Assembly (NCBI GenBank): GCA_018818165.1
Contig: JAHISP010000071.1
Location: 186,001-250,000 of the forward strand
DNA length: 64,000 nt
From: Bacteroidota bacterium
GTDB taxonomy: Bacteria > Bacteroidota > Ignavibacteria > Ignavibacteriales > Melioribacteraceae
Direction: 5' to 3'
The notes under the pieces are model-generated. The model was not told where the DNA came from and did not search any database. It saw only the letters and a list, made by a program, of their open reading frames with translations. Numbering within the stretch: position 1 is the first letter of the stretch; each line of letters opens with the position of its first letter. Made by a program: the position numbers and the translations under genes. Shown here one piece after another: positions 1 through 64,000 of the stretch.

Positions 1-2537
1 TCAATGTAATTTTTCCCAATGAGTTTTTCTGCCAAATCAATTTTTTTATGCAGCAATGCATGAAGAATATAGTCAATAGTTAAAAATCCACCATTACTTT
101 TTTTAAGATCGAATGTAAAAATTGGTGACGGTCTGTATATTAAAGTTGATTTATCATGCATTTCTCTAATTTTAAGCAGAGGAATTTTTGAATATCGTTC
201 AATAAATAATGAGAGAATTATTTGTCTAAATTCAGTAAAGAGACTATCATTTCCATTTACAAAACTGATTTTCATTAATGTTTGAAATTCCCAAAAATCG
301 GCTCTATCTACTAAATAGTTTTTATAATTATTTATATCCCATACAAGCAAAGAGGATTTGCCTTCTGGTCTTAACCGAAAATCTATTTCAACATTTGGAA
401 ACTTTATTCGTGCTTCTTTGAGAAAATTTTGGAAATCAGTTTCCATTATTTTACGATTTGTAATATTTTCGACTACAACAATTAAATCAACATCGGAGAA
501 AAAATTCATTTCTTTTATTCCAAAACTCCCTAATCCGGCAATAAAAAAATTGTATTTTATGTTTAAGCTTTTGGCAGCATTAGCTAAATGGAAGTTAAAG
601 TAATTTGCAAACAATTCTGAAATTTGTTTTTCACTAATTAAATTAAGAGAAAATTGAACTGCTAGAATAAATCGTAGTTGTGAATATTCAAGACTATTTA
701 CGTCATATTTTGCAATATCAATAAATGCTTTTCTAGATATAATCATATCAATTAACGATTTATCAAAGCTTAGCAAATCGATTGATATTTGAGAGTACTC
801 ACAAATTGTTAACACTCTTTCAAAAAAAATAGCATTCTTTAATTCCAAATATAATGTTGTGCGGAAAGGGTAGGCTAAAACTAATTTTACAAAATTTTCC
901 AACACATGATCGGGGTTTGATGAATTCATCAAATAGCTAATTAATGTTAATTCAATCTGATTAAAAACCGTAATTGTTTTTGAATCGAATGTTTTATTTG
1001 CTGATAAGCCACTTCCAACTCTTAAATATTCAATATTCTTAAAAGCTCTATTTTTATTGAAAAAACTAATTTTTTCAAATGTGTCTGCAATTTCTTTTTC
1101 ATCAATTTCAAAAATTGAATTGAATATTTCTCTTGTTTTGTTTCTGCTTTTGTTCAGATTATTTCTAAATTCATCAACATTCTTAAAACCTAAGTAAGTT
1201 GCAACTTTTGTTAATATTTCAAAATTTTCTGGAATTGAATGAGTTTGCGAATTATTCATTAGTTGCAAAAAATGCTCAATTTTGCGAAAGAGTGTATAAG
1301 AATCAGTAAAAACAGAATACTCATTTTCAGTAATAATATTATTAAATTTTAAGTGATGTAAAGCGTCAAGAGTATTTGGAGTTCGGAGTTCGGGAATATT
1401 TTTCCCGTTTAATAATTGCAAAGCTTGAACGGAAAATTCTATGTCTCTTATTCCACCCCAAAATGTTTTAATATTTGTGTTATCGTTGTCACGTTTTTCA
1501 ATTTCGTATTTCATTTCCTTTATTTGGGAAATAGGTGAATCAGAAAATGACTTATTAAAAGTGAAATAATTTCTGAATTTTATAAACTTATCATAAATCC
1601 CAATATTTCCAGAAAGGAAAGAGGATTTAATTAACATTTGTTTTTCCCAAAGCTCGCCGCGTGATTCGTAATAATTAATTGAATCATTTAGTGTGCGGGC
1701 TAAAGGTGCAAAATTTCCATCTGGTCTTAACCTAAAATCAACTCGATAAAGAAATCCTCCATTTGTAACTTGAGATGTTAATTGAGTAAAAATTTGAATT
1801 GCAGAATTTAGAATTTCGAAGTAATCTTTGTTACCATTGATCTTTTCATTTTTATCAAAAAATACAATTAGATCTATGTCGGAACTATAGTTCAATTCAT
1901 TTCCACCCATTTTGCCTAGTGCAATTATCATATGCTTATTGAGGATTGGCAAAGTATCAATTTTATTGAAAGCATTTACGAGAGAAATTTCAAAAATAGA
2001 TGAAGTAATTACAAAAGCAAGTTTGGAAATATCGGCAGTGGTTTCGGCTAAAGTTGCAATGCCCAGAATGTCTCTTAATCCGATTTTTAGAATATATTTA
2101 CGCTGAATGAATTTTAGAAATTCAATAAAAGAAATTAATTGTGGAAATCTTTTATTTGCATTATCTACTTCAATTTCAAGATCTGGCTTAGAAATACTAT
2201 CTTTTAGGAAGTTATCTTTTAGAATTAGATATACCAATTCGGGATTTCTAACCAATATATCTGTTAAAAAATTGCTATATGATGCAACTGAAATTACAAT
2301 TTCTACAAGATGGGGGTATCTTGCACAATCCGAAAAGAACGACCCTTTATCAAAAATTGAATTGAAAATTCTTAATAAATTTGATTCTGAAGACTGGGTA
2401 AATGAAAAGTTATTTGCTTGGTTTTCAAAATTAATAATGAGCTTGTCAAGTTCAATTGGTGAAAGAAAGCCACTTGCATTAATTACAATTTTACTAATTA
2501 CATTTTCGGAGAATTGATATTTGTTTTTCAAGCTCAT
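1..2537 (-). CDS. glnE: Glutamate-ammonia-ligase adenylyltransferase (GlnE), 3' end outside window
   Basis: Bifunctional enzyme that adenylylates and deadenylylates glutamine synthetase in response to P-II. The frame is open from an ATG at 2537 to the window edge, about 845 codons; the family is about 950 residues, so roughly 100 C-terminal residues are missing. Both nucleotidyltransferase modules are visible: GKMGGNELNYSSDIDL near residue 206 (N-terminal, adenylyl-removing half) and GSFGIKEMNFFSDVDL near residue 670 (C-terminal, adenylylating half). Each carries the metal-binding D-x-D after G-G/F-x-E-x-N. It follows ygiQ by about 50 bases on the same strand. No strong Shine-Dalgarno precedes the ATG. 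The identification is firm; only the true C-terminus cannot be seen. Confidence 0.93.
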   Translation of the reverse strand, partial: MSLKNKYQFSENVISKIVINASGFLSPIELDKLIINFENQANNFSFTQSSESNLLRIFNSIFDKGSFFSDCARYPHLVEIVISVASYSNFLTDILVRNPELVYLILKDNFLKDSISKPDLEIEVDNANKRFPQLISFIEFLKFIQRKYILKIGLRDILGIATLAETTADISKLAFVITSSIFEISLVNAFNKIDTLPILNKHMIIALGKMGGNELNYSSDIDLIVFFDKNEKINGNKDYFEILNSAIQIFTQLTSQVTNGGFLYRVDFRLRPDGNFAPLARTLNDSINYYESRGELWEKQMLIKSSFLSGNIGIYDKFIKFRNYFTFNKSFSDSPISQIKEMKYEIEKRDNDNTNIKTFWGGIRDIEFSVQALQLLNGKNIPELRTPNTLDALHHLKFNNIITENEYSVFTDSYTLFRKIEHFLQLMNNSQTHSIPENFEILTKVATYLGFKNVDEFRNNLNKSRNKTREIFNSIFEIDEKEIADTFEKISFFNKNRAFKNIEYLRVGSGLSANKTFDSKTITVFNQIELTLISYLMNSSNPDHVLENFVKLVLAYPFRTTLYLELKNAIFFERVLTICEYSQISIDLLSFDKSLIDMIISRKAFIDIAKYDVNSLEYSQLRFILAVQFSLNLISEKQISELFANYFNFHLANAAKSLNIKYNFFIAGLGSFGIKEMNFFSDVDLIVVVENITNRKIMETDFQNFLKEARIKFPNVEIDFRLRPEGKSSLLVWDINNYKNYLVDRADFWEFQTLMKISFVNGNDSLFTEFRQIILSLFIERYSKIPLLKIREMHDKSTLIYRPSPIFTFDLKKSNGGFLTIDYILHALLHKKIDLAEKLIGKNYI

Positions 2538-2586
2538 TTGTTTTTATTTTTAGAACTATTATTAAATTGAATTTATTCCAAGATGC

Positions 2587-4347
2587 CTACTTAATTCTTT
2601 TATGTTTACTATTAATAATATTTTTTCTGTTACTAAATTTCTTTTCAACATTTATAATTTTACGTTTTGCTGTAGCAATATTTTTTTGAATAATCATTTT
2701 ATTGGGGTCTTTTTCTACAAATAATTTCTTACCAGTAAAAGGATCAATTTCAGTATAATACATCAAAGTTGAATATGTTGATGGAGTTGGAGTAAAAATT
2801 TGAACTTGTTCTGGAGATATTTCAAGTTTTTCTGATGTAAATTCCTTTAATTTATGCATATCGTTTTCAGTACAACCTGGATGTGCAGCAATCATATAAT
2901 AAGTCAAAAACTGATTTTTCCCGACTTCCTTTGAGTATTTATAAAATTTATCACGAAAATCTGTTAAATATCTTTTGCCAGGTTTTCCCATCAATTCCAA
3001 GACTTTATCTTCGGAATGCTCAGGTGCTATCTTCATTTGTCCAGAAGTGTGATGTTGAACAATTTCTTTTAAATATTCTTCGCCATATAATTTATCGTCC
3101 AAAACCATATCATATCTAATTCCAGAAGCGACAAATACCTTTTTTATTCCATCCAATTTTCGCAATTTTTTTAACAAATCAATTTGTGGTTTATGAGTTG
3201 GTTTTAACGCTTTACAAGTTGTTGGTGCAACACATCTTTTGTCGTCACAATTGCCAAGTTTTATTTTTTTAGCGCATTCAAATCCATACATATTTGCAGT
3301 TGGTCCGCCTACATCAGAAATATTTCCTTTAAAGTTTTTGAATTTTGTAAACTCTTTTGCTTCATTTAAAATTGATTTCTCACTGCGCCCACTTATGGTT
3401 TGTCCTTGATGCACAGCAATTGCACAAAAGTTACACTCGCCATAACAACCACGATGCGTATTTATTGAAAATCTAATTGTATCAAGAGCTTTAACTTCGC
3501 CCCATTTTCTGTAGTAGGGATGAGTTTCACGCTCGAATTGTAAATCGTGGTAATAATCCATTTCTTCAGTTGTTGGATTAAATTGGGGAGGATTTTGAAT
3601 TAAAAATTTATCACCATGCTTTTGCACTAATCCTTTGGCTGAAAGAGGGTCGTTATTAAGATAAAATGTATTAAACATTTCTATGAATTTATTTTTATCC
3701 TCTACTGTTTCTTCAAAAGATGGAAGCTGCAGATATTCATATTTATTTTCATCGGAGATATATGACAAGCCTCTAATTCCAACAATAGTTTTCTCTTTTT
3801 TAAGTTTCTGAGCAATTTCAATTATCGTTTTTTCGCCCATTCCATAAACAAGATAATCTGCTTTTGAATCAAAAAGGATTGAGCGTCTCAACTTATTTGA
3901 CCAAAAATCATAGTGAGTTATGCGGCGCAAACTTGCCTCAATTCCACCAATTATAATTGGTTTGGTGTTTTTGAAATTTCTGCGAATTAAATTTGTATAT
4001 GCAATTACGGCTCTATCTGGTCGGCGATTATTTTCGCCACCTGGTGTATAATCATCATTTCTTCTTTTCTTTTTGGATGCTGTATAATTTGCAACCATCG
4101 AATCTACACTTCCACCAGTAACGCCCCAAAACAATTCTGGTTCACCGAGACGGGTTATATCATTGTTTGTGTTAATATCGGGTTGAGCAATAATTCCCAC
4201 GCGAAAGCCTTTGTCCATAAGTATTTTGCCAAGAATAGCAATTCCTATGTACGGACTATCCACATATGTGTCTCCGCTAACAAGTATAATATCTAGCTTA
4301 TTCCAGCCAAGTTCCTTCGCTTCATAAACAGTTGTAGGTAAAAACAT
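2587..4347 (-). CDS. ygiQ: YgiQ-family (UPF0313) radical SAM protein
   Basis: Radical S-adenosylmethionine protein of the YgiQ/UPF0313 family, whose substrate is not established. About 586 residues, a little shorter than the E. coli homologue. The N-terminal half looks like a B12-binding-type Rossmann domain (LVSGDTYVDSP near residue 25, GGIEASLRR near residue 135). The 4Fe-4S cluster motif CYGECNFC lies at about residues 301-308, followed by SGRSEKSIL. The C-terminus is basic (KKF, KRKIIN, KHKRIK). I prefer the ATG at 4347 over an in-frame TTG at 4356, since TTGGAAAAAATG gives a plausible GGA ribosome site for the ATG. It probably shares a transcript with glnE downstream. Confidence 0.93.
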   Translation of the reverse strand: MFLPTTVYEAKELGWNKLDIILVSGDTYVDSPYIGIAILGKILMDKGFRVGIIAQPDINTNNDITRLGEPELFWGVTGGSVDSMVANYTASKKKRRNDDYTPGGENNRRPDRAVIAYTNLIRRNFKNTKPIIIGGIEASLRRITHYDFWSNKLRRSILFDSKADYLVYGMGEKTIIEIAQKLKKEKTIVGIRGLSYISDENKYEYLQLPSFEETVEDKNKFIEMFNTFYLNNDPLSAKGLVQKHGDKFLIQNPPQFNPTTEEMDYYHDLQFERETHPYYRKWGEVKALDTIRFSINTHRGCYGECNFCAIAVHQGQTISGRSEKSILNEAKEFTKFKNFKGNISDVGGPTANMYGFECAKKIKLGNCDDKRCVAPTTCKALKPTHKPQIDLLKKLRKLDGIKKVFVASGIRYDMVLDDKLYGEEYLKEIVQHHTSGQMKIAPEHSEDKVLELMGKPGKRYLTDFRDKFYKYSKEVGKNQFLTYYMIAAHPGCTENDMHKLKEFTSEKLEISPEQVQIFTPTPSTYSTLMYYTEIDPFTGKKLFVEKDPNKMIIQKNIATAKRKIINVEKKFSNRKNIINSKHKRIK

Positions 4348-4393
4348 TTTTTCCAAAAATTGTTATTGCAAAAATACTGAAAATAATGTGGGA

Positions 4394-4978
4394 TTATTCA
4401 CTTAATACTTTTACCAAGTTTAGAAAATAACTTGAAACTATCTGGGGGACAGATTCAATTTGCTCAAGGGGAATCTTTTTGCTCAATTTTACAAATTTTG
4501 ATTTTTCAATAAATTCTTTATGTTCATTGGATAATTGAACATAATTATCTTTCCCAAAATGATATTCCCAAGGAGTTTCACCTATACAAATGTATATGTT
4601 TTGATGAAGTAACAGTTCAAAATTGGATAACAAGTTAGCTTTGTATAACTCCAAATATTTTCCTTGAAGATGAAGAGTGGTGCTAAAAAAATTTCCCCAC
4701 CAAAACATAGTTCTAAAGGCAAAAATATTTTTGGATTCAAAAACTGCTGGGAAGTCAAGTATTACAAATGGAAGAGAGCGGTAATTTTCACCTTTTGAAA
4801 TTTTACTTTTGCTAAATTCATTATTTAATAAAAAAACATCATCCCTTTTTTTAATTATTTCCAATAATCTAATTTTTGTTTCGGCAAATAAATTTTCAAT
4901 TTCTGCAATAATATTCATTTTAGATGTAAGAAAATCGGTATCCTCAATCATCATTAATTCTTTGTCAGAAAGGCTCAT
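4394..4978 (-). CDS. Conserved-type hypothetical protein (194 aa)
   Basis: I do not recognise this protein. It has no signal peptide or membrane segment and is probably cytoplasmic. It has an acidic start, a central block rich in aromatic residues (FRTMFWWGNFFSTTLHL, about residues 88-104) and a late WEYHFG motif near residue 138. Such Trp/His-rich motifs can be structural or ligand-binding, but no catalytic signature is evident. It lies 12 bases downstream of the 196-residue hypothetical gene on the same strand, so the two are probably co-transcribed. AAGGA about 9 bases before the ATG supports the start. The real-gene call rests on length, a good start and operon spacing. Confidence 0.7.
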   Translation of the reverse strand: MSLSDKELMMIEDTDFLTSKMNIIAEIENLFAETKIRLLEIIKKRDDVFLLNNEFSKSKISKGENYRSLPFVILDFPAVFESKNIFAFRTMFWWGNFFSTTLHLQGKYLELYKANLLSNFELLLHQNIYICIGETPWEYHFGKDNYVQLSNEHKEFIEKSKFVKLSKKIPLEQIESVPQIVSSYFLNLVKVLSE

Positions 4979-4990
4979 TTTATAAAATCC

Positions 4991-5581
4991 TTAATTATTT
5001 AATCGTTTTAATACTTCCATAAGTCGAGCCAAAATCGCATCTGGAGTTTCGTTATATCTAATTTGCATTTCATCAATTAAACCGGCTACTTTATTAAGTG
5101 CACTGTTCAAATAATCAAATTTTTGCCTTAATAATAATATGTCATCAGTTTCCCAAAATTCACCTTCATCATTTACTTCAAAATTAGAAATAAATTTAGA
5201 TTTAATATACTTCAATAGATTTATAATTGTAATATGAATTTCAATTGGTGCAAATTGCGTTTTAATGGATGTGGAATTGGGCTTAATTTCATCTTCCTTA
5301 CTTAAACAAGCCGAAATTAGATTTCTTAGATTTCCATTTTTGTCAAAATAAAAGTACAAACTTTCTGCTTTTGGATGAATATTTATGGAAATGCCTCTTA
5401 ATGGAAGATGACCTGAAATTATTCCGTTTTCAATTTTGGAAGTGTTTGGTAAAGTAATGTCATTTTCAAATAAATTATAATCCCAATTCATGTCTTTTGA
5501 AATATCTTCTATTTCATCAATAAAAGGTTGCAATAGAGTTGTATTATTTAATTTGCCTTTATAATGAATACTTATTCCCAT
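4991..5581 (-). CDS. Hypothetical protein (196 aa), first gene of a two-gene unit
   Basis: Unrecognised. It opens with a short strand-rich segment (MGISIHYKGKL), has a repeated hydrophobic/charged pattern consistent with a mixed alpha/beta fold, and ends in a long helical region from about residue 150 (LRQKFDYLNSALNKVAGLI, then MEVLKRLNN). No signal peptide or TM segment. AAGG 6 bases before the ATG supports the start. It is transcribed divergently from secA across about 190 AT-rich bases and is followed after 12 bases by the 194-residue hypothetical gene. A joint function of the pair is inference from spacing only. Confidence 0.7.
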   Translation of the reverse strand: MGISIHYKGKLNNTTLLQPFIDEIEDISKDMNWDYNLFENDITLPNTSKIENGIISGHLPLRGISINIHPKAESLYFYFDKNGNLRNLISACLSKEDEIKPNSTSIKTQFAPIEIHITIINLLKYIKSKFISNFEVNDEGEFWETDDILLLRQKFDYLNSALNKVAGLIDEMQIRYNETPDAILARLMEVLKRLNN

Positions 5582-5774
5582 ATCATGCCTTATTTGTTTT
5601 CTTTAATTTAACAATATTTTTTTCTGGTTACAAATTTTAGCATATAAATTCTTAAAATTCTTGTCTATTTTTATATCAAATAATTCAAAGTTAAGATTTT
5701 AAGAAAGACGCTTTCTTTTGTAATAGAATGCACTTTTCAGTAACTTTGGTGTTGTTAAAATTCAGGAGATATTG

Positions 5775-8700
5775 ATGTTACAAAGTTTGTTTAAAAAATT
5801 ATTTGGCGATAGAAATGAAAAGGCTATGAAAGAATTATGGCCCATAGTTACAGAGATTAATAATGAATATGAAAAAATAAAACTTTTAAGCGATGATGAA
5901 TTAAAAGCAAAAACAATAGAATTTAAAGAGAAAATTGAAAATCATACAGCCGAAACAAGAAAAAGTATTGAAGATATTAAAAGCAAATTACGTGCTGATG
6001 ATTTTGAAGGAGATAGATTAGCTCTTTCTGATGATTTAGATGTGCTGAACGAAACTTTGGATGAAGAATATGAAACAATTCTTGATGAACTTTTACCAGA
6101 AGCCTTTGCTGTAGTTAAGGAGACTTCAAAAAGATTGGTAGGCAAATCGTGGGATGCTTCTGGTTATAAAGTAGTTTGGGATATGGTTCCTTACGATGTT
6201 CAGTTAATTGGTGGAGTTGTTCTTCATCAAGGTAAAATTGCAGAAATGGCTACTGGTGAGGGTAAAACTCTTGTAGCTACCATGCCTATTTATCTTAATG
6301 CTCTTACTGGACGCGGGGTTCATGTTGTTACTGTTAACGATTATCTTGCAAAACGTGATAGCGAATGGATGGGTGAAATATTTAAGTATCATGGCTTAAC
6401 TATTGGATGTATTCTTAACACAATGAGTCCCGAAGAACGTAAAATTATGTATGGTTGCGATATTACATACGGAACTAATAACGAATTTGGTTTCGATTAT
6501 CTTCGTGATAATATGGCTACAACACTTGAAAATCGTGTTCAGAGAATTCATAATTATGTAATAGTGGATGAAGTGGATTCTGTACTTATTGATGAAGCTC
6601 GTACTCCGTTAATTATATCCGGGTCAGTTGGAACAACAGATCAAAAATTTGATGATTTAAATCCAAAGGTTGAGCGAATTTTAAGAAAACAAACCGCGCT
6701 TGTGGCTCAACTAGTTCAGGAAGCTGAAACTCTTCTAACTACTCCAGGTGGAAACAAATCGGAAGCAGGTAAAGCATTGTTGAGAGCAAGCCGTGGACTT
6801 CCGAAAAATAAAAGATTAATAAAATTATTAAATGAACCAGAATATCAAAAACTACTTAATTCTACTGAGTTAGAATACTTAAGAGAAAATGCTAAATATA
6901 TGCCCGAGATTGATGAGGAGCTATATTTTGCTATTGATGAAAAACAAAATTCTATTGACCTTACTGAAAAAGGACGAGAAGAATTTGCAGAAGGTTCGAG
7001 TGAAGGAAAAGAATATTTTGTACTTCCAGATTTAAGTAGTGGAATCGGAGATATTGACAGAGATTCCTCTATGTCGCCCGAAGAGAGAATTAGAAGAAAA
7101 GATGCTCTTTATCATCTTTATGGTGAACGAAGCGATAGAATTCATACTTTAAATCAGTTGCTAAAAGCATATACTCTTTTTAATAAAGATGATCAATACG
7201 TTATTACTGAGGATGGTAAAATAGCAATTGTTGATGAATTTACTGGCCGTGTGCTTCCTGGTCGTCGTTACTCCGATGGTCTGCATCAAGCAATTGAAGC
7301 AAAGGAAAAAGTAAAAGTTGAACGTGATTCGCAAACGCTTGCTACTATTACACTTCAGAACTATTTCCGTCTGTACAAAAAGATTTCAGGAATGACTGGT
7401 ACTGCTGAGACTGAAGAAGGTGAGTTTTATGAAATTTACAAACTAGAAGTAGTTGTTATTCCAACAAACAAACCTATTATTCGTGAAGATGCAGAGGATG
7501 CAATTTATCGCACCAAACGCGAAAAATATAATGCTGTTATTGAAAAGATAAAAGAACTTCAAGATATGAAACGCCCTGTTCTTGTTGGAACTGTTAATGT
7601 AGAAATTTCCGAAACTTTGAGCAGAATGTTAAAACGACAGGGTATACAACACAATGTTCTTAATGCTAAAAAGCATAAGAGTGAAGCTGAAATAGTTGGT
7701 TTTGCAGGGCAACCAGGTGCTGTAACAATTGCAACAAACATGGCAGGTAGAGGAACTGATATTAAACTCGGTGCGGGTGTTGTTGAAAAAGGCGGTTTGT
7801 TTATTCTTGGAACAGGGCGTCATGAATCTCGTCGTATTGATAGACAGCTTCGCGGACGTTCGGGGCGCCAAGGTGACCCTGGTACATCCAAATTCTATAT
7901 TTCTCTCGAAGATGATTTAATGCGCCTTTTTGGCGGAGATAGAGTTACTTCTATTATGGGAAAATTGGGAATGGAAGATGGTGAAGCCATTGAACATTCT
8001 ATGATTACAAAATCAGTTGGGCGTGCTCAGAAGAAAGTTGAAGAAAATAACTTTGCAATTCGTAAACGTCTTCTTGAATATGATGATGTTATGAATCAGC
8101 AACGTGAAGTGATATACGACAAACGTAGAAAAGCACTTGAAGGTGAAAGATTAAAAGACCAAGTCTTTGATGATCTTGAAGATTATGTTGATGATTTATT
8201 AGAAAAATATTATGAAAATGCTCTAATAGATCAGTTAAAAGAAGATTTAATGCAACATCTTTTAATAGACGTGAAATTAGATCCTAAAACCTATCAGGAT
8301 CTTGGTAGAGATGGTGTAAAGAATTTGATTATTGAAGAAGCTCATAATTTCTATAAACGAAAAGAAGAAATGATTTCCACAGAATTGATGGCAAGGCTTG
8401 AGCGCTATGCTGTGCTTCATGTTATTGATGAAAGATGGAAAGATCACTTACGTGAAATGGATGATTTGAAAGAAGGTATTGGACTTCGTGCATACGGTCA
8501 GAAGGATCCACTTCTTGAATATAAAGGGGAAGCATTTAATTTATTCCTAAACTTAGTTGAAGTAATGAGAAACGAAATTGTTTCTTTCTGTTTTAAATTT
8601 TTCCCACAGCAGCCTGATGAAATTCAGCAACGAAGAATTCCTGTTCAAAGAATGAATATGGTTAAAGATAGTGCAGGTAATTTGGGAATGCGTAGCGATG

Positions 8701-8825
8701 ATGATGAAGGTGGTAAAAGAGGTAAACAACAACCAATAAAAGTTGAAGAAAAAATTGGAAGAAACGATCCATGTCATTGTGGAAGTGGTAAAAAGTATAA
8801 ACATTGTCATGGAATAAATGGTTAG
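5775..8825 (+). CDS. secA: Preprotein translocase ATPase SecA
   Basis: Motor ATPase that drives unfolded preproteins through SecYEG at the inner membrane. About 1016 residues. Walker A is GEGKT near residue 160 and the DEAD-type Walker B is VDEVDSVLIDEARTP near residue 265. NBD2 carries TNMAGRGTDIKLG and the arginine-finger region GRHESRRIDRQLRGRSGRQGD. A charged insertion at about residues 300-430 accounts for the extra length over E. coli SecA (901 aa), as known from Bacteroidota. The C-terminus is a complete SEC-C zinc motif (CHCGSGKKYKHCHG). The ATG at 5775 has AGGAG 6 bases upstream; an in-frame TTG at 5772 is less likely. It heads an operon with the P-II gene and a TPR lipoprotein. Confidence 0.98.
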   Translation: MLQSLFKKLFGDRNEKAMKELWPIVTEINNEYEKIKLLSDDELKAKTIEFKEKIENHTAETRKSIEDIKSKLRADDFEGDRLALSDDLDVLNETLDEEYETILDELLPEAFAVVKETSKRLVGKSWDASGYKVVWDMVPYDVQLIGGVVLHQGKIAEMATGEGKTLVATMPIYLNALTGRGVHVVTVNDYLAKRDSEWMGEIFKYHGLTIGCILNTMSPEERKIMYGCDITYGTNNEFGFDYLRDNMATTLENRVQRIHNYVIVDEVDSVLIDEARTPLIISGSVGTTDQKFDDLNPKVERILRKQTALVAQLVQEAETLLTTPGGNKSEAGKALLRASRGLPKNKRLIKLLNEPEYQKLLNSTELEYLRENAKYMPEIDEELYFAIDEKQNSIDLTEKGREEFAEGSSEGKEYFVLPDLSSGIGDIDRDSSMSPEERIRRKDALYHLYGERSDRIHTLNQLLKAYTLFNKDDQYVITEDGKIAIVDEFTGRVLPGRRYSDGLHQAIEAKEKVKVERDSQTLATITLQNYFRLYKKISGMTGTAETEEGEFYEIYKLEVVVIPTNKPIIREDAEDAIYRTKREKYNAVIEKIKELQDMKRPVLVGTVNVEISETLSRMLKRQGIQHNVLNAKKHKSEAEIVGFAGQPGAVTIATNMAGRGTDIKLGAGVVEKGGLFILGTGRHESRRIDRQLRGRSGRQGDPGTSKFYISLEDDLMRLFGGDRVTSIMGKLGMEDGEAIEHSMITKSVGRAQKKVEENNFAIRKRLLEYDDVMNQQREVIYDKRRKALEGERLKDQVFDDLEDYVDDLLEKYYENALIDQLKEDLMQHLLIDVKLDPKTYQDLGRDGVKNLIIEEAHNFYKRKEEMISTELMARLERYAVLHVIDERWKDHLREMDDLKEGIGLRAYGQKDPLLEYKGEAFNLFLNLVEVMRNEIVSFCFKFFPQQPDEIQQRRIPVQRMNMVKDSAGNLGMRSDDDEGGKRGKQQPIKVEEKIGRNDPCHCGSGKKYKHCHGING

Positions 8826-8836
8826 TGGAGAGATAA

Positions 8837-9175
<339 letters not shown>

Positions 9176-9181
9176 TATTAT

Positions 9182-11566
9182 ATGGAAAACAAAGTGGTTA
9201 TTAAACTAAAAAAATACTTATTTGTGTTAGGGCTTTTTGCTTCCTTTACAATTCTTAATAGTTGCGGTCTGTGGACTAACTTTACTGTTTACTATAATAG
9301 GTTTTATTTGGCTGAAAGAGCTTTTGAAGATGCCGAAGAGGAAGTTGAATTAAACCCAAAGGCAACTCTTTTTACATTTAAGGAAGATAAACTTCCAGCT
9401 AATGCTAATAAGAATTTTGATGAAGTTATTAAATATTCTTCAAAAATATTACAGTTTAATAATGATACAAAGTACGTTAACAAAGCAATTTACATGATTG
9501 CAAAATCGTATTATTATAAGGAGATGTATAATAAAGCAGCTCGTAATTTTTATGAATTAGATAAATTACAAGATGAAGAATTAGGACTTTCTACTAAGCT
9601 TTGGATTGCTAAATCTGAAATGCAAATGAGAAATTTTGGCATTGCACTTAAACTTCTTGCTGAAGTAAAACAAACCGCTATAGCTATGGAAGAGGAAGAT
9701 ATACTTTTTCAAGCATATATTACTGAAATTAGTTATCTAATTTATCGTGAAGAATATTCCAAAGCCATTAACAAAATTGAAGAACTAACTCAAACGGATT
9801 TAGACGATGATGTTAAAAGCGAAATTACTTTTGAACTTGGAATGCTTTATATAACACTAGAAAATTATGAAAAAGCCGTTGAAGCTTTTAAATTTGTGGA
9901 AGAAGGATCACCTTCATTTGAAATTGAATTTAAAAGTAAATTGGAATATGCAAAAGCTATTAAACATCTTGACAGAAATGAAGAAGCTCTGCAACTCCTT
10001 TCAGAATTAAAAGATAACTCAAAATATGAAACACATTGGGATATTATTGATTTAGAAATTGCCCAAATTGAATTGGAATCTGGCAATACAGATATTGCAT
10101 TAGAAATATTTTATTCCATTGATACTGGTTATACAAAGAATGAAAGTAGCGGTATAGCTGCTTTTATGCAAGGTGATATAATGGAGCACATCTATATGGA
10201 TTATGATAGTGCCAAAATTTTATATGAAAAAGTTGCTACAAAAAAAGCTCCTGTTGAATATAAAAAAGAAGCGGTTGCAAAGTCTGCTCTACTAAAAACC
10301 CGTCAAGACTATAGTGACGCAATATATACAGCAACTCGTGGTTATCAATATCTTATTGATACAACTTTGTTCAAGCGCGATTCAATTGCTTATGCTGGTT
10401 ATTTAACTAGAAGAGACTCTGCGATGCAAGCCGAGAAGGATAATGATGAATCGCAAGACAAAGCAGTTACAACTAGTAAAAGAAATACCAGAACCACCAG
10501 GGGCACGGCAATTGCAATGAAATCCCAGTTTCAATATATTGAAGATTCACTTTTTACATATGAGCCAAAGCTTCCACTAATTTCAGTTGATTCAATTAGA
10601 AATCAAATATCTAAAAATAAATACGAATTAGGTAATCTTTACTTTTCAGATTTGGTGGTTCCTGACTCTGCTTATTTTTACTATCAAGATGTTATTTCAA
10701 ACTATCCTAACACAAAGTATTTTGCAAAAAGTTTATATGCTCTTGGAAGTTATTATTTAACTCAGGATAAAAAAGAAAAAGCCGATTCACTTTTTCAGTT
10801 TGTTTATGATAATCATAGAAGCGACCCTATTGCTAAAGTTGCAGCTATTAGATTGGGGTTCGATACTAGTGAATTAAATTCTGACCCTGCTCTTGAAAAG
10901 TATCAGGTGGCAGAATTATTATTGGATGGGGAAAAATATTATGATGCTATTGAACAGCTAAATGCAGTTTACAAAGAATTCCCAGAATCAGAATATTCAC
11001 CAAAGGCATTATATTCTATCGGTTGGATTTATGAAAATAAATTAGCCGATTTTGATGGCGCTGTTATTTATTATGATACGCTCAAAGTTAAATACCCTAA
11101 AACAGAATATGTGATAGATATTAGTCCTAAACTTGGCTTTTACCATAGCGAAAGGAAAGCCGTTCAAGATTCTATCGCTCGTGTTGAAAAAGCTATTCAA
11201 GATTCAATTTCACGTAATGATAAAGTAATACAAGATTCAATTGCTAGTTTCAATAAAGTAAATAAAGATTCTTTAGGTAGTTTTGAGAAATCACAGATGG
11301 ATAGTGTAAATGCTGATAGTACTGTACAAATTAAAATTGATTCATTAGCAAAACCAAATTCTATTATTGATTCTGCTTCAATAATCAATTCTGATTTAAA
11401 GAGCGATTCAACTTCTAGTGAAGTCAAGGATTCAACTAAAAATATTTTAAATGAATTGGTAGAACCAAAAGAAGAAAAGAAAACTTCTGATAGTGTTCCA
11501 GATAGCACAAATGATGTAAATATTTTGGATAAAATAGAAGAGATTGAAAAGAAAGGGAAAAAATAA
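9182..11566 (+). CDS. Large TPR-repeat outer-membrane lipoprotein, possibly PorW/SprE-like
   Basis: Predicted lipoprotein: a basic start, hydrophobic core and lipobox TILNSC with Cys28. The remaining roughly 770 residues are tetratricopeptide repeats, clear at about residues 80-300 and again at about 480-630 (for example ALGSYYLTQDKKEKADSLF). The C-terminus (about 650-794) is low-complexity, rich in repeated QDSI/KDSL units and Lys/Glu. The layout (lipobox, a YYNRFY-type segment, long TPR array) resembles PorW/SprE, the TPR lipoprotein linked to type IX secretion, and a T9SS substrate is encoded at 34.9 kb. That link is inference; a generic TPR scaffold is the alternative. It begins 6 bases after glnB. 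Confidence 0.8.
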   Translation: MENKVVIKLKKYLFVLGLFASFTILNSCGLWTNFTVYYNRFYLAERAFEDAEEEVELNPKATLFTFKEDKLPANANKNFDEVIKYSSKILQFNNDTKYVNKAIYMIAKSYYYKEMYNKAARNFYELDKLQDEELGLSTKLWIAKSEMQMRNFGIALKLLAEVKQTAIAMEEEDILFQAYITEISYLIYREEYSKAINKIEELTQTDLDDDVKSEITFELGMLYITLENYEKAVEAFKFVEEGSPSFEIEFKSKLEYAKAIKHLDRNEEALQLLSELKDNSKYETHWDIIDLEIAQIELESGNTDIALEIFYSIDTGYTKNESSGIAAFMQGDIMEHIYMDYDSAKILYEKVATKKAPVEYKKEAVAKSALLKTRQDYSDAIYTATRGYQYLIDTTLFKRDSIAYAGYLTRRDSAMQAEKDNDESQDKAVTTSKRNTRTTRGTAIAMKSQFQYIEDSLFTYEPKLPLISVDSIRNQISKNKYELGNLYFSDLVVPDSAYFYYQDVISNYPNTKYFAKSLYALGSYYLTQDKKEKADSLFQFVYDNHRSDPIAKVAAIRLGFDTSELNSDPALEKYQVAELLLDGEKYYDAIEQLNAVYKEFPESEYSPKALYSIGWIYENKLADFDGAVIYYDTLKVKYPKTEYVIDISPKLGFYHSERKAVQDSIARVEKAIQDSISRNDKVIQDSIASFNKVNKDSLGSFEKSQMDSVNADSTVQIKIDSLAKPNSIIDSASIINSDLKSDSTSSEVKDSTKNILNELVEPKEEKKTSDSVPDSTNDVNILDKIEEIEKKGKK

Positions 11567-11670
11567 TTAGTAAATCTTACAAGTATTATTTTTTACATAC
11601 TTATTTAGAACCTTAAAATATGTGAAAAATTTCCACTAATTATGGGAATTGCATTTGAATTTAGAAGCAA

Positions 11671-12324
11671 ATGAACATTAAAAAAATAAAAGAAATTATT
11701 GCTGAAGGGGAGGGATTAACAACCGAATTTAAGCAACGATTTTCAACCCACAATAAAATTGCTAAAGAAATTATTGCATTTGCAAATACAAAAGGTGGAC
11801 TTCTTTTTTTTGGAATTGATGATGATGGTTCAATCTACGGTGTTGAGAGTGAAAAGGAAATTTCCGAACTTGTAAAAGAAACAGCAGAGGAATACTGCGA
11901 ACCAAAAATTGAATATCAAATTAAATTTTTAGAACTACTAGGACGTGAGATAGTAATAGTTGAAATTCATTCCTCAAATAATAAACCTCATCGTATACAA
12001 GATTATAAAAACGAACTGGATTTAAATACCGCAGAAGTTTATGTACGCGTAAATGATAAAAGTGTTCCAGTTGGTAAGGAAATGATTAAAATTTTGCAAG
12101 CAGAATCCAGTAACTCGAAACTTGATAAATATTCCATGGGCAAAGAGGAACAAATAGTATTTAATTTTTTAAACGAAAACGATTCAATATCAGTGATTGA
12201 ACTAAAACAATTAGCAAATATTTCGGAACGCCGAGCTTCGCGTACTTTAATTAAATTAGTAAGAGCAAATTTGCTGTGCATTCACACAAAAGAAAATGGG
12301 CAGAATTTTTTCACTAGTTTGTGA
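11671..12324 (+). CDS. AlbA_2 (Schlafen-type) domain protein with C-terminal winged helix
   Basis: Putative DNA/RNA-binding regulator, 217 residues. Residues about 10-130 match the AlbA_2 domain: GEGLTTEFKQRF, then IAKEIIAFANTKGGLLFFGIDDDG, then YVRVNDKSVPV. The C-terminal 65 residues (EEQIVFNFLNENDSISVIELKQLA, then RRASRTLIKLVRANLL) look like a winged helix-turn-helix. It is monocistronic and convergent with the lipoprotein gene at 12370. Relatives are often annotated as ATP-dependent DNA helicases, but no helicase motif is present. Its target cannot be told from sequence. AlbA_2 proteins occur both as ordinary regulators and inside defence loci; nothing adjacent favours the latter except the ATPase 2 kb away. 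Confidence 0.85.
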   Translation: MNIKKIKEIIAEGEGLTTEFKQRFSTHNKIAKEIIAFANTKGGLLFFGIDDDGSIYGVESEKEISELVKETAEEYCEPKIEYQIKFLELLGREIVIVEIHSSNNKPHRIQDYKNELDLNTAEVYVRVNDKSVPVGKEMIKILQAESSNSKLDKYSMGKEEQIVFNFLNENDSISVIELKQLANISERRASRTLIKLVRANLLCIHTKENGQNFFTSL

Positions 12325-12369
12325 AAATATCCATGTCTAAAGATTTCAAAATATTTAACAATTTAAATT

Positions 12370-12792
12370 TTATTTGATTAATAGATTTGAAGTTTCATAA
12401 AGAATGCCTCCATCAACTGGATGTTGTTGCGGGTTAACATCAAGAAATTCTGGATAACTGAATTGAGAATTATATTTTATAACAAGCGAATCATTTTCAT
12501 TTTTCTCTATTATCTCAAATAATTGATTTACAGAAAGAAAATTGCTAGTTTTTAATAATTCACCATCTGATATTCGTGTAGCACTAAATACTGTATCGGA
12601 ATTAACAGTAACTCGAACCAATTCGCCAGCACCGACACAAAAGCACATATATCTTTGGTCAATTGTATAGTTGTGAATATCCAAAGATTTCCATAATTCA
12701 TATGGTGTTTCTGGATTTTGCTCGGAAATATTATCCTTTCCACAGGAAACAAAAAGAATTAAAACGAGTATTAATAAAAATATCTTTTTCAT
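12370..12792 (-). CDS. DUF6174-type lipoprotein
   Basis: Small predicted lipoprotein, 140 residues from the ATG at 12792, with signal peptide and lipobox LFVSC (Cys17). The mature part has the W-x(7)-Y-x(6)-CFC pattern (LWKSLDIHNYTIDQRYMCFC) followed by a VRVTVNSDTV strand, as in DUF6174 proteins, whose function is unknown. The two cysteines of CFC could form a disulphide or bind a ligand. An in-frame ATG lies 27 bases further upstream, but starting there would place a charged stretch before the signal peptide, so I reject it. Probably anchored facing the periplasm. Confidence 0.75.
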   Translation of the reverse strand: MKKIFLLILVLILFVSCGKDNISEQNPETPYELWKSLDIHNYTIDQRYMCFCVGAGELVRVTVNSDTVFSATRISDGELLKTSNFLSVNQLFEIIEKNENDSLVIKYNSQFSYPEFLDVNPQQHPVDGGILYETSNLLIK

Positions 12793-12872
12793 TTCTACAC
12801 CATTTTCTAAGTGAAACATAAGCTCTCACGGGTAAAATTATTAAACCACTTATTATTTGCCTTGCTAAATTA

Positions 12873-14348
12873 TTATTTTTCTAACTCAGATAATAATTTT
12901 TTTGTTTCCTCCTCTTCGGGATTCAATTCTTGCGCTTTTAATAAAGATGTTTTAGCAAGACTTAAATTACCTTTCGCCTTATATGCATACCCCAAATAAA
13001 AATGAGCTAGCCAAGAATTTGGATATTCTTCTGTGTTAAAATAAAAGAGTTTAATTGAATCATCTAAATATTTATCATAAAGCATTTTGCCTAAAATATT
13101 TATTTCATTTTCGGAATAATTATAAGTGCTTTCTTTCTTGGATTTGTTTTTCTTGTATATACTTATTGCTGAATCTATATTATTTCCCAAATAGGTATTT
13201 AGCAAATTAGCTGCTTGAGAGTAATCCACTTTTTCTGGAATTACGAATTCATTTTTCAGTGAAGATAAACTATCTAATGCTTTTTTTGAATTTAAGTTAT
13301 TGTTCAAAGTTGCATCAAAAAAGGTGACTGCATAATCACTAATATATTGATAGCTGATTGAGATATTGTTTTGAACAGAATCTTTGTTGCAGCTATCGAA
13401 AAACGCCCAATATGATGCAAAATCGTTATGAGTTAAATAAGGCATTCTAAAAAACCATTTTTCATTCGTTTTTATTGAATTAAAATATGGATAAATTGAA
13501 AAATCTAGATTTTTATTTGCCATAAAGCAGTAGGGCACTGTAGTTTTACTTAAATCGTAATCCTTTAATTGGTGGAGAAAAAGGTAAGTAGAATATTCGT
13601 GACCACCATCTAAACCAAAAACAGCTTTAACATTTTCATGTTTCATTTGAAATATTGATGTTGCCAAACCGCCACTGCTAAAGCCCATTAGCCCAATATT
13701 AGAATACTGAATTTTCAATTTGTTTTCGAGGTAATTTAAAATATATTCCATATCGTTTACTTGAGCTAAAATGCTACTTTTAGTATCGTCTCTATTTATT
13801 GAATTTTGCCCAGCAGAAGCCACAGAGAGAACAACAAATCCAGAACCTGCAAGTGATTCACAAATTATGTGATTCTGCTCAGATGTTTTGCTATTTGACG
13901 GGGCATAAATAATTAGTGGGAAGTTGCCTTTTGCTATCGGACTTTTTAAGCGCGCTTTTACTGGTGTTGCAAGTATTTGTTCAGCACTAAGATTTAATCC
14001 AATTCCATATTGCTTTTTTGCAAATCCAGAATATGCATTTATAAAATTAAGGCTTTCAGAATCCGTTTCCTCTTTTGGCTTTGAAAAATATTCTCTCATT
14101 GAAATCAAGTCAATATATTGTTTGTAACTCATTTGGTCATTATCAGTTTTTACTTCTGTTGGATACCAAAGGTGAATAAGCAATGGACGGAAAATTGTAT
14201 CTTGGTTATAAATATAAAGCTGAGTTGTGTCATAGACTTGATAAAAATTAAAACCAACTCCATAGTTTTCACTTTTGTTTTTACTTAATAAAGAACTACT
14301 AATTACCAATAATAAAACAACAGCATACTTCATGTTTGAAGTTTTCAT
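12873..14348 (-). CDS. Exported alpha/beta-hydrolase (dienelactone/PAF-acetylhydrolase-like) with TPR tail
   Basis: Predicted secreted hydrolase of about 491 residues. It has an N-terminal signal peptide (MKTSNMKYAVVLLLVI). An alpha/beta-hydrolase core follows, with FPLIIYAPS near residue 155, the nucleophile elbow GFSSGG near residue 225 and a candidate acid in VFGLDGGHEY; LTHNDFASYW near residue 305 supplies a candidate catalytic His. The last 90 residues contain a TPR-like pair (LAHFYLGYAYKAKGNLSLAK). Substrate unknown; esterase or lipase activity is inference from fold. I use the ATG at 14348 rather than the GTG at 14360 because the signal peptide then begins properly. Confidence 0.82.
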   Translation of the reverse strand: MKTSNMKYAVVLLLVISSSLLSKNKSENYGVGFNFYQVYDTTQLYIYNQDTIFRPLLIHLWYPTEVKTDNDQMSYKQYIDLISMREYFSKPKEETDSESLNFINAYSGFAKKQYGIGLNLSAEQILATPVKARLKSPIAKGNFPLIIYAPSNSKTSEQNHIICESLAGSGFVVLSVASAGQNSINRDDTKSSILAQVNDMEYILNYLENKLKIQYSNIGLMGFSSGGLATSIFQMKHENVKAVFGLDGGHEYSTYLFLHQLKDYDLSKTTVPYCFMANKNLDFSIYPYFNSIKTNEKWFFRMPYLTHNDFASYWAFFDSCNKDSVQNNISISYQYISDYAVTFFDATLNNNLNSKKALDSLSSLKNEFVIPEKVDYSQAANLLNTYLGNNIDSAISIYKKNKSKKESTYNYSENEINILGKMLYDKYLDDSIKLFYFNTEEYPNSWLAHFYLGYAYKAKGNLSLAKTSLLKAQELNPEEEETKKLLSELEK

Positions 14349-14551
14349 AAATACACTCACATTAATAATAAATTAATTTTACTATTTAATAGACGATTTT
14401 AAGATGTATAAGTTGCTTTTAGGTTGTTTAATAATTGGCTATAATAATTAATAAAATCAACGTGGAATAGTGAATAGCTTTTTGCAACTATAATATAGAT
14501 TGAATTCTTAATTCGTTGTAAAATCAACTAGGATAAAGATACCTGTTGGTT

Positions 14552-16189
14552 CTAATTTTCTGAAATTCCAAGTGCACGCCAAAGCATTTTATGCGTATGA
14601 AAGGAAAATACTTCAATCTCATCTTGGCTGAGTTCAATAATATTGATTGGTCTCTCATATGAATAAACTACTTTATCGTTTGCGGAGCGTTTTAGACCAA
14701 TCATCCCAGATATATAAAGTGCATTAATTACTTCATGAAAGACATCATAAAAAAGCAATTTATTTTCTAAGTAATCAGTTTGAAGATTTTGCAACCATTT
14801 ACATTTATCACAATCTTTATATGTAATTATGTCTTCAATATCTTCTTTCGAAATATCTTCTTTCTTAAAAGTAGCACCTAATTTTTTTAATAAGGGAAAA
14901 GTTGCTGAAAGCCCAAAATAGCTATCTTTCCATTCGTCAAGAATTGAGTCCAATCTTCTTTTAGAATATTCTCCTTCAGCATCAAATATTTTTGACCATG
15001 TAAGCAATAAATCTCCATTTTGTCTATATATAATTGTATTAAAAAAGTCGATTACATCTCTTGGTCTAAGGAAAGTTCTGCTAAATAAATACTCAATTGC
15101 ATTAAGTTGATTTTTCTTTGTTTTCGAAGGCATTATTTTTTCAAGGGTTGGTGGTTCTGTTGTATACTGTTCTCTAAATAATTCAGAAAGTCTATTGTTG
15201 ACTAACTCTGATAATTCAAAGGCGTCCCATTTTAAATCAACCAGAACATCGTTCCATTTTTCTCTTTGGGGCTCAGAAATACTTGATTTCTTAAAGACCC
15301 TATAAAATATATTTGTTCTTAATGCAACAATAATTTTGACACCTTTTAATTTGCTGTTAATTTCCTTTACAGTATGTAGTAACGACTTAATGAGAGTTAA
15401 ATAAAACATATCATTAGGCATCCAATTCTTATCCAAATCATCGATTACTAAAAAATATTTCTTTTTGGGATCATTAAAGCTATAGGATGACAAACGTTTT
15501 AATAATTCATTCAAAGCCGTCATCTGGTAATCATTTACAATAGCTTGTGTTCGTTCTATAATTTCTGCATCAACTCCTTGTTTGATTATTTCTTCCTTTG
15601 CTATTCCAACGGCTGTTTCAAAGTTTCCACTCTTGAATCCTAGTTTTAGGCCTACTTTAGTATCGGCGGATAATTTTGAAACCAATTCGGTTGTAAAATT
15701 CTTTATGTGGGTATCAGCAGTAACCCAGTATTCTGTACCGTGTATGTCTAGGTAAGATAAAGCCATCTTAGCTGTTTTATGCTCATCAGGATTGAATAAA
15801 TTATAAATATTGAATTTCCCATCCTTAGCTTTTGAATAGCGTAGTTTGATTAACTCCAATATGCAAATGTGACGCCATAAGTATTTGAAAAATATATCCA
15901 AATGTACACCCCAGTCTGAAATAAGCTTTACAATAGCATTACTGTGTAAATACTGCATTGATAATTCATCTGGGTCAAGAATAGATTTAATATCAGCTTG
16001 TGCAATTATTTGGTTTATCATAGCTGTCTTACCACTTCCAGTTCTACCAAGTACTAAAAAAGTTGGATCATTAGTATCCAACAATTTTGTTAGGTAGCCG
16101 GTATCAACAAATACTTTAGATAGAATTAAATCTGATTCAGCTGATAATGCTCCAAGGGTTTGATTTTTTTTAAGTTTGTACTTAGCCAT
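14552..16189 (-). CDS. Solitary P-loop ATPase resembling the Sll1717 family
   Basis: 545-residue P-loop NTPase. Walker A is GRTGSGKT at residues 48-55 and Walker B is KYFLVIDDLDK at about 244-254, followed by a sensor-like VALRTNIF near 305. The architecture (short N-terminus, P-loop, long helical insert, Walker B with DDLDK, helical C-terminal half) resembles the Sll1717-type and KAP-like ATPases; several relatives of such proteins are linked to anti-phage defence, but no function is proven here. A CDKCKW pair near residue 440 could be a metal site. There is no TM segment. GAGGT 6 bases before the ATG supports the start. It stands alone, flanked by about 200 and 340 non-coding bases, which suggests independent acquisition. 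Confidence 0.75.
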   Translation of the reverse strand: MAKYKLKKNQTLGALSAESDLILSKVFVDTGYLTKLLDTNDPTFLVLGRTGSGKTAMINQIIAQADIKSILDPDELSMQYLHSNAIVKLISDWGVHLDIFFKYLWRHICILELIKLRYSKAKDGKFNIYNLFNPDEHKTAKMALSYLDIHGTEYWVTADTHIKNFTTELVSKLSADTKVGLKLGFKSGNFETAVGIAKEEIIKQGVDAEIIERTQAIVNDYQMTALNELLKRLSSYSFNDPKKKYFLVIDDLDKNWMPNDMFYLTLIKSLLHTVKEINSKLKGVKIIVALRTNIFYRVFKKSSISEPQREKWNDVLVDLKWDAFELSELVNNRLSELFREQYTTEPPTLEKIMPSKTKKNQLNAIEYLFSRTFLRPRDVIDFFNTIIYRQNGDLLLTWSKIFDAEGEYSKRRLDSILDEWKDSYFGLSATFPLLKKLGATFKKEDISKEDIEDIITYKDCDKCKWLQNLQTDYLENKLLFYDVFHEVINALYISGMIGLKRSANDKVVYSYERPINIIELSQDEIEVFSFHTHKMLWRALGISEN

Positions 16190-16532
16190 TAATTACCTCA
16201 ATTGTTAATATGTAACAATATGCGTTTTTCAAAATAATATGTTTGTAAAAGATAAAAATTCCACAATCTAATTATTAATTCTAGATATTATTTTTTATAA
16301 CTATAATTTTTAAATAGGCTCGTTTGCAAAAATATAATCATTCAAATATCACCAAATAAAAAATTCCAATTGAAGAAATGCAGTTGAATAATCCAGTCCC
16401 ACTCCCATAAGTCACTAATTACATTTCTTGAGATTTAAACTAATTAAAAGGTCTCTAATATCCAAGTATAGAATAAGGGAGAAAGTAAAAATGACGAAAC
16501 AGAAAAGTAAAACTTAGGGTAATATTGAATAC
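16190..16532. other. Non-coding AT-rich spacer
   Basis: Stretch between the ATPase start and the GNAT gene end. It holds the ATPase ribosome site (GAGGT), a very AT-rich 120 bases that probably contain its promoter, and the diverged repeat copy annotated separately. I see no ORF of credible length and no strong terminator with a U tract. Confidence 0.6.
16371..16465. repeat. Diverged intergenic repeat, copy 1
   Basis: About 95 bases that align by eye with 20926-21019. The best block is ATTTCTTGAGATTTAAACTA at 16423-16442, 19 of 20 identical to 20977-20996; the outer parts begin TGAAGAAATG and end near TATCCAA in both. It lies about 70 bases past the stop codon of the minus-strand GNAT gene, the same placement relative to a stop codon as copy 2. 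Confidence 0.6.
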
Positions 16533-17396
16533 TTACCCTAATTCAAATGTAGTTATTCCAAATACTTTATCAATTTCAATAATAGGTGCTTTTCCATAAT
16601 ACATTCTAGCACATTCAAAAACGTAAGTTGTATTATATTTTTGGGTGAGTGCAACGGCATCTGAATTGATAACTGGAATATCAAGATACAAAGGTTTTCC
16701 AACCACAGAATTTAAACATGCTTTGTAAAGTTCTTCTGCAATTGTGCTATTATCAGCAAACAAAGGACAAATTTTATATCCCTTATTAGCTTTTCTTATA
16801 ATTGCAAAGCCTTCAAGTTTGCCACTGTTGCTGTATTTAAAAGTTTTTACATCTGGTTGTTTTAACCAAGGTATTAAAAATTGCGGGCGAGAAAAACCAA
16901 AGCATTGTTTATCATATTCAAGAATTGAATCAAAATCATCATTAATAATTGGTGAGATGTTTTGGTCAATTATAAACTCTTCTCCAATTTTTTCGTGGCG
17001 TTCATCTCTGAATGCAATTTCAAATCCACCTTTTTTATAAAATGTCTGCATTGCAATAACTCCATCCATTCCAACAGAAGCATCATCATTTAACCTTGAT
17101 AATAAAGTATCGCGTCTTTGATACCAAAGTTTTCTGCCAATTCCGAGTGATCTGTATTCTGGCTTTACAATAAAAAAGCCCATAAATCCAAACTGCTTAT
17201 TATAGGATACAATTGAGCCTCCAGCAATTAATTTGTCATTGTGGAAATATCCGTAATAGCCATCTGGATCAGTTGCCCAATATATTTCTGCGTCATTTGG
17301 ACCAGGATTCCAACCTTCATCTTCAGCCCATTTAACCAAAGTTTGTAAACCCTCAAAATTCAACTTTTGAAATTGTAAATTTTCTAAATTTTTCAT
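16533..17396 (-). CDS. GNAT-family N-acetyltransferase, two-domain
   Basis: 287-residue acyl-CoA N-acyltransferase. The N-terminal GNAT domain (about residues 5-140) has the acetyl-CoA binding signature in VKPEYRSLGIGRKLW (R-x-x-G-x-G/R). The C-terminal half (about 150-285) is a second small alpha/beta domain as found in YitH-like acetyltransferases with an Acetyltransf_18-type tail. Substrate unknown. I use the ATG at 17396; an in-frame TTG two codons earlier has no advantage. Neighbouring genes give no hint of the substrate. Confidence 0.88.
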   Translation of the reverse strand: MKNLENLQFQKLNFEGLQTLVKWAEDEGWNPGPNDAEIYWATDPDGYYGYFHNDKLIAGGSIVSYNKQFGFMGFFIVKPEYRSLGIGRKLWYQRRDTLLSRLNDDASVGMDGVIAMQTFYKKGGFEIAFRDERHEKIGEEFIIDQNISPIINDDFDSILEYDKQCFGFSRPQFLIPWLKQPDVKTFKYSNSGKLEGFAIIRKANKGYKICPLFADNSTIAEELYKACLNSVVGKPLYLDIPVINSDAVALTQKYNTTYVFECARMYYGKAPIIEIDKVFGITTFELG

Positions 17397-17448
17397 AATC
17401 AATTAATGTTTTTATAATGATGTTGTAAGTTTAGTTTTTTAAGTATTA

Positions 17449-18171
17449 TTAAATTAATCCAAAACAAATTGCAATAAAACTTGGTCCATTTAATCCACCA
17501 TGCATTATCACTCCAATCCAAGAATTTTTAGTTTTCTGAACGACAAATGATTGTATAAAAATTAAAGGAATTAATGTGATTAGCAATTGCCAGCCAAAAG
17601 CAATGTGAAAAATTCCCCAACCAAAACCATGAATTAACCATGTATATTTTCCAAAAGCAATTTCCTGTCTAGGCAGCATAACTCCTCTCCAAAGGAATTC
17701 CTCACCAAGAATATTTAATATCCAATAAGGAAACCAAATTAGCAATAACCAATAGCGTCCATTTGTTAAAGGCTCAAATGACATAAATGCGGGGGAATGG
17801 TCAAATTTACCAATTGCTAATTCTAGTACTTTTAGAATAATACCGCTAAAAATTCCGACAACAACTAAGCCTACAAAACACCAGATTAAATCTCTTTTTG
17901 TTATTTTACGAAATCGTAATCTTTCTGTCCACGTGCTAATTGAAAAATTGAATCCCTCCATTTTTAGAATGAATATTCCAGTAATAATTAATGGAGTAAA
18001 AATTCCTAAACCAGCAACTATGAACCAACTAAATATTGTTTCTTGCCCAGTTACAATGCTAAAATAGGGGATTAAGTATTTTGTTAATACAAACATTAAA
18101 ATTGCTGCAGGAATATAAATTGAAAATGAGGAAATGAATCCAAGTTTTTTTAATTCTTTTACTTTATTCAT
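17449..18171 (-). CDS. CPBP-family intramembrane glutamic endopeptidase
   Basis: 240-residue polytopic membrane protein with about seven hydrophobic segments. The CPBP (Abi/Rce1-type) motifs are visible: EEFLWRG (EE-x3-R, about residue 165) and then FHIAFGW with the second-motif histidine near residue 190. A later N near VIMHGGLNG could complete the active site. Family members cleave prenylated proteins or peptides, or act in immunity to bacteriocins; the substrate here is unknown. No bacteriocin gene is adjacent. The start MNKVKELKKLG gives a normal N-in basic end. Confidence 0.88.
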   Translation of the reverse strand: MNKVKELKKLGFISSFSIYIPAAILMFVLTKYLIPYFSIVTGQETIFSWFIVAGLGIFTPLIITGIFILKMEGFNFSISTWTERLRFRKITKRDLIWCFVGLVVVGIFSGIILKVLELAIGKFDHSPAFMSFEPLTNGRYWLLLIWFPYWILNILGEEFLWRGVMLPRQEIAFGKYTWLIHGFGWGIFHIAFGWQLLITLIPLIFIQSFVVQKTKNSWIGVIMHGGLNGPSFIAICFGLI

Positions 18172-18251
18172 GGTTTTAACAATTAATTGAATTAATAATG
18201 TACCTAAGCTATATAATTATTTTTGTTAAAATAGTAATCTTAAATTAATCC

Positions 18252-18797
18252 TTATTTCATATCTTTCAAAATTCGAAGAGCTTCGTCAATATGTTTTTCA
18301 GCTTGAAATTGAGAATTAAACATGAAAACTACTTTGCCTTCTTTATTTACAACATAAGTGACTCTGCCTGGAATTAAACCAAACAATGTACTTGGAACAT
18401 CGAATAAATCTCGGACTTTATTTTCGTTGTCGCTTAACAAAGTAAAATTCAAATTGTATTCTTTTGCAAACTCCAAATGACTTTCAACAGATTGAGCACT
18501 TATGCCAATAATCATTGCATCCTGTTCTTCAAATACTTCAAATTGATCTCGGAAAGAACAAGCTTGTTTTGTACATCCAGGGCTATCATCTTTTGGATAA
18601 AAATATATAACTAAGTTTTTTTTGCCCAATAAAGAATCGATACTAAACAATTTACCAAATTGGTTTTGTAGCGAAAAATGTGGAACGGTACTTCCAACTT
18701 CAACTGATTTATTATCATCTGAATTGTCAGCATTAGGGCTGGCGTTAAGATTTGCGTAACCAAAAAATAGTGCAAAACAAAGAGTAAGATAGAACAT
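18252..18797 (-). CDS. Exported peroxiredoxin, BCP/PrxQ type
   Basis: Thiol peroxidase that reduces hydrogen peroxide and organic peroxides. 181 residues: an N-terminal signal peptide (FYLTLCFALFFGYANLNA), then a thioredoxin fold. The active-site segment DDSPGCTKQACSF places the peroxidatic Cys at 75 and the resolving Cys at 80, the C-x4-C spacing of PrxQ. Most BCP proteins are cytoplasmic and about 150 residues, so the signal peptide indicates a periplasmic form. AAGGA precedes the ATG by 8 bases. The physiological reductant is not identified; trxB lies 41 kb away and would act in the cytoplasm. Confidence 0.92.
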   Translation of the reverse strand: MFYLTLCFALFFGYANLNASPNADNSDDNKSVEVGSTVPHFSLQNQFGKLFSIDSLLGKKNLVIYFYPKDDSPGCTKQACSFRDQFEVFEEQDAMIIGISAQSVESHLEFAKEYNLNFTLLSDNENKVRDLFDVPSTLFGLIPGRVTYVVNKEGKVVFMFNSQFQAEKHIDEALRILKDMK

Positions 18798-18854
18798 ATC
18801 TGAATTCCTTAAATTCTTTTATGCTTAATATAGGACATCTTGTTGAATTTAACC

Positions 18855-18890
18855 AGAACTATCCCGAAATTATAATTTTGGGATAGTTCT
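18855..18890. terminator. Long stem-loop, possible terminator
   Basis: Arms 18855-18871 and 18874-18890 pair over 17 positions with one G-U type change. It lies just past the stop of the exported protein at 18896 (minus). The minus-strand tail is not U-rich, so termination is only possible, not clear; an mRNA-stabilising 3' structure is equally likely. Confidence 0.45.
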
Positions 18891-18895
18891 AATTA

Positions 18896-19483
18896 TTAAT
18901 TTTCGAAATCTAAATTAACTGGTTCGTTTGGTAGCTTATTTTCTTTTATAATATTTGTTGTTTCAACACTTTTATCAACTTCTTCAATTTGGAAATTATC
19001 AAACCAAACTTTACCATTTCCGGCTAATAAAACACCATAATTTATTGACATACTATTTGAGGGAATATCTAAAACTATTTCATACATATTCCAATCAGAA
19101 TTTCCTTTAATTTCTCTACCTTTCATATTATCAAAACCCAATTGTTCATGGTTGTATCCATCAATTCTCATCCACATTCCACTGCTTTTTTCAACATCCT
19201 CAGTCTTTATATAACCAGATAGCTTTAATCTTTTACCTAAATAATTATCAGCGCTAATAGTTTGCATTAGTGTTCCAAAGTCTTTCCCTTTTGGAGATTT
19301 CGATTTCAAATAAGCGGAAGAATTTCCATTCTGCAAGTTTGTATTATCGATACTTACTTCGTATTCAGTTGGATTGCTACCTGCCATAAACCAACCAGTA
19401 GGGATTGTGTTGTTATTGCTTGCAATTAAAAAAGTGGTAACCGCTAATGCCACAAAAACTAATAATGCGACTATTTTCTTCAT
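18896..19483 (-). CDS. Exported jelly-roll (CBM-like) protein
   Basis: 195 residues. A signal peptide or N-terminal anchor (KKIVALLVFVALAVTTFLIA) precedes a beta-rich domain of about 145 residues. Its pattern (YLKSKSPKGKDFGTLMQTI, then GKRLKLSGYIKT, then WNMYEIVLDIP, then GKVWFDNFQIEEV) matches the carbohydrate-binding-like jelly-roll modules of the CBM4/9 fold type. It ends in an acidic NLDFEN tail. Ligand binding is unproven; similar proteins are usually left hypothetical. A GGAGTTATT-ATG ribosome site supports the start. It sits upstream of the peroxiredoxin gene on the same strand, separated by a strong stem-loop. Confidence 0.7.
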   Translation of the reverse strand: MKKIVALLVFVALAVTTFLIASNNNTIPTGWFMAGSNPTEYEVSIDNTNLQNGNSSAYLKSKSPKGKDFGTLMQTISADNYLGKRLKLSGYIKTEDVEKSSGMWMRIDGYNHEQLGFDNMKGREIKGNSDWNMYEIVLDIPSNSMSINYGVLLAGNGKVWFDNFQIEEVDKSVETTNIIKENKLPNEPVNLDFEN

Positions 19484-19543
19484 AATAACTCCATTGTTAA
19501 ATTATAATATTTATTATCTCAAAATACTCCGTTTCAAGGATAT

Positions 19544-20083
19544 TTAATCATCTTGATTTGCAGAAACACCAAATATGTTCAAATCAAAATCCTTTAATAT
19601 ATTTTTGGCTTCTTCCACTTGATCAGTATTAACAAGTATTCTAGCTGGTTCCAATAAAGGACGTATTCCTAAAAAATTTTCACCATAAATTACATAATCA
19701 ATATCTTCATCCTCAAGGATTGATTTAATGAGCGCAATATCACCCTGATTTAACGAGGATAGAATTTCAGTATAATTTGTATCTTCAATAATTTTGGGTG
19801 GTGAAACTGTATAGTCAATTACAGCATCACATTCTGAACAGCGAAATTTACCAACCCTTCTTTCATCTTCAGAAAGGTCTAATTCAATATTACAATTTGG
19901 ACAAATTACACTTTCTGGCACTGCATATTCTGGAAGTTCTTTTTTAAGCAATGCTTGACATTCTGAATTTTTACAATAATAATATTCAATTCCCTCATCT
20001 AAACACGATTCACAATATTCATTTCCGCATCCGTGACATTTAGATAGCGCTTCTTGATCTGGATGATTAAAACAAGTTTTCAT
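19544..20083 (-). CDS. B-box zinc finger / DUF2007 protein
   Basis: 179 residues with three modules. Residues 1-45 are a B-box-like zinc finger (C4, H7, C16-x2-C19, then C24, C27, C37, C42). Residues about 60-90 are a zinc ribbon (CPNC ... CSEC). Residues about 105-170 match the DUF2007 putative signal-transducing domain (SLNQGDIALIKSILEDEDIDY, then ILVNTDQVEEAKNILKDF). Cytoplasmic; no membrane segment. Function unknown, but DUF2007 is often found with zinc ribbons. It is followed after 16 bases by a TPR lipoprotein gene start region in reverse order, so the gene may belong to a short minus-strand transcript. Confidence 0.82.
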   Translation of the reverse strand: MKTCFNHPDQEALSKCHGCGNEYCESCLDEGIEYYYCKNSECQALLKKELPEYAVPESVICPNCNIELDLSEDERRVGKFRCSECDAVIDYTVSPPKIIEDTNYTEILSSLNQGDIALIKSILEDEDIDYVIYGENFLGIRPLLEPARILVNTDQVEEAKNILKDFDLNIFGVSANQDD

Positions 20084-20099
20084 ACTAATTCTTTAATTA

Positions 20100-20858
20100 T
20101 TAAATACTACAATTAATCTTTTTCAACTTTTCAATATCTTCTTTCAAATTATTATGGTTGTATATTTTTGAACTATCATATAATTCTTCTGCTTTCATTA
20201 GGTCTTCGCATCCACCCATCAAGTCTTTAAAATCAACTAATCTATTAATCGCCCGTAGGTAGTAAATTTCTGAGTCCTGATTATTGTAACTAACAATGCT
20301 ATCCAAAAATAATTTTGCTCCAGTTGTATCAGCTAATGAAAGCATACATGTCACAATTGGGTATACTAAACTTTTGTCTGACGAGTCAATTTCTATTGCA
20401 TTTAAAAATAAACAGACTGCGCTTGTAAAATTCTTTGAAACTAAAAAAACATGACCTTTTGCAACTGTAACATCTTTAATCAAAGTTGAATCAAGTTCCA
20501 GTGCTTTGTCATAATCAAGTATTGATTTCTTAAATAATGAATCTTGCTCTATTCCCTTAAATTTATGGTCAAAATTATATAAATTTTTGGCACCTTCGTT
20601 TATAGTTTTTCCCACCACATTTCTAATATTTTGGATTTCAAACTGGGTTCTACCTCTATGAAGATATGCCATTGCAAAATTTGGATTAACTTCAATTGTA
20701 TTATCAAATAAAGCAATAGCGTTTATCGACGACTCTACTTTGTGTTCTTTGGATAATGTGATTGCGGAGTTGTAATATTCATCTGCAGTTTTTTGACATG
20801 AGAATAACTGAATGGAAATAGTAAAAATTACTAAACAATTGAAAATGGTTTTTGCCAT
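20100..20858 (-). CDS. TPR-containing lipoprotein
   Basis: 252 residues from the ATG at 20858, which has GGAG 6 bases upstream; an in-frame GTG upstream has none. Signal peptide with lipobox LFSC (Cys21), so membrane-anchored. The mature protein holds TPR units (NFAMAYLHRGRTQFEIQNI, then FKKSILDYDKALELDSTL, then AVCLFLNAIEIDSSD). A scaffolding role is likely; partners are unknown. It is the upstream neighbour of the zinc-finger/DUF2007 gene, 16 bases apart, and probably shares its transcript. Confidence 0.82.
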   Translation of the reverse strand: MAKTIFNCLVIFTISIQLFSCQKTADEYYNSAITLSKEHKVESSINAIALFDNTIEVNPNFAMAYLHRGRTQFEIQNIRNVVGKTINEGAKNLYNFDHKFKGIEQDSLFKKSILDYDKALELDSTLIKDVTVAKGHVFLVSKNFTSAVCLFLNAIEIDSSDKSLVYPIVTCMLSLADTTGAKLFLDSIVSYNNQDSEIYYLRAINRLVDFKDLMGGCEDLMKAEELYDSSKIYNHNNLKEDIEKLKKINCSI

Positions 20859-20925
20859 ATTAAACTCCACGATTTATGTGAAAAGCACGAGAATGACACC
20901 AATATAATCTTGTTTTTTATTCAAA

Positions 20926-21019
20926 TGAAGAAATGAAATTAAATAATTAATCCCTTTCCCATATACTACTAATTTAATTTCTTGAGGTTTAAACTAAAGA
21001 AAAAGATTGAAGTATCCAA
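20926..21019. repeat. Diverged intergenic repeat, copy 2
   Basis: Partner of 16371-16465; see that entry. Core block 20977-20996. It lies about 93 bases past the stop of the minus-strand TPR gene ending at 21112, so both copies sit in a 3' flanking position in the same orientation. Confidence 0.6.
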
Positions 21020-21111
21020 AGAGCAAGATTATACTTCCAAAGTTTCAAAAGCCGTGAAAATTTATTACAGATGACAAAAAAATAACCTCTCCAAAAGAGC
21101 GAGTCGAGTAA

Positions 21112-22281
21112 TCAAGCAATATTTTCCAAAATAGCTTCGATGGCTGCACGCTCATCACTTTCAGGTTCTAGTTCAATAAATTTTCCAAAATGAAATTTAA
21201 CTTTTTCGTCATCTTCAGTTTCAGAATAAAAAAGATGACCTAAATTTAGATGCGCAATTTTATCATTTTCATCAAGCGTAACAAGTTCAGTGTAATATTT
21301 AAAGGTTTTTTCAATATCCCCTTTAAATGCTGAAATAGTTGCTAAACAGTGAAGAATGTTTCCTTTTACTTCAACTTTCTCGAGTATCTCAATTAAGTAA
21401 TTTTCTATATCCTCAATATCATCGACACTTTCATTACTAAAATCTAGATTAAATGATTCAATCAACGCATCAGCGGCGTTTTGATAATCACCTTTTTCAT
21501 CTAATAATTGTGCTTTATTGTAAAATAAAAGAGAATCTTCGGGAGTGACCGATTCTAGCTCTGTTAATAATTCTAACTGTAGGTCTATATCTTCCTTTTT
21601 TTCTGCTGCTTCCAGTTTTTCATGTAAATTTTTCCCAAGCTCATCAATCTTTGTTAAAACTTCTGCTGCTTCATCCATATTTTCAATTGGTAAAACAATT
21701 GAATATGGTGAGCTAAACGAACTAAAACGAGTTAATCTATTTGAATTTATAGAATAAACTACGTCTGTATTATCCAACATTTTTGCTAATCTTAAAATAT
21801 ATGCTGAGGATGTTGATTCTGCGAAAGTTTCCCAATGCTCAATAATATCAATTCCTTCTGGAAGCCAATTACCAAATATTAAAAATTCATTTAGCGAACT
21901 TTTTAACATTGTCTCATCTTCTAAGAAAAAAGAACTAAAACCGACTTTTGGCGCATAATGATGAATAATAAATCCATCGGAATTTTTTTGAAGCGCAAGA
22001 TATTCTGCCATATAATTAATAAAATAAAGTACATCAAGCGGCTCTTTTAAAAGTGATATTTTTTCATAAGCCGAAGCTACATCAACCTCGAGAATTTCTT
22101 CGTTGTTTAATTTATACTTAACAACGTTTAAGATTTCATCAAGTTTAACGCCTCTATTTTCAAGCTCGTTAGCTACTTTACTTCTAAACTCATTATTAAA
22201 ATTTTCTTTTTTGATAGTTAAAATTGATAGCAATTCATCATTATTCATAACATCAATAGGTTTAATTATTTCTTCATCCAT
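21112..22281 (-). CDS. Cytoplasmic TPR-repeat protein (389 aa)
   Basis: Acidic, soluble protein without signal peptide. The first 230 residues are helical and unrecognised; residues about 235-380 carry TPR repeats (ELESVTPEDSLLFYNKAQLL, then NAADALIESFNLD, then ENDKIAHLNLGHLFYSE). Function unknown; TPR domains mediate protein contacts. It is the first gene of a minus-strand run, and the repeat copy lies between it and the next gene. Confidence 0.78.
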   Translation of the reverse strand: MDEEIIKPIDVMNNDELLSILTIKKENFNNEFRSKVANELENRGVKLDEILNVVKYKLNNEEILEVDVASAYEKISLLKEPLDVLYFINYMAEYLALQKNSDGFIIHHYAPKVGFSSFFLEDETMLKSSLNEFLIFGNWLPEGIDIIEHWETFAESTSSAYILRLAKMLDNTDVVYSINSNRLTRFSSFSSPYSIVLPIENMDEAAEVLTKIDELGKNLHEKLEAAEKKEDIDLQLELLTELESVTPEDSLLFYNKAQLLDEKGDYQNAADALIESFNLDFSNESVDDIEDIENYLIEILEKVEVKGNILHCLATISAFKGDIEKTFKYYTELVTLDENDKIAHLNLGHLFYSETEDDEKVKFHFGKFIELEPESDERAAIEAILENIA

Positions 22282-22447
22282 TTGTATTTACTCTGTTTTA
22301 TTAAGTTTAATTTGATTGTAAAAATACTAATTAGTGAGATAATAAATTGGTTTTGTTGAATTTTCATATGAGGATAGTTACTAGGAATGCCAATAAATGG
22401 CTAGTATGGTATGGACGAAAAAGAATGAAATGGGTTACAGTATAAAA

Positions 22448-23314
22448 TTATTTCTCTAATGACCGTTTTTTAATCATTCCACCTTTTGTATCTTTTATGC
22501 TATTCATAGTTATAAACGCATTTGGATCAATTATATTAATTTCATTCTTGATCCGATTAATTTCTAAGCGAGTTACAACTGTGTAAACAATGTCGAAATG
22601 TTTTAAACTATCACTTTCTTTTCCAAAACCACCTTTACCAGCATAAATGGTAACTCCTCTTCCCAATTTTTCAGTAATCATTAATCTAATTTCTTCGCTA
22701 AAATCAGAAACAATTGTAATACCAGTATATTCTTCAATGCCTTCAATTATAAAGTTTATTGTTTTTGCAGCAGCTAAGTATGTTAGAATTGCATATAGAG
22801 CAATTTCAATTGATAAAATATAAGCTCCAAATGAAAAGATAATAATATTGAAGATTAGTACAATATCACCAATTGTTAATCCAGTTTTTTTACTTAATTG
22901 AATAGCTAAAACTTCTGTTCCGTCTATTACAGACCCACCACGAATAGCCATACCAATTCCAGCACCAAGGAAAAAACCACCAAAAACAGCAATAAGTAGT
23001 TTATCCGATGTAATTAAAGGATAGGGAACGAAATGAACAACTAAAGCTAGCGCAATTATTGCCGCAATACTTTTAAGCGCAAACTGTTTTCCAATTTGCG
23101 AATATCCTAGTATAATAAAAGGCAAATTAATTACAACAATAAGAATTGATAATGCCAAACCAATTGTTTCCGAAATTAAAAGAGAAATACCCATTGCCCC
23201 ACCATCTATAAATGAATTTGGCAACAAGAATCCTTTAAGTCCAAAACCAGCAGAAAAAATTCCAGTAAGAATTAAGATAGTATCTTTGATGATATTTGAA
23301 GTATTTGTTTTCAA
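22448..23314 (-). CDS. YitT-family membrane protein with DUF2179 domain
   Basis: 288 residues. Five to six membrane helices in the first 200 residues, including GGAMGISLLISETIG and GAGIGMAIRGGSVIDGTEVLA, are typical of the YitT (DUF161) family. The C-terminal cytoplasmic DUF2179 domain (GRGVTIYAGKGGFGK, then VVTRLEINRIKNEINIIDP, then NSIKDTKGG) completes the architecture. Function is unsettled; a transport role is often assumed. The start is a TTG at 23314 with GAGG 7 bases upstream, and no ATG offers a better start. Confidence 0.92.
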   Translation of the reverse strand: MKTNTSNIIKDTILILTGIFSAGFGLKGFLLPNSFIDGGAMGISLLISETIGLALSILIVVINLPFIILGYSQIGKQFALKSIAAIIALALVVHFVPYPLITSDKLLIAVFGGFFLGAGIGMAIRGGSVIDGTEVLAIQLSKKTGLTIGDIVLIFNIIIFSFGAYILSIEIALYAILTYLAAAKTINFIIEGIEEYTGITIVSDFSEEIRLMITEKLGRGVTIYAGKGGFGKESDSLKHFDIVYTVVTRLEINRIKNEINIIDPNAFITMNSIKDTKGGMIKKRSLEK

Positions 23315-23501
23315 TATTGAACCTCATTCAATAGCTGTTGAAATTTAATAGTTACTTAAAAATTATACTAATCAAAACTACAAAATATTATATTTCGAAT
23401 TGAGGCTTGCCTCTAACCTACAACAGGAACTTAATATTTTATTGCTGCACCGGGTAGTTAAACGGATTTGGATAATTTTGTTCTAAAACCCATTTATTCA
23501 T

Positions 23502-23957
23502 CTATTTTACTTTCACAATCATCTCTATTTCTATGGCTCCATTTCTTGGAAGTTCGTTTACTCCAACAGCACTGCGAACGTGCTGACCAGCTTCACCAAA
23601 TATTTTTACCAAAAATTCTGAGGCACCATTTGCAATTTGTGGTTGAGATGTAAAACCATCTGCACTATTTACAAATACAGTAACTTTTACAATTTGTTCA
23701 ATTTCATCTAAATTACCAATTACAGATTTAATAACACTTAAGCAATTAAGAGCACAAACTTCGGCTGCTTTTGTGCCAAGTTCATCTGATACCTCTGCGC
23801 CAAGTTTTCCTACTGCAATTAAATTTCCGTCAACCATTGGCAATTGTCCCGATGTGAAAACTAATTTATCAATCTTTTTTGCGGCTATGTATGCGGCAAG
23901 TGGTTTTGGCGCTACTGGCAAAGTGTAACCCAATTCTTTAATTTTTTCTTCAATCAT
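23502..23957 (-). CDS. RidA/YjgF/UK114-family protein
   Basis: 151 residues from the ATG at 23957, with GGAGG 6 bases upstream; the in-frame ATG 12 bases earlier overlaps that ribosome site and is rejected. RidA-like enzymes hydrolyse reactive enamine/imine intermediates from amino-acid metabolism. Visible signature: LVFTSGQLPM near the start, VFVNSADGFTS in the middle and RSAVGVNELPRNGAIEIEM at the end, with the conserved Arg (R in VRSAVG). The length of about 150 places it with the longer YjgF-like paralogues rather than canonical RidA (about 128). It is divergent from mazG. Confidence 0.9.
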   Translation of the reverse strand: MIEEKIKELGYTLPVAPKPLAAYIAAKKIDKLVFTSGQLPMVDGNLIAVGKLGAEVSDELGTKAAEVCALNCLSVIKSVIGNLDEIEQIVKVTVFVNSADGFTSQPQIANGASEFLVKIFGEAGQHVRSAVGVNELPRNGAIEIEMIVKVK

Positions 23958-24070
23958 TTTATCCTCCATTTTTGAAATTATTTTAATTCAAAGTTAAGTA
24001 AAAAAGATTTTAGTTTGGAAGCCTTCCACAAAAAAACTAATTTTGGACTCAAAATAAATACGAGGTTAAT

Positions 24071-24832
24071 TTGACTGGTGATAAATTTCAAGAACTAATG
24101 AACATAATGAGAAGATTAAGAACCGATTGCTCATGGGATAGCGTGCAAACACACGATTCAATTAAGGCGAATACGCTTGAAGAAGCTTACGAAGTTGTTG
24201 AGGCAATTGATGAAAAAAATTATAATGAGCTTAAAACAGAACTTGGCGATTTACTTTTGCATATTGTTTTCCACTCGGTTATTGCCGAAGGAATGAATAA
24301 TTTTAATATTGATGAAGTTATTGATACAATAAGCCAAAAATTAATACGACGTCATCCGCATGTTTTTGGTGATGTAAAAGTTGAAAACAATGATGATATT
24401 ACACGAAATTGGGAAACAATAAAATTACAAGAAGGACGCGATTCTGTTTTAGAGGGAGTTCCAAAACATCTTCCAGAATTGCACAAAGCTTATAGATTGC
24501 AAGAAAAAGCAGCAAAAGTTGGATTTGATTGGGAAAAGAAAGAAGACGTTTGGGATAAAGTACTTGAAGAAATAAGCGAAATGCAAGAAGCAGAAAAAAA
24601 GAATGATGTTGAACATATTGAAGAAGAAATGGGCGATTTGCTTTTTTCACTCGTAAATTATTCCCGTTTTATTGGAATAAATCCAGCAAACGCTTTACGC
24701 AGAACAAATGAAAAATTTACCAAACGATTCCAGTATATTGAAAATGAATTAGCCAAAATTGGAAAGAAAATTTATGATGTTAATTTACAAGAAATGGATA
24801 AATATTGGGAAGAAAGCAAAAGTAAGTTATAA
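24071..24832 (+). CDS. mazG: Nucleoside triphosphate pyrophosphohydrolase MazG
   Basis: Cleaves NTPs to NMP and PPi, sanitising the nucleotide pool. 253 residues with two MazG domains in tandem: the first has CSWDSVQTHDSI, then EEAYEVVEAI and ELGDLLLHIVFH; the second has VGFDWEKKEDVWDKVLEEISEM and EEEMGDLLFSLVNYSR. The E-x2-E ... E-x2-D metal-binding pattern is intact in both. The start is a TTG at 24071 with GAGG 5 bases upstream. Monocistronic; a short inverted repeat lies about 45 bases after the stop. Confidence 0.95.
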   Translation: MTGDKFQELMNIMRRLRTDCSWDSVQTHDSIKANTLEEAYEVVEAIDEKNYNELKTELGDLLLHIVFHSVIAEGMNNFNIDEVIDTISQKLIRRHPHVFGDVKVENNDDITRNWETIKLQEGRDSVLEGVPKHLPELHKAYRLQEKAAKVGFDWEKKEDVWDKVLEEISEMQEAEKKNDVEHIEEEMGDLLFSLVNYSRFIGINPANALRRTNEKFTKRFQYIENELAKIGKKIYDVNLQEMDKYWEESKSKL

Positions 24833-24963
24833 TTAAAGATGCACTTCTTATTAAAGGAAATTTAAATTTAGGAATTGGGAGATATTTTAAACTCCCATTT
24901 CTGGTATAAACAACTGTCAGTTCTAAAAAAGGGAAAAGCCAATAACTCACAAATGACACTATT

Positions 24964-26355
24964 TCAAAGCTTAGCAGACTTACTCATTCCAATAATATGA
25001 ACAACAACTGCAACTAACATTCCAATAATCATTGGTTCAATTTCTGAAATTATTAAATACTTTGTAAAAAATGGACGAATTAATAACCAGATAATACTTG
25101 AAGATATTGCCAAAATACTTTCTGTAATTGCATAGAAACTGCTTATTTTCAATTTTTCAACATATGCACTAATAATTAATAGCACAATTCCTGGAATAAC
25201 AACACTACCAATTAAATACCAAATTTGAACAACGGAACTAAACTGGTAGGCAAGCAATATTGAGATAAGAGATGAAACCACTAATCCAATTCTTGTATAT
25301 TTAACTAAATTGTTATCATTCACTTCTCTTTTTAGCTTAAAAACAAAATCACGTCCAAAAGTAGTTGCGCTTAAAAATAGGAAACTATTTAGAGTTGATA
25401 ATATTGTGGCAAACAATGCTGCATAAAATAATCCTTTAAATCCACTTCCTAAAATATTTTCTGCCAGAAGGGGAAAAGACAGAACAGCATTTTCCATATT
25501 GGGTAATAATGCTCGAGCATAAAGTCCAGTAGTAGTAGTTAAAAAATCAAAAATCATCCAGAAAAAGACTGATATTATTATTCCATATTTTGCAACACTT
25601 TCATTTTTAGCAGAATAGCAGCGTTGATGAAAACCAGGATCAGCAAAAGTCCAGAGAGCAATTAAGAACCAAACAATCATAAAAGTTGTGGAAGCACCGC
25701 CAGAAACTGACAAATGAGTAGCTGGCAAATTAATCTCAAGAAATTTAAATCCCCCAAGTGTAGTTGACGCAAAATAGACAATTGCGATAAATCCTATAAA
25801 CATTACAAAAAATTGAAAAGCATCTGTAAAAATATTAGCTCTGTATCCACCTTTAAAAAGATAAATTACTGAAACAAAAATGCCAATAAAAAGCGATGGT
25901 AGGATATCAATTCCAAAAATTAAATTTATTAGGCTTGCAATCATCAATAAATATGGGGCGGGGGAAACAAGAATAAAAACTAGCAAAGAAGATAATAAGC
26001 CAACTTTTCGTCCATAAATCTCTTCAAGTTTATCTGGAATAGTAAAAAGTGAAGCCTTCCTAATTTTTCCAGCAAAAAGGAATGCAAAAATAATCGCGAA
26101 AATATAATAAGGTAATCCTTGAGTAACCCAACTAAGTATTCCGTAATTAAATGTAAACTCACCCACACCTAAAATTCCACCATACCAAGTTGCAACATTA
26201 GTTAAAACGAACAGGAACATTCCAACATTGCGATTTGAAAGCAAGTAGCTATCTGCGTTGTTTTTCTCCTTCATTTTGGGAATGAAGCCAAGAAACACTA
26301 CAATTGCAAAAAATAGAATTATTATAAATAAATCAAGATTTGAAAATGAGACCAT
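24964..26355 (-). CDS. Sodium:solute symporter family transporter, predicted thiamine or precursor importer
   Basis: 463-residue SSS-family protein with about 13 hydrophobic segments. Family hallmarks: NADSYLLSNRNVGMFLFVLTN in the first 60 residues, WYGGILGVGEF, and WTFADPGFHQRCYSAKNE around residue 240. It overlaps the 3' end of the thiamine pyrophosphokinase gene by 23 bases and lies in the operon headed by a TPP riboswitch. Context therefore predicts thiamine or a precursor as substrate, in the position often taken by PnuT in Bacteroidota; SSS-type thiamine transporters (ThiV) have been predicted in other bacteria from riboswitch context. AGGA precedes the ATG. Substrate is inference. Confidence 0.88.
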   Translation of the reverse strand: MVSFSNLDLFIIILFFAIVVFLGFIPKMKEKNNADSYLLSNRNVGMFLFVLTNVATWYGGILGVGEFTFNYGILSWVTQGLPYYIFAIIFAFLFAGKIRKASLFTIPDKLEEIYGRKVGLLSSLLVFILVSPAPYLLMIASLINLIFGIDILPSLFIGIFVSVIYLFKGGYRANIFTDAFQFFVMFIGFIAIVYFASTTLGGFKFLEINLPATHLSVSGGASTTFMIVWFLIALWTFADPGFHQRCYSAKNESVAKYGIIISVFFWMIFDFLTTTTGLYARALLPNMENAVLSFPLLAENILGSGFKGLFYAALFATILSTLNSFLFLSATTFGRDFVFKLKREVNDNNLVKYTRIGLVVSSLISILLAYQFSSVVQIWYLIGSVVIPGIVLLIISAYVEKLKISSFYAITESILAISSSIIWLLIRPFFTKYLIISEIEPMIIGMLVAVVVHIIGMSKSAKL

Positions 26356-26995
26356 TTTTCCTCATAGTTTTTAACTCTCTAATTACAAATATTATCCCAC
26401 CTTTAATTTTTAGATTTATCTCATCTTCAACAGCAACGTTGCTTGTGCTTTCTTTTTCGCCAAATAACAGAGTGGAATCCTTTAGAGGATATTTTAAACC
26501 ATAGGAAGTAATAATTGTTTTATCGTTAAAAGCATATAATGAAATTGTTTCATTTGGAATTGTTTTTAGTTTAATATCAGTTGAGTATGGAAACAGAATT
26601 GTTTTGCCGTGAATAATAATAATTCTGATTTTATTATAGAATTTTAGTACAATTCCAAGATTGCAAATTGAATGGTCAAGTCTATCACCTGTTCCTCCAA
26701 GTAAATACACTGTTTTGTAATGATTTTTAATTGCAAATTTGAGTGCTTTTTCAACATCTGTATCGTCTTGTTGATTAATGTAAATTATCTCAGATTTATC
26801 AGAAAAATATTCTTTTACTTTTGGTTTTATCGAATCGAAATCCCCAATAATATAATTGGGAACTATTTCTAGTTTATAAGCAGAGTTTGCACCGCCATCA
26901 GCAGCTATTATACTTTTGGCTCCATTATTTTGAAGATATTTTATCACTCCCCTTTTAGGAGAATCGCCATTTGCAATAATTATACATGATTTCAT
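26333..26995 (-). CDS. thiN: Thiamine pyrophosphokinase
   Basis: Transfers pyrophosphate from ATP to thiamine, giving TPP directly. 220 residues with the TPK motifs in order: AADGGANSAYKL, PNYIIGDFDSIKP, NQQDDTDVEKALKFA and LLGGTGDRLDHSICNLGIVL. The C-terminal beta domain (TIPNETISLYAFND, SNVAVEDEINLKIKGG) is complete. It lies between the TonB receptor and the overlapping SSS transporter, so it phosphorylates the vitamin as it arrives. Regulation is expected from the upstream TPP riboswitch if the receptor-kinase gap (about 115 bases) is read through. Confidence 0.95.
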   Translation of the reverse strand: MKSCIIIANGDSPKRGVIKYLQNNGAKSIIAADGGANSAYKLEIVPNYIIGDFDSIKPKVKEYFSDKSEIIYINQQDDTDVEKALKFAIKNHYKTVYLLGGTGDRLDHSICNLGIVLKFYNKIRIIIIHGKTILFPYSTDIKLKTIPNETISLYAFNDKTIITSYGLKYPLKDSTLLFGEKESTSNVAVEDEINLKIKGGIIFVIRELKTMRKNGLIFKS

Positions 26996-27048
26996 TTTTA
27001 GCCATAGAAATTTATCTATTTTATTTTCATAGGATTAAAGTCTTTTAC

Positions 27049-27098
27049 TTTGTGTGCCATTAATAATTATCTAAGAAAACTATCAAATGGCACACAAA
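27049..27098. other. 13-bp inverted repeat between receptor and kinase genes
   Basis: Perfect arms 27049-27061 and 27086-27098 around a 24-base loop. On the minus strand it follows the TonB receptor stop and precedes thiN. There is no U tract after it, so it is not a standard terminator; it may lower read-through or stabilise the receptor mRNA so that receptor expression exceeds that of the kinase and transporter. Confidence 0.5.
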
Positions 27099-27109
27099 AC
27101 AATTAATTC

Positions 27110-29566
27110 TTAAATTCCTACTTTAATCCCAGCAGTAATATTTCTTTCTGCTGCTGGAAAGAATTCATTTCCAGTACCATATGCTGCGTATAAATTATCA
27201 AAAATATTATTTACTTGCACAAACAATTTAACAGAATTGAAAACTGGTTGGACTTTGAATTGATAACTGACAAGAGCATTTGATACAAAATATGCATCCA
27301 CCTTATTGTCATAGTCAGTTATACCAGATATATCACCAAAATTATCTGTGTAAAAACCTCCAACATATTTTAGCCAAAGCTGCGCAAATAATCCATTACA
27401 GTTTAATCTAATTATACCATTTGCAGTAATATCTGGAAATCCACTTATGCTATTATTTTTCAAATTATAACTTTCGCTGCCATTATAGTAAAATCCTTTA
27501 GCAATTTCATTTTTGCTAAAAGTTCCATTAATTGCAAAATCTAAATATTCACTAATTTTGTAAGTTCCACTAAGCTCTATACCAGTGTGTGTTGTTTTAT
27601 CCATGTTTCCAGTAATTGGCTGTCCAAACCTATCTAATTGCCCGCTTTTAACAATTTCATTTGTGAATATCATATAAAAAACATTTGCATTAAAACTAAT
27701 CTCCGAATTGTTTAAACTTGTTCCAACTTCAAAACTATTCATTGTTTCTGGATTTACAAGTGGTTTTTCAAAATTGTAATTACCATTTGCATCAACTTCA
27801 AATTGGGGTACTTCACCAGCACTGGATTCTGCTACATCATAATAATTTTTAAGACGAGGTTCACGAGTTACTTGAGCAATGGAAAAATAGGAATTGATAT
27901 TTTTTGAGAACAGATAATTGATTCCAATCCTTGGATTTAGATATAATCCATCAACAGAAAAATTATTTCCAACATACTTTTCATTACTGATTTTATATTT
28001 ATGATAAGACAATTGAAGCTCTGCCAAAACATTTAATTGATTGTTAATTTGGTATTGTTCGTGAGCAAAAACATTTACTATATCTTTTGAACCATTGTAA
28101 AAATAATATTGATAGTCCGCAGGCAAATCACTTGGCAAATTTTCGGCAAAATTAATATTTCCATAATGATTTGAGCGGTGTATGCGAAATTCACCACCCA
28201 AAATTAGATTACCGTTTTCATGCTTTACACTAATTCTAGGAATCCAACCCCATTGTGTATTTTCAACTGTAGCCCTAATTAGAGCATTTGTTGGAATTTT
28301 AGTTGAGTCAAATCCATTTTCTTTTAGTCTAAAATAATCAGAATAACCATAATCTGGAATAGCCCAAGAACCATCGTAATCAAAAAAGCCATCACCAATT
28401 ACTAAAAATAAAGCTGAGTTTAGCGTTACATTTTCACTAATTTTCGCTTCATTTAATAACTCAAAGTGTGGCTGTGAAAACTCCTCAATCTCGGTTGCTT
28501 TTCTTTTTGTTGACCATGGTTGGAACTTGTTATTTTCTTTATCCCATTCCCAATAAGAATAGTTCGCTTTTCTAAGTTCTCTATTTTTGATAACTTCTTT
28601 TGGAAGTCCAGTATAAACTAACCCATCAGAAATGGGACCACCATAAATATTAATTTGAGATGTAATGTTTTTATCATATCTAACAGCTGATAAATAAAAC
28701 GAGTTAAAATCCACCCAGCTTAAATCTCTGTAACCATCACTCAAAGTCTTGGATAAGTTTATATATATTGAATAATTATCGTTAATAAGACCACTTCCGA
28801 AAGCTGCAGAATATTTTCGTGTATTATAATTGCCAATATCTACTCCAAGCACTGTAGTTGGTTTATCGGAAAAATTTGAAGTGATTATATTTATTGAACC
28901 TCCAACAGCCGGGTATCCAATAACTCCCGCACCAGCGCCTCGCTGTACCTGAATCATTCCAACGCTCGATAATATATTAGGCATATCGTGCCAGTAAACA
29001 TTATTATCTTCAGGGTCGTTTTGAGGAATTCCATTTACAGAAATCGCAATTCTGCGCTGGTCAAATCCTCTAATTGAAAGATAATTGTAGCCAATTCCAT
29101 TTCCACTTTCTGAATAGAATGTTGTGGACGGCAAATAGCTTAAATACTCTGGAACATCTTGATGCACATAACTTTCTTCAATATTCTCTTGAGTTACCTT
29201 TGCAAAGGCCATTGGAGTAACACCAACTTCGCCAATGCTGCCTTCTACAAGAACTGTTTGACTTGTATATGGCAATTTTTCAAGACTAACGATGTTCGCT
29301 TCACTAAAACTCAAATCGCCTATGTTTATTTTTTTTGACTTGTAGCCAACATAGCTAAACTGAACAATATCGCTTACATTAAACTCTGCTTTGAGTATAA
29401 ATTCACCATTAATGTTAGAAACAGTTCCAACTTTAGAATTGAGTATTTTAATGTTTGCAAGTGAAAGTGGAGTTCCCTCCAAGGTTGTTATTTTACCTGT
29501 AATTTCTTTAGTCTGTGCAGATAAAATTGAAGTTAGTAATAGCAATAGAATTAATAAGTGTTTCAT
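27110..29566 (-). CDS. TonB-dependent outer-membrane receptor, predicted for thiamine
   Basis: 818 residues. A signal peptide (KHLLILLLLLTSILSAQ) is followed by a carboxypeptidase-regulatory-like domain (EITGKITTLEGTPLSLANI), then the plug domain (IEESYVHQDVPEYLSYLP, then RGFDQRRIAISVNGIPQND, then VGMIQVQRGAGA) and a beta-barrel to the C-terminal SAGIKVGI-like strand (TAGIKVGI). It would import a ligand across the outer membrane using TonB energy. The TPP riboswitch directly upstream and thiN downstream predict thiamine or its phosphates as ligand. GGAG lies 6 bases before the ATG. Family assignment is firm, ligand is inference. Confidence 0.92.
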   Translation of the reverse strand: MKHLLILLLLLTSILSAQTKEITGKITTLEGTPLSLANIKILNSKVGTVSNINGEFILKAEFNVSDIVQFSYVGYKSKKINIGDLSFSEANIVSLEKLPYTSQTVLVEGSIGEVGVTPMAFAKVTQENIEESYVHQDVPEYLSYLPSTTFYSESGNGIGYNYLSIRGFDQRRIAISVNGIPQNDPEDNNVYWHDMPNILSSVGMIQVQRGAGAGVIGYPAVGGSINIITSNFSDKPTTVLGVDIGNYNTRKYSAAFGSGLINDNYSIYINLSKTLSDGYRDLSWVDFNSFYLSAVRYDKNITSQINIYGGPISDGLVYTGLPKEVIKNRELRKANYSYWEWDKENNKFQPWSTKRKATEIEEFSQPHFELLNEAKISENVTLNSALFLVIGDGFFDYDGSWAIPDYGYSDYFRLKENGFDSTKIPTNALIRATVENTQWGWIPRISVKHENGNLILGGEFRIHRSNHYGNINFAENLPSDLPADYQYYFYNGSKDIVNVFAHEQYQINNQLNVLAELQLSYHKYKISNEKYVGNNFSVDGLYLNPRIGINYLFSKNINSYFSIAQVTREPRLKNYYDVAESSAGEVPQFEVDANGNYNFEKPLVNPETMNSFEVGTSLNNSEISFNANVFYMIFTNEIVKSGQLDRFGQPITGNMDKTTHTGIELSGTYKISEYLDFAINGTFSKNEIAKGFYYNGSESYNLKNNSISGFPDITANGIIRLNCNGLFAQLWLKYVGGFYTDNFGDISGITDYDNKVDAYFVSNALVSYQFKVQPVFNSVKLFVQVNNIFDNLYAAYGTGNEFFPAAERNITAGIKVGI

Positions 29567-29601
29567 TTTTTCTCCTTTTTTTTACAAAGTTATTTAAAAT
29601 G

Positions 29602-29624
29602 AAAAAACCGTTTTGGAAAACGGT
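29602..29624 (-). terminator. Riboswitch-controlled intrinsic terminator
   Basis: Perfect hairpin ACCGTTTT-cc-AAAACGGT on the minus strand (29624 to 29607), followed directly by a run of six T. It lies between the TPP aptamer and the receptor gene, so it is the expression platform. Its 5' arm contains CCGTTT, complementary to AAACGG at the 3' edge of the aptamer (about 29645-29650). Confidence 0.85.
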
Positions 29625-29639
29625 AATCGCTTATTATTT

Positions 29640-29722
29640 CAGCCGTTTCCCTACGCCGGCATTACCCGGATCAGGTTAAAGGGTCTACTCTCAGTCTCGG
29701 AATACGAAACACCCCTAACAAT
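29640..29722 (-). promoter_or_regulatory. TPP riboswitch (THI element)
   Basis: Read on the minus strand, the conserved THI-box parts appear in order: AGGGGTGT (29716-29709), CTGAGAG (29694-29688), ACCCTTTAACCTGATC (from 29684) and GGGTAATGCCGGCGTAGGGA ending near 29648. Binding of thiamine pyrophosphate to this aptamer is well established for the class. P1 can form between TTGTT just upstream of AGGGG and AACGG just after GGGA. It controls the receptor-thiN-transporter operon. Confidence 0.95.
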
Positions 29723-29759
29723 TTTTTCATAATGTATTTAAACTTAACAAATCATTTTT

Positions 29760-32552
29760 TTAATTCATAATTTTTAAATCGACTCCAGGTTGTATTTTAT
29801 CATCTTGTAAATTATTCCATTCCATGATTTCTTTTATATGAATATCATAATGCCGTGCAATAGTCCAAAGTGATTCACCTTCTTTTACTTTATGAATTTT
29901 GTTGGAAGTATTTGAGCTCTTTGAATTATTAACAGCAACTCTTTCACTTTTTGAACCAGTATAGAGAATTAATTTTTGCCCAACTTTTATTTTACTTCCA
30001 CTTAAGTTATTCCAAGTTCTAATTTCGGTAGAAGATACAGAGTAGTTTTCAGCAATATGCCCAAGTGTATCACCTTTTTTTACTACGTAAATAGTTTTGT
30101 CTCTTTTGCTTGAAACGTCACTAGTAACTTGTTCTGTTGTTTTAGAAGTGTTTTCTATTGAATTGCTTATTTTTAATGTTTTTCCAGCAACTATTGCGTT
30201 ATCACTAAGTCCATTCCATGATTTTAAATCGTCAATTGAAACATGAAATTTTTCTGCAATTTGTCCAATAGTGTCACCAGATTTTATTGTATAAATTTTG
30301 CTATTGTTGTCAGTTTCTGCTAATTGCTCATTACTACTATTATTATTTTGAGAGTGAATTTTAAGTGTTTTGCCAACTACTATCTTATTATTTGACAAAT
30401 TATTCCATCTACGAATTTGAGATGTTGAGACACCATATTTTTCAGCAATTTCACTTAGTGTATCACCTTTTTTTACTTTATATGAAACCACTTTCCCTGT
30501 TGAAGTTGTTCCACCCTTTTTTGATGAACTGCTATTTTGAGAATAAGACCCAATAGATTTGGAAGACCCAACATATATATGCAAGCTTTTACCAACGTTG
30601 ATTCTACTTGTTTTAAGATTATTCCATTTTTTTACATCATTTACACTTGCTCCATATTTTAGAGCTATATGTGAAAGAGTTTCACCATGCCGCACTTTAT
30701 GTTTAATCCATTCTTCACCAGAATTACTATATATAACGGAAAGTTTTTGCGAATGATCTAAATTATCCATTGAAGCATAATATTCCTTTTTGTCTTTATT
30801 AACATATATATTTAGTTTTTGACCAACATATATTGATGATGTATAAGGAATATTATTCCAATTACGCAATTCAGAAACGCGGATATTGAATATATCAGCA
30901 ATGTTTACAAGGTTGTCGCTATGTTTTACTGTATACAAAACTAGCTCTTTATCAGAAGGAATTATTACTCCAAGTGAATCAAGCTTACTTTGCTCATAAA
31001 GTTTTTTGTATTTATCAATATCACTATTTTCACTTATATGTAATTGATAAGGTGCATAGTCCTCATACATAGTTAATTCATCAATTGCAGGCATTTCATC
31101 AGTATCCACAATAAAGTCAGATACTTTAAAATTAGAAACTGGTATTTTAAGCTCTTGTTTTGGATGTATTCTGCTATTTAAGGATAAATTATTGAATTTT
31201 GCTAGGTGACTTTGATGAACATTGTAAGAATTAGCAATACCTGAAAGTGTTTCACCATTTCCTACTGTATGCACAACATATTGCAATTTAGCTTCATCAG
31301 GTACTAGTTTAAAATTTTTCACAAAATAATCGTATGATATTGCTGGTATTTTTAATGAATAACCACCATCATAATTTGGAGGTGTGTGAATTTGAATTAA
31401 TTCTGGATTTAATTCTGTCATCAAGTTTAATTCAATACCAGCACATTTTGCAAGTATACCTAAATCAATTGGCTCATTAATGTTGTAAGTAACGGTTTCA
31501 ATTGCAACTTGATATCTAATATTTTCAAATCCATATTGTGCTGGATTACTGCCAATTAGGGTAACAGCAATATATTGAGGAACATAATTTCTCGTTTCTT
31601 TTGGAAGAAATCTTCTGTATTTCCAAAAATTATTTGACCCAGCTTTTTGAATTGACCTCTTAACTCTGCCTTCGCCACAATTGTAGGCTGCAATTGCACC
31701 ATACCAATCGTTTAGCGAAATGTATAAATCACGCAAATGTTGAGCAGCTGCTCTACTTGCTTTTTCGGGGTCTCTGCGTTCATCAACATAAAAATTTGCT
31801 TTTAAGTCATAAACACTTCCAGTAGGTTTCATAAATTGCCACAAGCCAACAGCTCTTGCCCAAGAACGAGCAGTAGGATTTAATCCACTCTCTGGCATAC
31901 TAAGAAATATTAATTGCTGTGGAACTTTTTCTTCATTAAATAATTTTGCCATCATCGGAAAATATTTACCAGAACGTTCTAACCAAGATTGCATTACACT
32001 TCTACCACGCCCAGTAAAGTATTCTATATATTGTTCAACATAGTTATTTACTTCAAGAGGAAATTCACCAACAACTATTGTATTAGAAACAGCAGAATTT
32101 AAGCTATCCTGTTCGACTGTAATTTCCTCTGGAATAAACTCAGTAATTTGATTATTTGACCATTCCTCAAATGCTGAAATTGAAATTCCGTCAGGTAAAA
32201 TTTCTAAGCTTTCAATAAATTGTTGATAATCCTCAACAATAGTATTTTCAAGTTCATTATACGAATCATTATTTTCCATATTTGGGAAATAGCTAAGACG
32301 ATTTATTTTCGATAATGCTTCTTCGAAAGCTAATATTGTTTGTGAAGTATAACCTAATTTTTGATTAGCCATTGCATCAATATGCTTTAGTCTAGCCTCT
32401 TCCATCAAGTTATTTATTAAAAGCTGCGGGTCAAGTTCGTTATCTGAATTTGCAAGCGATTGTTCACTATAATCACTGGTTTCAAAAACTGAACACGATG
32501 TAATTAAAATACTGATTAATATGTAGAATACAACTAAATAAGTCTTTTTCAA
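29760..32552 (-). CDS. mltD: MltD-like membrane-bound lytic murein transglycosylase with seven LysM repeats
   Basis: 930-residue lipoprotein (lipobox ITSC, Cys20) that should cleave peptidoglycan glycan strands with 1,6-anhydro product formation. The SLT domain at about residues 190-350 has the catalytic Glu in [10 protein letters not shown], then [10 protein letters not shown] and [13 protein letters not shown]. The rest contains seven LysM modules by eye, starting near residues 425, 540, 630, 705, 765, 830 and 885, each ending in the GKTLKI-type strand. E. coli MltD has far fewer. Linkers are Ser/Lys-rich. Start is TTG at 32552 with GAGGA upstream. Many LysM units imply strong peptidoglycan binding. 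Confidence 0.93.
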
Positions 32553-32824
32553 ATCTTCCTCAAAATGGCTGAAACATTATCTAAATATAAGACTCTTATG
32601 CATTTCTTGTCAAGTGTTTTATTAGAAGAATAGAGCTATTTTATTGTTTTATAAATGGTTAGTATAAATTTTAATTACTAAATTTTATAATATAGTTATG
32701 GATGCAATTTATATTTTTACGATTTTAAGTCAAATATTAGAAATAATTTCTCAACTAAATCCATTTATGGATTTATTATAAAAATAAAATTAAGTAAGCT
32801 AATAATGAAATAAACTAAACTATA

Positions 32825-33544
32825 TTATAAAAAATTATTTGATAGCAGCGTTATTTCATCATTTGAGAAGTATTCTAAAATATTGAAGTATTTTTGGTAA
32901 TCAATTCTACTTTCTTCATTAATCAAAATTTCTTTTTCAATTACGCTTTTGGACGGAAATTGGTTTATAACTATAATTTTATCAGATAATCTTAAAGCTT
33001 CTGAAACTGATGAAGTAGAATATAAAATTGGAATTCCCATTTCACTAGTTACTTTGCGAAGTAGTGAATAAATTTCATATTTTCTTTTTATTGGAAGTTC
33101 TGAAATTGATTCGTCAATTAATATTAGTTCAGGTTTATTTATTATTGCTCTTGCTAAAGATATTCTGAATCTAAAACCAATACTACCATTATTTGGGAAA
33201 TGATCTTCATAGCCATCTAACCCAACAAAAGATAAAATATTCTTAAATATTTGGATATCAACATTATTTAGATTAAAAAGTATATTTTCGCTAACATTTA
33301 ACCATGGAAATGAAGAAGGTTTTTGAGGAATAAAAATCCTTTTCTCTTTTAAACCATTATTTTCATCAAAACCAGCAATCATCTTTAAAAGGGTTGATTT
33401 TCCAGTCCCCTTTGGGGCAAGTAAGGTTGTTAGTTTTCCTATTTCAACATTAAATGATATATTTTTAAATAGTTGAGTTGTATGCCCATAAATATCCGAA
33501 TAATTTTTAGAGAGAGATTCTATTTTAATATTTTTATTAGTCAT
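32825..33544 (-). CDS. ABC transporter ATP-binding protein with degenerate motifs
   Basis: 239 residues, NitT/TauT-type fold. Walker A is present as APKGTGKST (residues 43-51, Ala in place of the first Gly), the Q-loop is Q74, and Walker B is LILIDES (140-146). Three other motifs deviate: the LSGGQ signature reads GSIGF (about 120-124), the D-loop SALD reads SELP (148-151), and the H-loop His aligns with Ser178 in STSSVSEA. Hydrolysis may be impaired or differently organised. It lies 1 base after the permease gene, so it is translationally linked. No substrate-binding protein is nearby. Confidence 0.85.
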   Translation of the reverse strand: MTNKNIKIESLSKNYSDIYGHTTQLFKNISFNVEIGKLTTLLAPKGTGKSTLLKMIAGFDENNGLKEKRIFIPQKPSSFPWLNVSENILFNLNNVDIQIFKNILSFVGLDGYEDHFPNNGSIGFRFRISLARAIINKPELILIDESISELPIKRKYEIYSLLRKVTSEMGIPILYSTSSVSEALRLSDKIIVINQFPSKSVIEKEILINEESRIDYQKYFNILEYFSNDEITLLSNNFL

Positions 33545-33545
33545 C

Positions 33546-34307
33546 TTATTTCCAAAATACTAATTTTGAAATAATAAATTTTAGAATTGCATTTACTGTT
33601 AATATTACAATTGAGATGAATATTCCAAGTGATATTATTGCAAAAATATCTTTATAATCATATGCCAATCTGTAAATAGAACCAATACCATTAACAGAAC
33701 CAATAAATTCATAAATTATAATTACAATCCAAACTTCAGTATGAAGCCCTATTAATTTACTATAAATATTTGGCTTAATACTTTTCCAAATAATTTTGGA
33801 AAATATATTGCCTTTTGACAACCCCAATGATTTAGCTGCCTCAACATATTCTTCCACAATTACATTATTTGCTTCTGAAAGAGCTACAAACAACTTACCC
33901 AAAATGAATAATACAATAAAAATAAATTCACCAAATAATGATTGCTGGAATAAGCTATTGAATAATAAAGCAAAAAAGAAAAAGGAGAAATACTTAAATG
34001 GGCTAGCAATATTAATTATTCCACTATATTTTATTGCTAATGTAAGAAATGTTTTAATAAATATTTCCAACATAACCATTACAATTAAAATAGCAGGAAA
34101 GATTATTGCTGTGGTTAGAAAAAAAGCATTTGCTAAATTATAATCACTAATCAGTGAAAGAAAAGACTCAATTAGCATTGATGGTTTTGGAAATACGCTT
34201 TGAGTAACCCAACTAAATTCGAATATTATTAAATAAATCAATATTAATAGTATTGTAATATTCGATTTTGTAAAAGGTTTCTGGATTTTTATTTTATCAA
34301 TATTCAT
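33546..34307 (-). CDS. ABC transporter permease, NitT/TauT (BPD) type
   Basis: 253-residue inner-membrane protein with about six TM segments. The EAA loop that docks the ATPase is visible: EYVEAAKSLGLSKGNIFSKI, then a proline-containing IKPNIYSKL, around residues 152-185. This class imports small anions or precursors (nitrate, taurine, thiamine pyrimidine) with a periplasmic binding protein, which is absent from the window. It is unusually rich in Phe and Ile and lacks Gly/Ala typical of helix packing in this class. Divergent from the Rrf2 regulator gene across about 155 bases. Confidence 0.85.
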   Translation of the reverse strand: MNIDKIKIQKPFTKSNITILLILIYLIIFEFSWVTQSVFPKPSMLIESFLSLISDYNLANAFFLTTAIIFPAILIVMVMLEIFIKTFLTLAIKYSGIINIASPFKYFSFFFFALLFNSLFQQSLFGEFIFIVLFILGKLFVALSEANNVIVEEYVEAAKSLGLSKGNIFSKIIWKSIKPNIYSKLIGLHTEVWIVIIIYEFIGSVNGIGSIYRLAYDYKDIFAIISLGIFISIVILTVNAILKFIISKLVFWK

Positions 34308-34397
34308 AAAAGTCTAAAAAAATTATTGAATTAAAATTAAGCATAACAAACTAAAATTACTCCATAATTTTAAAATATAAATATTTTATTTCAATAC

Positions 34398-34426
34398 TTG
34401 ACAAACGGGTTCTATTTTCTTAAATT
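34398..34426 (+). promoter_or_regulatory. Possible promoter of the Rrf2 gene
   Basis: TTGACA at 34398-34403, then 17 bases, then TAAATT at 34421-34426, 38 bases before the Rrf2 ATG. It matches a general -35/-10 layout with a weak -10; Bacteroidota often use a different consensus, so this is tentative. Confidence 0.3.
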
Positions 34427-34464
34427 TAATTAAGATAATCAATCCTTTATTATTTGGAGTAAAT

Positions 34465-34899
34465 ATGATTTATACAAAAACTGGCGAATATGCTATTAGA
34501 GCAATTTTGTATCTTTCTCGTCAACCTGAAGATAGACTAGTAATGTCATCAGAAGTAGCAGAAAAAGAAGATATTCCTGCACATTATCTTGCAAAAATTT
34601 TACAAAGAATGGCAAAATATGGTTTTGTTGATTCTTTTAAAGGTCGTGGTGGTGGATTTAAAATTACTGAAATGGCTAATAATAGCACAATTCTAGAAAT
34701 AGTTGAACGTGTTGAAGGACCAATAATTAATCTAAAGTGTGTTACAGGTCTTAAAGAATGTTCCGACGAAGCTCCATGCCCATTACATGAAGAATGGTCA
34801 GAATTACGTGATAGAATTCACAGTCTTATTTCAAGTAAAACGGTAAAACAAGTTTCTACTGAGTACTCTGAAACTCTTCGTAAAATTGCAGAAGAATAG
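34465..34899 (+). CDS. Rrf2-family transcriptional regulator, cysteine-containing
   Basis: 144 residues, the usual Rrf2 length. The N-terminal winged helix has TKTGEYAIRAILYLSRQ and EDIPAHYLAKILQRMAKYG, followed by the wing FKGRGGGFKI. The C-terminal segment has three cysteines and a His in the pattern C-x6-C-x5-C-x2-H (CVTGLKECSDEAPCPLH), which in IscR/NsrR-like members holds an Fe-S cluster. It may therefore sense iron-sulphur status, NO or redox. GGAG precedes the ATG. It is divergent from the ABC permease gene and may regulate that pair; this is inference. Confidence 0.92.
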   Translation: MIYTKTGEYAIRAILYLSRQPEDRLVMSSEVAEKEDIPAHYLAKILQRMAKYGFVDSFKGRGGGFKITEMANNSTILEIVERVEGPIINLKCVTGLKECSDEAPCPLHEEWSELRDRIHSLISSKTVKQVSTEYSETLRKIAEE

Positions 34900-34908
34900 C
34901 ATTTGAAC

Positions 34909-34939
34909 AGTAGGCTTAAGTTTAAATCTTGAGCCTACT
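34909..34939. terminator. Bidirectional stem-loop between convergent genes
   Basis: Arms 34909-34920 and 34928-34939 pair over 12 positions with one wobble. It sits between the Rrf2 gene (plus) and the subtilase gene (minus) and overlaps the TAG of the latter. Tails are only modestly T-rich on either strand. Confidence 0.5.
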
Positions 34940-36905
34940 TTACATACACCATTTTCTTTGAAATAATTCCATCCTTTGTTGTAGCCTTACAAAAATAAAT
35001 ACCTGATGAAACTCTTGAATTGGAGCTATTAAGCCCATTCCAATAAATGAGGGTTGTTTCTTGTGAAACATTCCCTTTAAATATTGTACTAATTTTTTGC
35101 CCTAAAATATTATGAACTTCAACTAAGATATTTGTCCCTTTCGGTGCTGTTACTATTATTGAAGTTGTTGAATTAAAAGGATTTGGAAAGTTTTGACTTA
35201 ATCCAATGTCAAATGAATAAACTGGAATTTTATAATTTAATGTAATTTCTGAATTGCCAGATGCTAGTTCATACGTTGCAGATTCTGGAATACGCTTACT
35301 TACCAAATTTGAATCCTTATACTTGAAATAAAATTTAATTAAATCATTCGGATTAGTAGATATTTCATATTGAAAATATCCCTTTTCGCTAGAAGTAGAG
35401 ATAAGTTTTGAAAACTCGTTTCCATTATTGATAGAATAGAACATCTCTAGATTATCATCCAAAATTCCAGAACTATCTATTACAATTTTATTTATTGAAA
35501 AGGAATTAGAATTTTGAGTGAATTCAACATTTGGGAACTCAATTGCTTTTTTAGCGGATAACAAACCATACCCGTATTGATTGTCTGGATTATTAACTCT
35601 ATTACTCGCTTGGATTAAAATTAGTCTAATTTGGCTATTTGTTAAATGAGGAAAAGCCGATAATAACTGTGCAGCAATTCCCGCAGCAATTGGGGCAGAA
35701 TATGATGTACCGCTTCCGTAACCATAATTACTTGAATATGCATTTGCATGATAACAAGCTACACCTTGAGCCACAATTTCTGGTTTTATTCGTCCATCAT
35801 AAGTTGGACCAATTGAGCTAAAACTGGCTAAAACGGTATCGGAAGTAACCGCACCGACAGAAATAGTATTAAATCCATCGGCAGGTGCCGAAATATATTT
35901 CCAAGAACTATTTCCCTCATTACCTGCCGAATTTATAGTTGTAATTCCTCTTGCAAAAGCAAGTTCGGAGGCTTTTGTTACCACAGTAGTTTTACCATCC
36001 ATATCACTATAAGAATAACTCTTTTCACCAGTGTCAAATTCAGTGTAGCCTAAAGATGTGGTTGTAATATCAACTCCAATTGAATCCATCCATTCTAAAC
36101 CCGCAGCGTAATTGTCTTCTTCAAGGTTAGTTTCAGTATAAATATATTCTGTTTTTGCTAAAACATATTTTGCATTAAAAGCTGGACCAACAATTTTGCC
36201 TTCTTCAAAACCACCAATTAACGAAAAAACAGCAGTGCCGTGGCTTGCATCACCATCATCAAGATTTTTGTCTCCATTAACAAAATCTCTTTCAGCTATA
36301 ACATTTTTATTAACTAAAGATGGATGATCTCGCCAAGCAAAGCCTGCATCGAGAATTCCAATTAAAACGCCTTGTCCAGAAAATCCATAATCGTGTACAA
36401 TTGGAATATCGGAAAGTTCATATTGAGTTAATGATTGACCATAATCATGTTTGTAATCTGAATTTACAATATTTGTGGTTTTCTCCAATTGAGATTCAAC
36501 AGACTTATCGTTCTTATATTTTAGCTTCTTTACTTTTTCAACTTTTGAAATAAAATTATATTTTGAAATTTGTTGATATTGTTCATTTGTTAAAATTGCA
36601 GAAACTGCGTTTAGCCATTTCAATTTCCAGATAATTTTGGCACCGCTATTTTCAATTTTACTTATATAATTTGTATTTAATGGCAAATCTTCAAAAGTGA
36701 TAAAATCTTGCCCAAGAGTTTTGATTCTTCGATTAATGCTTCTTTCGGAGATAGATTTAATTGCTTGCTTGTACTGAAATGAATTTTTCTGTAAGGAAGA
36801 ACTGTTATTTATTCCTTTATCCTTAAAATAAATAAAATATTTTGAAGAACTTTGCGCAAAGGAAATGCTTGTTAAAATGTATATTGCAATTATTAGTTTT
36901 TTCAT
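34935..36905 (-). CDS. Subtilisin-like (S8) serine protease with T9SS type A sorting domain
   Basis: 656 residues. Signal peptide KKLIIAIYILTSISFAQ, an N-terminal prodomain to about 165, then the S8 domain with the triad Asp186 (GILDAGFA), His222 (DASHGTAVF) and Ser401 (SGTSYSAPIAAG), plus oxyanion Asn329 (NSAGNEG). The last about 90 residues are a T9SS tail: LSQNFPNPFN, VEVHNILGQKI, SSGIYFCKATT and the final KKMVYVK. It should be exported by Sec, moved over the outer membrane by the type IX system and attached or released. The T9SS machinery itself is not in the window. Confidence 0.95.
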   Translation of the reverse strand: MKKLIIAIYILTSISFAQSSSKYFIYFKDKGINNSSSLQKNSFQYKQAIKSISERSINRRIKTLGQDFITFEDLPLNTNYISKIENSGAKIIWKLKWLNAVSAILTNEQYQQISKYNFISKVEKVKKLKYKNDKSVESQLEKTTNIVNSDYKHDYGQSLTQYELSDIPIVHDYGFSGQGVLIGILDAGFAWRDHPSLVNKNVIAERDFVNGDKNLDDGDASHGTAVFSLIGGFEEGKIVGPAFNAKYVLAKTEYIYTETNLEEDNYAAGLEWMDSIGVDITTTSLGYTEFDTGEKSYSYSDMDGKTTVVTKASELAFARGITTINSAGNEGNSSWKYISAPADGFNTISVGAVTSDTVLASFSSIGPTYDGRIKPEIVAQGVACYHANAYSSNYGYGSGTSYSAPIAAGIAAQLLSAFPHLTNSQIRLILIQASNRVNNPDNQYGYGLLSAKKAIEFPNVEFTQNSNSFSINKIVIDSSGILDDNLEMFYSINNGNEFSKLISTSSEKGYFQYEISTNPNDLIKFYFKYKDSNLVSKRIPESATYELASGNSEITLNYKIPVYSFDIGLSQNFPNPFNSTTSIIVTAPKGTNILVEVHNILGQKISTIFKGNVSQETTLIYWNGLNSSNSRVSSGIYFCKATTKDGIISKKMVYVK

Positions 36906-36955
36906 TTTTATATAATTTCACAAATAATATGTTTACTTTAATTTACAACTCATTT

Positions 36956-37825
36956 TTAATGCACAATTTTAGCAATTCTATTAATACGAGTTGAACCAAC
37001 TAGTTTGAAAAATTGAGCAAATGAATAACTTGGATCCCATGACCAATAAATCATCAAAGTTTCTCCAATAATTAAGTCACGAGATACAAGCCCCCAGAAT
37101 CTGCTATCTTCACTATTATCTCGGTTATCGCCCATCATAAAATAATAGTCTTTTTGAATAGTATATGAGCTAACCTCAGAATCTTCAATAAATATTCTAC
37201 CATTTCGTACTGCAACAACATGAGCATTGTGCTCTCTATCAATAATCGTTCGCCACCATTCAATGTTATTTGTGTTGAGCTGAATAACATCTCCATTTTT
37301 TGGAATAACATATGGACCATAATTATCAGTATTCCAACCAGAACCTTTAGGAAATATTGATGGATAACTAACACCGACAGGCGTAGGATAAAGCTTTTCG
37401 TATTGAATATGAGTTGGTATTGGAGCTTTTTCTCCATTAACAAATACAACTTTATTAATGATCTGGATAGTATCTCCAGGTGTTGCCATGCACCTTTTTA
37501 CATAATTTGTAATTGCATGAGCTTTCAAATCATCTCTATCACCTGGATATTCAAAAACTACAATTTCACCTTTTTCAGGCTCTTTTATTGCTGGAAGTTG
37601 AAAATAAGGCAATGCAATATCCGTAAAAGGAATATTCCTTGGAGAAGATGAGCCATAAATAAATTTGTTTACAAAAAGAAAATCACCAACTTTAATTGTT
37701 GTTTCCATAGAACCAGTTGGCACTCGTGAAGTTTCAATTAAAAACGATTTTATTAAAAGAGCCGCAATTAAGGCAAATAATAAATTCTTAAAAAAATCTA
37801 TAGTTTTTTGTTTCTGTGTTTTCAT
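36956..37825 (-). CDS. lepB: Signal peptidase I
   Basis: Removes signal peptides from Sec substrates at the outer face of the inner membrane. 289 residues with one N-terminal TM anchor (FFKNLLFALIAALLIKSF). Box B has the catalytic Ser39 (RVPTGSMETT), box D the general base Lys110 (TNYVKRCMATPGD), and box E reads MGDNRDNSEDSRFWG. AGGA lies 5 bases before the ATG. It is downstream of lepA in the same direction, a common pairing in bacteria, separated by about 65 bases. Confidence 0.96.
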   Translation of the reverse strand: MKTQKQKTIDFFKNLLFALIAALLIKSFLIETSRVPTGSMETTIKVGDFLFVNKFIYGSSSPRNIPFTDIALPYFQLPAIKEPEKGEIVVFEYPGDRDDLKAHAITNYVKRCMATPGDTIQIINKVVFVNGEKAPIPTHIQYEKLYPTPVGVSYPSIFPKGSGWNTDNYGPYVIPKNGDVIQLNTNNIEWWRTIIDREHNAHVVAVRNGRIFIEDSEVSSYTIQKDYYFMMGDNRDNSEDSRFWGLVSRDLIIGETLMIYWSWDPSYSFAQFFKLVGSTRINRIAKIVH

Positions 37826-37891
37826 TCAAATCCTATTTTTCATTTCGACGCATTAAATTAATCTTTAGTTTCAAAAATAATAGTGCAAAAA

Positions 37892-39685
37892 TTAGTCATC
37901 TATTTGTAAAACGGCTAAAAAGGCTTCTTGTGGAATTTCAACATTTCCAACCTGTTTCATTCGCTTCTTACCTTCTTTTTGCTTCTCTAACAATTTTCTT
38001 TTTCGGGTAATATCACCACCATAACATTTGGCTAAAACATTTTTACGAAGTGCTTTTATAGTTGTTCTTGAAATTACTTTACTGCCAATGGCCGCTTGTA
38101 TTGCTATTTCAAACATTTGTTGTGGAATAAGTTCTTTTAATTTGGATGCAACTCGTTTTCCCCACTCATAAGCTTTATCCTTATGAACTATTACCGAAAG
38201 TGAGTCAACTTTTTCACCATTAAGCATAATTTCTAATTTGGATAATTCAGATTTTCGATATCCTATAAATTCATAATCAAGTGAAGCATACCCACGTGAT
38301 ATTGATTTAAGCTTATCATAAAAATCAAAAATTATTTCTGACAGCGGAAACTCGTATTGTAAATCCGCACGTGTTGGGTCAATGTAGGATGTATTTTTGT
38401 AAACACCACGTTTTTCCATTGATAACTTCATAATACTTCCAACATATGTACTTGGAGTAACAACCTGTGCTTTAATATAAGGTTCCTCAATGTAATCAAT
38501 TTCACCAAGTTCTGGCATAAGTGCTGGATTATCAACGACCAATTTAGTGCCATCTCTTTTATAGACAATGTACTCAACGTTTGGAAGTGTCGTAACAATA
38601 GTTTGATCATATTCACGTTCTAAGCGCTCTTGCACAATTTCCATATGCAACATTCCAAGAAATCCACATCTAAAACCAAAACCTAATGCGGCAGAGGTTT
38701 CTGGAATAAATTCGAGAGCAGAATCGTTAAGTTTAAATTTATCTAGCGCGTCACGAAGGTCTTCATAATCTTCAGAATTTGTAGGATAAAGCCCGCTGTA
38801 CACCATTGGTTTTACAACCTTGTAACCTGGAAGTGCTGTTTTGGCACCATCTCGAAGTGTAGTAATAGTATCGCCAACTTTTGTATCATGAACATCTTTA
38901 ATACTTCCAATTACATACCCAACATCTCCAGCATATAATTCATTTTTTTTAATTCTACTTAAACCAAGAACCCCAATTTCTTCAGCAAGATATCTGTTAT
39001 CGTGAGCAAAAAATTTAATTGCGTCTTTAGTTTTTAGAACGCCATTAACAACTCTTATTAAAGCAACGGCTCCACGATATGCATCAAACTTAGAATCAAA
39101 TATTAATGCTTGAAGTGGTTTTTGCGAATCACCAGTAGGTGCAGGAATTTTATGCACAATGGTTTCTAAAATATCTTCCATTCCTTGTCGTGTTTTAGCA
39201 CTAGTTAAAATTATTTCTTCTTCGTCGCAGCCAATTAAATCAATAATTTGTTTGCTAACAACATCAATCATAGCGCTAGGTAAATCTATTTTATTTATAA
39301 CTGGAATAATTTCTAATCCAGCTTCAATAGCTAGATATAGATTACTAATTGTTTGAGCTTCAACACCTTGAGCAGCATCAACAATAAGGATGGCTCCTTC
39401 GCAAGCCGCAAGTGAGCGAGAAACTTCGTATGAAAAATCAACATGACCGGGAGTGTCTATTAAATTAAGCGTGTATTTTTTTGCATCTTTGGCAACATAA
39501 TGCATTTGTATAGCGTGTGATTTAATTGTAATACCACGCTCGCGTTCCAAATCCATGTCATCTAACAATTGTTGTTTGGATTCCCTTTTGGTAACAGTAT
39601 GTGTGAATTCTAGTAATCCATCGGCAATTGTTGATTTACCGTGATCTATATGTGCAATTATGCAAAAATTTCGTATTGAGTTCAT
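37892..39685 (-). CDS. lepA: Elongation factor 4 (LepA)
   Basis: Ribosome-associated GTPase that affects translation under stress and ribosome assembly. 597 residues, the standard length. G1 is AHIDHGKST near residue 10, G2/G3 ERGITIKS and [12 protein letters not shown], and G4 NKIDLP. The C-terminal LepA-specific domain is complete ([21 protein letters not shown], then [22 protein letters not shown]-type basic tail ending in [11 protein letters not shown]). It precedes lepB on the minus strand. Confidence 0.98.
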
Positions 39686-39776
39686 TAAGTTTTTTTAATT
39701 AAAAGAAGTTATTTATAAATATTTAGCTTATAAATATACTTAAAATTGGAGATTGTTTTAGTAGAAATAGTAAAAG

Positions 39777-40415
39777 TTAATTCAAAAAAGGATTATTCAT
39801 TTTTTCGTTCTGGATAGTACTTTTTTCTCCATGTCCAGGATAAATTGTTGTCTCATCAGGCAAAATAAGAAGTTTTGATATTATGGAATGCATAAGAGTT
39901 TCATAATTTCCTCCCCATAAATCTGTTCTTCCAATACTTTCATTGAAAAGTACATCCCCAGTAAAACAAGTGTTTTCATTTGGGAAATAAATACAAAACT
40001 CACCAGGCGTGTGTCCTGGAGTGAAAATAAGTTTAATTTCTGTCCCAATTATTTTAAGAATTTCAGATTCGTTAAAGTAAAAATCTGGATTTGGTGATTT
40101 TTTCATTGTTAAGCCAAAACTTTCTGCTTGTTCTTCAGCCCGTTCAAATAGTGGCATATCCTTTTCAGAAGCATAGTGAATTGGATTAAATCTACTTTTT
40201 ATAAACGCATTACCAAAAATATGGTCTAAATGTCCGTGGGTATTAAATAAATACTTCACTTCTAAATTGTTTTGAGAAATGAAATTTTCTAATTCTGCTT
40301 CTTCAGTTTTAGACAAACAACCAGGATCAATTATAATTGCATCTTTTGTATCTTCATCCCAAACAATATATGTATTTTCTTGGAAAGGACTGAATATGAA
40401 TTTTTGTACTTTCAT
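39777..40415 (-). CDS. MBL-fold hydrolase (glyoxalase II-like)
   Basis: 212 residues from the ATG at 40415; an in-frame TTG at 40424 is less likely. Metallo-beta-lactamase fold with the metal motif THGHLDH near residue 58, then FTPGHTPGEFCIYF with the next His and FTGDVLF with the bridging Asp, and a final YPGHGE. This size and motif set match the small hydroxyacylglutathione-hydrolase-like (YcbL-type) group. Substrate unknown; thioester hydrolysis is likely from the family. It lies upstream of lepA in the same orientation. Confidence 0.9.
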   Translation of the reverse strand: MKVQKFIFSPFQENTYIVWDEDTKDAIIIDPGCLSKTEEAELENFISQNNLEVKYLFNTHGHLDHIFGNAFIKSRFNPIHYASEKDMPLFERAEEQAESFGLTMKKSPNPDFYFNESEILKIIGTEIKLIFTPGHTPGEFCIYFPNENTCFTGDVLFNESIGRTDLWGGNYETLMHSIISKLLILPDETTIYPGHGEKSTIQNEKMNNPFLN

Positions 40416-40461
40416 TTTTACCAATATCGTAGAACATTATTTTTTTGTTATATGAAATTTT

Positions 40462-41670
40462 CTATTTTCTGAAATTCTTTTTTAATCGTTTATTTAGTTT
40501 AGTTGTGTAGCTTTTATAATTATCCATTATTTCGTTCATAGAATCACCACCAAATTTATCAAGCATAGCTTTGGCAATAGTCCAGGCTAACATCGATTCA
40601 CCAATAACAGCGCAAGCAGGAACTGCGGTAAAATCGCTGCGCTCGCGTCTGGATGTAACATTTTCCATTGTGGATAAATCAATTGCACCTATTGGTGACA
40701 TAAGTGTGGCAATTGGCTTCATTCCAACACGGACAATTATTGGCAATCCTGTTGTCATTCCACCTTCAATTCCTCCAGCGCGATTGCTTTTTCGCGAAAT
40801 TATTCCATCATTTATCACAATTTCATCGTGCGAAATTGAACCTGAATTATTTGTTGTTTCAAAACCCTTCCCAATTTCCACAGCTTTTACAGCATTTATC
40901 GACATCAAATCGTGCGCAATTGCCGCACTAATTTTTGTATCATATTGAATAAAACTTCCAAGCCCAACTGGAAGCCCGCTTGCAACGACAAAAAAAGTTC
41001 CACCAAGAGTATCACCATTTTTCTTTGCACTTTTAATTTTTTTTATAATTCTTTCTTCATGATTTTCATCCATAACACGAACAGAACTTTTATCAGATTC
41101 TACAGATAAACTCCATGCATCAAATTTTGGATCCACTTCATTAAATAGTTTATCGGAATAATTATCTTTGGAATAAACTCCGCCTATATTTTCCACAAAA
41201 CTTCCAACAGTAATTCCAAACTCTTCAAGAAAACGACGAGCAACTGAACCAACAGCAACACGCGCAGCAGTTTCGCGGGCACTTGAGCGCTCAATAGAAT
41301 TTCGAATATCATCTAAATCGTACTTTGAAACTCCAACTAAATCAGCATGTCCTGGACGCGGAATGGTTATTTTATCATGCTTGCCTTTCGGTTTTCCAGA
41401 TGCCATTTCATCAGTCCAATTTTCCCAATCACTATTTTTAATAAATAAAGCAATTGGTGACCCCATCGTTTTTTGGAAACGAACTCCAGAAAGTATTTCC
41501 GCTCTGTCGGTTTCAATTTTCATTCTTCCACCTCTGCCGTATCCCATTTGGCGGCGGGCAAGATGTTTACTAATGTATTCTTCTTCTATATGTAAGTTTG
41601 AAGGAAATCCTTCAACAATTGTTGTTAAACCTTTTCCGTGTGATTCACCGGATGTAAGAAATCGTAGCAT
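40462..41670 (-). CDS. aroC: Chorismate synthase
   Basis: Last step of the shikimate pathway: converts 5-enolpyruvylshikimate-3-phosphate to chorismate using reduced FMN. 402 residues. Signatures: LTSGESHGKGL at the start, ARRQMGYGRGGRMKIE, RPGHADLVGVSKY, and SSARETAARVAVG near residue 135, then AGGIEGGMTTGLPI. The FMN- and phosphate-binding arginines are in place. It is followed by the MBL hydrolase after about 45 bases. No other aro gene is in the window. Confidence 0.98.
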   Translation of the reverse strand: MLRFLTSGESHGKGLTTIVEGFPSNLHIEEEYISKHLARRQMGYGRGGRMKIETDRAEILSGVRFQKTMGSPIALFIKNSDWENWTDEMASGKPKGKHDKITIPRPGHADLVGVSKYDLDDIRNSIERSSARETAARVAVGSVARRFLEEFGITVGSFVENIGGVYSKDNYSDKLFNEVDPKFDAWSLSVESDKSSVRVMDENHEERIIKKIKSAKKNGDTLGGTFFVVASGLPVGLGSFIQYDTKISAAIAHDLMSINAVKAVEIGKGFETTNNSGSISHDEIVINDGIISRKSNRAGGIEGGMTTGLPIIVRVGMKPIATLMSPIGAIDLSTMENVTSRRERSDFTAVPACAVIGESMLAWTIAKAMLDKFGGDSMNEIMDNYKSYTTKLNKRLKKNFRK

Positions 41671-41710
41671 AATTTTTCTTTTTATTTTTTATTGAAAGAA
41701 CAAATATAAA

Positions 41711-41739
41711 AAAAGCGTCCATTAAATAAGGACGCTTTT
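41711..41739 (-). terminator. Intrinsic terminator after htrA
   Basis: Perfect 10-bp arms (41711-41720 and 41730-41739, AAAAGCGTCC type) around a 9-base loop. On the minus strand the stem runs into a long T tract. It lies about 28 bases past the htrA stop and ends the PfkB-mtnA-recO-htrA transcript. Confidence 0.88.
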
Positions 41740-41766
41740 AATAACTAATTTAATTTATTTGAATAA

Positions 41767-43254
41767 TTATTCAGGAATTTCAATTCCAACAAATCGTGAA
41801 CTACCTGAACCATCAACAACTTTCAATAAAACAGCTTCACCTTTTTTATTTTTAAATGCTTTTTCCAAATCGGAAACTGATTCTATTTTCTTTTCATCAA
41901 CTTCTGTAATTATCAATCCAGCAAATAATCTTTGATTTTCGGCTTTACTATATTTTTTGACTTGCGAAATTAAAACTCCAGATTTTACTTTATATTCACT
42001 TGATTCATTATTTCTTAAATCGCGAACAGTTAAGCCTATATCATCAAATTTAATCTCTTCAATATCACCTTTCTTCTCTTTAATAATATTGTCATTTTTT
42101 GCAACTTCAACATTATCTTCATCACGAGGCTTTAATTTTATTTTTCGAGTTATAATATCACCATCTCTAAAAATATCCAATTCAATTTTGTCACCGGCTC
42201 TTTTGGAAGCAACATGACTTTGCAATTCATTTGGCTTATTAACTTCTTTTCCATCTATTTTAATAATAATATCACCAGCTTTAATATCTTCACTAGCAGC
42301 AGCACCATCTTCCATAACTTGTTGAATTACAATACCTCTTGGGGAATCAAGTCCAACAGCTTTTGCAAGATCGGCATCAACTTCTTCAATGCTCACGCCA
42401 ATGTAACCACGTTTTACTTTTCCTGAAGAAATTAAATCTTCGGCTACAACTTTTGCTAAATTGATAGGAATTGCAAATCCGTAGCCAATATACGTACCTG
42501 TCATTCCATTTGTTGCAATGGCAGAGTTAATTCCAATAACTTCTCCATTTAAGTCAACTAACGCTCCACCACTATTTCCAGGATTAATTGCAGCATCTGT
42601 TTGAATAAAATCTTCTACTCCGTAACTATCTCTAATTATATTTACACTTCTTCCAAGAGCACTTACAATTCCCGCAGTAACTGTTGATGTTAGTGCCATT
42701 GGGTTTCCAATTGCCATTACCCACTGACCAACTTTCAATTTATCAGAATCTCCCAAATATGCTGCTGGTAGCTCTTTTGCATCAATTTTAATTACTGCCA
42801 AATCTGTAAGCGGATCTGTTCCAATTACTTTTGCATCAAATTTTCTTTTATCGTATAAATTTACTGTAACTTCGGTAGCGTTTTCAACAACATGATTGTT
42901 TGTAAGAATATATCCATCATCTGTAATAATTACCCCACTTCCGCCACCTTGCCTTTCGCGTGGCATATCATTTTTGAATGGAAAGAAAAACTCTAATCCT
43001 TCGTGTGGATTTTCTTTTGATTTTGAAATAACTGTTATTTGAACTATCGAAGGAGTAAGCTTTTCTGCAGTTTCTATAAATGAATTATTGAAATTTGTTA
43101 GTGATTGATTTTCAGAAATATTTGGACGAGTTTTACTTCCTATTTCCACTTGCCCAAAAGATGGTTGCACATATCCTAAACTTGAAACTAATACCGCACC
43201 AAATACAGCTCCAATAAATAATAAAGCTGTAATTCCTAAATAATTTTTTTTCAT
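41767..43254 (-). CDS. htrA: Do-family periplasmic serine protease (HtrA/DegP)
   Basis: 495-residue envelope protease/chaperone. A signal peptide or anchor (LGITALLFIGAVFGAVLVSS) is followed by the trypsin-like domain with His121 (LTNNHVVENA), Asp151 (DPLTDLAVIKI) and Ser228 (NPGNSGGALVD). Two PDZ domains follow: RGYIGVSIEEVDADLAKAVG (about 280-370), and a second near 410-490 (VRDLRNNESSEYKVKSGVLI). It removes or refolds misfolded envelope proteins. It lies 16 bases after recO in the same operon. Confidence 0.96.
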   Translation of the reverse strand: MKKNYLGITALLFIGAVFGAVLVSSLGYVQPSFGQVEIGSKTRPNISENQSLTNFNNSFIETAEKLTPSIVQITVISKSKENPHEGLEFFFPFKNDMPRERQGGGSGVIITDDGYILTNNHVVENATEVTVNLYDKRKFDAKVIGTDPLTDLAVIKIDAKELPAAYLGDSDKLKVGQWVMAIGNPMALTSTVTAGIVSALGRSVNIIRDSYGVEDFIQTDAAINPGNSGGALVDLNGEVIGINSAIATNGMTGTYIGYGFAIPINLAKVVAEDLISSGKVKRGYIGVSIEEVDADLAKAVGLDSPRGIVIQQVMEDGAAASEDIKAGDIIIKIDGKEVNKPNELQSHVASKRAGDKIELDIFRDGDIITRKIKLKPRDEDNVEVAKNDNIIKEKKGDIEEIKFDDIGLTVRDLRNNESSEYKVKSGVLISQVKKYSKAENQRLFAGLIITEVDEKKIESVSDLEKAFKNKKGEAVLLKVVDGSGSSRFVGIEIPE

Positions 43255-43270
43255 AATACACCTATATATT

Positions 43271-44008
43271 TTAATACATTTGTAAAGATTTTAATCCGTT
43301 ATATTCATCAATATGATAAATAAGAAACTTTTCAAAAAAAGTAATAATGCTTCTTAATTCTTCTGCATCATAAGAACATTTTTTTTTTCTGTTGCTTAGA
43401 CAAATTACCTTATTAAAAAGTTCCGGCGAAAATTTGTATGTAACTAGATGATCTTTTCCACAAGAACTACACATAAATCCAAGTTCGTAATTATACAAAA
43501 CTTCTTTCGATAAGCTTAATTCCGAATTGCAATGAGAACAATGTTCCGACTCAATTCCATATCCAATCTCTTCAATAAAAAATTTATAAAACATTGCAAA
43601 CAATAAAATTGGTTCAGTTTCTTCGATATCAAGACGATTCAATATTTTAACTATTCCATTAAATAATCTTTTGTGAGCATCGTTCTCGCGGGTTAGTTTA
43701 AGTACCAATTCAATAATAGCAGAGGCATATTTAACTTTTTCTAAATCTGATTTAATATTTGGATAGTGAGAGATAAGATCAGCTTGAGAAACAATTTGAA
43801 GATCTCGGCTGTCCTTTTTATAAAATATTATTTCAACCAAATTAAGAACATCAACAACTTTTCCAATTTTGGATTTTGAAGAGCGAGCACCTTTTATAAT
43901 TCCAGCGACACGACCAAATTCTTCGGAATAAAAATTTACAATTTTGCTCGAATCGCCAAAATCAAGTTTATTCAGGACAAATGCCTTTGATTTAATAATC
44001 TTAGACAT
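43271..44008 (-). CDS. recO: DNA repair protein RecO
   Basis: 245 residues. Acts with RecF/RecR to load RecA on gaps. It has the N-terminal OB fold (KAFVLNKLDFGDSSKIVNFYS, then RVAGIIKGARSSKSKIG) and a C-terminal helical domain with a four-cysteine zinc site (CSHCNSEL ... CSSCGKD). Its ATG overlaps the mtnA stop (TAATG), which indicates coupled translation. The co-location with mtnA and htrA looks like chance operon packing. Confidence 0.93.
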   Translation of the reverse strand: MSKIIKSKAFVLNKLDFGDSSKIVNFYSEEFGRVAGIIKGARSSKSKIGKVVDVLNLVEIIFYKKDSRDLQIVSQADLISHYPNIKSDLEKVKYASAIIELVLKLTRENDAHKRLFNGIVKILNRLDIEETEPILLFAMFYKFFIEEIGYGIESEHCSHCNSELSLSKEVLYNYELGFMCSSCGKDHLVTYKFSPELFNKVICLSNRKKKCSYDAEELRSIITFFEKFLIYHIDEYNGLKSLQMY

Positions 44009-45009
44009 TATAAATCAAATGGTGGTTTGCAAACTTGTTTGTCCGTAATAATTGCTGTAATCAATTCGTTTGGTGTAACATCAAATGCTGGTGTATAAGT
44101 AGCATATTCTTCTTTTGTAACTTTTATTCCACGAATGTGACTTATTTCTTCACTTCCACGCATTTCAATTTTTATTTCATCACCAGAATCTATGGAAAAG
44201 TCGATAGTTGAAGTTGGCGCAGCTATGTAAAATGGAATTTTGTAATAATTACACAAAATTGCCAAGTTGTAAGTACCAATTTTATTAGCGGTATCTCCAT
44301 TTTTTGCAATTCTATCGGCACCGACAATTACAGCATCAATTTTTCTTTGCTTCATTAAAAAAGCTGCGGCAGAATCTGGAAGAATTTCAAACGGAATATT
44401 TGATTTTGATAATTCAAACGCTGTTAATCTTGAGCCTTGCAAAAGAGGTCGTGTTTCATCCGCATAAACAAACTTTACTTTGCCAGCTTCAAATCCCTTT
44501 TTAAGGACGCTAAACGCAGTACCAGAACCACCGGTTGCAAGCTGTCCAGTATTACAATGGGTTAGAATAACGGAATCATTTTCTAAGAGTTCAATTCCAT
44601 TTTCGCCAATCTTATCGCAACTAATAATATCTTCGTTGTGAATTTGAAAGGCGCGAGCTTTTAATTTGTCGTAAATATCATCAAAATTATTTTGCAATTG
44701 AAACACTTTTTTCATTTCATCTAAAGCCCAAAATAGATTAACTGCTGTTGGGCGAGTTCGTTTTAGCCGTTCGTATGCGATATTAAATTGCGTTTCATGT
44801 TGTGACAAGATATTTTTTAACGCAACAGTAATTCCAAAAGCGGTAGCAATTCCAATTGCTGGAGCACCACGAATTTCAAGTCGCTCAATTGCTTCGGCAA
44901 TTCGCTCATAATTATCTGTTTCTATGTAAATTTCCTCTAACGGAAGTCTAGTTTGATCAATAAAAATGAAATAATCATTTTCAAATTTCAAAGAAAAAAA
45001 GTCATTCAT
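44008..45009 (-). CDS. mtnA: S-methyl-5-thioribose-1-phosphate isomerase
   Basis: Converts methylthioribose-1-phosphate to methylthioribulose-1-phosphate in methionine salvage; some homologues also act in 5-deoxyribose phosphate disposal. 333 residues. RGAPAIGIATAFG (substrate loop), ILTHCNTGQLATGGSGTA with the catalytic Cys near residue 160, and VGADRIAKNGDTANKIGTY with the catalytic Asp near 240 are present. The start is 1 base from the PfkB kinase stop. No mtnP, mtnB, mtnC or mtnD is in the window. Confidence 0.96.
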   Translation of the reverse strand: MNDFFSLKFENDYFIFIDQTRLPLEEIYIETDNYERIAEAIERLEIRGAPAIGIATAFGITVALKNILSQHETQFNIAYERLKRTRPTAVNLFWALDEMKKVFQLQNNFDDIYDKLKARAFQIHNEDIISCDKIGENGIELLENDSVILTHCNTGQLATGGSGTAFSVLKKGFEAGKVKFVYADETRPLLQGSRLTAFELSKSNIPFEILPDSAAAFLMKQRKIDAVIVGADRIAKNGDTANKIGTYNLAILCNYYKIPFYIAAPTSTIDFSIDSGDEIKIEMRGSEEISHIRGIKVTKEEYATYTPAFDVTPNELITAIITDKQVCKPPFDL

Positions 45010-45010
45010 T

Positions 45011-45919
45011 TTAATCCACTTTGCTAAATTTTATAAATTCATTAAATCTATTTTCAATTTTTTCCTTTTCAAGGTTTTCAATTCCTTGAGTACTGAATTT
45101 TTCAACACAAAATGAAGCAAGTGTGCTTCCATAAAGAACTGCTTTTTTCATTGTTTCAAAATTTATCTCACTTGCGTTAATCAAGTGTCCAGTAAAACCA
45201 CCGGCAAAAGAATCACCAGCACCAGTTGGATCAAATACGGTTTCTAATGGATAAGCTGGAGCAGAAAATATTTTTCCTTCCCCAAATAATAACGCGCCAT
45301 GTTCACCTTTCTTTATAATCAAATACTCTGGACCCATTTCCATTACTTTTTTTGCTGCTTTAATTAAACTATTTTCCTCAGCTAGCATTTCTGCTTCAGA
45401 ATCATTTATTACAAGAACATTAACTCTTTTCATAACCTTCAATAAATCCTCTCGTGTAATATTAATCCAAAGATTCATGGTATCACAAACGGTAAATTTT
45501 AAATTTGTCATTTGATCTAGGACTTTTAATTGCAATGCAGGCATAATATTTCCGAGCAATAAATATGGAATTTCCCGCATTGCATCTGGAATAACTGGGT
45601 CAAACTTTTCAAACACATTTAAATCAGTAAAAAGTGTATCGCGAACGTTCATATCATCACGATAAACGCAACCATAGCTAAATGTTTTTTCTCCATTAAC
45701 AATTTCTAATCCAGAAATATCAACTTTATGATTTTTTAACATTTGCATATTTTGCTCACCAAAATCATCACCAACAACCCCAATCATTTTAACATCATCT
45801 GAAAAATAACTGGCTGCTATTGAACAAAATGTTGCCGAACCGCCAAGTGCTTTGTCAATTTTATCAAATGGAGTTTCGACAGAATCGAATGCAACTGAAC
45901 CAACTACTAATAAACTCAT
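45011..45919 (-). CDS. PfkB-family sugar or nucleoside kinase
   Basis: 302-residue ribokinase-fold kinase. GGSATFCSIAASYF near residue 30 (substrate-binding GG) and the second PfkB signature DPTGAGDSFAGGFTGHL near 235, with the catalytic Asp in AGDS, are clear. The substrate is unknown. Because mtnA starts 1 base later, a role near methylthioribose, adenosine or deoxyribose salvage is possible but unproven. GGAAGGT 5 bases before the ATG supports the start. It heads a minus-strand operon ending at the terminator at 41711. Confidence 0.9.
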   Translation of the reverse strand: MSLLVVGSVAFDSVETPFDKIDKALGGSATFCSIAASYFSDDVKMIGVVGDDFGEQNMQMLKNHKVDISGLEIVNGEKTFSYGCVYRDDMNVRDTLFTDLNVFEKFDPVIPDAMREIPYLLLGNIMPALQLKVLDQMTNLKFTVCDTMNLWINITREDLLKVMKRVNVLVINDSEAEMLAEENSLIKAAKKVMEMGPEYLIIKKGEHGALLFGEGKIFSAPAYPLETVFDPTGAGDSFAGGFTGHLINASEINFETMKKAVLYGSTLASFCVEKFSTQGIENLEKEKIENRFNEFIKFSKVD

Positions 45920-46012
45920 AATTTACCTTCCTTAAATTTATATTTTCTATTTATTATTTAACTATTTTTTGCAAATTTTTGAAATGTTCAAAAGTTCTTG
46001 CAAATACATTTT

Positions 46013-46468
46013 TTATAACTTAATTAATTTTAACATGCTTTTTTCATCCGATAAACATTCAGAAATGATATCAACCGATTCTCTTTGCCCTGGCCAAGCA
46101 AACAACTTTTTTGCTTTTTCTTTACCGCACCACAAATATTCAGAATGTTCAAGAGATAAAATAACTTTGTATTCCAAACCAACTTCAGCCAAAAAAACTG
46201 GCACCATATTAATGGAATCATCTTTTGCTGAATAAAACGAATTAACTTTGGGTACTATCCAAAACGATTTTGGTGTTAAAGTTGTTTCCTCAATAATCTC
46301 CCTAATGGCAGTTTGATATGCCTTTTCACCTTTTTCAATTGAACCAGTTACCATTTGCCAAACGTTTGGATAGATTTCAGTTTCAGCTCTTTTCATCACA
46401 AGAAATTCTATCTTGCCGTGAATTCTTCTAAAAACATGTGCTTCAATTAATGTGGATTTTATTATCAT
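46013..46468 (-). CDS. Nudix hydrolase
   Basis: 151 residues from the ATG at 46468; an in-frame TTG seven codons earlier is less likely. The Nudix box is GSIEKGEKAYQTAIREIIEETTL (positions about 46-68 in this model; consensus G-x5-E-x7-R-E-U-x-E-E-x-G-U, with Thr for the last Gly). It should hydrolyse a nucleoside diphosphate linked to another group, with Mg ions. Dihydroneopterin triphosphatase-like or NTP substrates are possible; none can be chosen. It follows the 46.5-46.9 kb non-coding stretch. Confidence 0.9.
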   Translation of the reverse strand: MIIKSTLIEAHVFRRIHGKIEFLVMKRAETEIYPNVWQMVTGSIEKGEKAYQTAIREIIEETTLTPKSFWIVPKVNSFYSAKDDSINMVPVFLAEVGLEYKVILSLEHSEYLWCGKEKAKKLFAWPGQRESVDIISECLSDEKSMLKLIKL

Positions 46469-46901
46469 AATTCTAGCTTTTGGATTCAAGATATCAGACT
46501 AGTGACATTCTAATCCATTATCTTTATTCGTTTTAATTATTTTCAAAAGAGTTTCAGTAAAATAAGCTTTTGAGCAATTTATATTTTAAGAAAATCAGAC
46601 TCTCTCCATGAGTATTCTCAGTACGTTATGCGGGTTTCAAAATGATTGTTTTTTATTTGTTGTAACAATAACAAACAAACATATCCAACTCACTTATAAT
46701 CCAATGCTGTCAACTTAAGGTAATATTTTTGTAGAGTGTCATTCCACAATGTTTCTATCGGGAATCTTTTCGATTAAAAAGATTCCGTGTAAGCCTGTCC
46801 CGTGCTGTATTTACACGGGAAACATCACGTAATGACAAGAGCTTAAGTTGACAACTCACTTATAATCTCACGTCTAGTGTCTCATATCTATCGTCTATTT
46901 A
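46469..46901. other. Non-coding spacer with a palindromic element
   Basis: No credible ORF. The first 210 bases are AT-rich without a clear motif. 46686-46867 holds the structured element given separately. The last 34 bases (CTAGTGTCTCATATCTATCG) show no feature that I can name. Confidence 0.6.
46686..46867. mobile_element. MITE/REP-like palindromic element with flanking direct repeats
   Basis: Terminal inverted repeats of 12 bases (TGTCAACTTAAG at 46708-46719, its complement at 46842-46853). Nested pairs follow inward: 46737-46743 with 46831-46837, and 46749-46754 with 46820-46825. Two inner hairpins sit in the centre: 46761-46770 with 46777-46786, and 46785-46792 with 46811-46818. A 16-base direct repeat, CAACTCACTTATAATC, flanks it at 46686-46701 and 46852-46867. 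The whole is a long foldable, non-coding unit as in MITEs or REP-like repeats. Confidence 0.6.
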
Positions 46902-49900
46902 TCAAAAATATGCTCTTGCTTCAGTGCGTAAATTATGGATTATTTTGCTATCGCCTTGTTTTCTTCCAAGATAATTTAGTGTAATCTGAAGATTATCTGC
47001 TATTCGATAATCAAAATTTACTCTCCAAAAATAGTTTTTTCCCACCACTTTTCCACGAAGCATTTCGTATGGAATTAAATTTGTTGTGCCATTATCCGAA
47101 ACTTCATTTCTTTCCGCTTCAATTCTTATGCGTCCTTTATTTGTAAATGAATAAGTAACACGTATTAATTGCGAATTAGTTTCAATCTTTGTTGGAGTTT
47201 TGGGCAGATTATCTGTACTATTTCCAACTCCAATTTTAAAACCAACTTCAATATTTTGAATAGGGCGGTATGAAAAATCGGAAGTGAGTTCATTATTTGC
47301 CAACATTCTAGCACGATTATTACTTGTAGCTGAAGCCACATCATCACTCTGATTTATAAAATCAGTTTGGTTACTTATTTCTTTAACCATTCTAAAACGA
47401 ATGCGCAACGATCTTTCTGAAAAATAACCCAGTTCGTTTCCATTATTAAATTGAGTTAACTTATTATTTTCTACAAACCTAAATCTGAAGGACAAATCTG
47501 GTTTATTCTTAAAAAGAAATAAATCTTGTTGAAACGAATTTGCACCGCGCAGTGTTGTGGAGTCGTTCATTAAAACATTTGACTTCAACAATAATACTGA
47601 TGCAATATTTTTTTCTTCTGAATATTCATCAATTCTAAAAACTGTTTCGGTTGATATTGGTGCTATAATTTTTGCCAAATATGAATTATTTGACTTGAAT
47701 ATTTTTGAAAAATCAATATTCCATCGTGTGCTAGTTTTTAGGTTCACTACTGGAAATAATTCTGAAGTTGGCGTGTTTAATAAAATATAATCACCTTCAT
47801 AAATATCTTGCACAAACTCATCTTCATCCGCAATTCCATTTGAATTTAAATCACCAAGATATTTATAGTTGCCTTCACCAAATTGAACTCTTACAAAAAC
47901 TCTTTCCAATCGCGCAGTGCTCTGGGTTGATGCTTCATAAAACAAATCTCCACCAATAAAATTTTGCCAAAAATTAAATTTGTTTTGTGAACGAATTAGA
48001 ACGGATTGATTATCAAGCAATCCAATTTCCTTAAATATGTCGGTATAATTCTTCTTACGTAAAGTTACATCAAGAGATAAATCAAGCTCTCTAATTCCAC
48101 GATAATTAAAACTTATGTTTTGCTGATTTGATATTGACTCCTTTTTCATAATTCCCTTTATTGGACTAGATTCATCACGAAGGGAATATTTAGCTGTAAT
48201 ATCAAATCCGCCAAGTTTTGCAATATTAATAAAAGCACCTATTTCAGAATATTTTCTGCTTTCTGGACTAAGTGAATCGCTTGCCGAACTCCATTCTTTT
48301 CCATCATCTGATAAGAAATCAATACCTGGAGTAAAATTTCCCAAATTATAACTAGCAGTTAAATTTTGCTTAAACCAATTGCTTCTGTTTGAAATGTCTT
48401 TGGTATTTACATAATCGTAATTGTAAAGTAGTTTATAGTTATTTGGATTCTGAAAGTTCATATCACCAAAAAATCTATCGGAACTAAACGAATCTCCTCT
48501 TTTTAGGTATCCGTAATTGATATTTGTTTGCAACTCCTCTATTGGCTGCAAAATCATTTTAAGTTCGCGCAAAGTTTCATCCATATTTTTAGAGTCGGTG
48601 ATGTTGTAATCTCTACTGTATTCAACTGAATTAAATCTATCTAAAGATGAAAACCTATCCTGCACAAATCGTTCACGATAGGACAAACCAACTTCTCCAA
48701 GTGAAAGCGAACCAATATCTAATTTGGATTTTCTAAATTCTGCTTTAATATTATGAGCACTTCCAAAATTTTTATTATTATCAATCTCTGAAAATGTATT
48801 TTGGTCAAATATGCTTCCAGCAAATTCCGCACTAATAATTAAATTTTTCCAAGGTTGCGCTTCCAAAACAAAATTTCCAATTTGCTTTTTTTGAGCCATC
48901 GGGATAAAAACAATTGGCAAATAATCTCCATTATTTTTGCCAACGTATTTAAAATTTCCAATGCTAATGCGAATATAATCTCCTTTTCCACTTCCAATAA
49001 AGTTAAAAGTAGCGTTATATTTTGCACTATCATTACCTGGTGAATATTCAAGATAAGATACATTTCCATCAGCATTTGTTGAATCAATTAAAATATAAGT
49101 CCCAATTCTTCTCCCAGTTGAGTCAGAACTGGCAAGTGTAATTCCACTTTTAATTGATTTGTTTCTATCGTTACCAGCTTGTTCAAGAATTTTTATGTCA
49201 TTTTCGGAGAGCGTAATATCAATAGGATTATTTTTATCGTCACTTTCGCTAAATGCGTTTACATAAAGCCGTAATTTATCATTAAAAAATGAAGTTGAGG
49301 CATTTCCCCCAAAAAGATTTCGTTCAAATTGTCTATCCGAATATTCAAAATCAACAACAATTCTACTTGCGGAAGTAATTAATTTTTTAGTTGTAAAAGT
49401 TATTTCTGCAATTGAATAATCAATTGTATAATCATTATTTTCTCCACGTTTCAACTCCTCGCCATCAATGTAAACTCTTTCTGTTCCAGCAATTACAATA
49501 ATTAACTTTTCATTATTAATTCCCGAAAGCCTATATGGACCTTGATTTCCATCGCTGCCCAAAAATTGATTTGTATTGAATTTTCCTTTGCTTCCAGCAA
49601 TTACACCCTTTCCCTTTGCTTCCCCAGAAAATATTTCCCCCTCCAAGCCCTGCATTTTACGATTTATTTTACCGAATTCACCAATAGAACTTTTCATTTC
49701 AAAATCACCAAATGTTGCAGCAGCATTTGGATGTTTAATTGTAATGTAAACTTGGTCAAGTTCTTCTAAACGTTCAGTTGTCCCTTCTGGTTGAATTGGA
49801 ATATTTTGATCAGTAAGTGCCGCAACAATTTCTAAATCACTACTAAGCTTTCCCGAAAACTGTAATCGCATTCCACTATTTAATTTCATGTCTTGATTTG

Positions 49901-50369
49901 TACCAATTGAAAATCCTCTGCTTATGGAACCGCTTCGCTTTATTCCTTCGCCAAACATTGCCTCTGATGACAAAGAAGCGAGTTCATTTCTAATTACTCT
50001 AATTGTATCCTGCATTTTATCATCGTATCTAACTTCAAGTTTTCTGTGTTGATATTCATTTTTAATGGGTACATCTATACTAGAGTATGTTATATAAAGC
50101 GTGTCAAAGATGGAATAAGAAAGGCTATCGGAAAGTGATATTATTTTGGTTCTGTAATTTATTGAATAATCCATTTTGTTTAATGGTAATCCTTGCAAAA
50201 CTATTTGTTCACTATTTGGAATTATATTTGATTCTTGGAGTTTATAAATATTGTTTAAATTTATTGGATGTTTCTCTTTTATGGATTTAATATTGGAATT
50301 TTCTTGAGCAATTAAATTGCTTAAGAAAATGATGTATATCAACAATATGAATGGTTTTGTTTTCAGCAA
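46902..50369 (-). CDS. Large exported outer-membrane-type protein (1155 aa)
   Basis: Signal peptide (LKTKPFILLIYIIFLSNLIAQ) followed by a very long beta-rich protein. A region near residues 150-330 has GSISRGFSIGTNQDMKLNSG, then EELDQVYITIKHPNAAATFGDFE, then RVYIDGEELKRGENNDYTIDY and ITFTTKKLI, a module recurring in large surface proteins of this phylum. The remaining 800 residues show alternating strands with aromatic ends (WSSASD, YSEIGAFINIA) and a C-terminal YF, suggesting an outer-membrane beta-barrel. Function unknown. Start is TTG with only a weak ribosome site. Confidence 0.75.
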   Translation of the reverse strand: MLKTKPFILLIYIIFLSNLIAQENSNIKSIKEKHPINLNNIYKLQESNIIPNSEQIVLQGLPLNKMDYSINYRTKIISLSDSLSYSIFDTLYITYSSIDVPIKNEYQHRKLEVRYDDKMQDTIRVIRNELASLSSEAMFGEGIKRSGSISRGFSIGTNQDMKLNSGMRLQFSGKLSSDLEIVAALTDQNIPIQPEGTTERLEELDQVYITIKHPNAAATFGDFEMKSSIGEFGKINRKMQGLEGEIFSGEAKGKGVIAGSKGKFNTNQFLGSDGNQGPYRLSGINNEKLIIVIAGTERVYIDGEELKRGENNDYTIDYSIAEITFTTKKLITSASRIVVDFEYSDRQFERNLFGGNASTSFFNDKLRLYVNAFSESDDKNNPIDITLSENDIKILEQAGNDRNKSIKSGITLASSDSTGRRIGTYILIDSTNADGNVSYLEYSPGNDSAKYNATFNFIGSGKGDYIRISIGNFKYVGKNNGDYLPIVFIPMAQKKQIGNFVLEAQPWKNLIISAEFAGSIFDQNTFSEIDNNKNFGSAHNIKAEFRKSKLDIGSLSLGEVGLSYRERFVQDRFSSLDRFNSVEYSRDYNITDSKNMDETLRELKMILQPIEELQTNINYGYLKRGDSFSSDRFFGDMNFQNPNNYKLLYNYDYVNTKDISNRSNWFKQNLTASYNLGNFTPGIDFLSDDGKEWSSASDSLSPESRKYSEIGAFINIAKLGGFDITAKYSLRDESSPIKGIMKKESISNQQNISFNYRGIRELDLSLDVTLRKKNYTDIFKEIGLLDNQSVLIRSQNKFNFWQNFIGGDLFYEASTQSTARLERVFVRVQFGEGNYKYLGDLNSNGIADEDEFVQDIYEGDYILLNTPTSELFPVVNLKTSTRWNIDFSKIFKSNNSYLAKIIAPISTETVFRIDEYSEEKNIASVLLLKSNVLMNDSTTLRGANSFQQDLFLFKNKPDLSFRFRFVENNKLTQFNNGNELGYFSERSLRIRFRMVKEISNQTDFINQSDDVASATSNNRARMLANNELTSDFSYRPIQNIEVGFKIGVGNSTDNLPKTPTKIETNSQLIRVTYSFTNKGRIRIEAERNEVSDNGTTNLIPYEMLRGKVVGKNYFWRVNFDYRIADNLQITLNYLGRKQGDSKIIHNLRTEARAYF

Positions 50370-50468
50370 ATATTCTTTATTTATAGTGAAATGTACTTAC
50401 TCAAAAAATAAGATTATTTGCGATGAAATAAAAAGATGAAAATTGGAACTATTAGTAATGGAAAAATT

Positions 50469-51704
50469 CTATTCCCATCTCAAAGCTTCAATAGGGTCAA
50501 GGTTTGAAGCCTTATATGCAGGGTAGGTTCCAAAGCCTACACCTATTAAAACACAGAGTAAAACGCCTATTGCCACCCAATCAAAAGGAATTGTTGCAAC
50601 TGCATTTAATTGAGAGCCAACAAAATTACCGACAAGAATTCCCAAAACAATTCCAACAAATCCACCAATTAAACTAAGTGTAACGGCTTCAGCAAGAAAT
50701 TGCATAAGAATATTTTTATTTTTTGCACCAACTGCTTTTCTAAGACCAATCTCTTTTGTCCTTTCAGTAACAGAAACTAGCATAATATTCATAATTCCAA
50801 CACCAGCGGCGAGAAGCGCAATTCCAGCAATTACAAATGCACCAATTCTAACTCCGGCAGTAATATCATTTATTTGCTTCATAACAGATTCATTGGAAAC
50901 AATTTCAAAATCGTTATCGTCACCAGGAAACACCTTTCTAATTGTTCTTAAATATCCTTCTGTAATTTCCATTAAATTAGAATATTCAAGTTTGTCTTTA
51001 GCCATAACAGAAATTGAAAGCGAGCGTCTGTTTCCGTAAAAACTATTAAATGTGGTGAGTGGAATTATTGCTAAGTTACCCTGACTTTGACCAAAAATTG
51101 CTCCCTGATCTTCTAAAATTCCAATAATTTTTAACCTATTTCCATTAACAGATATTTCTTCTCCTATTGGGTTAATGTTTTTATTTTTAAATAATGTTTT
51201 TAATAAATCCGTTCCAAGCACGACTACTTTTCTTCCATTTTTATAATCTTGAGTATTAATTGCACGTCCAGTTTCAACATTCCAATCGCGAGTTATAAAA
51301 GAGTTTGGAGTGACACCATAAATACGTACATTAGGATTAGTTTTTTCGTTTTCGTATTTAATTACTCTACCGCCACGCGATGAAGTTGCAGCAATAGCTT
51401 TTGCTTCTACTAGTTTAATATCCAGATTATCAAAATTATCAATTGTTATGTCTTTTCTGTTACGATATTTTGCCATTTCTGCATGTCCTCCCATACGAAC
51501 AGCAGGCCACTTTTGAACTTGAAAAGTGTTGCTGCCAAGAGATGAAACGCCTTCTTCAATACTAGTTTGCAGCATTGCAATAATTGTACTTATAGCAATT
51601 ATTGAAAAAATTCCAACAACAATTCCAAGAATAGTTAAAGAAGAACGAAGCTTGTTAGCTTTTAGAGATGTTAAAGCAACTTTTAGTATTTCAAGAAAAT
51701 CCAT
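50469..51704 (-). CDS. MacB/FtsX-type ABC transporter permease
   Basis: 411 residues. One N-terminal TM helix (SSLTILGIVVGIFSIIAIS), a periplasmic MacB_PCD domain of about 230 residues, and a C-terminal FtsX block with three helices (GIALLAAGVGIMNIMLVSVTERTKEIGLRKAVGA, IGGFVGIVLGILVG and a last segment near 385). The KEIGLRKAVGA loop is the family hallmark. It would export lipoproteins, peptides or drugs with an ATPase and a membrane-fusion protein; neither is adjacent here. Stop context DPIEALRWE is typical. Confidence 0.93.
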   Translation of the reverse strand: MDFLEILKVALTSLKANKLRSSLTILGIVVGIFSIIAISTIIAMLQTSIEEGVSSLGSNTFQVQKWPAVRMGGHAEMAKYRNRKDITIDNFDNLDIKLVEAKAIAATSSRGGRVIKYENEKTNPNVRIYGVTPNSFITRDWNVETGRAINTQDYKNGRKVVVLGTDLLKTLFKNKNINPIGEEISVNGNRLKIIGILEDQGAIFGQSQGNLAIIPLTTFNSFYGNRRSLSISVMAKDKLEYSNLMEITEGYLRTIRKVFPGDDNDFEIVSNESVMKQINDITAGVRIGAFVIAGIALLAAGVGIMNIMLVSVTERTKEIGLRKAVGAKNKNILMQFLAEAVTLSLIGGFVGIVLGILVGNFVGSQLNAVATIPFDWVAIGVLLCVLIGVGFGTYPAYKASNLDPIEALRWE

Positions 51705-51740
51705 TATAAAAATCCATATTTTAATTCTGAAATATAGACA

Positions 51741-52427
51741 TTACATCAGAATCTTTTTTAATTCATTTAATTTTGAAATTTCAAAAGTGGGAACAATTCC
51801 ATTATTGTTTTCAATTTTTGTAGGATTAAACCAACATGCGTCAATTCCATAATCCAAGCCACCTTTTATATCTGATGTTAAATTATCTCCAATTATGATT
51901 ACGCTTTCTTTACTTGGATTATTAAATTTATTGAAAGTATAATCAAATATTCCCTTTTTGGGTTTTGCAAATCCAATTTCTTCCGAAATAATTATATGTT
52001 TAAAATATTTGCGTAATCTTGAGTTCATAAATCTTGGATTTTGAACCGAAGCAAGTCCGTTTGTAACTATTGCAAGTTCAAATTTTTCGCTGCTCCATTT
52101 TACAATTTCTTCGGCGTGAGCTAATAAAAAACTATTTTGTGAGAGAAATTCCAAATAATCCTTGCTGAATTGAATTGACTCAATACCAATTACTCCAATA
52201 ACATCAAAAAAACGTTTGAATCTTTCGGTTTTAATACCATCAGTTGTAATAAGACCTTTTTCAAAATCATCCCATATTTTTTTGTTTTCAATTTCATAAA
52301 CTTCAAAAATATCATCAGTCCAATTTAATTTATATTTATTGAAGCTCGATTTTAAAGCTTGAAAAGCTGCTTTATCAAAGTCGTATAGCGTTCCATCAGC
52401 ATCAAATAAAACTATTTTATATTTCAT
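51741..52427 (-). CDS. YjjG-family HAD hydrolase (noncanonical pyrimidine nucleotidase)
   Basis: 228 residues. HAD motif I is LFDADGTLYDF with the nucleophile Asp, motif II is IVTNGLAS, and motifs III/IV are FAKPKKGIFD and IIGDNLTSDIKGG. The length and the FDKAAFQALKSSF cap helix match YjjG, which removes phosphate from pyrimidine and noncanonical nucleotides. It is followed by the permease gene after about 35 bases on the same strand. Confidence 0.9.
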   Translation of the reverse strand: MKYKIVLFDADGTLYDFDKAAFQALKSSFNKYKLNWTDDIFEVYEIENKKIWDDFEKGLITTDGIKTERFKRFFDVIGVIGIESIQFSKDYLEFLSQNSFLLAHAEEIVKWSSEKFELAIVTNGLASVQNPRFMNSRLRKYFKHIIISEEIGFAKPKKGIFDYTFNKFNNPSKESVIIIGDNLTSDIKGGLDYGIDACWFNPTKIENNNGIVPTFEISKLNELKKILM

Positions 52428-52461
52428 AAACTCCTATTTATCACATTCTTTTAATTATAAA

Positions 52462-52493
52462 AAATGTCTAAATCACAAATGACTTAGACATTT
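52462..52493 (-). terminator. Intrinsic terminator after the acyl-CoA ligase gene
   Basis: Perfect 10-bp arms 52462-52471 and 52484-52493 (AAATGTCTAA type) with a 12-base loop, followed on the minus strand by TTTTTTATAATT. It lies about 30 bases past the ligase stop. Confidence 0.85.
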
Positions 52494-52524
52494 ACTATTT
52501 AATAATACTAATCCAAGTGAATAT

Positions 52525-54345
52525 TTATTCAACACCGGCGTACATATCATCAATTAAATTAGTGTAGCGTTCTTCAATTATTTTTCTTTTAAGTTTCATG
52601 GAAGGAGTCATTTCACCACCTTCAATTGTAAATGGCTTTTCAAGAATAGTAAATTTTCGTACTTTTTCGTAGCCAGCTAATTTACGTTGAAATTGATTCA
52701 AATCATTTTCAAGCATTTCATAAATTTGTTTCATTTGAGTTAATTCAATTGGGTCTTTATAAGTAATTCGGTGAGCATCGGCATATTCTTTAAGAGCTTC
52801 AAAATCTGGGACAATTAAGGCAGTTATAAACATTCTTCTATCGCCAATAATAATAAATTGGTCAATATATTTACTGCCTAAAAAGAGATTTTCAATTGGA
52901 GTAGGCGCAATATATTTGCCGGTAGTAGTTTTAAAAAGGGATTTTTTTCTATCTGTAATCATCAAAAATCCTTCAGCATCAAAAACACCAATGTCGCCGG
53001 TGTGCAGCCATCCATTTTTAATTGTTTCGTCGGTTTCCTTTTTATTTTTGTAATAACCTTGCATGATGTTAGGTCCGTATGCCAAAATTTCTCCATCACT
53101 TGCAATTTTAACTTCTACTCCAGGTAAAGTTTGACCAACTGTTCCAAACTTGTAATTGTATGGTCTGTTTAATGCAATAACCGGTGAAGATTCTGTTAGA
53201 CCGTAACCTTCAATAATTAGAATACCAACTGATTCAAAAAAATCGCCAAGTTCGCGAGCTAAAGCAGCCCCGCCAGAAATAAAGAAACGTAACCTTCCAC
53301 CAGTCTTTTCGCGAATTTTACTAAAAACTAATTTATCGGCTAATTTATGTTTTAATTTTAATCCAATAGGAACACCATGTTCAGTCTTTTTAGCCTGTTG
53401 GAATTCATTGCCAATTGAAATTGCCCAATTAAATATTTTCTGTTTTTTCTCTGGAGAAGAGTCAACGCCTTTTTTAATTTTCGAATAAATTCTCTCAAAC
53501 AATCTTGGAACTGCAGTCATAAGTGTTGGTTTAACTTCTACTAAATTTGAGGCTACTTTTTCTATGCTTTCTGCAAACGCAACTTGCGAGCCAGCTGAAA
53601 GAGCTGTGTAATATCCTGCCATTCTTTCCAGAATATGACAAAGAGGAAGAAAAGAAAGGAATAAATCTTCTGGTGTAATTTCTATAATGTCATGAACTGC
53701 GTTAACATTTGAAAGAATATTTTTGTGAGTTAACATTACTCCTTTTGGCTCACCAGTTGTTCCAGATGTATAAATTAAAGTACATAAATCATTTTCACGA
53801 GCTAGTTTAATATTATCATTAAAATGCTTTGGATTATCCTTTTTATATTCCAATCCCATTTTTTGAATATTTTTCATTAAATATACGTCTTTGTATGCAG
53901 TCACATCTATATCATTCATAACAATAATAAATTTTAGCGATTTAACACTTTCTCTAATTTTTAATACTTTATTCATGTGAAATTGATTTGACACAATAAT
54001 TCCAACAGATTCAGAATTTTTTAATATAAATTCAATTGAATCTGAAGTTGATATTGGATAAAGAGGTACATCAACAGCGCCAAGACCAAGAATAGCCATA
54101 TCAGAATAAATCCACTCTGGGCGGTTTTCCGAAATTATTGCAACTTTATCTTCTCTTTTTACTCCAAGTGAAGCTAATCCAAATGCAAATGATTCGGTTT
54201 CTTCTTTAAATGTTAAGTATGATATATCTTCAAATTTGCCATCTCTTTTTTCTTTAAATATTCCATGATTTGATTTAGGTCCAAAAACCTCAGCTAAATG
54301 AAAATATAAATCTGGAATTGTTTTGAATTTGCTTAATCCTGGCAT
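52525..54345 (-). CDS. Long-chain fatty acid-CoA ligase (AMP-dependent synthetase)
   Basis: 606 residues. Activates long-chain fatty acids to acyl-CoA through an acyl-adenylate. The P-loop is CTLIYTSGTTGEPKGVMLTH near residue 190, followed by GGAALARELGDFF, EGYGLTESSPVIA and LHTGDIGVFDAEGFLMITDRKK. The C-terminal catalytic Lys lies in the LKRKIIE region (MTPSMKLKRKII). It is of the FadD15-like/ACSL type. The neighbours (HAD and a membrane acyltransferase) show no shared pathway. Confidence 0.95.
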   Translation of the reverse strand: MPGLSKFKTIPDLYFHLAEVFGPKSNHGIFKEKRDGKFEDISYLTFKEETESFAFGLASLGVKREDKVAIISENRPEWIYSDMAILGLGAVDVPLYPISTSDSIEFILKNSESVGIIVSNQFHMNKVLKIRESVKSLKFIIVMNDIDVTAYKDVYLMKNIQKMGLEYKKDNPKHFNDNIKLARENDLCTLIYTSGTTGEPKGVMLTHKNILSNVNAVHDIIEITPEDLFLSFLPLCHILERMAGYYTALSAGSQVAFAESIEKVASNLVEVKPTLMTAVPRLFERIYSKIKKGVDSSPEKKQKIFNWAISIGNEFQQAKKTEHGVPIGLKLKHKLADKLVFSKIREKTGGRLRFFISGGAALARELGDFFESVGILIIEGYGLTESSPVIALNRPYNYKFGTVGQTLPGVEVKIASDGEILAYGPNIMQGYYKNKKETDETIKNGWLHTGDIGVFDAEGFLMITDRKKSLFKTTTGKYIAPTPIENLFLGSKYIDQFIIIGDRRMFITALIVPDFEALKEYADAHRITYKDPIELTQMKQIYEMLENDLNQFQRKLAGYEKVRKFTILEKPFTIEGGEMTPSMKLKRKIIEERYTNLIDDMYAGVE

Positions 54346-54403
54346 ATTATTACTCCATTTATGACAATTAGTTTAGTTAATTGAAAAACATCTGTTAAAA
54401 AAA

Positions 54404-55525
54404 TTAAACTTTTATAAATATTTGTTTCCTATACAAAAGCCAAATTAAGAAAAGCCAAATTAGAATATAGGAAATGGCGAATAAAAGAGAAGCATTTATT
54501 GGCGAAGCAATTTGTAAAAAAATATTATTGAAAATAAACGTCTTAAGTGAAATTAGTTCTCCATTTGCCCCTTCAACTTCAATTAAAGACATTATTTTTG
54601 CAACTAATCCCGATAAAAAGAAGACAGTAATTGCATTTGTTCCATATATATGGAATGGTTTAATCCAACCCTTTTTGTCCTGAACATCAATTAACCAATA
54701 ACAGAAAGCAAGAAATACAAGTGCTAATCCACCAGTATATACAACATACGAGCTAGTCCACAAATTTTTATTAATTGGAAACCAAAAATCCCAAGCATAT
54801 CCTAAAGCCATAAGCACAACACCATAGAAAAACATCCAAACTGTTTTTGTAGTTTTGTCGTTTTTACTTCTTAACCAATAACCAGTAAGTACACCAATTA
54901 ATGCAGTACCAATTGCTGGAATTGTACTTAGAATTCCTTCAGGATCCCAAGTTTTTGATGAAGCCCAAAGGTGACCGTTTAAAAGTAATCTATCCAACCA
55001 AGCACCTAAATTTGTTGCAGGCTCTAAATTCGGTTCGCCAAAGCCTGGAACAGGAACTAATGTCATCAATCCCCAATAAATAAAAAGGAGCGCAGCAATT
55101 ACATATGCTAAATTTTCTTTTCGCATGTTAAGAAAAATCAATGCTGTAAAGAAATAGACAACCGCAATGCGTGCTAAAACTCCAGGTATTCTTATTGTTG
55201 ATAAATCAAAATTTGGAAATCCAGCAAGAAATAATCCAAGTAAAAATATTGTTAGACTCCTTCGAATTAAACGATAGTAAACATCCTTATTTTTATTATC
55301 GGGGTTTCGGTATTTTGAAAGCGAAAAAGTTGTTGTAACGCCAACAATGAAAAGAAAGAATGGAAATATTAAATCAGTAGGCGTGCAACCATTCCATTTT
55401 GCATGCTCGAGTGGTGAGTAAATGTTAGACCACGAACCAGGATTGTTTACTAATATCATCCCTAAAATTGTAATTCCCCTAAAAACATCTAATGAAAGGA
55501 GTCGATCGTTTTTCATTTCTGCCAT
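54404..55525 (-). CDS. Multi-TM acyltransferase (HGSNAT/NagX-like, COG4299)
   Basis: 373 residues from the ATG at 55525; AGG lies 6 bases before it, so I reject an in-frame upstream start. About ten TM helices. Hallmarks: [20 protein letters not shown] at the start, then [19 protein letters not shown] with a conserved basic SKYRNPD loop, and WLRSKNDK. Relatives include heparan-alpha-glucosaminide N-acetyltransferase, which transfers acetyl across a membrane to amino sugars; the true substrate here is unknown. A peptidoglycan or glycan precursor is a fair guess. Confidence 0.85.
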
Positions 55526-55688
55526 AATTAGCCTTTTATATACGTTATTTATCAATATTTATATAATCTATTAACATTTTTGAAATGCTTTGTAAAATAG
55601 TTTATTTTTTATAAATCCTCAAATGGTTATATCTAAATTAAATTTTTGTATAATTGTTTTTCAAAAATAAAAACAATTGATAATTAAT

Positions 55689-56303
55689 ATGAAATTTATA
55701 CGTAACCTCTATGATTGGATGCTCCACTGGGCAGAAACGCCTTACGGACCAATAGCTTTATTCATACTCGCATTTGCCGAGTCTTCATTTTTCCCAATTC
55801 CTCCAGACGCTCTATTAATTGCACTTGTTTTGGGTGCAAGAAAAAAAGCTTTTAAATTTGCATTAAATTGTACTGTTGCTTCAGTGCTTGGTGCTTTGCT
55901 TGGCTATGCTATTGGACACTTTGTTTGGTGGGGTGGCGAACGAGAATTCTCTAATTTTGCTCTTTTCTTCTTTAATAATATTCCAGGTTTTACGGAAAAT
56001 ATATTTTATAAAGTTCAAGGTCTTTATGAAGAGTGGAATTTTTGGATTGTTTTCACTGCTGGCTTTACTCCAATACCCTACAAAGTTTTTACTATTTCGG
56101 CTGGAGCTTTTGAAATTAATTTGTTCTTATTTGTATTAGCTTCTATTATTAGCCGTGCTGGAAGATTCTTTTTAGTTGCTGCTCTAATCTGGAAATTTGG
56201 TGACCCTATTAAAAGTTTTATTGATAAATATTTTAACTTACTTGCTATTGCCTTTACAGTATTGCTTATCGGTGGATTTGTAGGAATAAAGTATTTGTTT
56301 TAA
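55689..56303 (+). CDS. DedA/VTT-family membrane protein (YqaA type)
   Basis: 204 residues from the ATG at 55689 (an in-frame TTG lies 12 bases earlier). Four to five TM segments. The VTT core is visible: PYGPIALFILAFAESSFFPIPPDALLIAL with the conserved Glu and Pro pairs, then GALLGYAIGHF, and FTAGFTPIPYKVFTISAGAF. DedA proteins scramble or flip lipids such as undecaprenyl phosphate or phosphatidylethanolamine in several bacteria. Monocistronic, with a terminator 20 bases past the stop. Confidence 0.93.
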   Translation: MKFIRNLYDWMLHWAETPYGPIALFILAFAESSFFPIPPDALLIALVLGARKKAFKFALNCTVASVLGALLGYAIGHFVWWGGEREFSNFALFFFNNIPGFTENIFYKVQGLYEEWNFWIVFTAGFTPIPYKVFTISAGAFEINLFLFVLASIISRAGRFFLVAALIWKFGDPIKSFIDKYFNLLAIAFTVLLIGGFVGIKYLF

Positions 56304-56688
56304 TTTCTAATAGAAATCATGAAAGCCCAGTTTGGAAATTGGGCTTCTTATTTTAGTTGTTTTTTTAACATGCAATTAAAATTTTAAGTTTTTTTTTGAT
56401 ATAAATAAACCACTATGGACTACAAGTTCTTAGTTTTGATTACGAATATAATTCGTTTTGAAAGATCAAATGACAAACCACAAAAACCAAATAATATCCA
56501 AATTTCAATTTCTAATATCCAATTTTTTTTCTTTTTTATGCATGATTTATTCCAAAACAATGAGTTTGAGTTTTTGTTATTTGTTTGAAATTTATCTTTT
56601 GTCGTTTGCTTTTTATTATAACATTATTTGAAGTTAAAGCGAGATGCAACTAAGTGCATAGTTTTAACTCCTACTGAGACAAATAAAA
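56304..56688. other. Non-coding spacer
   Basis: Holds the yqaA terminator at 56323-56346 and then about 340 AT-rich bases without a credible ORF. CAAATGACAAA at 56467-56477 has a near-complement, TTTGTCGTTTG, near 56599, but the pairing is imperfect and I draw nothing from it. Confidence 0.6.
56323..56346 (+). terminator. Intrinsic terminator after the DedA-type gene
   Basis: AAGCCCAGTTT pairs with AAATTGGGCTT (one wobble) around a GG tight loop, followed by CTTATTTTAGTTGTTTTTTT. It sits 20 bases past the stop. Confidence 0.8.
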
Positions 56689-56964
56689 TCATTGAATTTG
56701 AATACTAAATGTTTTATTTAATGCACCTAAATAGTTTTGAATTGTAGACAACCGAATATCTTCAGCGTGTCTTTCTATGCGTGAAATAGCAGATTTTTTA
56801 GTTTTAAGTTTTACTGCTAATTCCTCTTGAGTAAATCCAGCCTCTTTTCTAGCTTGCTTTAATAAGTATCCAATTTTAAAGTTATCATATCCTTCTTCAA
56901 ATCCATTGGCAAAATCTTTATCTTTTGTTTTTCTTTCTTTAATATATTTTTCTATGTCATCCAT
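56689..56964 (-). CDS. HTH (XRE/Cro) antitoxin, HigA-like
   Basis: 91 residues with a helix-turn-helix (IGYLLKQARKEAGFTQEELAVKLKTKKSAISRIERH) at about residues 32-66. It lies 13 bases after the HigB-like toxin gene, the toxin-first order of higBA. Antitoxins of this type neutralise the toxin and bind the operon promoter. The predicted operator is the palindrome at 57317-57336. Confidence 0.88.
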   Translation of the reverse strand: MDDIEKYIKERKTKDKDFANGFEEGYDNFKIGYLLKQARKEAGFTQEELAVKLKTKKSAISRIERHAEDIRLSTIQNYLGALNKTFSIQIQ

Positions 56965-56977
56965 TATTTTATCCTAC

Positions 56978-57310
56978 TTAAATATTCCAGTTTTCGTTTT
57001 TCTGGTAACATAATTTCTTTTTTGGTGTTTTTTGAGTTTTTTTAATAAATCCATTTGTTAAAATTATTATTTTATCCTTTTCAATGAAACAAAGAATCCT
57101 AAAGATATTATTACCACTTTGAATTCTAACTTCCCAAATATCATTTGTGTTAATAAGTTTTTTAAGATAATCCTTGGGTATTATGTCTAATTCTCTTATT
57201 AACCTCAAAACCCAAGTAACTTTTTGAGCATGTTTATCTATTAAAGAATCAATAAACTCCTTAACTGGCATATATCCTTTTTCAGTTTTATAGAATTTTA
57301 TTTTTCTCAT
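56978..57310 (-). CDS. HigB/RelE-like toxin (Gp49-type)
   Basis: 110 residues from the ATG at 57310; the frame is open further upstream, but the palindrome and the conserved MRKIKFYKTEKG start argue for this codon. It matches the phage-derived Gp49-like/HigB group: MPVKEFIDSLIDKHAQKVTWVLRLI, then WEVRIQSGNNIFRILCFIEKDKIIILTNGFIKKTQKTP, with the conserved Arg and Lys residues used for ribosome-dependent mRNA cleavage. The toxin gene comes first in the operon, followed by the XRE antitoxin. Confidence 0.88.
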   Translation of the reverse strand: MRKIKFYKTEKGYMPVKEFIDSLIDKHAQKVTWVLRLIRELDIIPKDYLKKLINTNDIWEVRIQSGNNIFRILCFIEKDKIIILTNGFIKKTQKTPKKKLCYQKNENWNI

Positions 57311-57316
57311 AGTCAA

Positions 57317-57336
57317 AGTTAACAATAATGTTAACT
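57317..57336. promoter_or_regulatory. Perfect palindrome, predicted HigA operator
   Basis: AGTTAACA-ATAA-TGTTAACT, 8-base arms and a 4-base spacer, ending 6 bases before the toxin ATG at 57310. Position and symmetry fit autoregulation by the downstream XRE antitoxin. The arms contain GTTAAC. It also covers the site where a ribosome would bind. Confidence 0.65.
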
Positions 57337-57457
57337 CTTGTAAAGTTTTTTTTATACTGTTATTAGAGTTGGCAAAATTATATGAATTAGGATTTTTGTT
57401 AATCTTTTTTGAATAAGATATCAAGCCTTGAACTTAGAGAGCATTAAAACCTAAGCT

Positions 57458-57895
57458 TCACTGAGTCCAATCTTCGCCATTTAGAAATGTCAAAAGTTCT
57501 TTTACATACTCTATATATTTTTCACTTTTATATTTAAACCATTTATCTCTATATTCGTTTTCGAAATCAAGAATATCTTTAAAATTTCTAAATGGCTTTG
57601 AAAGACTCAAACCTAATTCTAATTTCTTTTTTAACTCCTCATCTTCAACATTTTCTGTAAAAAGCTCCATAATTTTAAATGACGCTCTGGAATCCATAGG
57701 ACTAAATTGAAAGTACATATCAATGTTTTCTTCTATTTCATTACTATCCTCTTCCCAAAGCTCCTCGTCTGCATCAACATGCGAATCAAAGTCAAGAATT
57801 GTTTTTATTTCTTTTGTTTCCTTGTGAACATAAACTACCATTCCACAGTCTAGTTCTTCAGCAATTTCTTTAATTTGTTCGTCTGTAAGTTTCAT
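57458..57895 (-). CDS. UPF0158-family protein
   Basis: 145 residues from the ATG at 57895; AGGA lies upstream. It matches the UPF0158 pattern: LTDEQIKEIAEELDCGMVVYVHKETKEI at the start, IDMYFQFSPMDSRASFKIMELF in the middle, and KPFRNFKDILDFENEYRDKWFKYKSEKY near the end. Strongly acidic. Function unknown. It sits between two toxin-antitoxin modules, which may mean only that this is an accessory patch. Confidence 0.85.
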   Translation of the reverse strand: MKLTDEQIKEIAEELDCGMVVYVHKETKEIKTILDFDSHVDADEELWEEDSNEIEENIDMYFQFSPMDSRASFKIMELFTENVEDEELKKKLELGLSLSKPFRNFKDILDFENEYRDKWFKYKSEKYIEYVKELLTFLNGEDWTQ

Positions 57896-58160
57896 TTTGT
57901 CACCATTCCTCAAATGTTTTTTTATATACCTCTATTGATAAATCATTTGTATCCATTTTTAACCTTATTAAGACTAATGTTTAAATGTTAAAAATATAAA
58001 TAGTAAAAAGCAACTCAAAATAATTTAATTTTAGAAACTTTAAACCACTTCTAAAACAAATACATACTGTTTTTATTTTTTAAATGAAACTTTTGTACGT
58101 AATTTTTATTTTCAATTATTGCATAATTGTTTTAATGACAACAAATAACTATCTATTACT

Positions 58161-58484
58161 TTATCTCAATAATCTTTTCGATAATATTCCTAATATATTT
58201 CTCCTATAGTCAAGAACACTATGAATATTAATTAGATTCTTTTCTATTTCGTAAATTACACGGTAAGGTTTATAATAGATTTCTAGATATCTTTTTATTC
58301 CGGTTGGTTTTAATTCTATTGGGATATGTCCTCTATCTTGAAATTCTTCAAGAGAATAGCAAGTTTTTTCAAGGGCACTTAATAATTTTTCTGCAGATGT
58401 GATGCTGTCATTTCTTGCAAAATAAAATGTTTCTTTGAGATCTTGCTTAGCCAGCGGTTCAATTACTACTTTGTACTTTTTCAT
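58161..58484 (-). CDS. RelE/ParE-family toxin
   Basis: 107 residues, full length for the family, from the ATG at 58484. The fold signature is complete: YKVVIEPLAKQDLKETFYFARN, then RGHIPIELKPTGIKRYLEIYYKPYRVIYEIE, then IHSVLDYRRNILGILSKRLLR. RelE toxins cut mRNA on the ribosome, ParE members poison gyrase; the C-terminal R-R pair is typical of this YoeB/RelE-ParE group. Its ATG lies 1 base after the end of the Phd-like antitoxin region, which is interrupted. Confidence 0.9.
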   Translation of the reverse strand: MKKYKVVIEPLAKQDLKETFYFARNDSITSAEKLLSALEKTCYSLEEFQDRGHIPIELKPTGIKRYLEIYYKPYRVIYEIEKNLINIHSVLDYRRNILGILSKRLLR

Positions 58485-58485
58485 C

Positions 58486-58758
58486 TTAATGCAAAGTTTT
58501 GAATTCACTTCTTAATTCGCTAAATGTGGAATTAATATCACTAGCATTTTTATTATGAACACTTGTCATAGCTAATAGTTTTAGCATTGCCATTGTTTCT
58601 TGTGTTTTCCCATACATTTAAATGTCATGAACAGCAACTTTTGCTTCCCCATTTTGAGTAATAACAAGAGTTTTTTGATTTTTATTAATATCTTCAATCA
58701 AATTTGCTGCATTAGCTTTTAGATAACTGATTGATTTTACTGATTCACTAAGTTTCAT
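58486..58758 (-). pseudogene. Phd/YefM-like antitoxin gene split by an in-frame stop
   Basis: The frame from the ATG at 58758 encodes a typical Phd N-terminus (MKLSESVKSISYLKANAANL, then LVITQNGEAKVAVHDI) for 46 residues and meets TAA at 58620-58618. The same frame continues at once with ATG at 58617 for 43 residues (MYGKTQETMAMLKLLAMTS ... ELRSEFKTLH), the match to the C-terminal toxin-binding part of intact homologues, where this position is commonly Lys. One base change (A to T in the first codon position) would explain it. The two halves might still be made separately by re-initiation. Confidence 0.85.
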
Positions 58759-58821
58759 AATTCAGTCCTTTTTTAGACCAATTATAGTCTTGGTATTAAA
58801 TATTTTTAAGAAATTTTTGTT

Positions 58822-58899
58822 TTTGAGGAAGATAAAAAAACTGTCAAAGCTTGGACTTTGACAGAATTAAAAAAAAAATTCTTCATAGTCTTCCTCAAA
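58822..58899. repeat. Nested inverted repeats
   Basis: Outer arms TTTGAGGAAGA (58822-58832) and TCTTCCTCAAA (58889-58899), perfect over 11 bases. They enclose the terminator hairpin at 58841-58864 and an A9-type run. It lies between the exported protein gene and the split antitoxin gene. Confidence 0.6.
58841..58864 (-). terminator. Intrinsic terminator
   Basis: Perfect 9-bp arms CTGTCAAAG / CTTTGACAG with a 6-base loop. On the minus strand it is followed by seven T. It lies about 137 bases past the stop of the exported protein gene at 59001. Confidence 0.8.
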
Positions 58900-59000
58900 T
58901 TATTAATTGTAGTTTTTATTAAAAAGATATGTAAAAGGCATTCTCACTGTATTATTAATTTTAAATAATGCTCATAACCCTAAGATATTTGTAAATTCTT

Positions 59001-59489
59001 TTAGCCTGGTCCTAAATCTCTAAACTCTTTTTTAAACGGTATTGGGAGATTTATATTTCCACCTAAATCAATGATATTCTTATTAAAAGTATAGTCGAAG
59101 TTTCCAAAAAAGAAAGCTCCTGCAAAAAGTGATAATCTGGGATATATTTGACTATTTGAAAGTGTCATTCCTAGCCCACCCCCAGCAGATAATGGATAGT
59201 AACCTAAAAAGCTACCTATCTGTATTTCCAAATATTTATATTCAAGCTGATTAACTTTGTCCTTTGAATTTAATGTATATTTTTTACCATAGGTTATGTT
59301 GTAGTAATATTTTTCCTCTTTAGTGTATCCGAAACTTAATTTCCACCCAAATAAAATATTAGAATCTCCTCCCCAACTAATACTTATACCAGGACTAATA
59401 TAGAATGTTGAGAATGTATTTTGTGATTTAACATTTGGAGTTATAAAAATAAATGCTACGATAGTAAATAATATTTTTTTTAGCATCAT
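59001..59489 (-). CDS. Small exported protein, probable outer-membrane beta strands
   Basis: 162 residues from the ATG at 59489, with GGAG 5 bases upstream. Signal peptide (LKKILFTIVAFIFITPNVKSQ). The mature part has alternating aromatic strands (FSTFYISPGISISWGG, LFGWKLSFGYTKEEKYYYNI, LEIQIGSFLGYYPLSAGGGLGMTL), a pattern seen in small outer-membrane barrels. It ends at RDLGPG without the usual aromatic last residue, so I cannot say whether the barrel is complete. Function unknown. Confidence 0.65.
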   Translation of the reverse strand: MMLKKILFTIVAFIFITPNVKSQNTFSTFYISPGISISWGGDSNILFGWKLSFGYTKEEKYYYNITYGKKYTLNSKDKVNQLEYKYLEIQIGSFLGYYPLSAGGGLGMTLSNSQIYPRLSLFAGAFFFGNFDYTFNKNIIDLGGNINLPIPFKKEFRDLGPG

Positions 59490-59664
59490 TGATACTCCAA
59501 TTAAATTATTGAGTAAAACTTTATATAATTTATCCACCATAGAAACTAAAGTAACTTAAATAGATAAATTTATATATCCAAATGTTTACAATATCACTTA
59601 TTAAATAACTTAATATTACTTAATCCTACACTCAATGACTATAAATGACAATTAATAACATTAA

Positions 59665-59687
59665 TTTCCACCTTTCCACCTTTCCAC
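59665..59687. repeat. Short tandem repeat
   Basis: Unit TTTCCACC in almost three copies, inside a C/T-rich tract. Non-coding. Confidence 0.7.
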
Positions 59688-59749
59688 TATTCCATTTTTT
59701 CAAATTCCATTTTTCAATTTCTTCTCTTTAACAGATTTATCAACAAAAA

Positions 59750-59777
59750 ATGCCCAACTTTAACAAAAATTGGGCAT
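59750..59777 (-). terminator. Intrinsic terminator after trxB
   Basis: ATGCCCAA (59750-59757) pairs with TTGGGCAT (59770-59777); on the minus strand it runs into TTTTTTG. It lies 29 bases past the trxB stop. Confidence 0.85.
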
Positions 59778-59805
59778 CAATTAATTACTTATGTAGATTA
59801 AAGAT

Positions 59806-60759
59806 TTACGCTATTTCGTGTTCTTCAAGATAATGTTGAGCATCAAGCGCAGCCATACAACCTGTGCCGGCAGCAGTAATTGCTTGTCGGTATGTTTTAT
59901 CAGAAACATCACCCGCAGCAAAAACGCCTTCAATATTTGTTTTGGTTGTGCCGGGAATTGTGTTTAAGTATCCAGTTTCATCTTTATCTAATTGGTCGCC
60001 AAAAACTTTTGTATTTGGACTGTGACCAATTGCAATAAAAATTCCATCAATATCCATTTCGGTTAAAGAGCCATCTTTTGTATTTTCAAGTATAACTCCA
60101 GTTACAGATTTGATGCCCATGTTTTCAGTTCCAACAACTTCCTTAATTGTTTGGCTAGTCATAAATTTAATTTTAGGATTTTTCCTAGCACGCTCTTCCA
60201 TAATTTTTGATGAACGGAATTCGTCGCGTCTGTGAATTAAAATTACTTCTGAAGCAAATTTTGTTAAGTAAGTTGCTTCTTCCATTGCAGTATCTCCACC
60301 GCCAACAACAATTACTTTTTTACCTTTATAGAAAAAGCCATCACAAGTTGCACAAGCTGAAACTCCAAAGCCCATATATTTTGATTCGCTTGGAATACCA
60401 AGTAAGCGAGCAGAAGCACCAGTTGCAATAATAACAGAATCCGCAGTGTAGTTCTGGTCATCATCCGTTTTAATTTTAAATGGTCTTTCAGAAAAATCAA
60501 CTTCAGTTGCAGCTTTAAAATATGCTTCTGCGCCAAAACGAATTGCCTGTTCACGCATAATTTCCATTAATTCCGGACCTTGAATTCCTTCCTTAAATCC
60601 AGGATAGTTATCAACTTCTGTGGTAATTGTTAACTGTCCGCCTGGTTGATTTCCTTCAAATATTATTGGATTTAAATTTGCACGCGAAGCATAAATTGCT
60701 GCAGTTAATCCAGCAGGACCACTTCCAATTATAATTACTTTGTGATGATTTTCAGCCAT
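59806..60759 (-). CDS. trxB: Thioredoxin-disulfide reductase
   Basis: Reduces thioredoxin with NADPH through FAD. 317 residues. FAD-binding GSGPAGLTAAIYASRAN at the start, redox-active CATCDGFF near residue 135, NADPH-binding VVGGGDTAMEEATYL near 152, and the second FAD motif GVFAAGDVSDKTYRQ near 280. GGAG precedes the ATG. Monocistronic or the last gene of the queG run; a 7-base tandem repeat separates it from queG. Confidence 0.97.
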   Translation of the reverse strand: MAENHHKVIIIGSGPAGLTAAIYASRANLNPIIFEGNQPGGQLTITTEVDNYPGFKEGIQGPELMEIMREQAIRFGAEAYFKAATEVDFSERPFKIKTDDDQNYTADSVIIATGASARLLGIPSESKYMGFGVSACATCDGFFYKGKKVIVVGGGDTAMEEATYLTKFASEVILIHRRDEFRSSKIMEERARKNPKIKFMTSQTIKEVVGTENMGIKSVTGVILENTKDGSLTEMDIDGIFIAIGHSPNTKVFGDQLDKDETGYLNTIPGTTKTNIEGVFAAGDVSDKTYRQAITAAGTGCMAALDAQHYLEEHEIA

Positions 60760-60828
60760 CTTATATTCTCCTAATTATCAGTTATATTGTTTTTATTTAA
60801 AATTGTTAGATTCATGTTAAAGAGATAA

Positions 60829-60868
60829 GATTCAAGATTCAAGATTCAAGATAAAAGATAAAAGATAA
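60829..60868. repeat. 7-bp tandem repeat
   Basis: GATTCAA three times (60829-60849), then GATAAAA twice (60850-60863) and a partial unit. It lies between queG and trxB in the trxB upstream region, on the minus strand about 70-110 bases before the trxB ATG. Confidence 0.8.
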
Positions 60869-60897
60869 TTTCTTAATCTTAATTCTTACTCCTAATC

Positions 60898-61836
60898 TTA
60901 ATCTGTTTTTAAATTATCTTCTAATAAAAATTCTGCGTTCCTTTTTAATCCTTTAGCTTTTGCTCTATAAATTGGTGATGAAACATACTTTTTTTTGAAT
61001 TCGCTATTTGTCAATTTACTTACACTTTGCAAATCAATTTCTCTATTTTCTCCAATTAAAAATTCTGGGATTTTGGTCTCAGTAGAAAATTTATGATTCC
61101 ATGGACAAACGTCCTGACAAATATCACAACCAAAAATCCAACCATCAAATTTACCCTTAAACTCAATAGGAATTTCACCTTTGTTTTCAATTGTTAGATT
61201 TGAAATGCATTTATTTGCATCTATGATATATGGTTCAACAATTGCATTTGTTGGACAAGCGTCAATACATGCCGTACATTTTCCACAATGGTCTGTTACT
61301 ATTTTACTTTCAGAAAAATCATAATTTGTTATAATAGTGGCAATAAAAAACCAACTTCCAATTTGTTTATTTAAAATATTGGAATTTTTCCCTTGCCAGC
61401 CTATTCCAGAACGTACTGCCCAAGCTTTATCCATAACTGGACCAGTATCAACATAACTTTTAACTTCAAATTTTTTATCTATTAATTTTAATTCAGAAAT
61501 TAGCTGAGCCAATTTATTCCAGATAATGTAATGGTAATCGGTTCCCCACGCATAACGGGATACTTTGCCCATTTCTTTTTTGTTTGAATAATTTCCTTTA
61601 ACATAATAGTTAAGTGCCAGTGAAATAACTGTTTCGGCTGATGGAAGTATTTCTTTTATATCAAATCTCTTTTCAATGTTTCGTTCCATATAGCTCATAT
61701 TGGAATTAAAGCCATTACCTAGCCAATCTTTTAATCTATCAACTTCATTGTTTAGAGTTGTAAATTTTGAAAAACCTACTAAATCAAACCCAATTTTTTT
61801 AGCTTTTTCTATTACTATTTCATTTGTAATTAGCAT
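60898..61836 (-). CDS. queG: Epoxyqueuosine reductase QueG
   Basis: Cobalamin- and Fe-S-dependent reduction of epoxyqueuosine to queuosine in tRNA, the last step of the pathway. 312 residues. The N-terminal half has ARSGIGWQGKNSNIL-like AVRSGIGWQGKNSNIL near residue 138. Two 4Fe-4S clusters are bound by CGKCTACIDACPTNAI, CISNL and GCDICQDVCPWN. The HEAT-like C-terminal extension of longer QueG forms is missing; the length is that of the short form. It begins 8 bases after the Rieske gene. Confidence 0.95.
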   Translation of the reverse strand: MLITNEIVIEKAKKIGFDLVGFSKFTTLNNEVDRLKDWLGNGFNSNMSYMERNIEKRFDIKEILPSAETVISLALNYYVKGNYSNKKEMGKVSRYAWGTDYHYIIWNKLAQLISELKLIDKKFEVKSYVDTGPVMDKAWAVRSGIGWQGKNSNILNKQIGSWFFIATIITNYDFSESKIVTDHCGKCTACIDACPTNAIVEPYIIDANKCISNLTIENKGEIPIEFKGKFDGWIFGCDICQDVCPWNHKFSTETKIPEFLIGENREIDLQSVSKLTNSEFKKKYVSSPIYRAKAKGLKRNAEFLLEDNLKTD

Positions 61837-61844
61837 CTAATTTT

Positions 61845-62189
61845 TCAAAAATTCCAATTGAATTTTTTGCCAAATACTTTTACATACACAAATTCATCAA
61901 CAATTTTAACTTCATAACTGTCAAGTTTGGCACCCGCATCTTGCATTTTTCCGTTGCAAAGATTAAAACCCCAACCGTGGGCTGGGCATATTACGGTACC
62001 ATTTTCAATAAATCCATCGTGCATAATATTTGCATGTTGATGTGGACATATATTATTAAGTGCATAAACTTTGTCATCAACCTTAAAAAGAGCGACATCA
62101 ATTTCATTCACTTTGAAATGTTGTCCTTCGTTTTCATTTAATTTTGATACTTTACAAACTTTTTCAAAACCTTTTAATTCATCACTCAT
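61845..62189 (-). CDS. Rieske [2Fe-2S] ferredoxin-like protein
   Basis: 114 residues, a single Rieske domain. The cluster ligands are C48 and H50 (ICPHQHA) and C68 and H71 (ICPAHGW), the C-x-H/C-x2-H pattern. It resembles the NirD/dioxygenase-ferredoxin type electron carriers. Its ATG overlaps the stop of the MBL hydrolase gene (TAATG), and queG starts 8 bases after it, so the three form one transcript. Electron partner unknown. Confidence 0.93.
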   Translation of the reverse strand: MSDELKGFEKVCKVSKLNENEGQHFKVNEIDVALFKVDDKVYALNNICPHQHANIMHDGFIENGTVICPAHGWGFNLCNGKMQDAGAKLDSYEVKIVDEFVYVKVFGKKFNWNF

Positions 62190-63034
62190 TAAATAGTCTC
62201 AAATGTTTTATCAAAAACATAACCGCGTTCACTTTGTTTTATTGTCCCAGCAGCGATTAATGGATCATGCTCAAAAAATAAATGCCAATTTTCTTCAACT
62301 GCTTGTGGAAGAATTTCTTTTTTTTCATTTAAAGTAACAATTGGCTGCAAGTCATAACCCATTATAAATGGCAACGAAATATGGCTTGCAAGTGGAATTA
62401 AATCACCACAATAAAATAGCGTTTTGGAAGTATCGGATATTTTCACTAATTGTTGTGAAGGTGTGTGACCGTTAACCACAATAAGGTTTATATTTTCATT
62501 AAACTGAAAATTACCGTTATATTGTTTTAGAATTCCAGCTTCTAATAGAGTAACAAATCTTTCATTAAAATAACTTGCTCTATCACGTTCGCTTGGATTT
62601 AGCGCCCACTCAAATTGTTTTTGCTGAACATGATAATTGGCATTTGGAAATGCAGGAATTGGTTTTCCATTTTCAAAAACAACAGCACCTCCAACGTGAT
62701 CAAAATGGAGATGTGTTAAAATAACATCTGTAATTTCATCTGGCATAATTCCAATTTGCGCAAGTGCTGGAAACATATCGTGCACAGAATAATCTATTGC
62801 ATATATTTTTTCAAATTTCTCATTCCAATTTTTACCCGAACCAGTATCAATTAGAATTTTCTTATCCTCACTAACTAACAATAAATGGCGTGTTTTTAAA
62901 TGAATTCTATTTTTTTCGTCTGCTGGACTGCTCCTTTCCCACAAAGGTTTTGGAATAACTCCATACATTGCTCCACCATCTAAAAGCAAATCGCCACTTT
63001 CAATTGTGTGAATTTTATATTTCCCTATTTGCAT
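62189..63034 (-). CDS. MBL-fold hydrolase, lactonase-like
   Basis: 281 residues with the metallo-beta-lactamase motif HLHFDHVGG near residue 110, a second-shell GHTPSQQLV near 190 and FYCGDLIP near 210 with the bridging Asp. It is similar in length and motif order to the AHL-lactonase/quorum-quenching group and to related hydrolases; the substrate is not known. First gene of the MBL-Rieske-queG transcript. Confidence 0.9.
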   Translation of the reverse strand: MQIGKYKIHTIESGDLLLDGGAMYGVIPKPLWERSSPADEKNRIHLKTRHLLLVSEDKKILIDTGSGKNWNEKFEKIYAIDYSVHDMFPALAQIGIMPDEITDVILTHLHFDHVGGAVVFENGKPIPAFPNANYHVQQKQFEWALNPSERDRASYFNERFVTLLEAGILKQYNGNFQFNENINLIVVNGHTPSQQLVKISDTSKTLFYCGDLIPLASHISLPFIMGYDLQPIVTLNEKKEILPQAVEENWHLFFEHDPLIAAGTIKQSERGYVFDKTFETI

Positions 63035-63146
63035 ATTATTCCTAATCTTAAAACGGGTTTACTTATAAATATTATTTCTATTTGTTTATTAAACACAGAT
63101 TACTAATCTGTGCTACAAGATAATAAAATTTACAAATTAAATAAAA

Positions 63147-63178
63147 AACCCAATTATGCAAATAAACATAATTGGGTT
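63147..63178 (-). terminator. Intrinsic terminator after the ferredoxin gene
   Basis: Perfect 12-bp arms 63147-63158 and 63167-63178 (AACCCAATTATG type) with an 8-base loop; the minus-strand tail is TTTTTTATTT. It lies about 28 bases past the ferredoxin stop. Confidence 0.9.
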
Positions 63179-63205
63179 GAATTTATTAAAATCTAAAATA
63201 TAGAT

Positions 63206-63487
<282 letters not shown>

Positions 63488-63497
63488 CTAAGTTTTG

Positions 63498-63854
63498 TTA
63501 AGTGTTTAGTTCAATAAAAAGTATTTTTGTTACCTTAAAACTATGATTTTTTTTTGAATAAAAAATAGTTATTTGATTTATAATATAATTTATATCTTGT
63601 CTAAATTGCAATAGTTTAATATTTCCAAAATTATCTGGGTATTTTTCTAGTTTCTCTAAACATTTTGTGTATTGGCTTAATGTACCATAATAGTTCTCGG
63701 TAGTAAGATGATAGCTACCAACTGATGCTTGTATTAAGCCTTTATAAAAATTTTTATAATTTCCAACTGCTTCCATCCACATTTCTTCAAAATAATCATG
63801 TGCTTCAAAGTAAGAGCCATCATTAAACAATTCTATGCCTTCTTTTAAATTCAC
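63498..63854 (-). CDS. DUF309 domain protein
   Basis: 118 residues from the GTG at 63854; an in-frame TTG at 63863 overlaps the preceding gene and is the alternative. It matches DUF309: NLKEGIELFNDGSYFEAHDYFEEMW, then NFYKGLIQASVGSYHL and QYTKCLEKLEKYP. A helical, probably soluble protein of unknown role; the conserved E-A-H-D/E-W residues could bind metal. Followed after about 20 bases by the ferredoxin gene. Confidence 0.88.
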   Translation of the reverse strand: MNLKEGIELFNDGSYFEAHDYFEEMWMEAVGNYKNFYKGLIQASVGSYHLTTENYYGTLSQYTKCLEKLEKYPDNFGNIKLLQFRQDINYIINQITIFYSKKNHSFKVTKILFIELNT

Positions 63855-63856
63855 AA

Positions 63857-64000
63857 TTACCAACCGCCACTTGAGCCACCACCACCAAAGCTACCACCAC
63901 CGCCACTGAAACCACCACCAGAAAAACCGCCGCCGCCAAATCCACTTCCACCACTTCGACCACTTCCGCCAAGAGCATTTAACAAAAGCAATGCTCCCAA
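63857..64000 (-). CDS. C-terminus of a probable TPM-domain (YgcG-like) membrane protein, 5' part outside window
   Basis: 47 visible residues end at the TAA at 63859-63857: a short hydrophobic end (LGALLLLNAL) and then a glycine-serine-phenylalanine tail with GFSGGGFSGGGG-like units ending SSGGW. TPM (formerly DUF477) membrane proteins typically have exactly such a tail after a TM helix. The catalytic-type TPM domain, if present, is beyond the edge. The end overlaps or abuts the DUF309 start, so the two are co-transcribed. Confidence 0.75.
   Translation of the reverse strand: MGALLLLNALGGSGRSGGSGFGGGGFSGGGFSGGGGSFGGGGSSGGW

Follow-up and report, generated by a model that had tools for sequence, protein, structure and literature searches.

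A short palindromic element in the genome of an uncultured Ignavibacteriales bacterium is, with little doubt in our view, an IS4-type MITE with a CGTC-REP-like dimer inside, and belongs to a set of a few dozen short mobile pieces without genes in this genome. It was found in a window of 64,000 nucleotides, the whole stretch of DNA that was analysed. The sequence-level support consists of the ends shared by its copies, the target duplications, the empty sites, the recurrence of these ends on complete elements of the IS4 family, and REP dimers that stand free. Both parts are of known kinds and their combination is new: a CGTC-type REP dimer joined with IS4-family ends was not found described in the literature searched (open-licence papers). 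A preliminary description of this locus had offered a non-autonomous transposon, a REP-like element and an element lost by recombination as separate readings, and the first two are both right, as the pair of ends is common to many copies with target duplications, while the REP-like dimer between them can also be found free.

Architecture and genomic setting of the element

The features of the window copy are collected in Table 1. The 12-bp terminal inverted repeats reported previously are exact (46708-46719 and 46842-46853), but the true left repeat is 18 bp long, CAATGCTGTCAACTTAAG, starting at 46702, and it is perfect in the window copy. Intact copies elsewhere terminate in CTTAAGTTGACAGCATTG. 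The right end of the window copy is without the last of these bases, its match to the family end breaking off past GTTGACA, and it is because of this lost tip that only 12 bp had been counted. The flanking 16-bp direct repeats, CAACTCACTTATAATC, are likewise exact, at 46686-46701 and 46852-46867, but exceed in length the duplications of other copies, which are 9-10 bp. They are made up of the 10-bp ACTTATAATC and CAACTC, the six bases preceding the left duplication, and only the 10-bp part (46692-46701 and 46858-46867) is compatible with a target duplication. On the simplest reading, the right tip would have been overwritten by copying of the left flank at the shared CAAC. No open reading frame of 50 aa or more lies inside the window copy.

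Table 1. Features of the window copy and its immediate flanks.
Feature	Position	Strand	Basis
Whole element: IS4-type MITE (very probable) with REP dimer, right terminus decayed	46702..46857		Homologous copies genome-wide
Left terminal inverted repeat CAATGCTGTCAACTTAAG, intact	46702..46719	+	Family ends; also found as an end of IS4-family insertion sequences
Right terminal inverted repeat; CTTAAGTTGACA intact at 46842-46853, with flank-like sequence in place of the last bases	46842..46857	-	Differs from the 18-bp end at 5 positions
Probable 10-bp target duplication ACTTATAATC, left copy	46692..46701	+	Position and length match other copies
Probable 10-bp target duplication ACTTATAATC, right copy	46858..46867	+	Sequence; repeat match
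CAACTC, identical to 46686-46691; lengthens the repeat to 16 bp	46852..46857	+	Presumed copy of the left flank
Left linker from end to REP dimer, conserved among copies	46720..46736	+	Alignment A2
REP unit 1, tagged TGTC; stem ATTCCACA/TCGGGAAT, with two mismatches in the window copy	46737..46766	+	Sequence; alignment A2
Central hairpin CTTTT..AAAAG linking both REP units	46766..46781		Fold
REP unit 2, inverted relative to unit 1 and split by a nested unit; tag GACA (= TGTC)	46781..46837	-	Sequence; alignment A2
Extra TGTC-tagged hairpin CCTGTCCCGTGCTGTATTTACACGGGAA within the loop of REP unit 2	46794..46821	+	Alignment A2

The near-complete fold noted earlier stands, being far better than that of dinucleotide shuffles (z of -4.48 as DNA and -4.24 as RNA), none of which equalled it (0 of 200). 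A fold this strong, together with a few compensatory changes in the family hairpins, is also what a conserved structured RNA gene or a cis-regulatory RNA of the locus might display. That explanation is very improbable: the few compensatory changes are attributable to variation in the REP sequences, and a simple scan finds no terminator-like site. The preliminary description had itself stated that its reading would be refuted by a lack of further copies together with conservation of the sequence at this locus as an RNA gene; what is found is many copies dispersed across the genome, no Rfam match at the element, and absence of the element from the same locus in relatives. Since covariation over the whole element is weak, mostly not above shifted controls, and a reading as three hairpins is only slightly better, we make no case for selection at the RNA level. 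The sole Rfam match is a TPP riboswitch at window positions 29631-29726 on the minus strand, which is over the gathering score.

The element lies between a gene for a Nudix-type hydrolase (46013-46489; weak family scores) and a gene (46902-50369) for a 1,155-aa protein that has no NCBIfam match. These two genes adjoin each other in many relatives, and in three congeners the intergenic space between them is without the element, an empty site of the kind that the preliminary description had proposed to look for. In two congeners without the MITE (L113 in G004 and L114 in G003), degenerate GTCATTTCGAA.. and ATCATTCCC.. hairpin-like stretches occupy the same intergenic space. It looks as if hairpin repeats visit this space repeatedly.

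A dispersed family and its IS4-family partner

A genome-wide BLAST search shows that the element is far from single, with 82 matching pieces on many contigs of its own genome (4.88 Mb). The 15-bp end occurs there 37 times in the forward and 37 times in the reverse direction, against 1 and 3 occurrences of a reversed control. By pairing of ends, at least 24 complete elements with both ends were recognized in this assembly of 105 contigs, which is fragmented at these repeats and has some family ends at contig edges. These 24 elements fall into size classes of 131-158 bp, which includes the window copy, and of 183-390 bp, with other interiors. In the own genome and in sister genera, other palindromic interiors are seen between the same IS4-type ends: GCCCAACTTCT..AGAAGTTGGGC, GTGGCTAAAGCC hairpins and GATTACACAGATGACGC-like palindromes. 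Loci at which the interiors differ include L034 (contig C9), L079, L074, L128, L131, L139 and L141.

Target duplications are 9-10 bp long and exact in several copies (e.g. CTTAAAAAT, ATCTATATG, CATTCATTAG and GCTAAATAT). Over 22 own-genome elements the two flanks match on average at 6.64 of 10 bases, as compared with 4.84 when right flanks are permuted, the highest value in 2000 permutations being 6.09. Flanks match at nine or more of 10 bases in 8 of these 22, and a clear duplication is absent in 14, which may reflect age or decay of the ends. The outer flanks of 144 family ends have a C/T bias from about -16 to -7, with AAG adjoining the end. Among these same 144 flanks, a preference for insertion at CCCTCTCT..AAG-like sites is apparent, several of them inside CCCCTCTC..GAGAGGGG-type palindromes; a target preference of similar kind is known for some IS4-subgroup elements (PMC2266710).

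This pattern of copies also bears on a third explanation, by which the element would be either an attC recombination site of the integron type or the scar of a recombination; an imperfect palindrome of ~150 bp with GTTGACA near one end speaks for it. The attC box is GTTRRRY. GTTGACA departs from that box, and the copies do not form a cassette array, being scattered singly between unrelated genes, with target duplications; we give an attC site or scar practically no chance.

In line with the preliminary description, which saw no transposase in the window, neither IS4 nor Y1 transposases were matched there. A transposase enclosed by the same ends, which it had put forward as a thing to search for, is present in relative G052. 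There, contig 18 begins with the same end and encodes an intact 431-aa DDE transposase, assigned to NF033592 IS4 in NCBIfam (E 1.5e-44, above cut-off). The element is complete at 1,478 bp, and its inverted right end matches at 16 of 18 positions (2 mismatches). A second complete IS4-family element, of 1,441 bp in G011, has the ends CAATGCTGTCAGGTTAAG, with the same two changes at both ends. In congener G002, the C-terminus of a transposase is followed by the exact family end, forming the right half of an IS4-family element. The transposase at locus L083, which scores above the NF033592 cut-off, has IDGS, VADRG and YFMRWGLEEGFKQLK, with the Y-R-E-K spacing of the YREK motif. At another locus (L080, G000:C23:3940 onward), a partnerless end is followed by broken frames that resemble, by eye, an IS1380-type transposase.

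Because the MITE shares its 18-bp ends with an IS4-family insertion sequence, an IS4-type transposase could act on it. Transposition in trans is most likely: a transposase of this type, supplied from elsewhere in the cell, would bind the 18-bp ends and move the element to a pyrimidine-rich CCCTCTCT..AAG-like site, leaving a target duplication of 9-10 bp. The TGTC/CGTC-tagged REP-like pair, of a type without a known transposase of its own, would ride along. In the own genome, a decayed IS4-family copy opens with the exact family end and only broken copies exist, no intact IS4 transposase having been found in the 105-contig assembly; any present movement would therefore need a copy that is missing from the assembly or is on another replicon. 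The window copy itself is probably immobile now, because its right end is damaged and the assembly holds only broken transposase copies.

The REP-like cargo

Between the linkers, the cargo reads TGTCATTCC..GGAATC-TT..AA-GATTCC..GGAATGACA, that is, two opposed hairpin units with their tags outward. It resembles the CGTC REPs of Di Nocera and colleagues, which include dRS3 of Neisseria and occur in Chlorobi and Bacteroidetes among others (PMC3733652). The two have in common a TGTC or CGTC tag, 8-bp stems starting with AT (here ATTCC..GGAAT), and an arrangement as head-to-head heterodimers (PMC3733652), which in the present genome are also free-standing and in many copies. They differ in the loop, 4-5 nt in published CGTC REPs and ~9 nt here, and in the tail, CCA-like in the former and CTT-like here (PMC3733652). 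Because of these differences in loop length and tail, the cargo is best classed, on its sequence, as CGTC-REP-like and outside the four published families.

The own genome has dimers at 48 places, of which 14 lie between two IS4-type ends, 9 adjoin a single end and 25 have none, although free dimers may be undercounted by a model (R1) that was built from composite copies (alignment A4), and decayed ends may let composite dimers pass as free. In the free dimers that were inspected, unique flanks start directly at the tag, and no IS4-type ends are present. The preliminary description had held the inner hairpin to be independent of the ends. In agreement with this, the REP dimer is an independent repeat that is carried by the MITE, because dimers also occur free and are abundant in congeners G003 and G004, where the ends are few. 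The nested hairpin CCTGTCCCGTGCTGTATTTACACGGGAA is shared by the window copy and one other among 16 aligned copies, and the rest are without it. Such nesting of REP within REP recurs in alignment A2, where several copies have extra hairpins in the loops of REP units, mostly beginning with (C)CTGTCCC.

A REP-like dimer that is free at 25 of 48 places, in a genome with nine Y1 transposase domains, might instead be a REP/BIME-like palindrome that owes its movement to a Y1 tyrosine transposase of the RAYT type, the outer ends then belonging to a REP array. We consider this improbable, since the free dimers are without the ends, which also enclose quite different interiors and bound IS4-family elements. 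The target duplications are IS4-like and largely contradict movement by Y1, and a strict search with a regular pattern found no REP units near the nine Y1 genes.

A scan of a species-genome collection with the composite pattern returned only 8 stretches. Full composites came from a CG18 Ignavibacteriales MAG and a Chlorobiota MAG, and no clear complete composite was present in the stretches from Clostridium (two), Proteobacteria and Melioribacter. The same composite element is borne by contig PCUD01000166.1 of Ignavibacteriales bacterium CG18_..._31_20, which is congener G002.

Comparison with known systems

Elements of the IS4 subgroup have ends of the form -AATR--------WTW, a size of 1400-1650 bp and duplications of 10-13 bp, and in the sister subgroup IS4Sa the duplications are 8-10 bp (PMC2266710). 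The family end CAATGCTGTCAACTTAAG agrees with this consensus at all stated positions, the complete relative of 1,478 bp encodes a DDE transposase with Y-R-E-K spacing, and the duplications are ~10 bp (PMC2266710). Unlike members of the subgroup, the window element is without a transposase, and the observed duplications of 9-10 bp lie at the low edge of the 10-13 bp range (PMC2266710). Judged by sequence features, it is a MITE with IS4-subgroup ends and would work like one.

The published CGTC REP families are reported to have no dedicated transposase and have not been described inside insertion-sequence ends, and the CGTC REP dimers of H. neapolitanus sit inside a 41-bp palindrome (PMC3733652). 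Whether other transposases move CGTC REPs was left open by those authors (PMC3733652). CGTC-tagged REPs are widespread. IS4-type ends with target duplications provide one concrete and testable route of spread, which would cover roughly 30 to 50% of the dimers found in this genome, since both ends accompany 14 of 48 and at least one end accompanies 23 of 48. The element is thus a plausible vehicle for spreading REP hairpins. A broader proposal, which we put forward tentatively and think rather unlikely, is that IS4-type ends repeatedly acquire palindromic repeats, CGTC-REP dimers in this genome and hairpin cargos of other kinds in sister genera, which would make IS4-type transposases a general vehicle for REPs without a transposase of their own. 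If true, it would answer how CGTC REPs move.

The closest precedent is QMITE2 of Coxiella burnetii, likewise a small MITE with a REP inside, which is 150-190 bp long and has terminal inverted repeats and direct repeats of 7-11 nt (PMC5896051). Smaller QMITE2 copies are REPs without the ends (PMC5896051). The REP-in-MITE layout described here thus parallels the GTAG-REP MITE of Coxiella. The two differ in their REP, GTAG in QMITE2 and CGTC-type in the window element, and in the origin of transposition, undetermined for QMITE2, whereas the ends of the window element match those of an IS4-family insertion sequence (PMC5896051).
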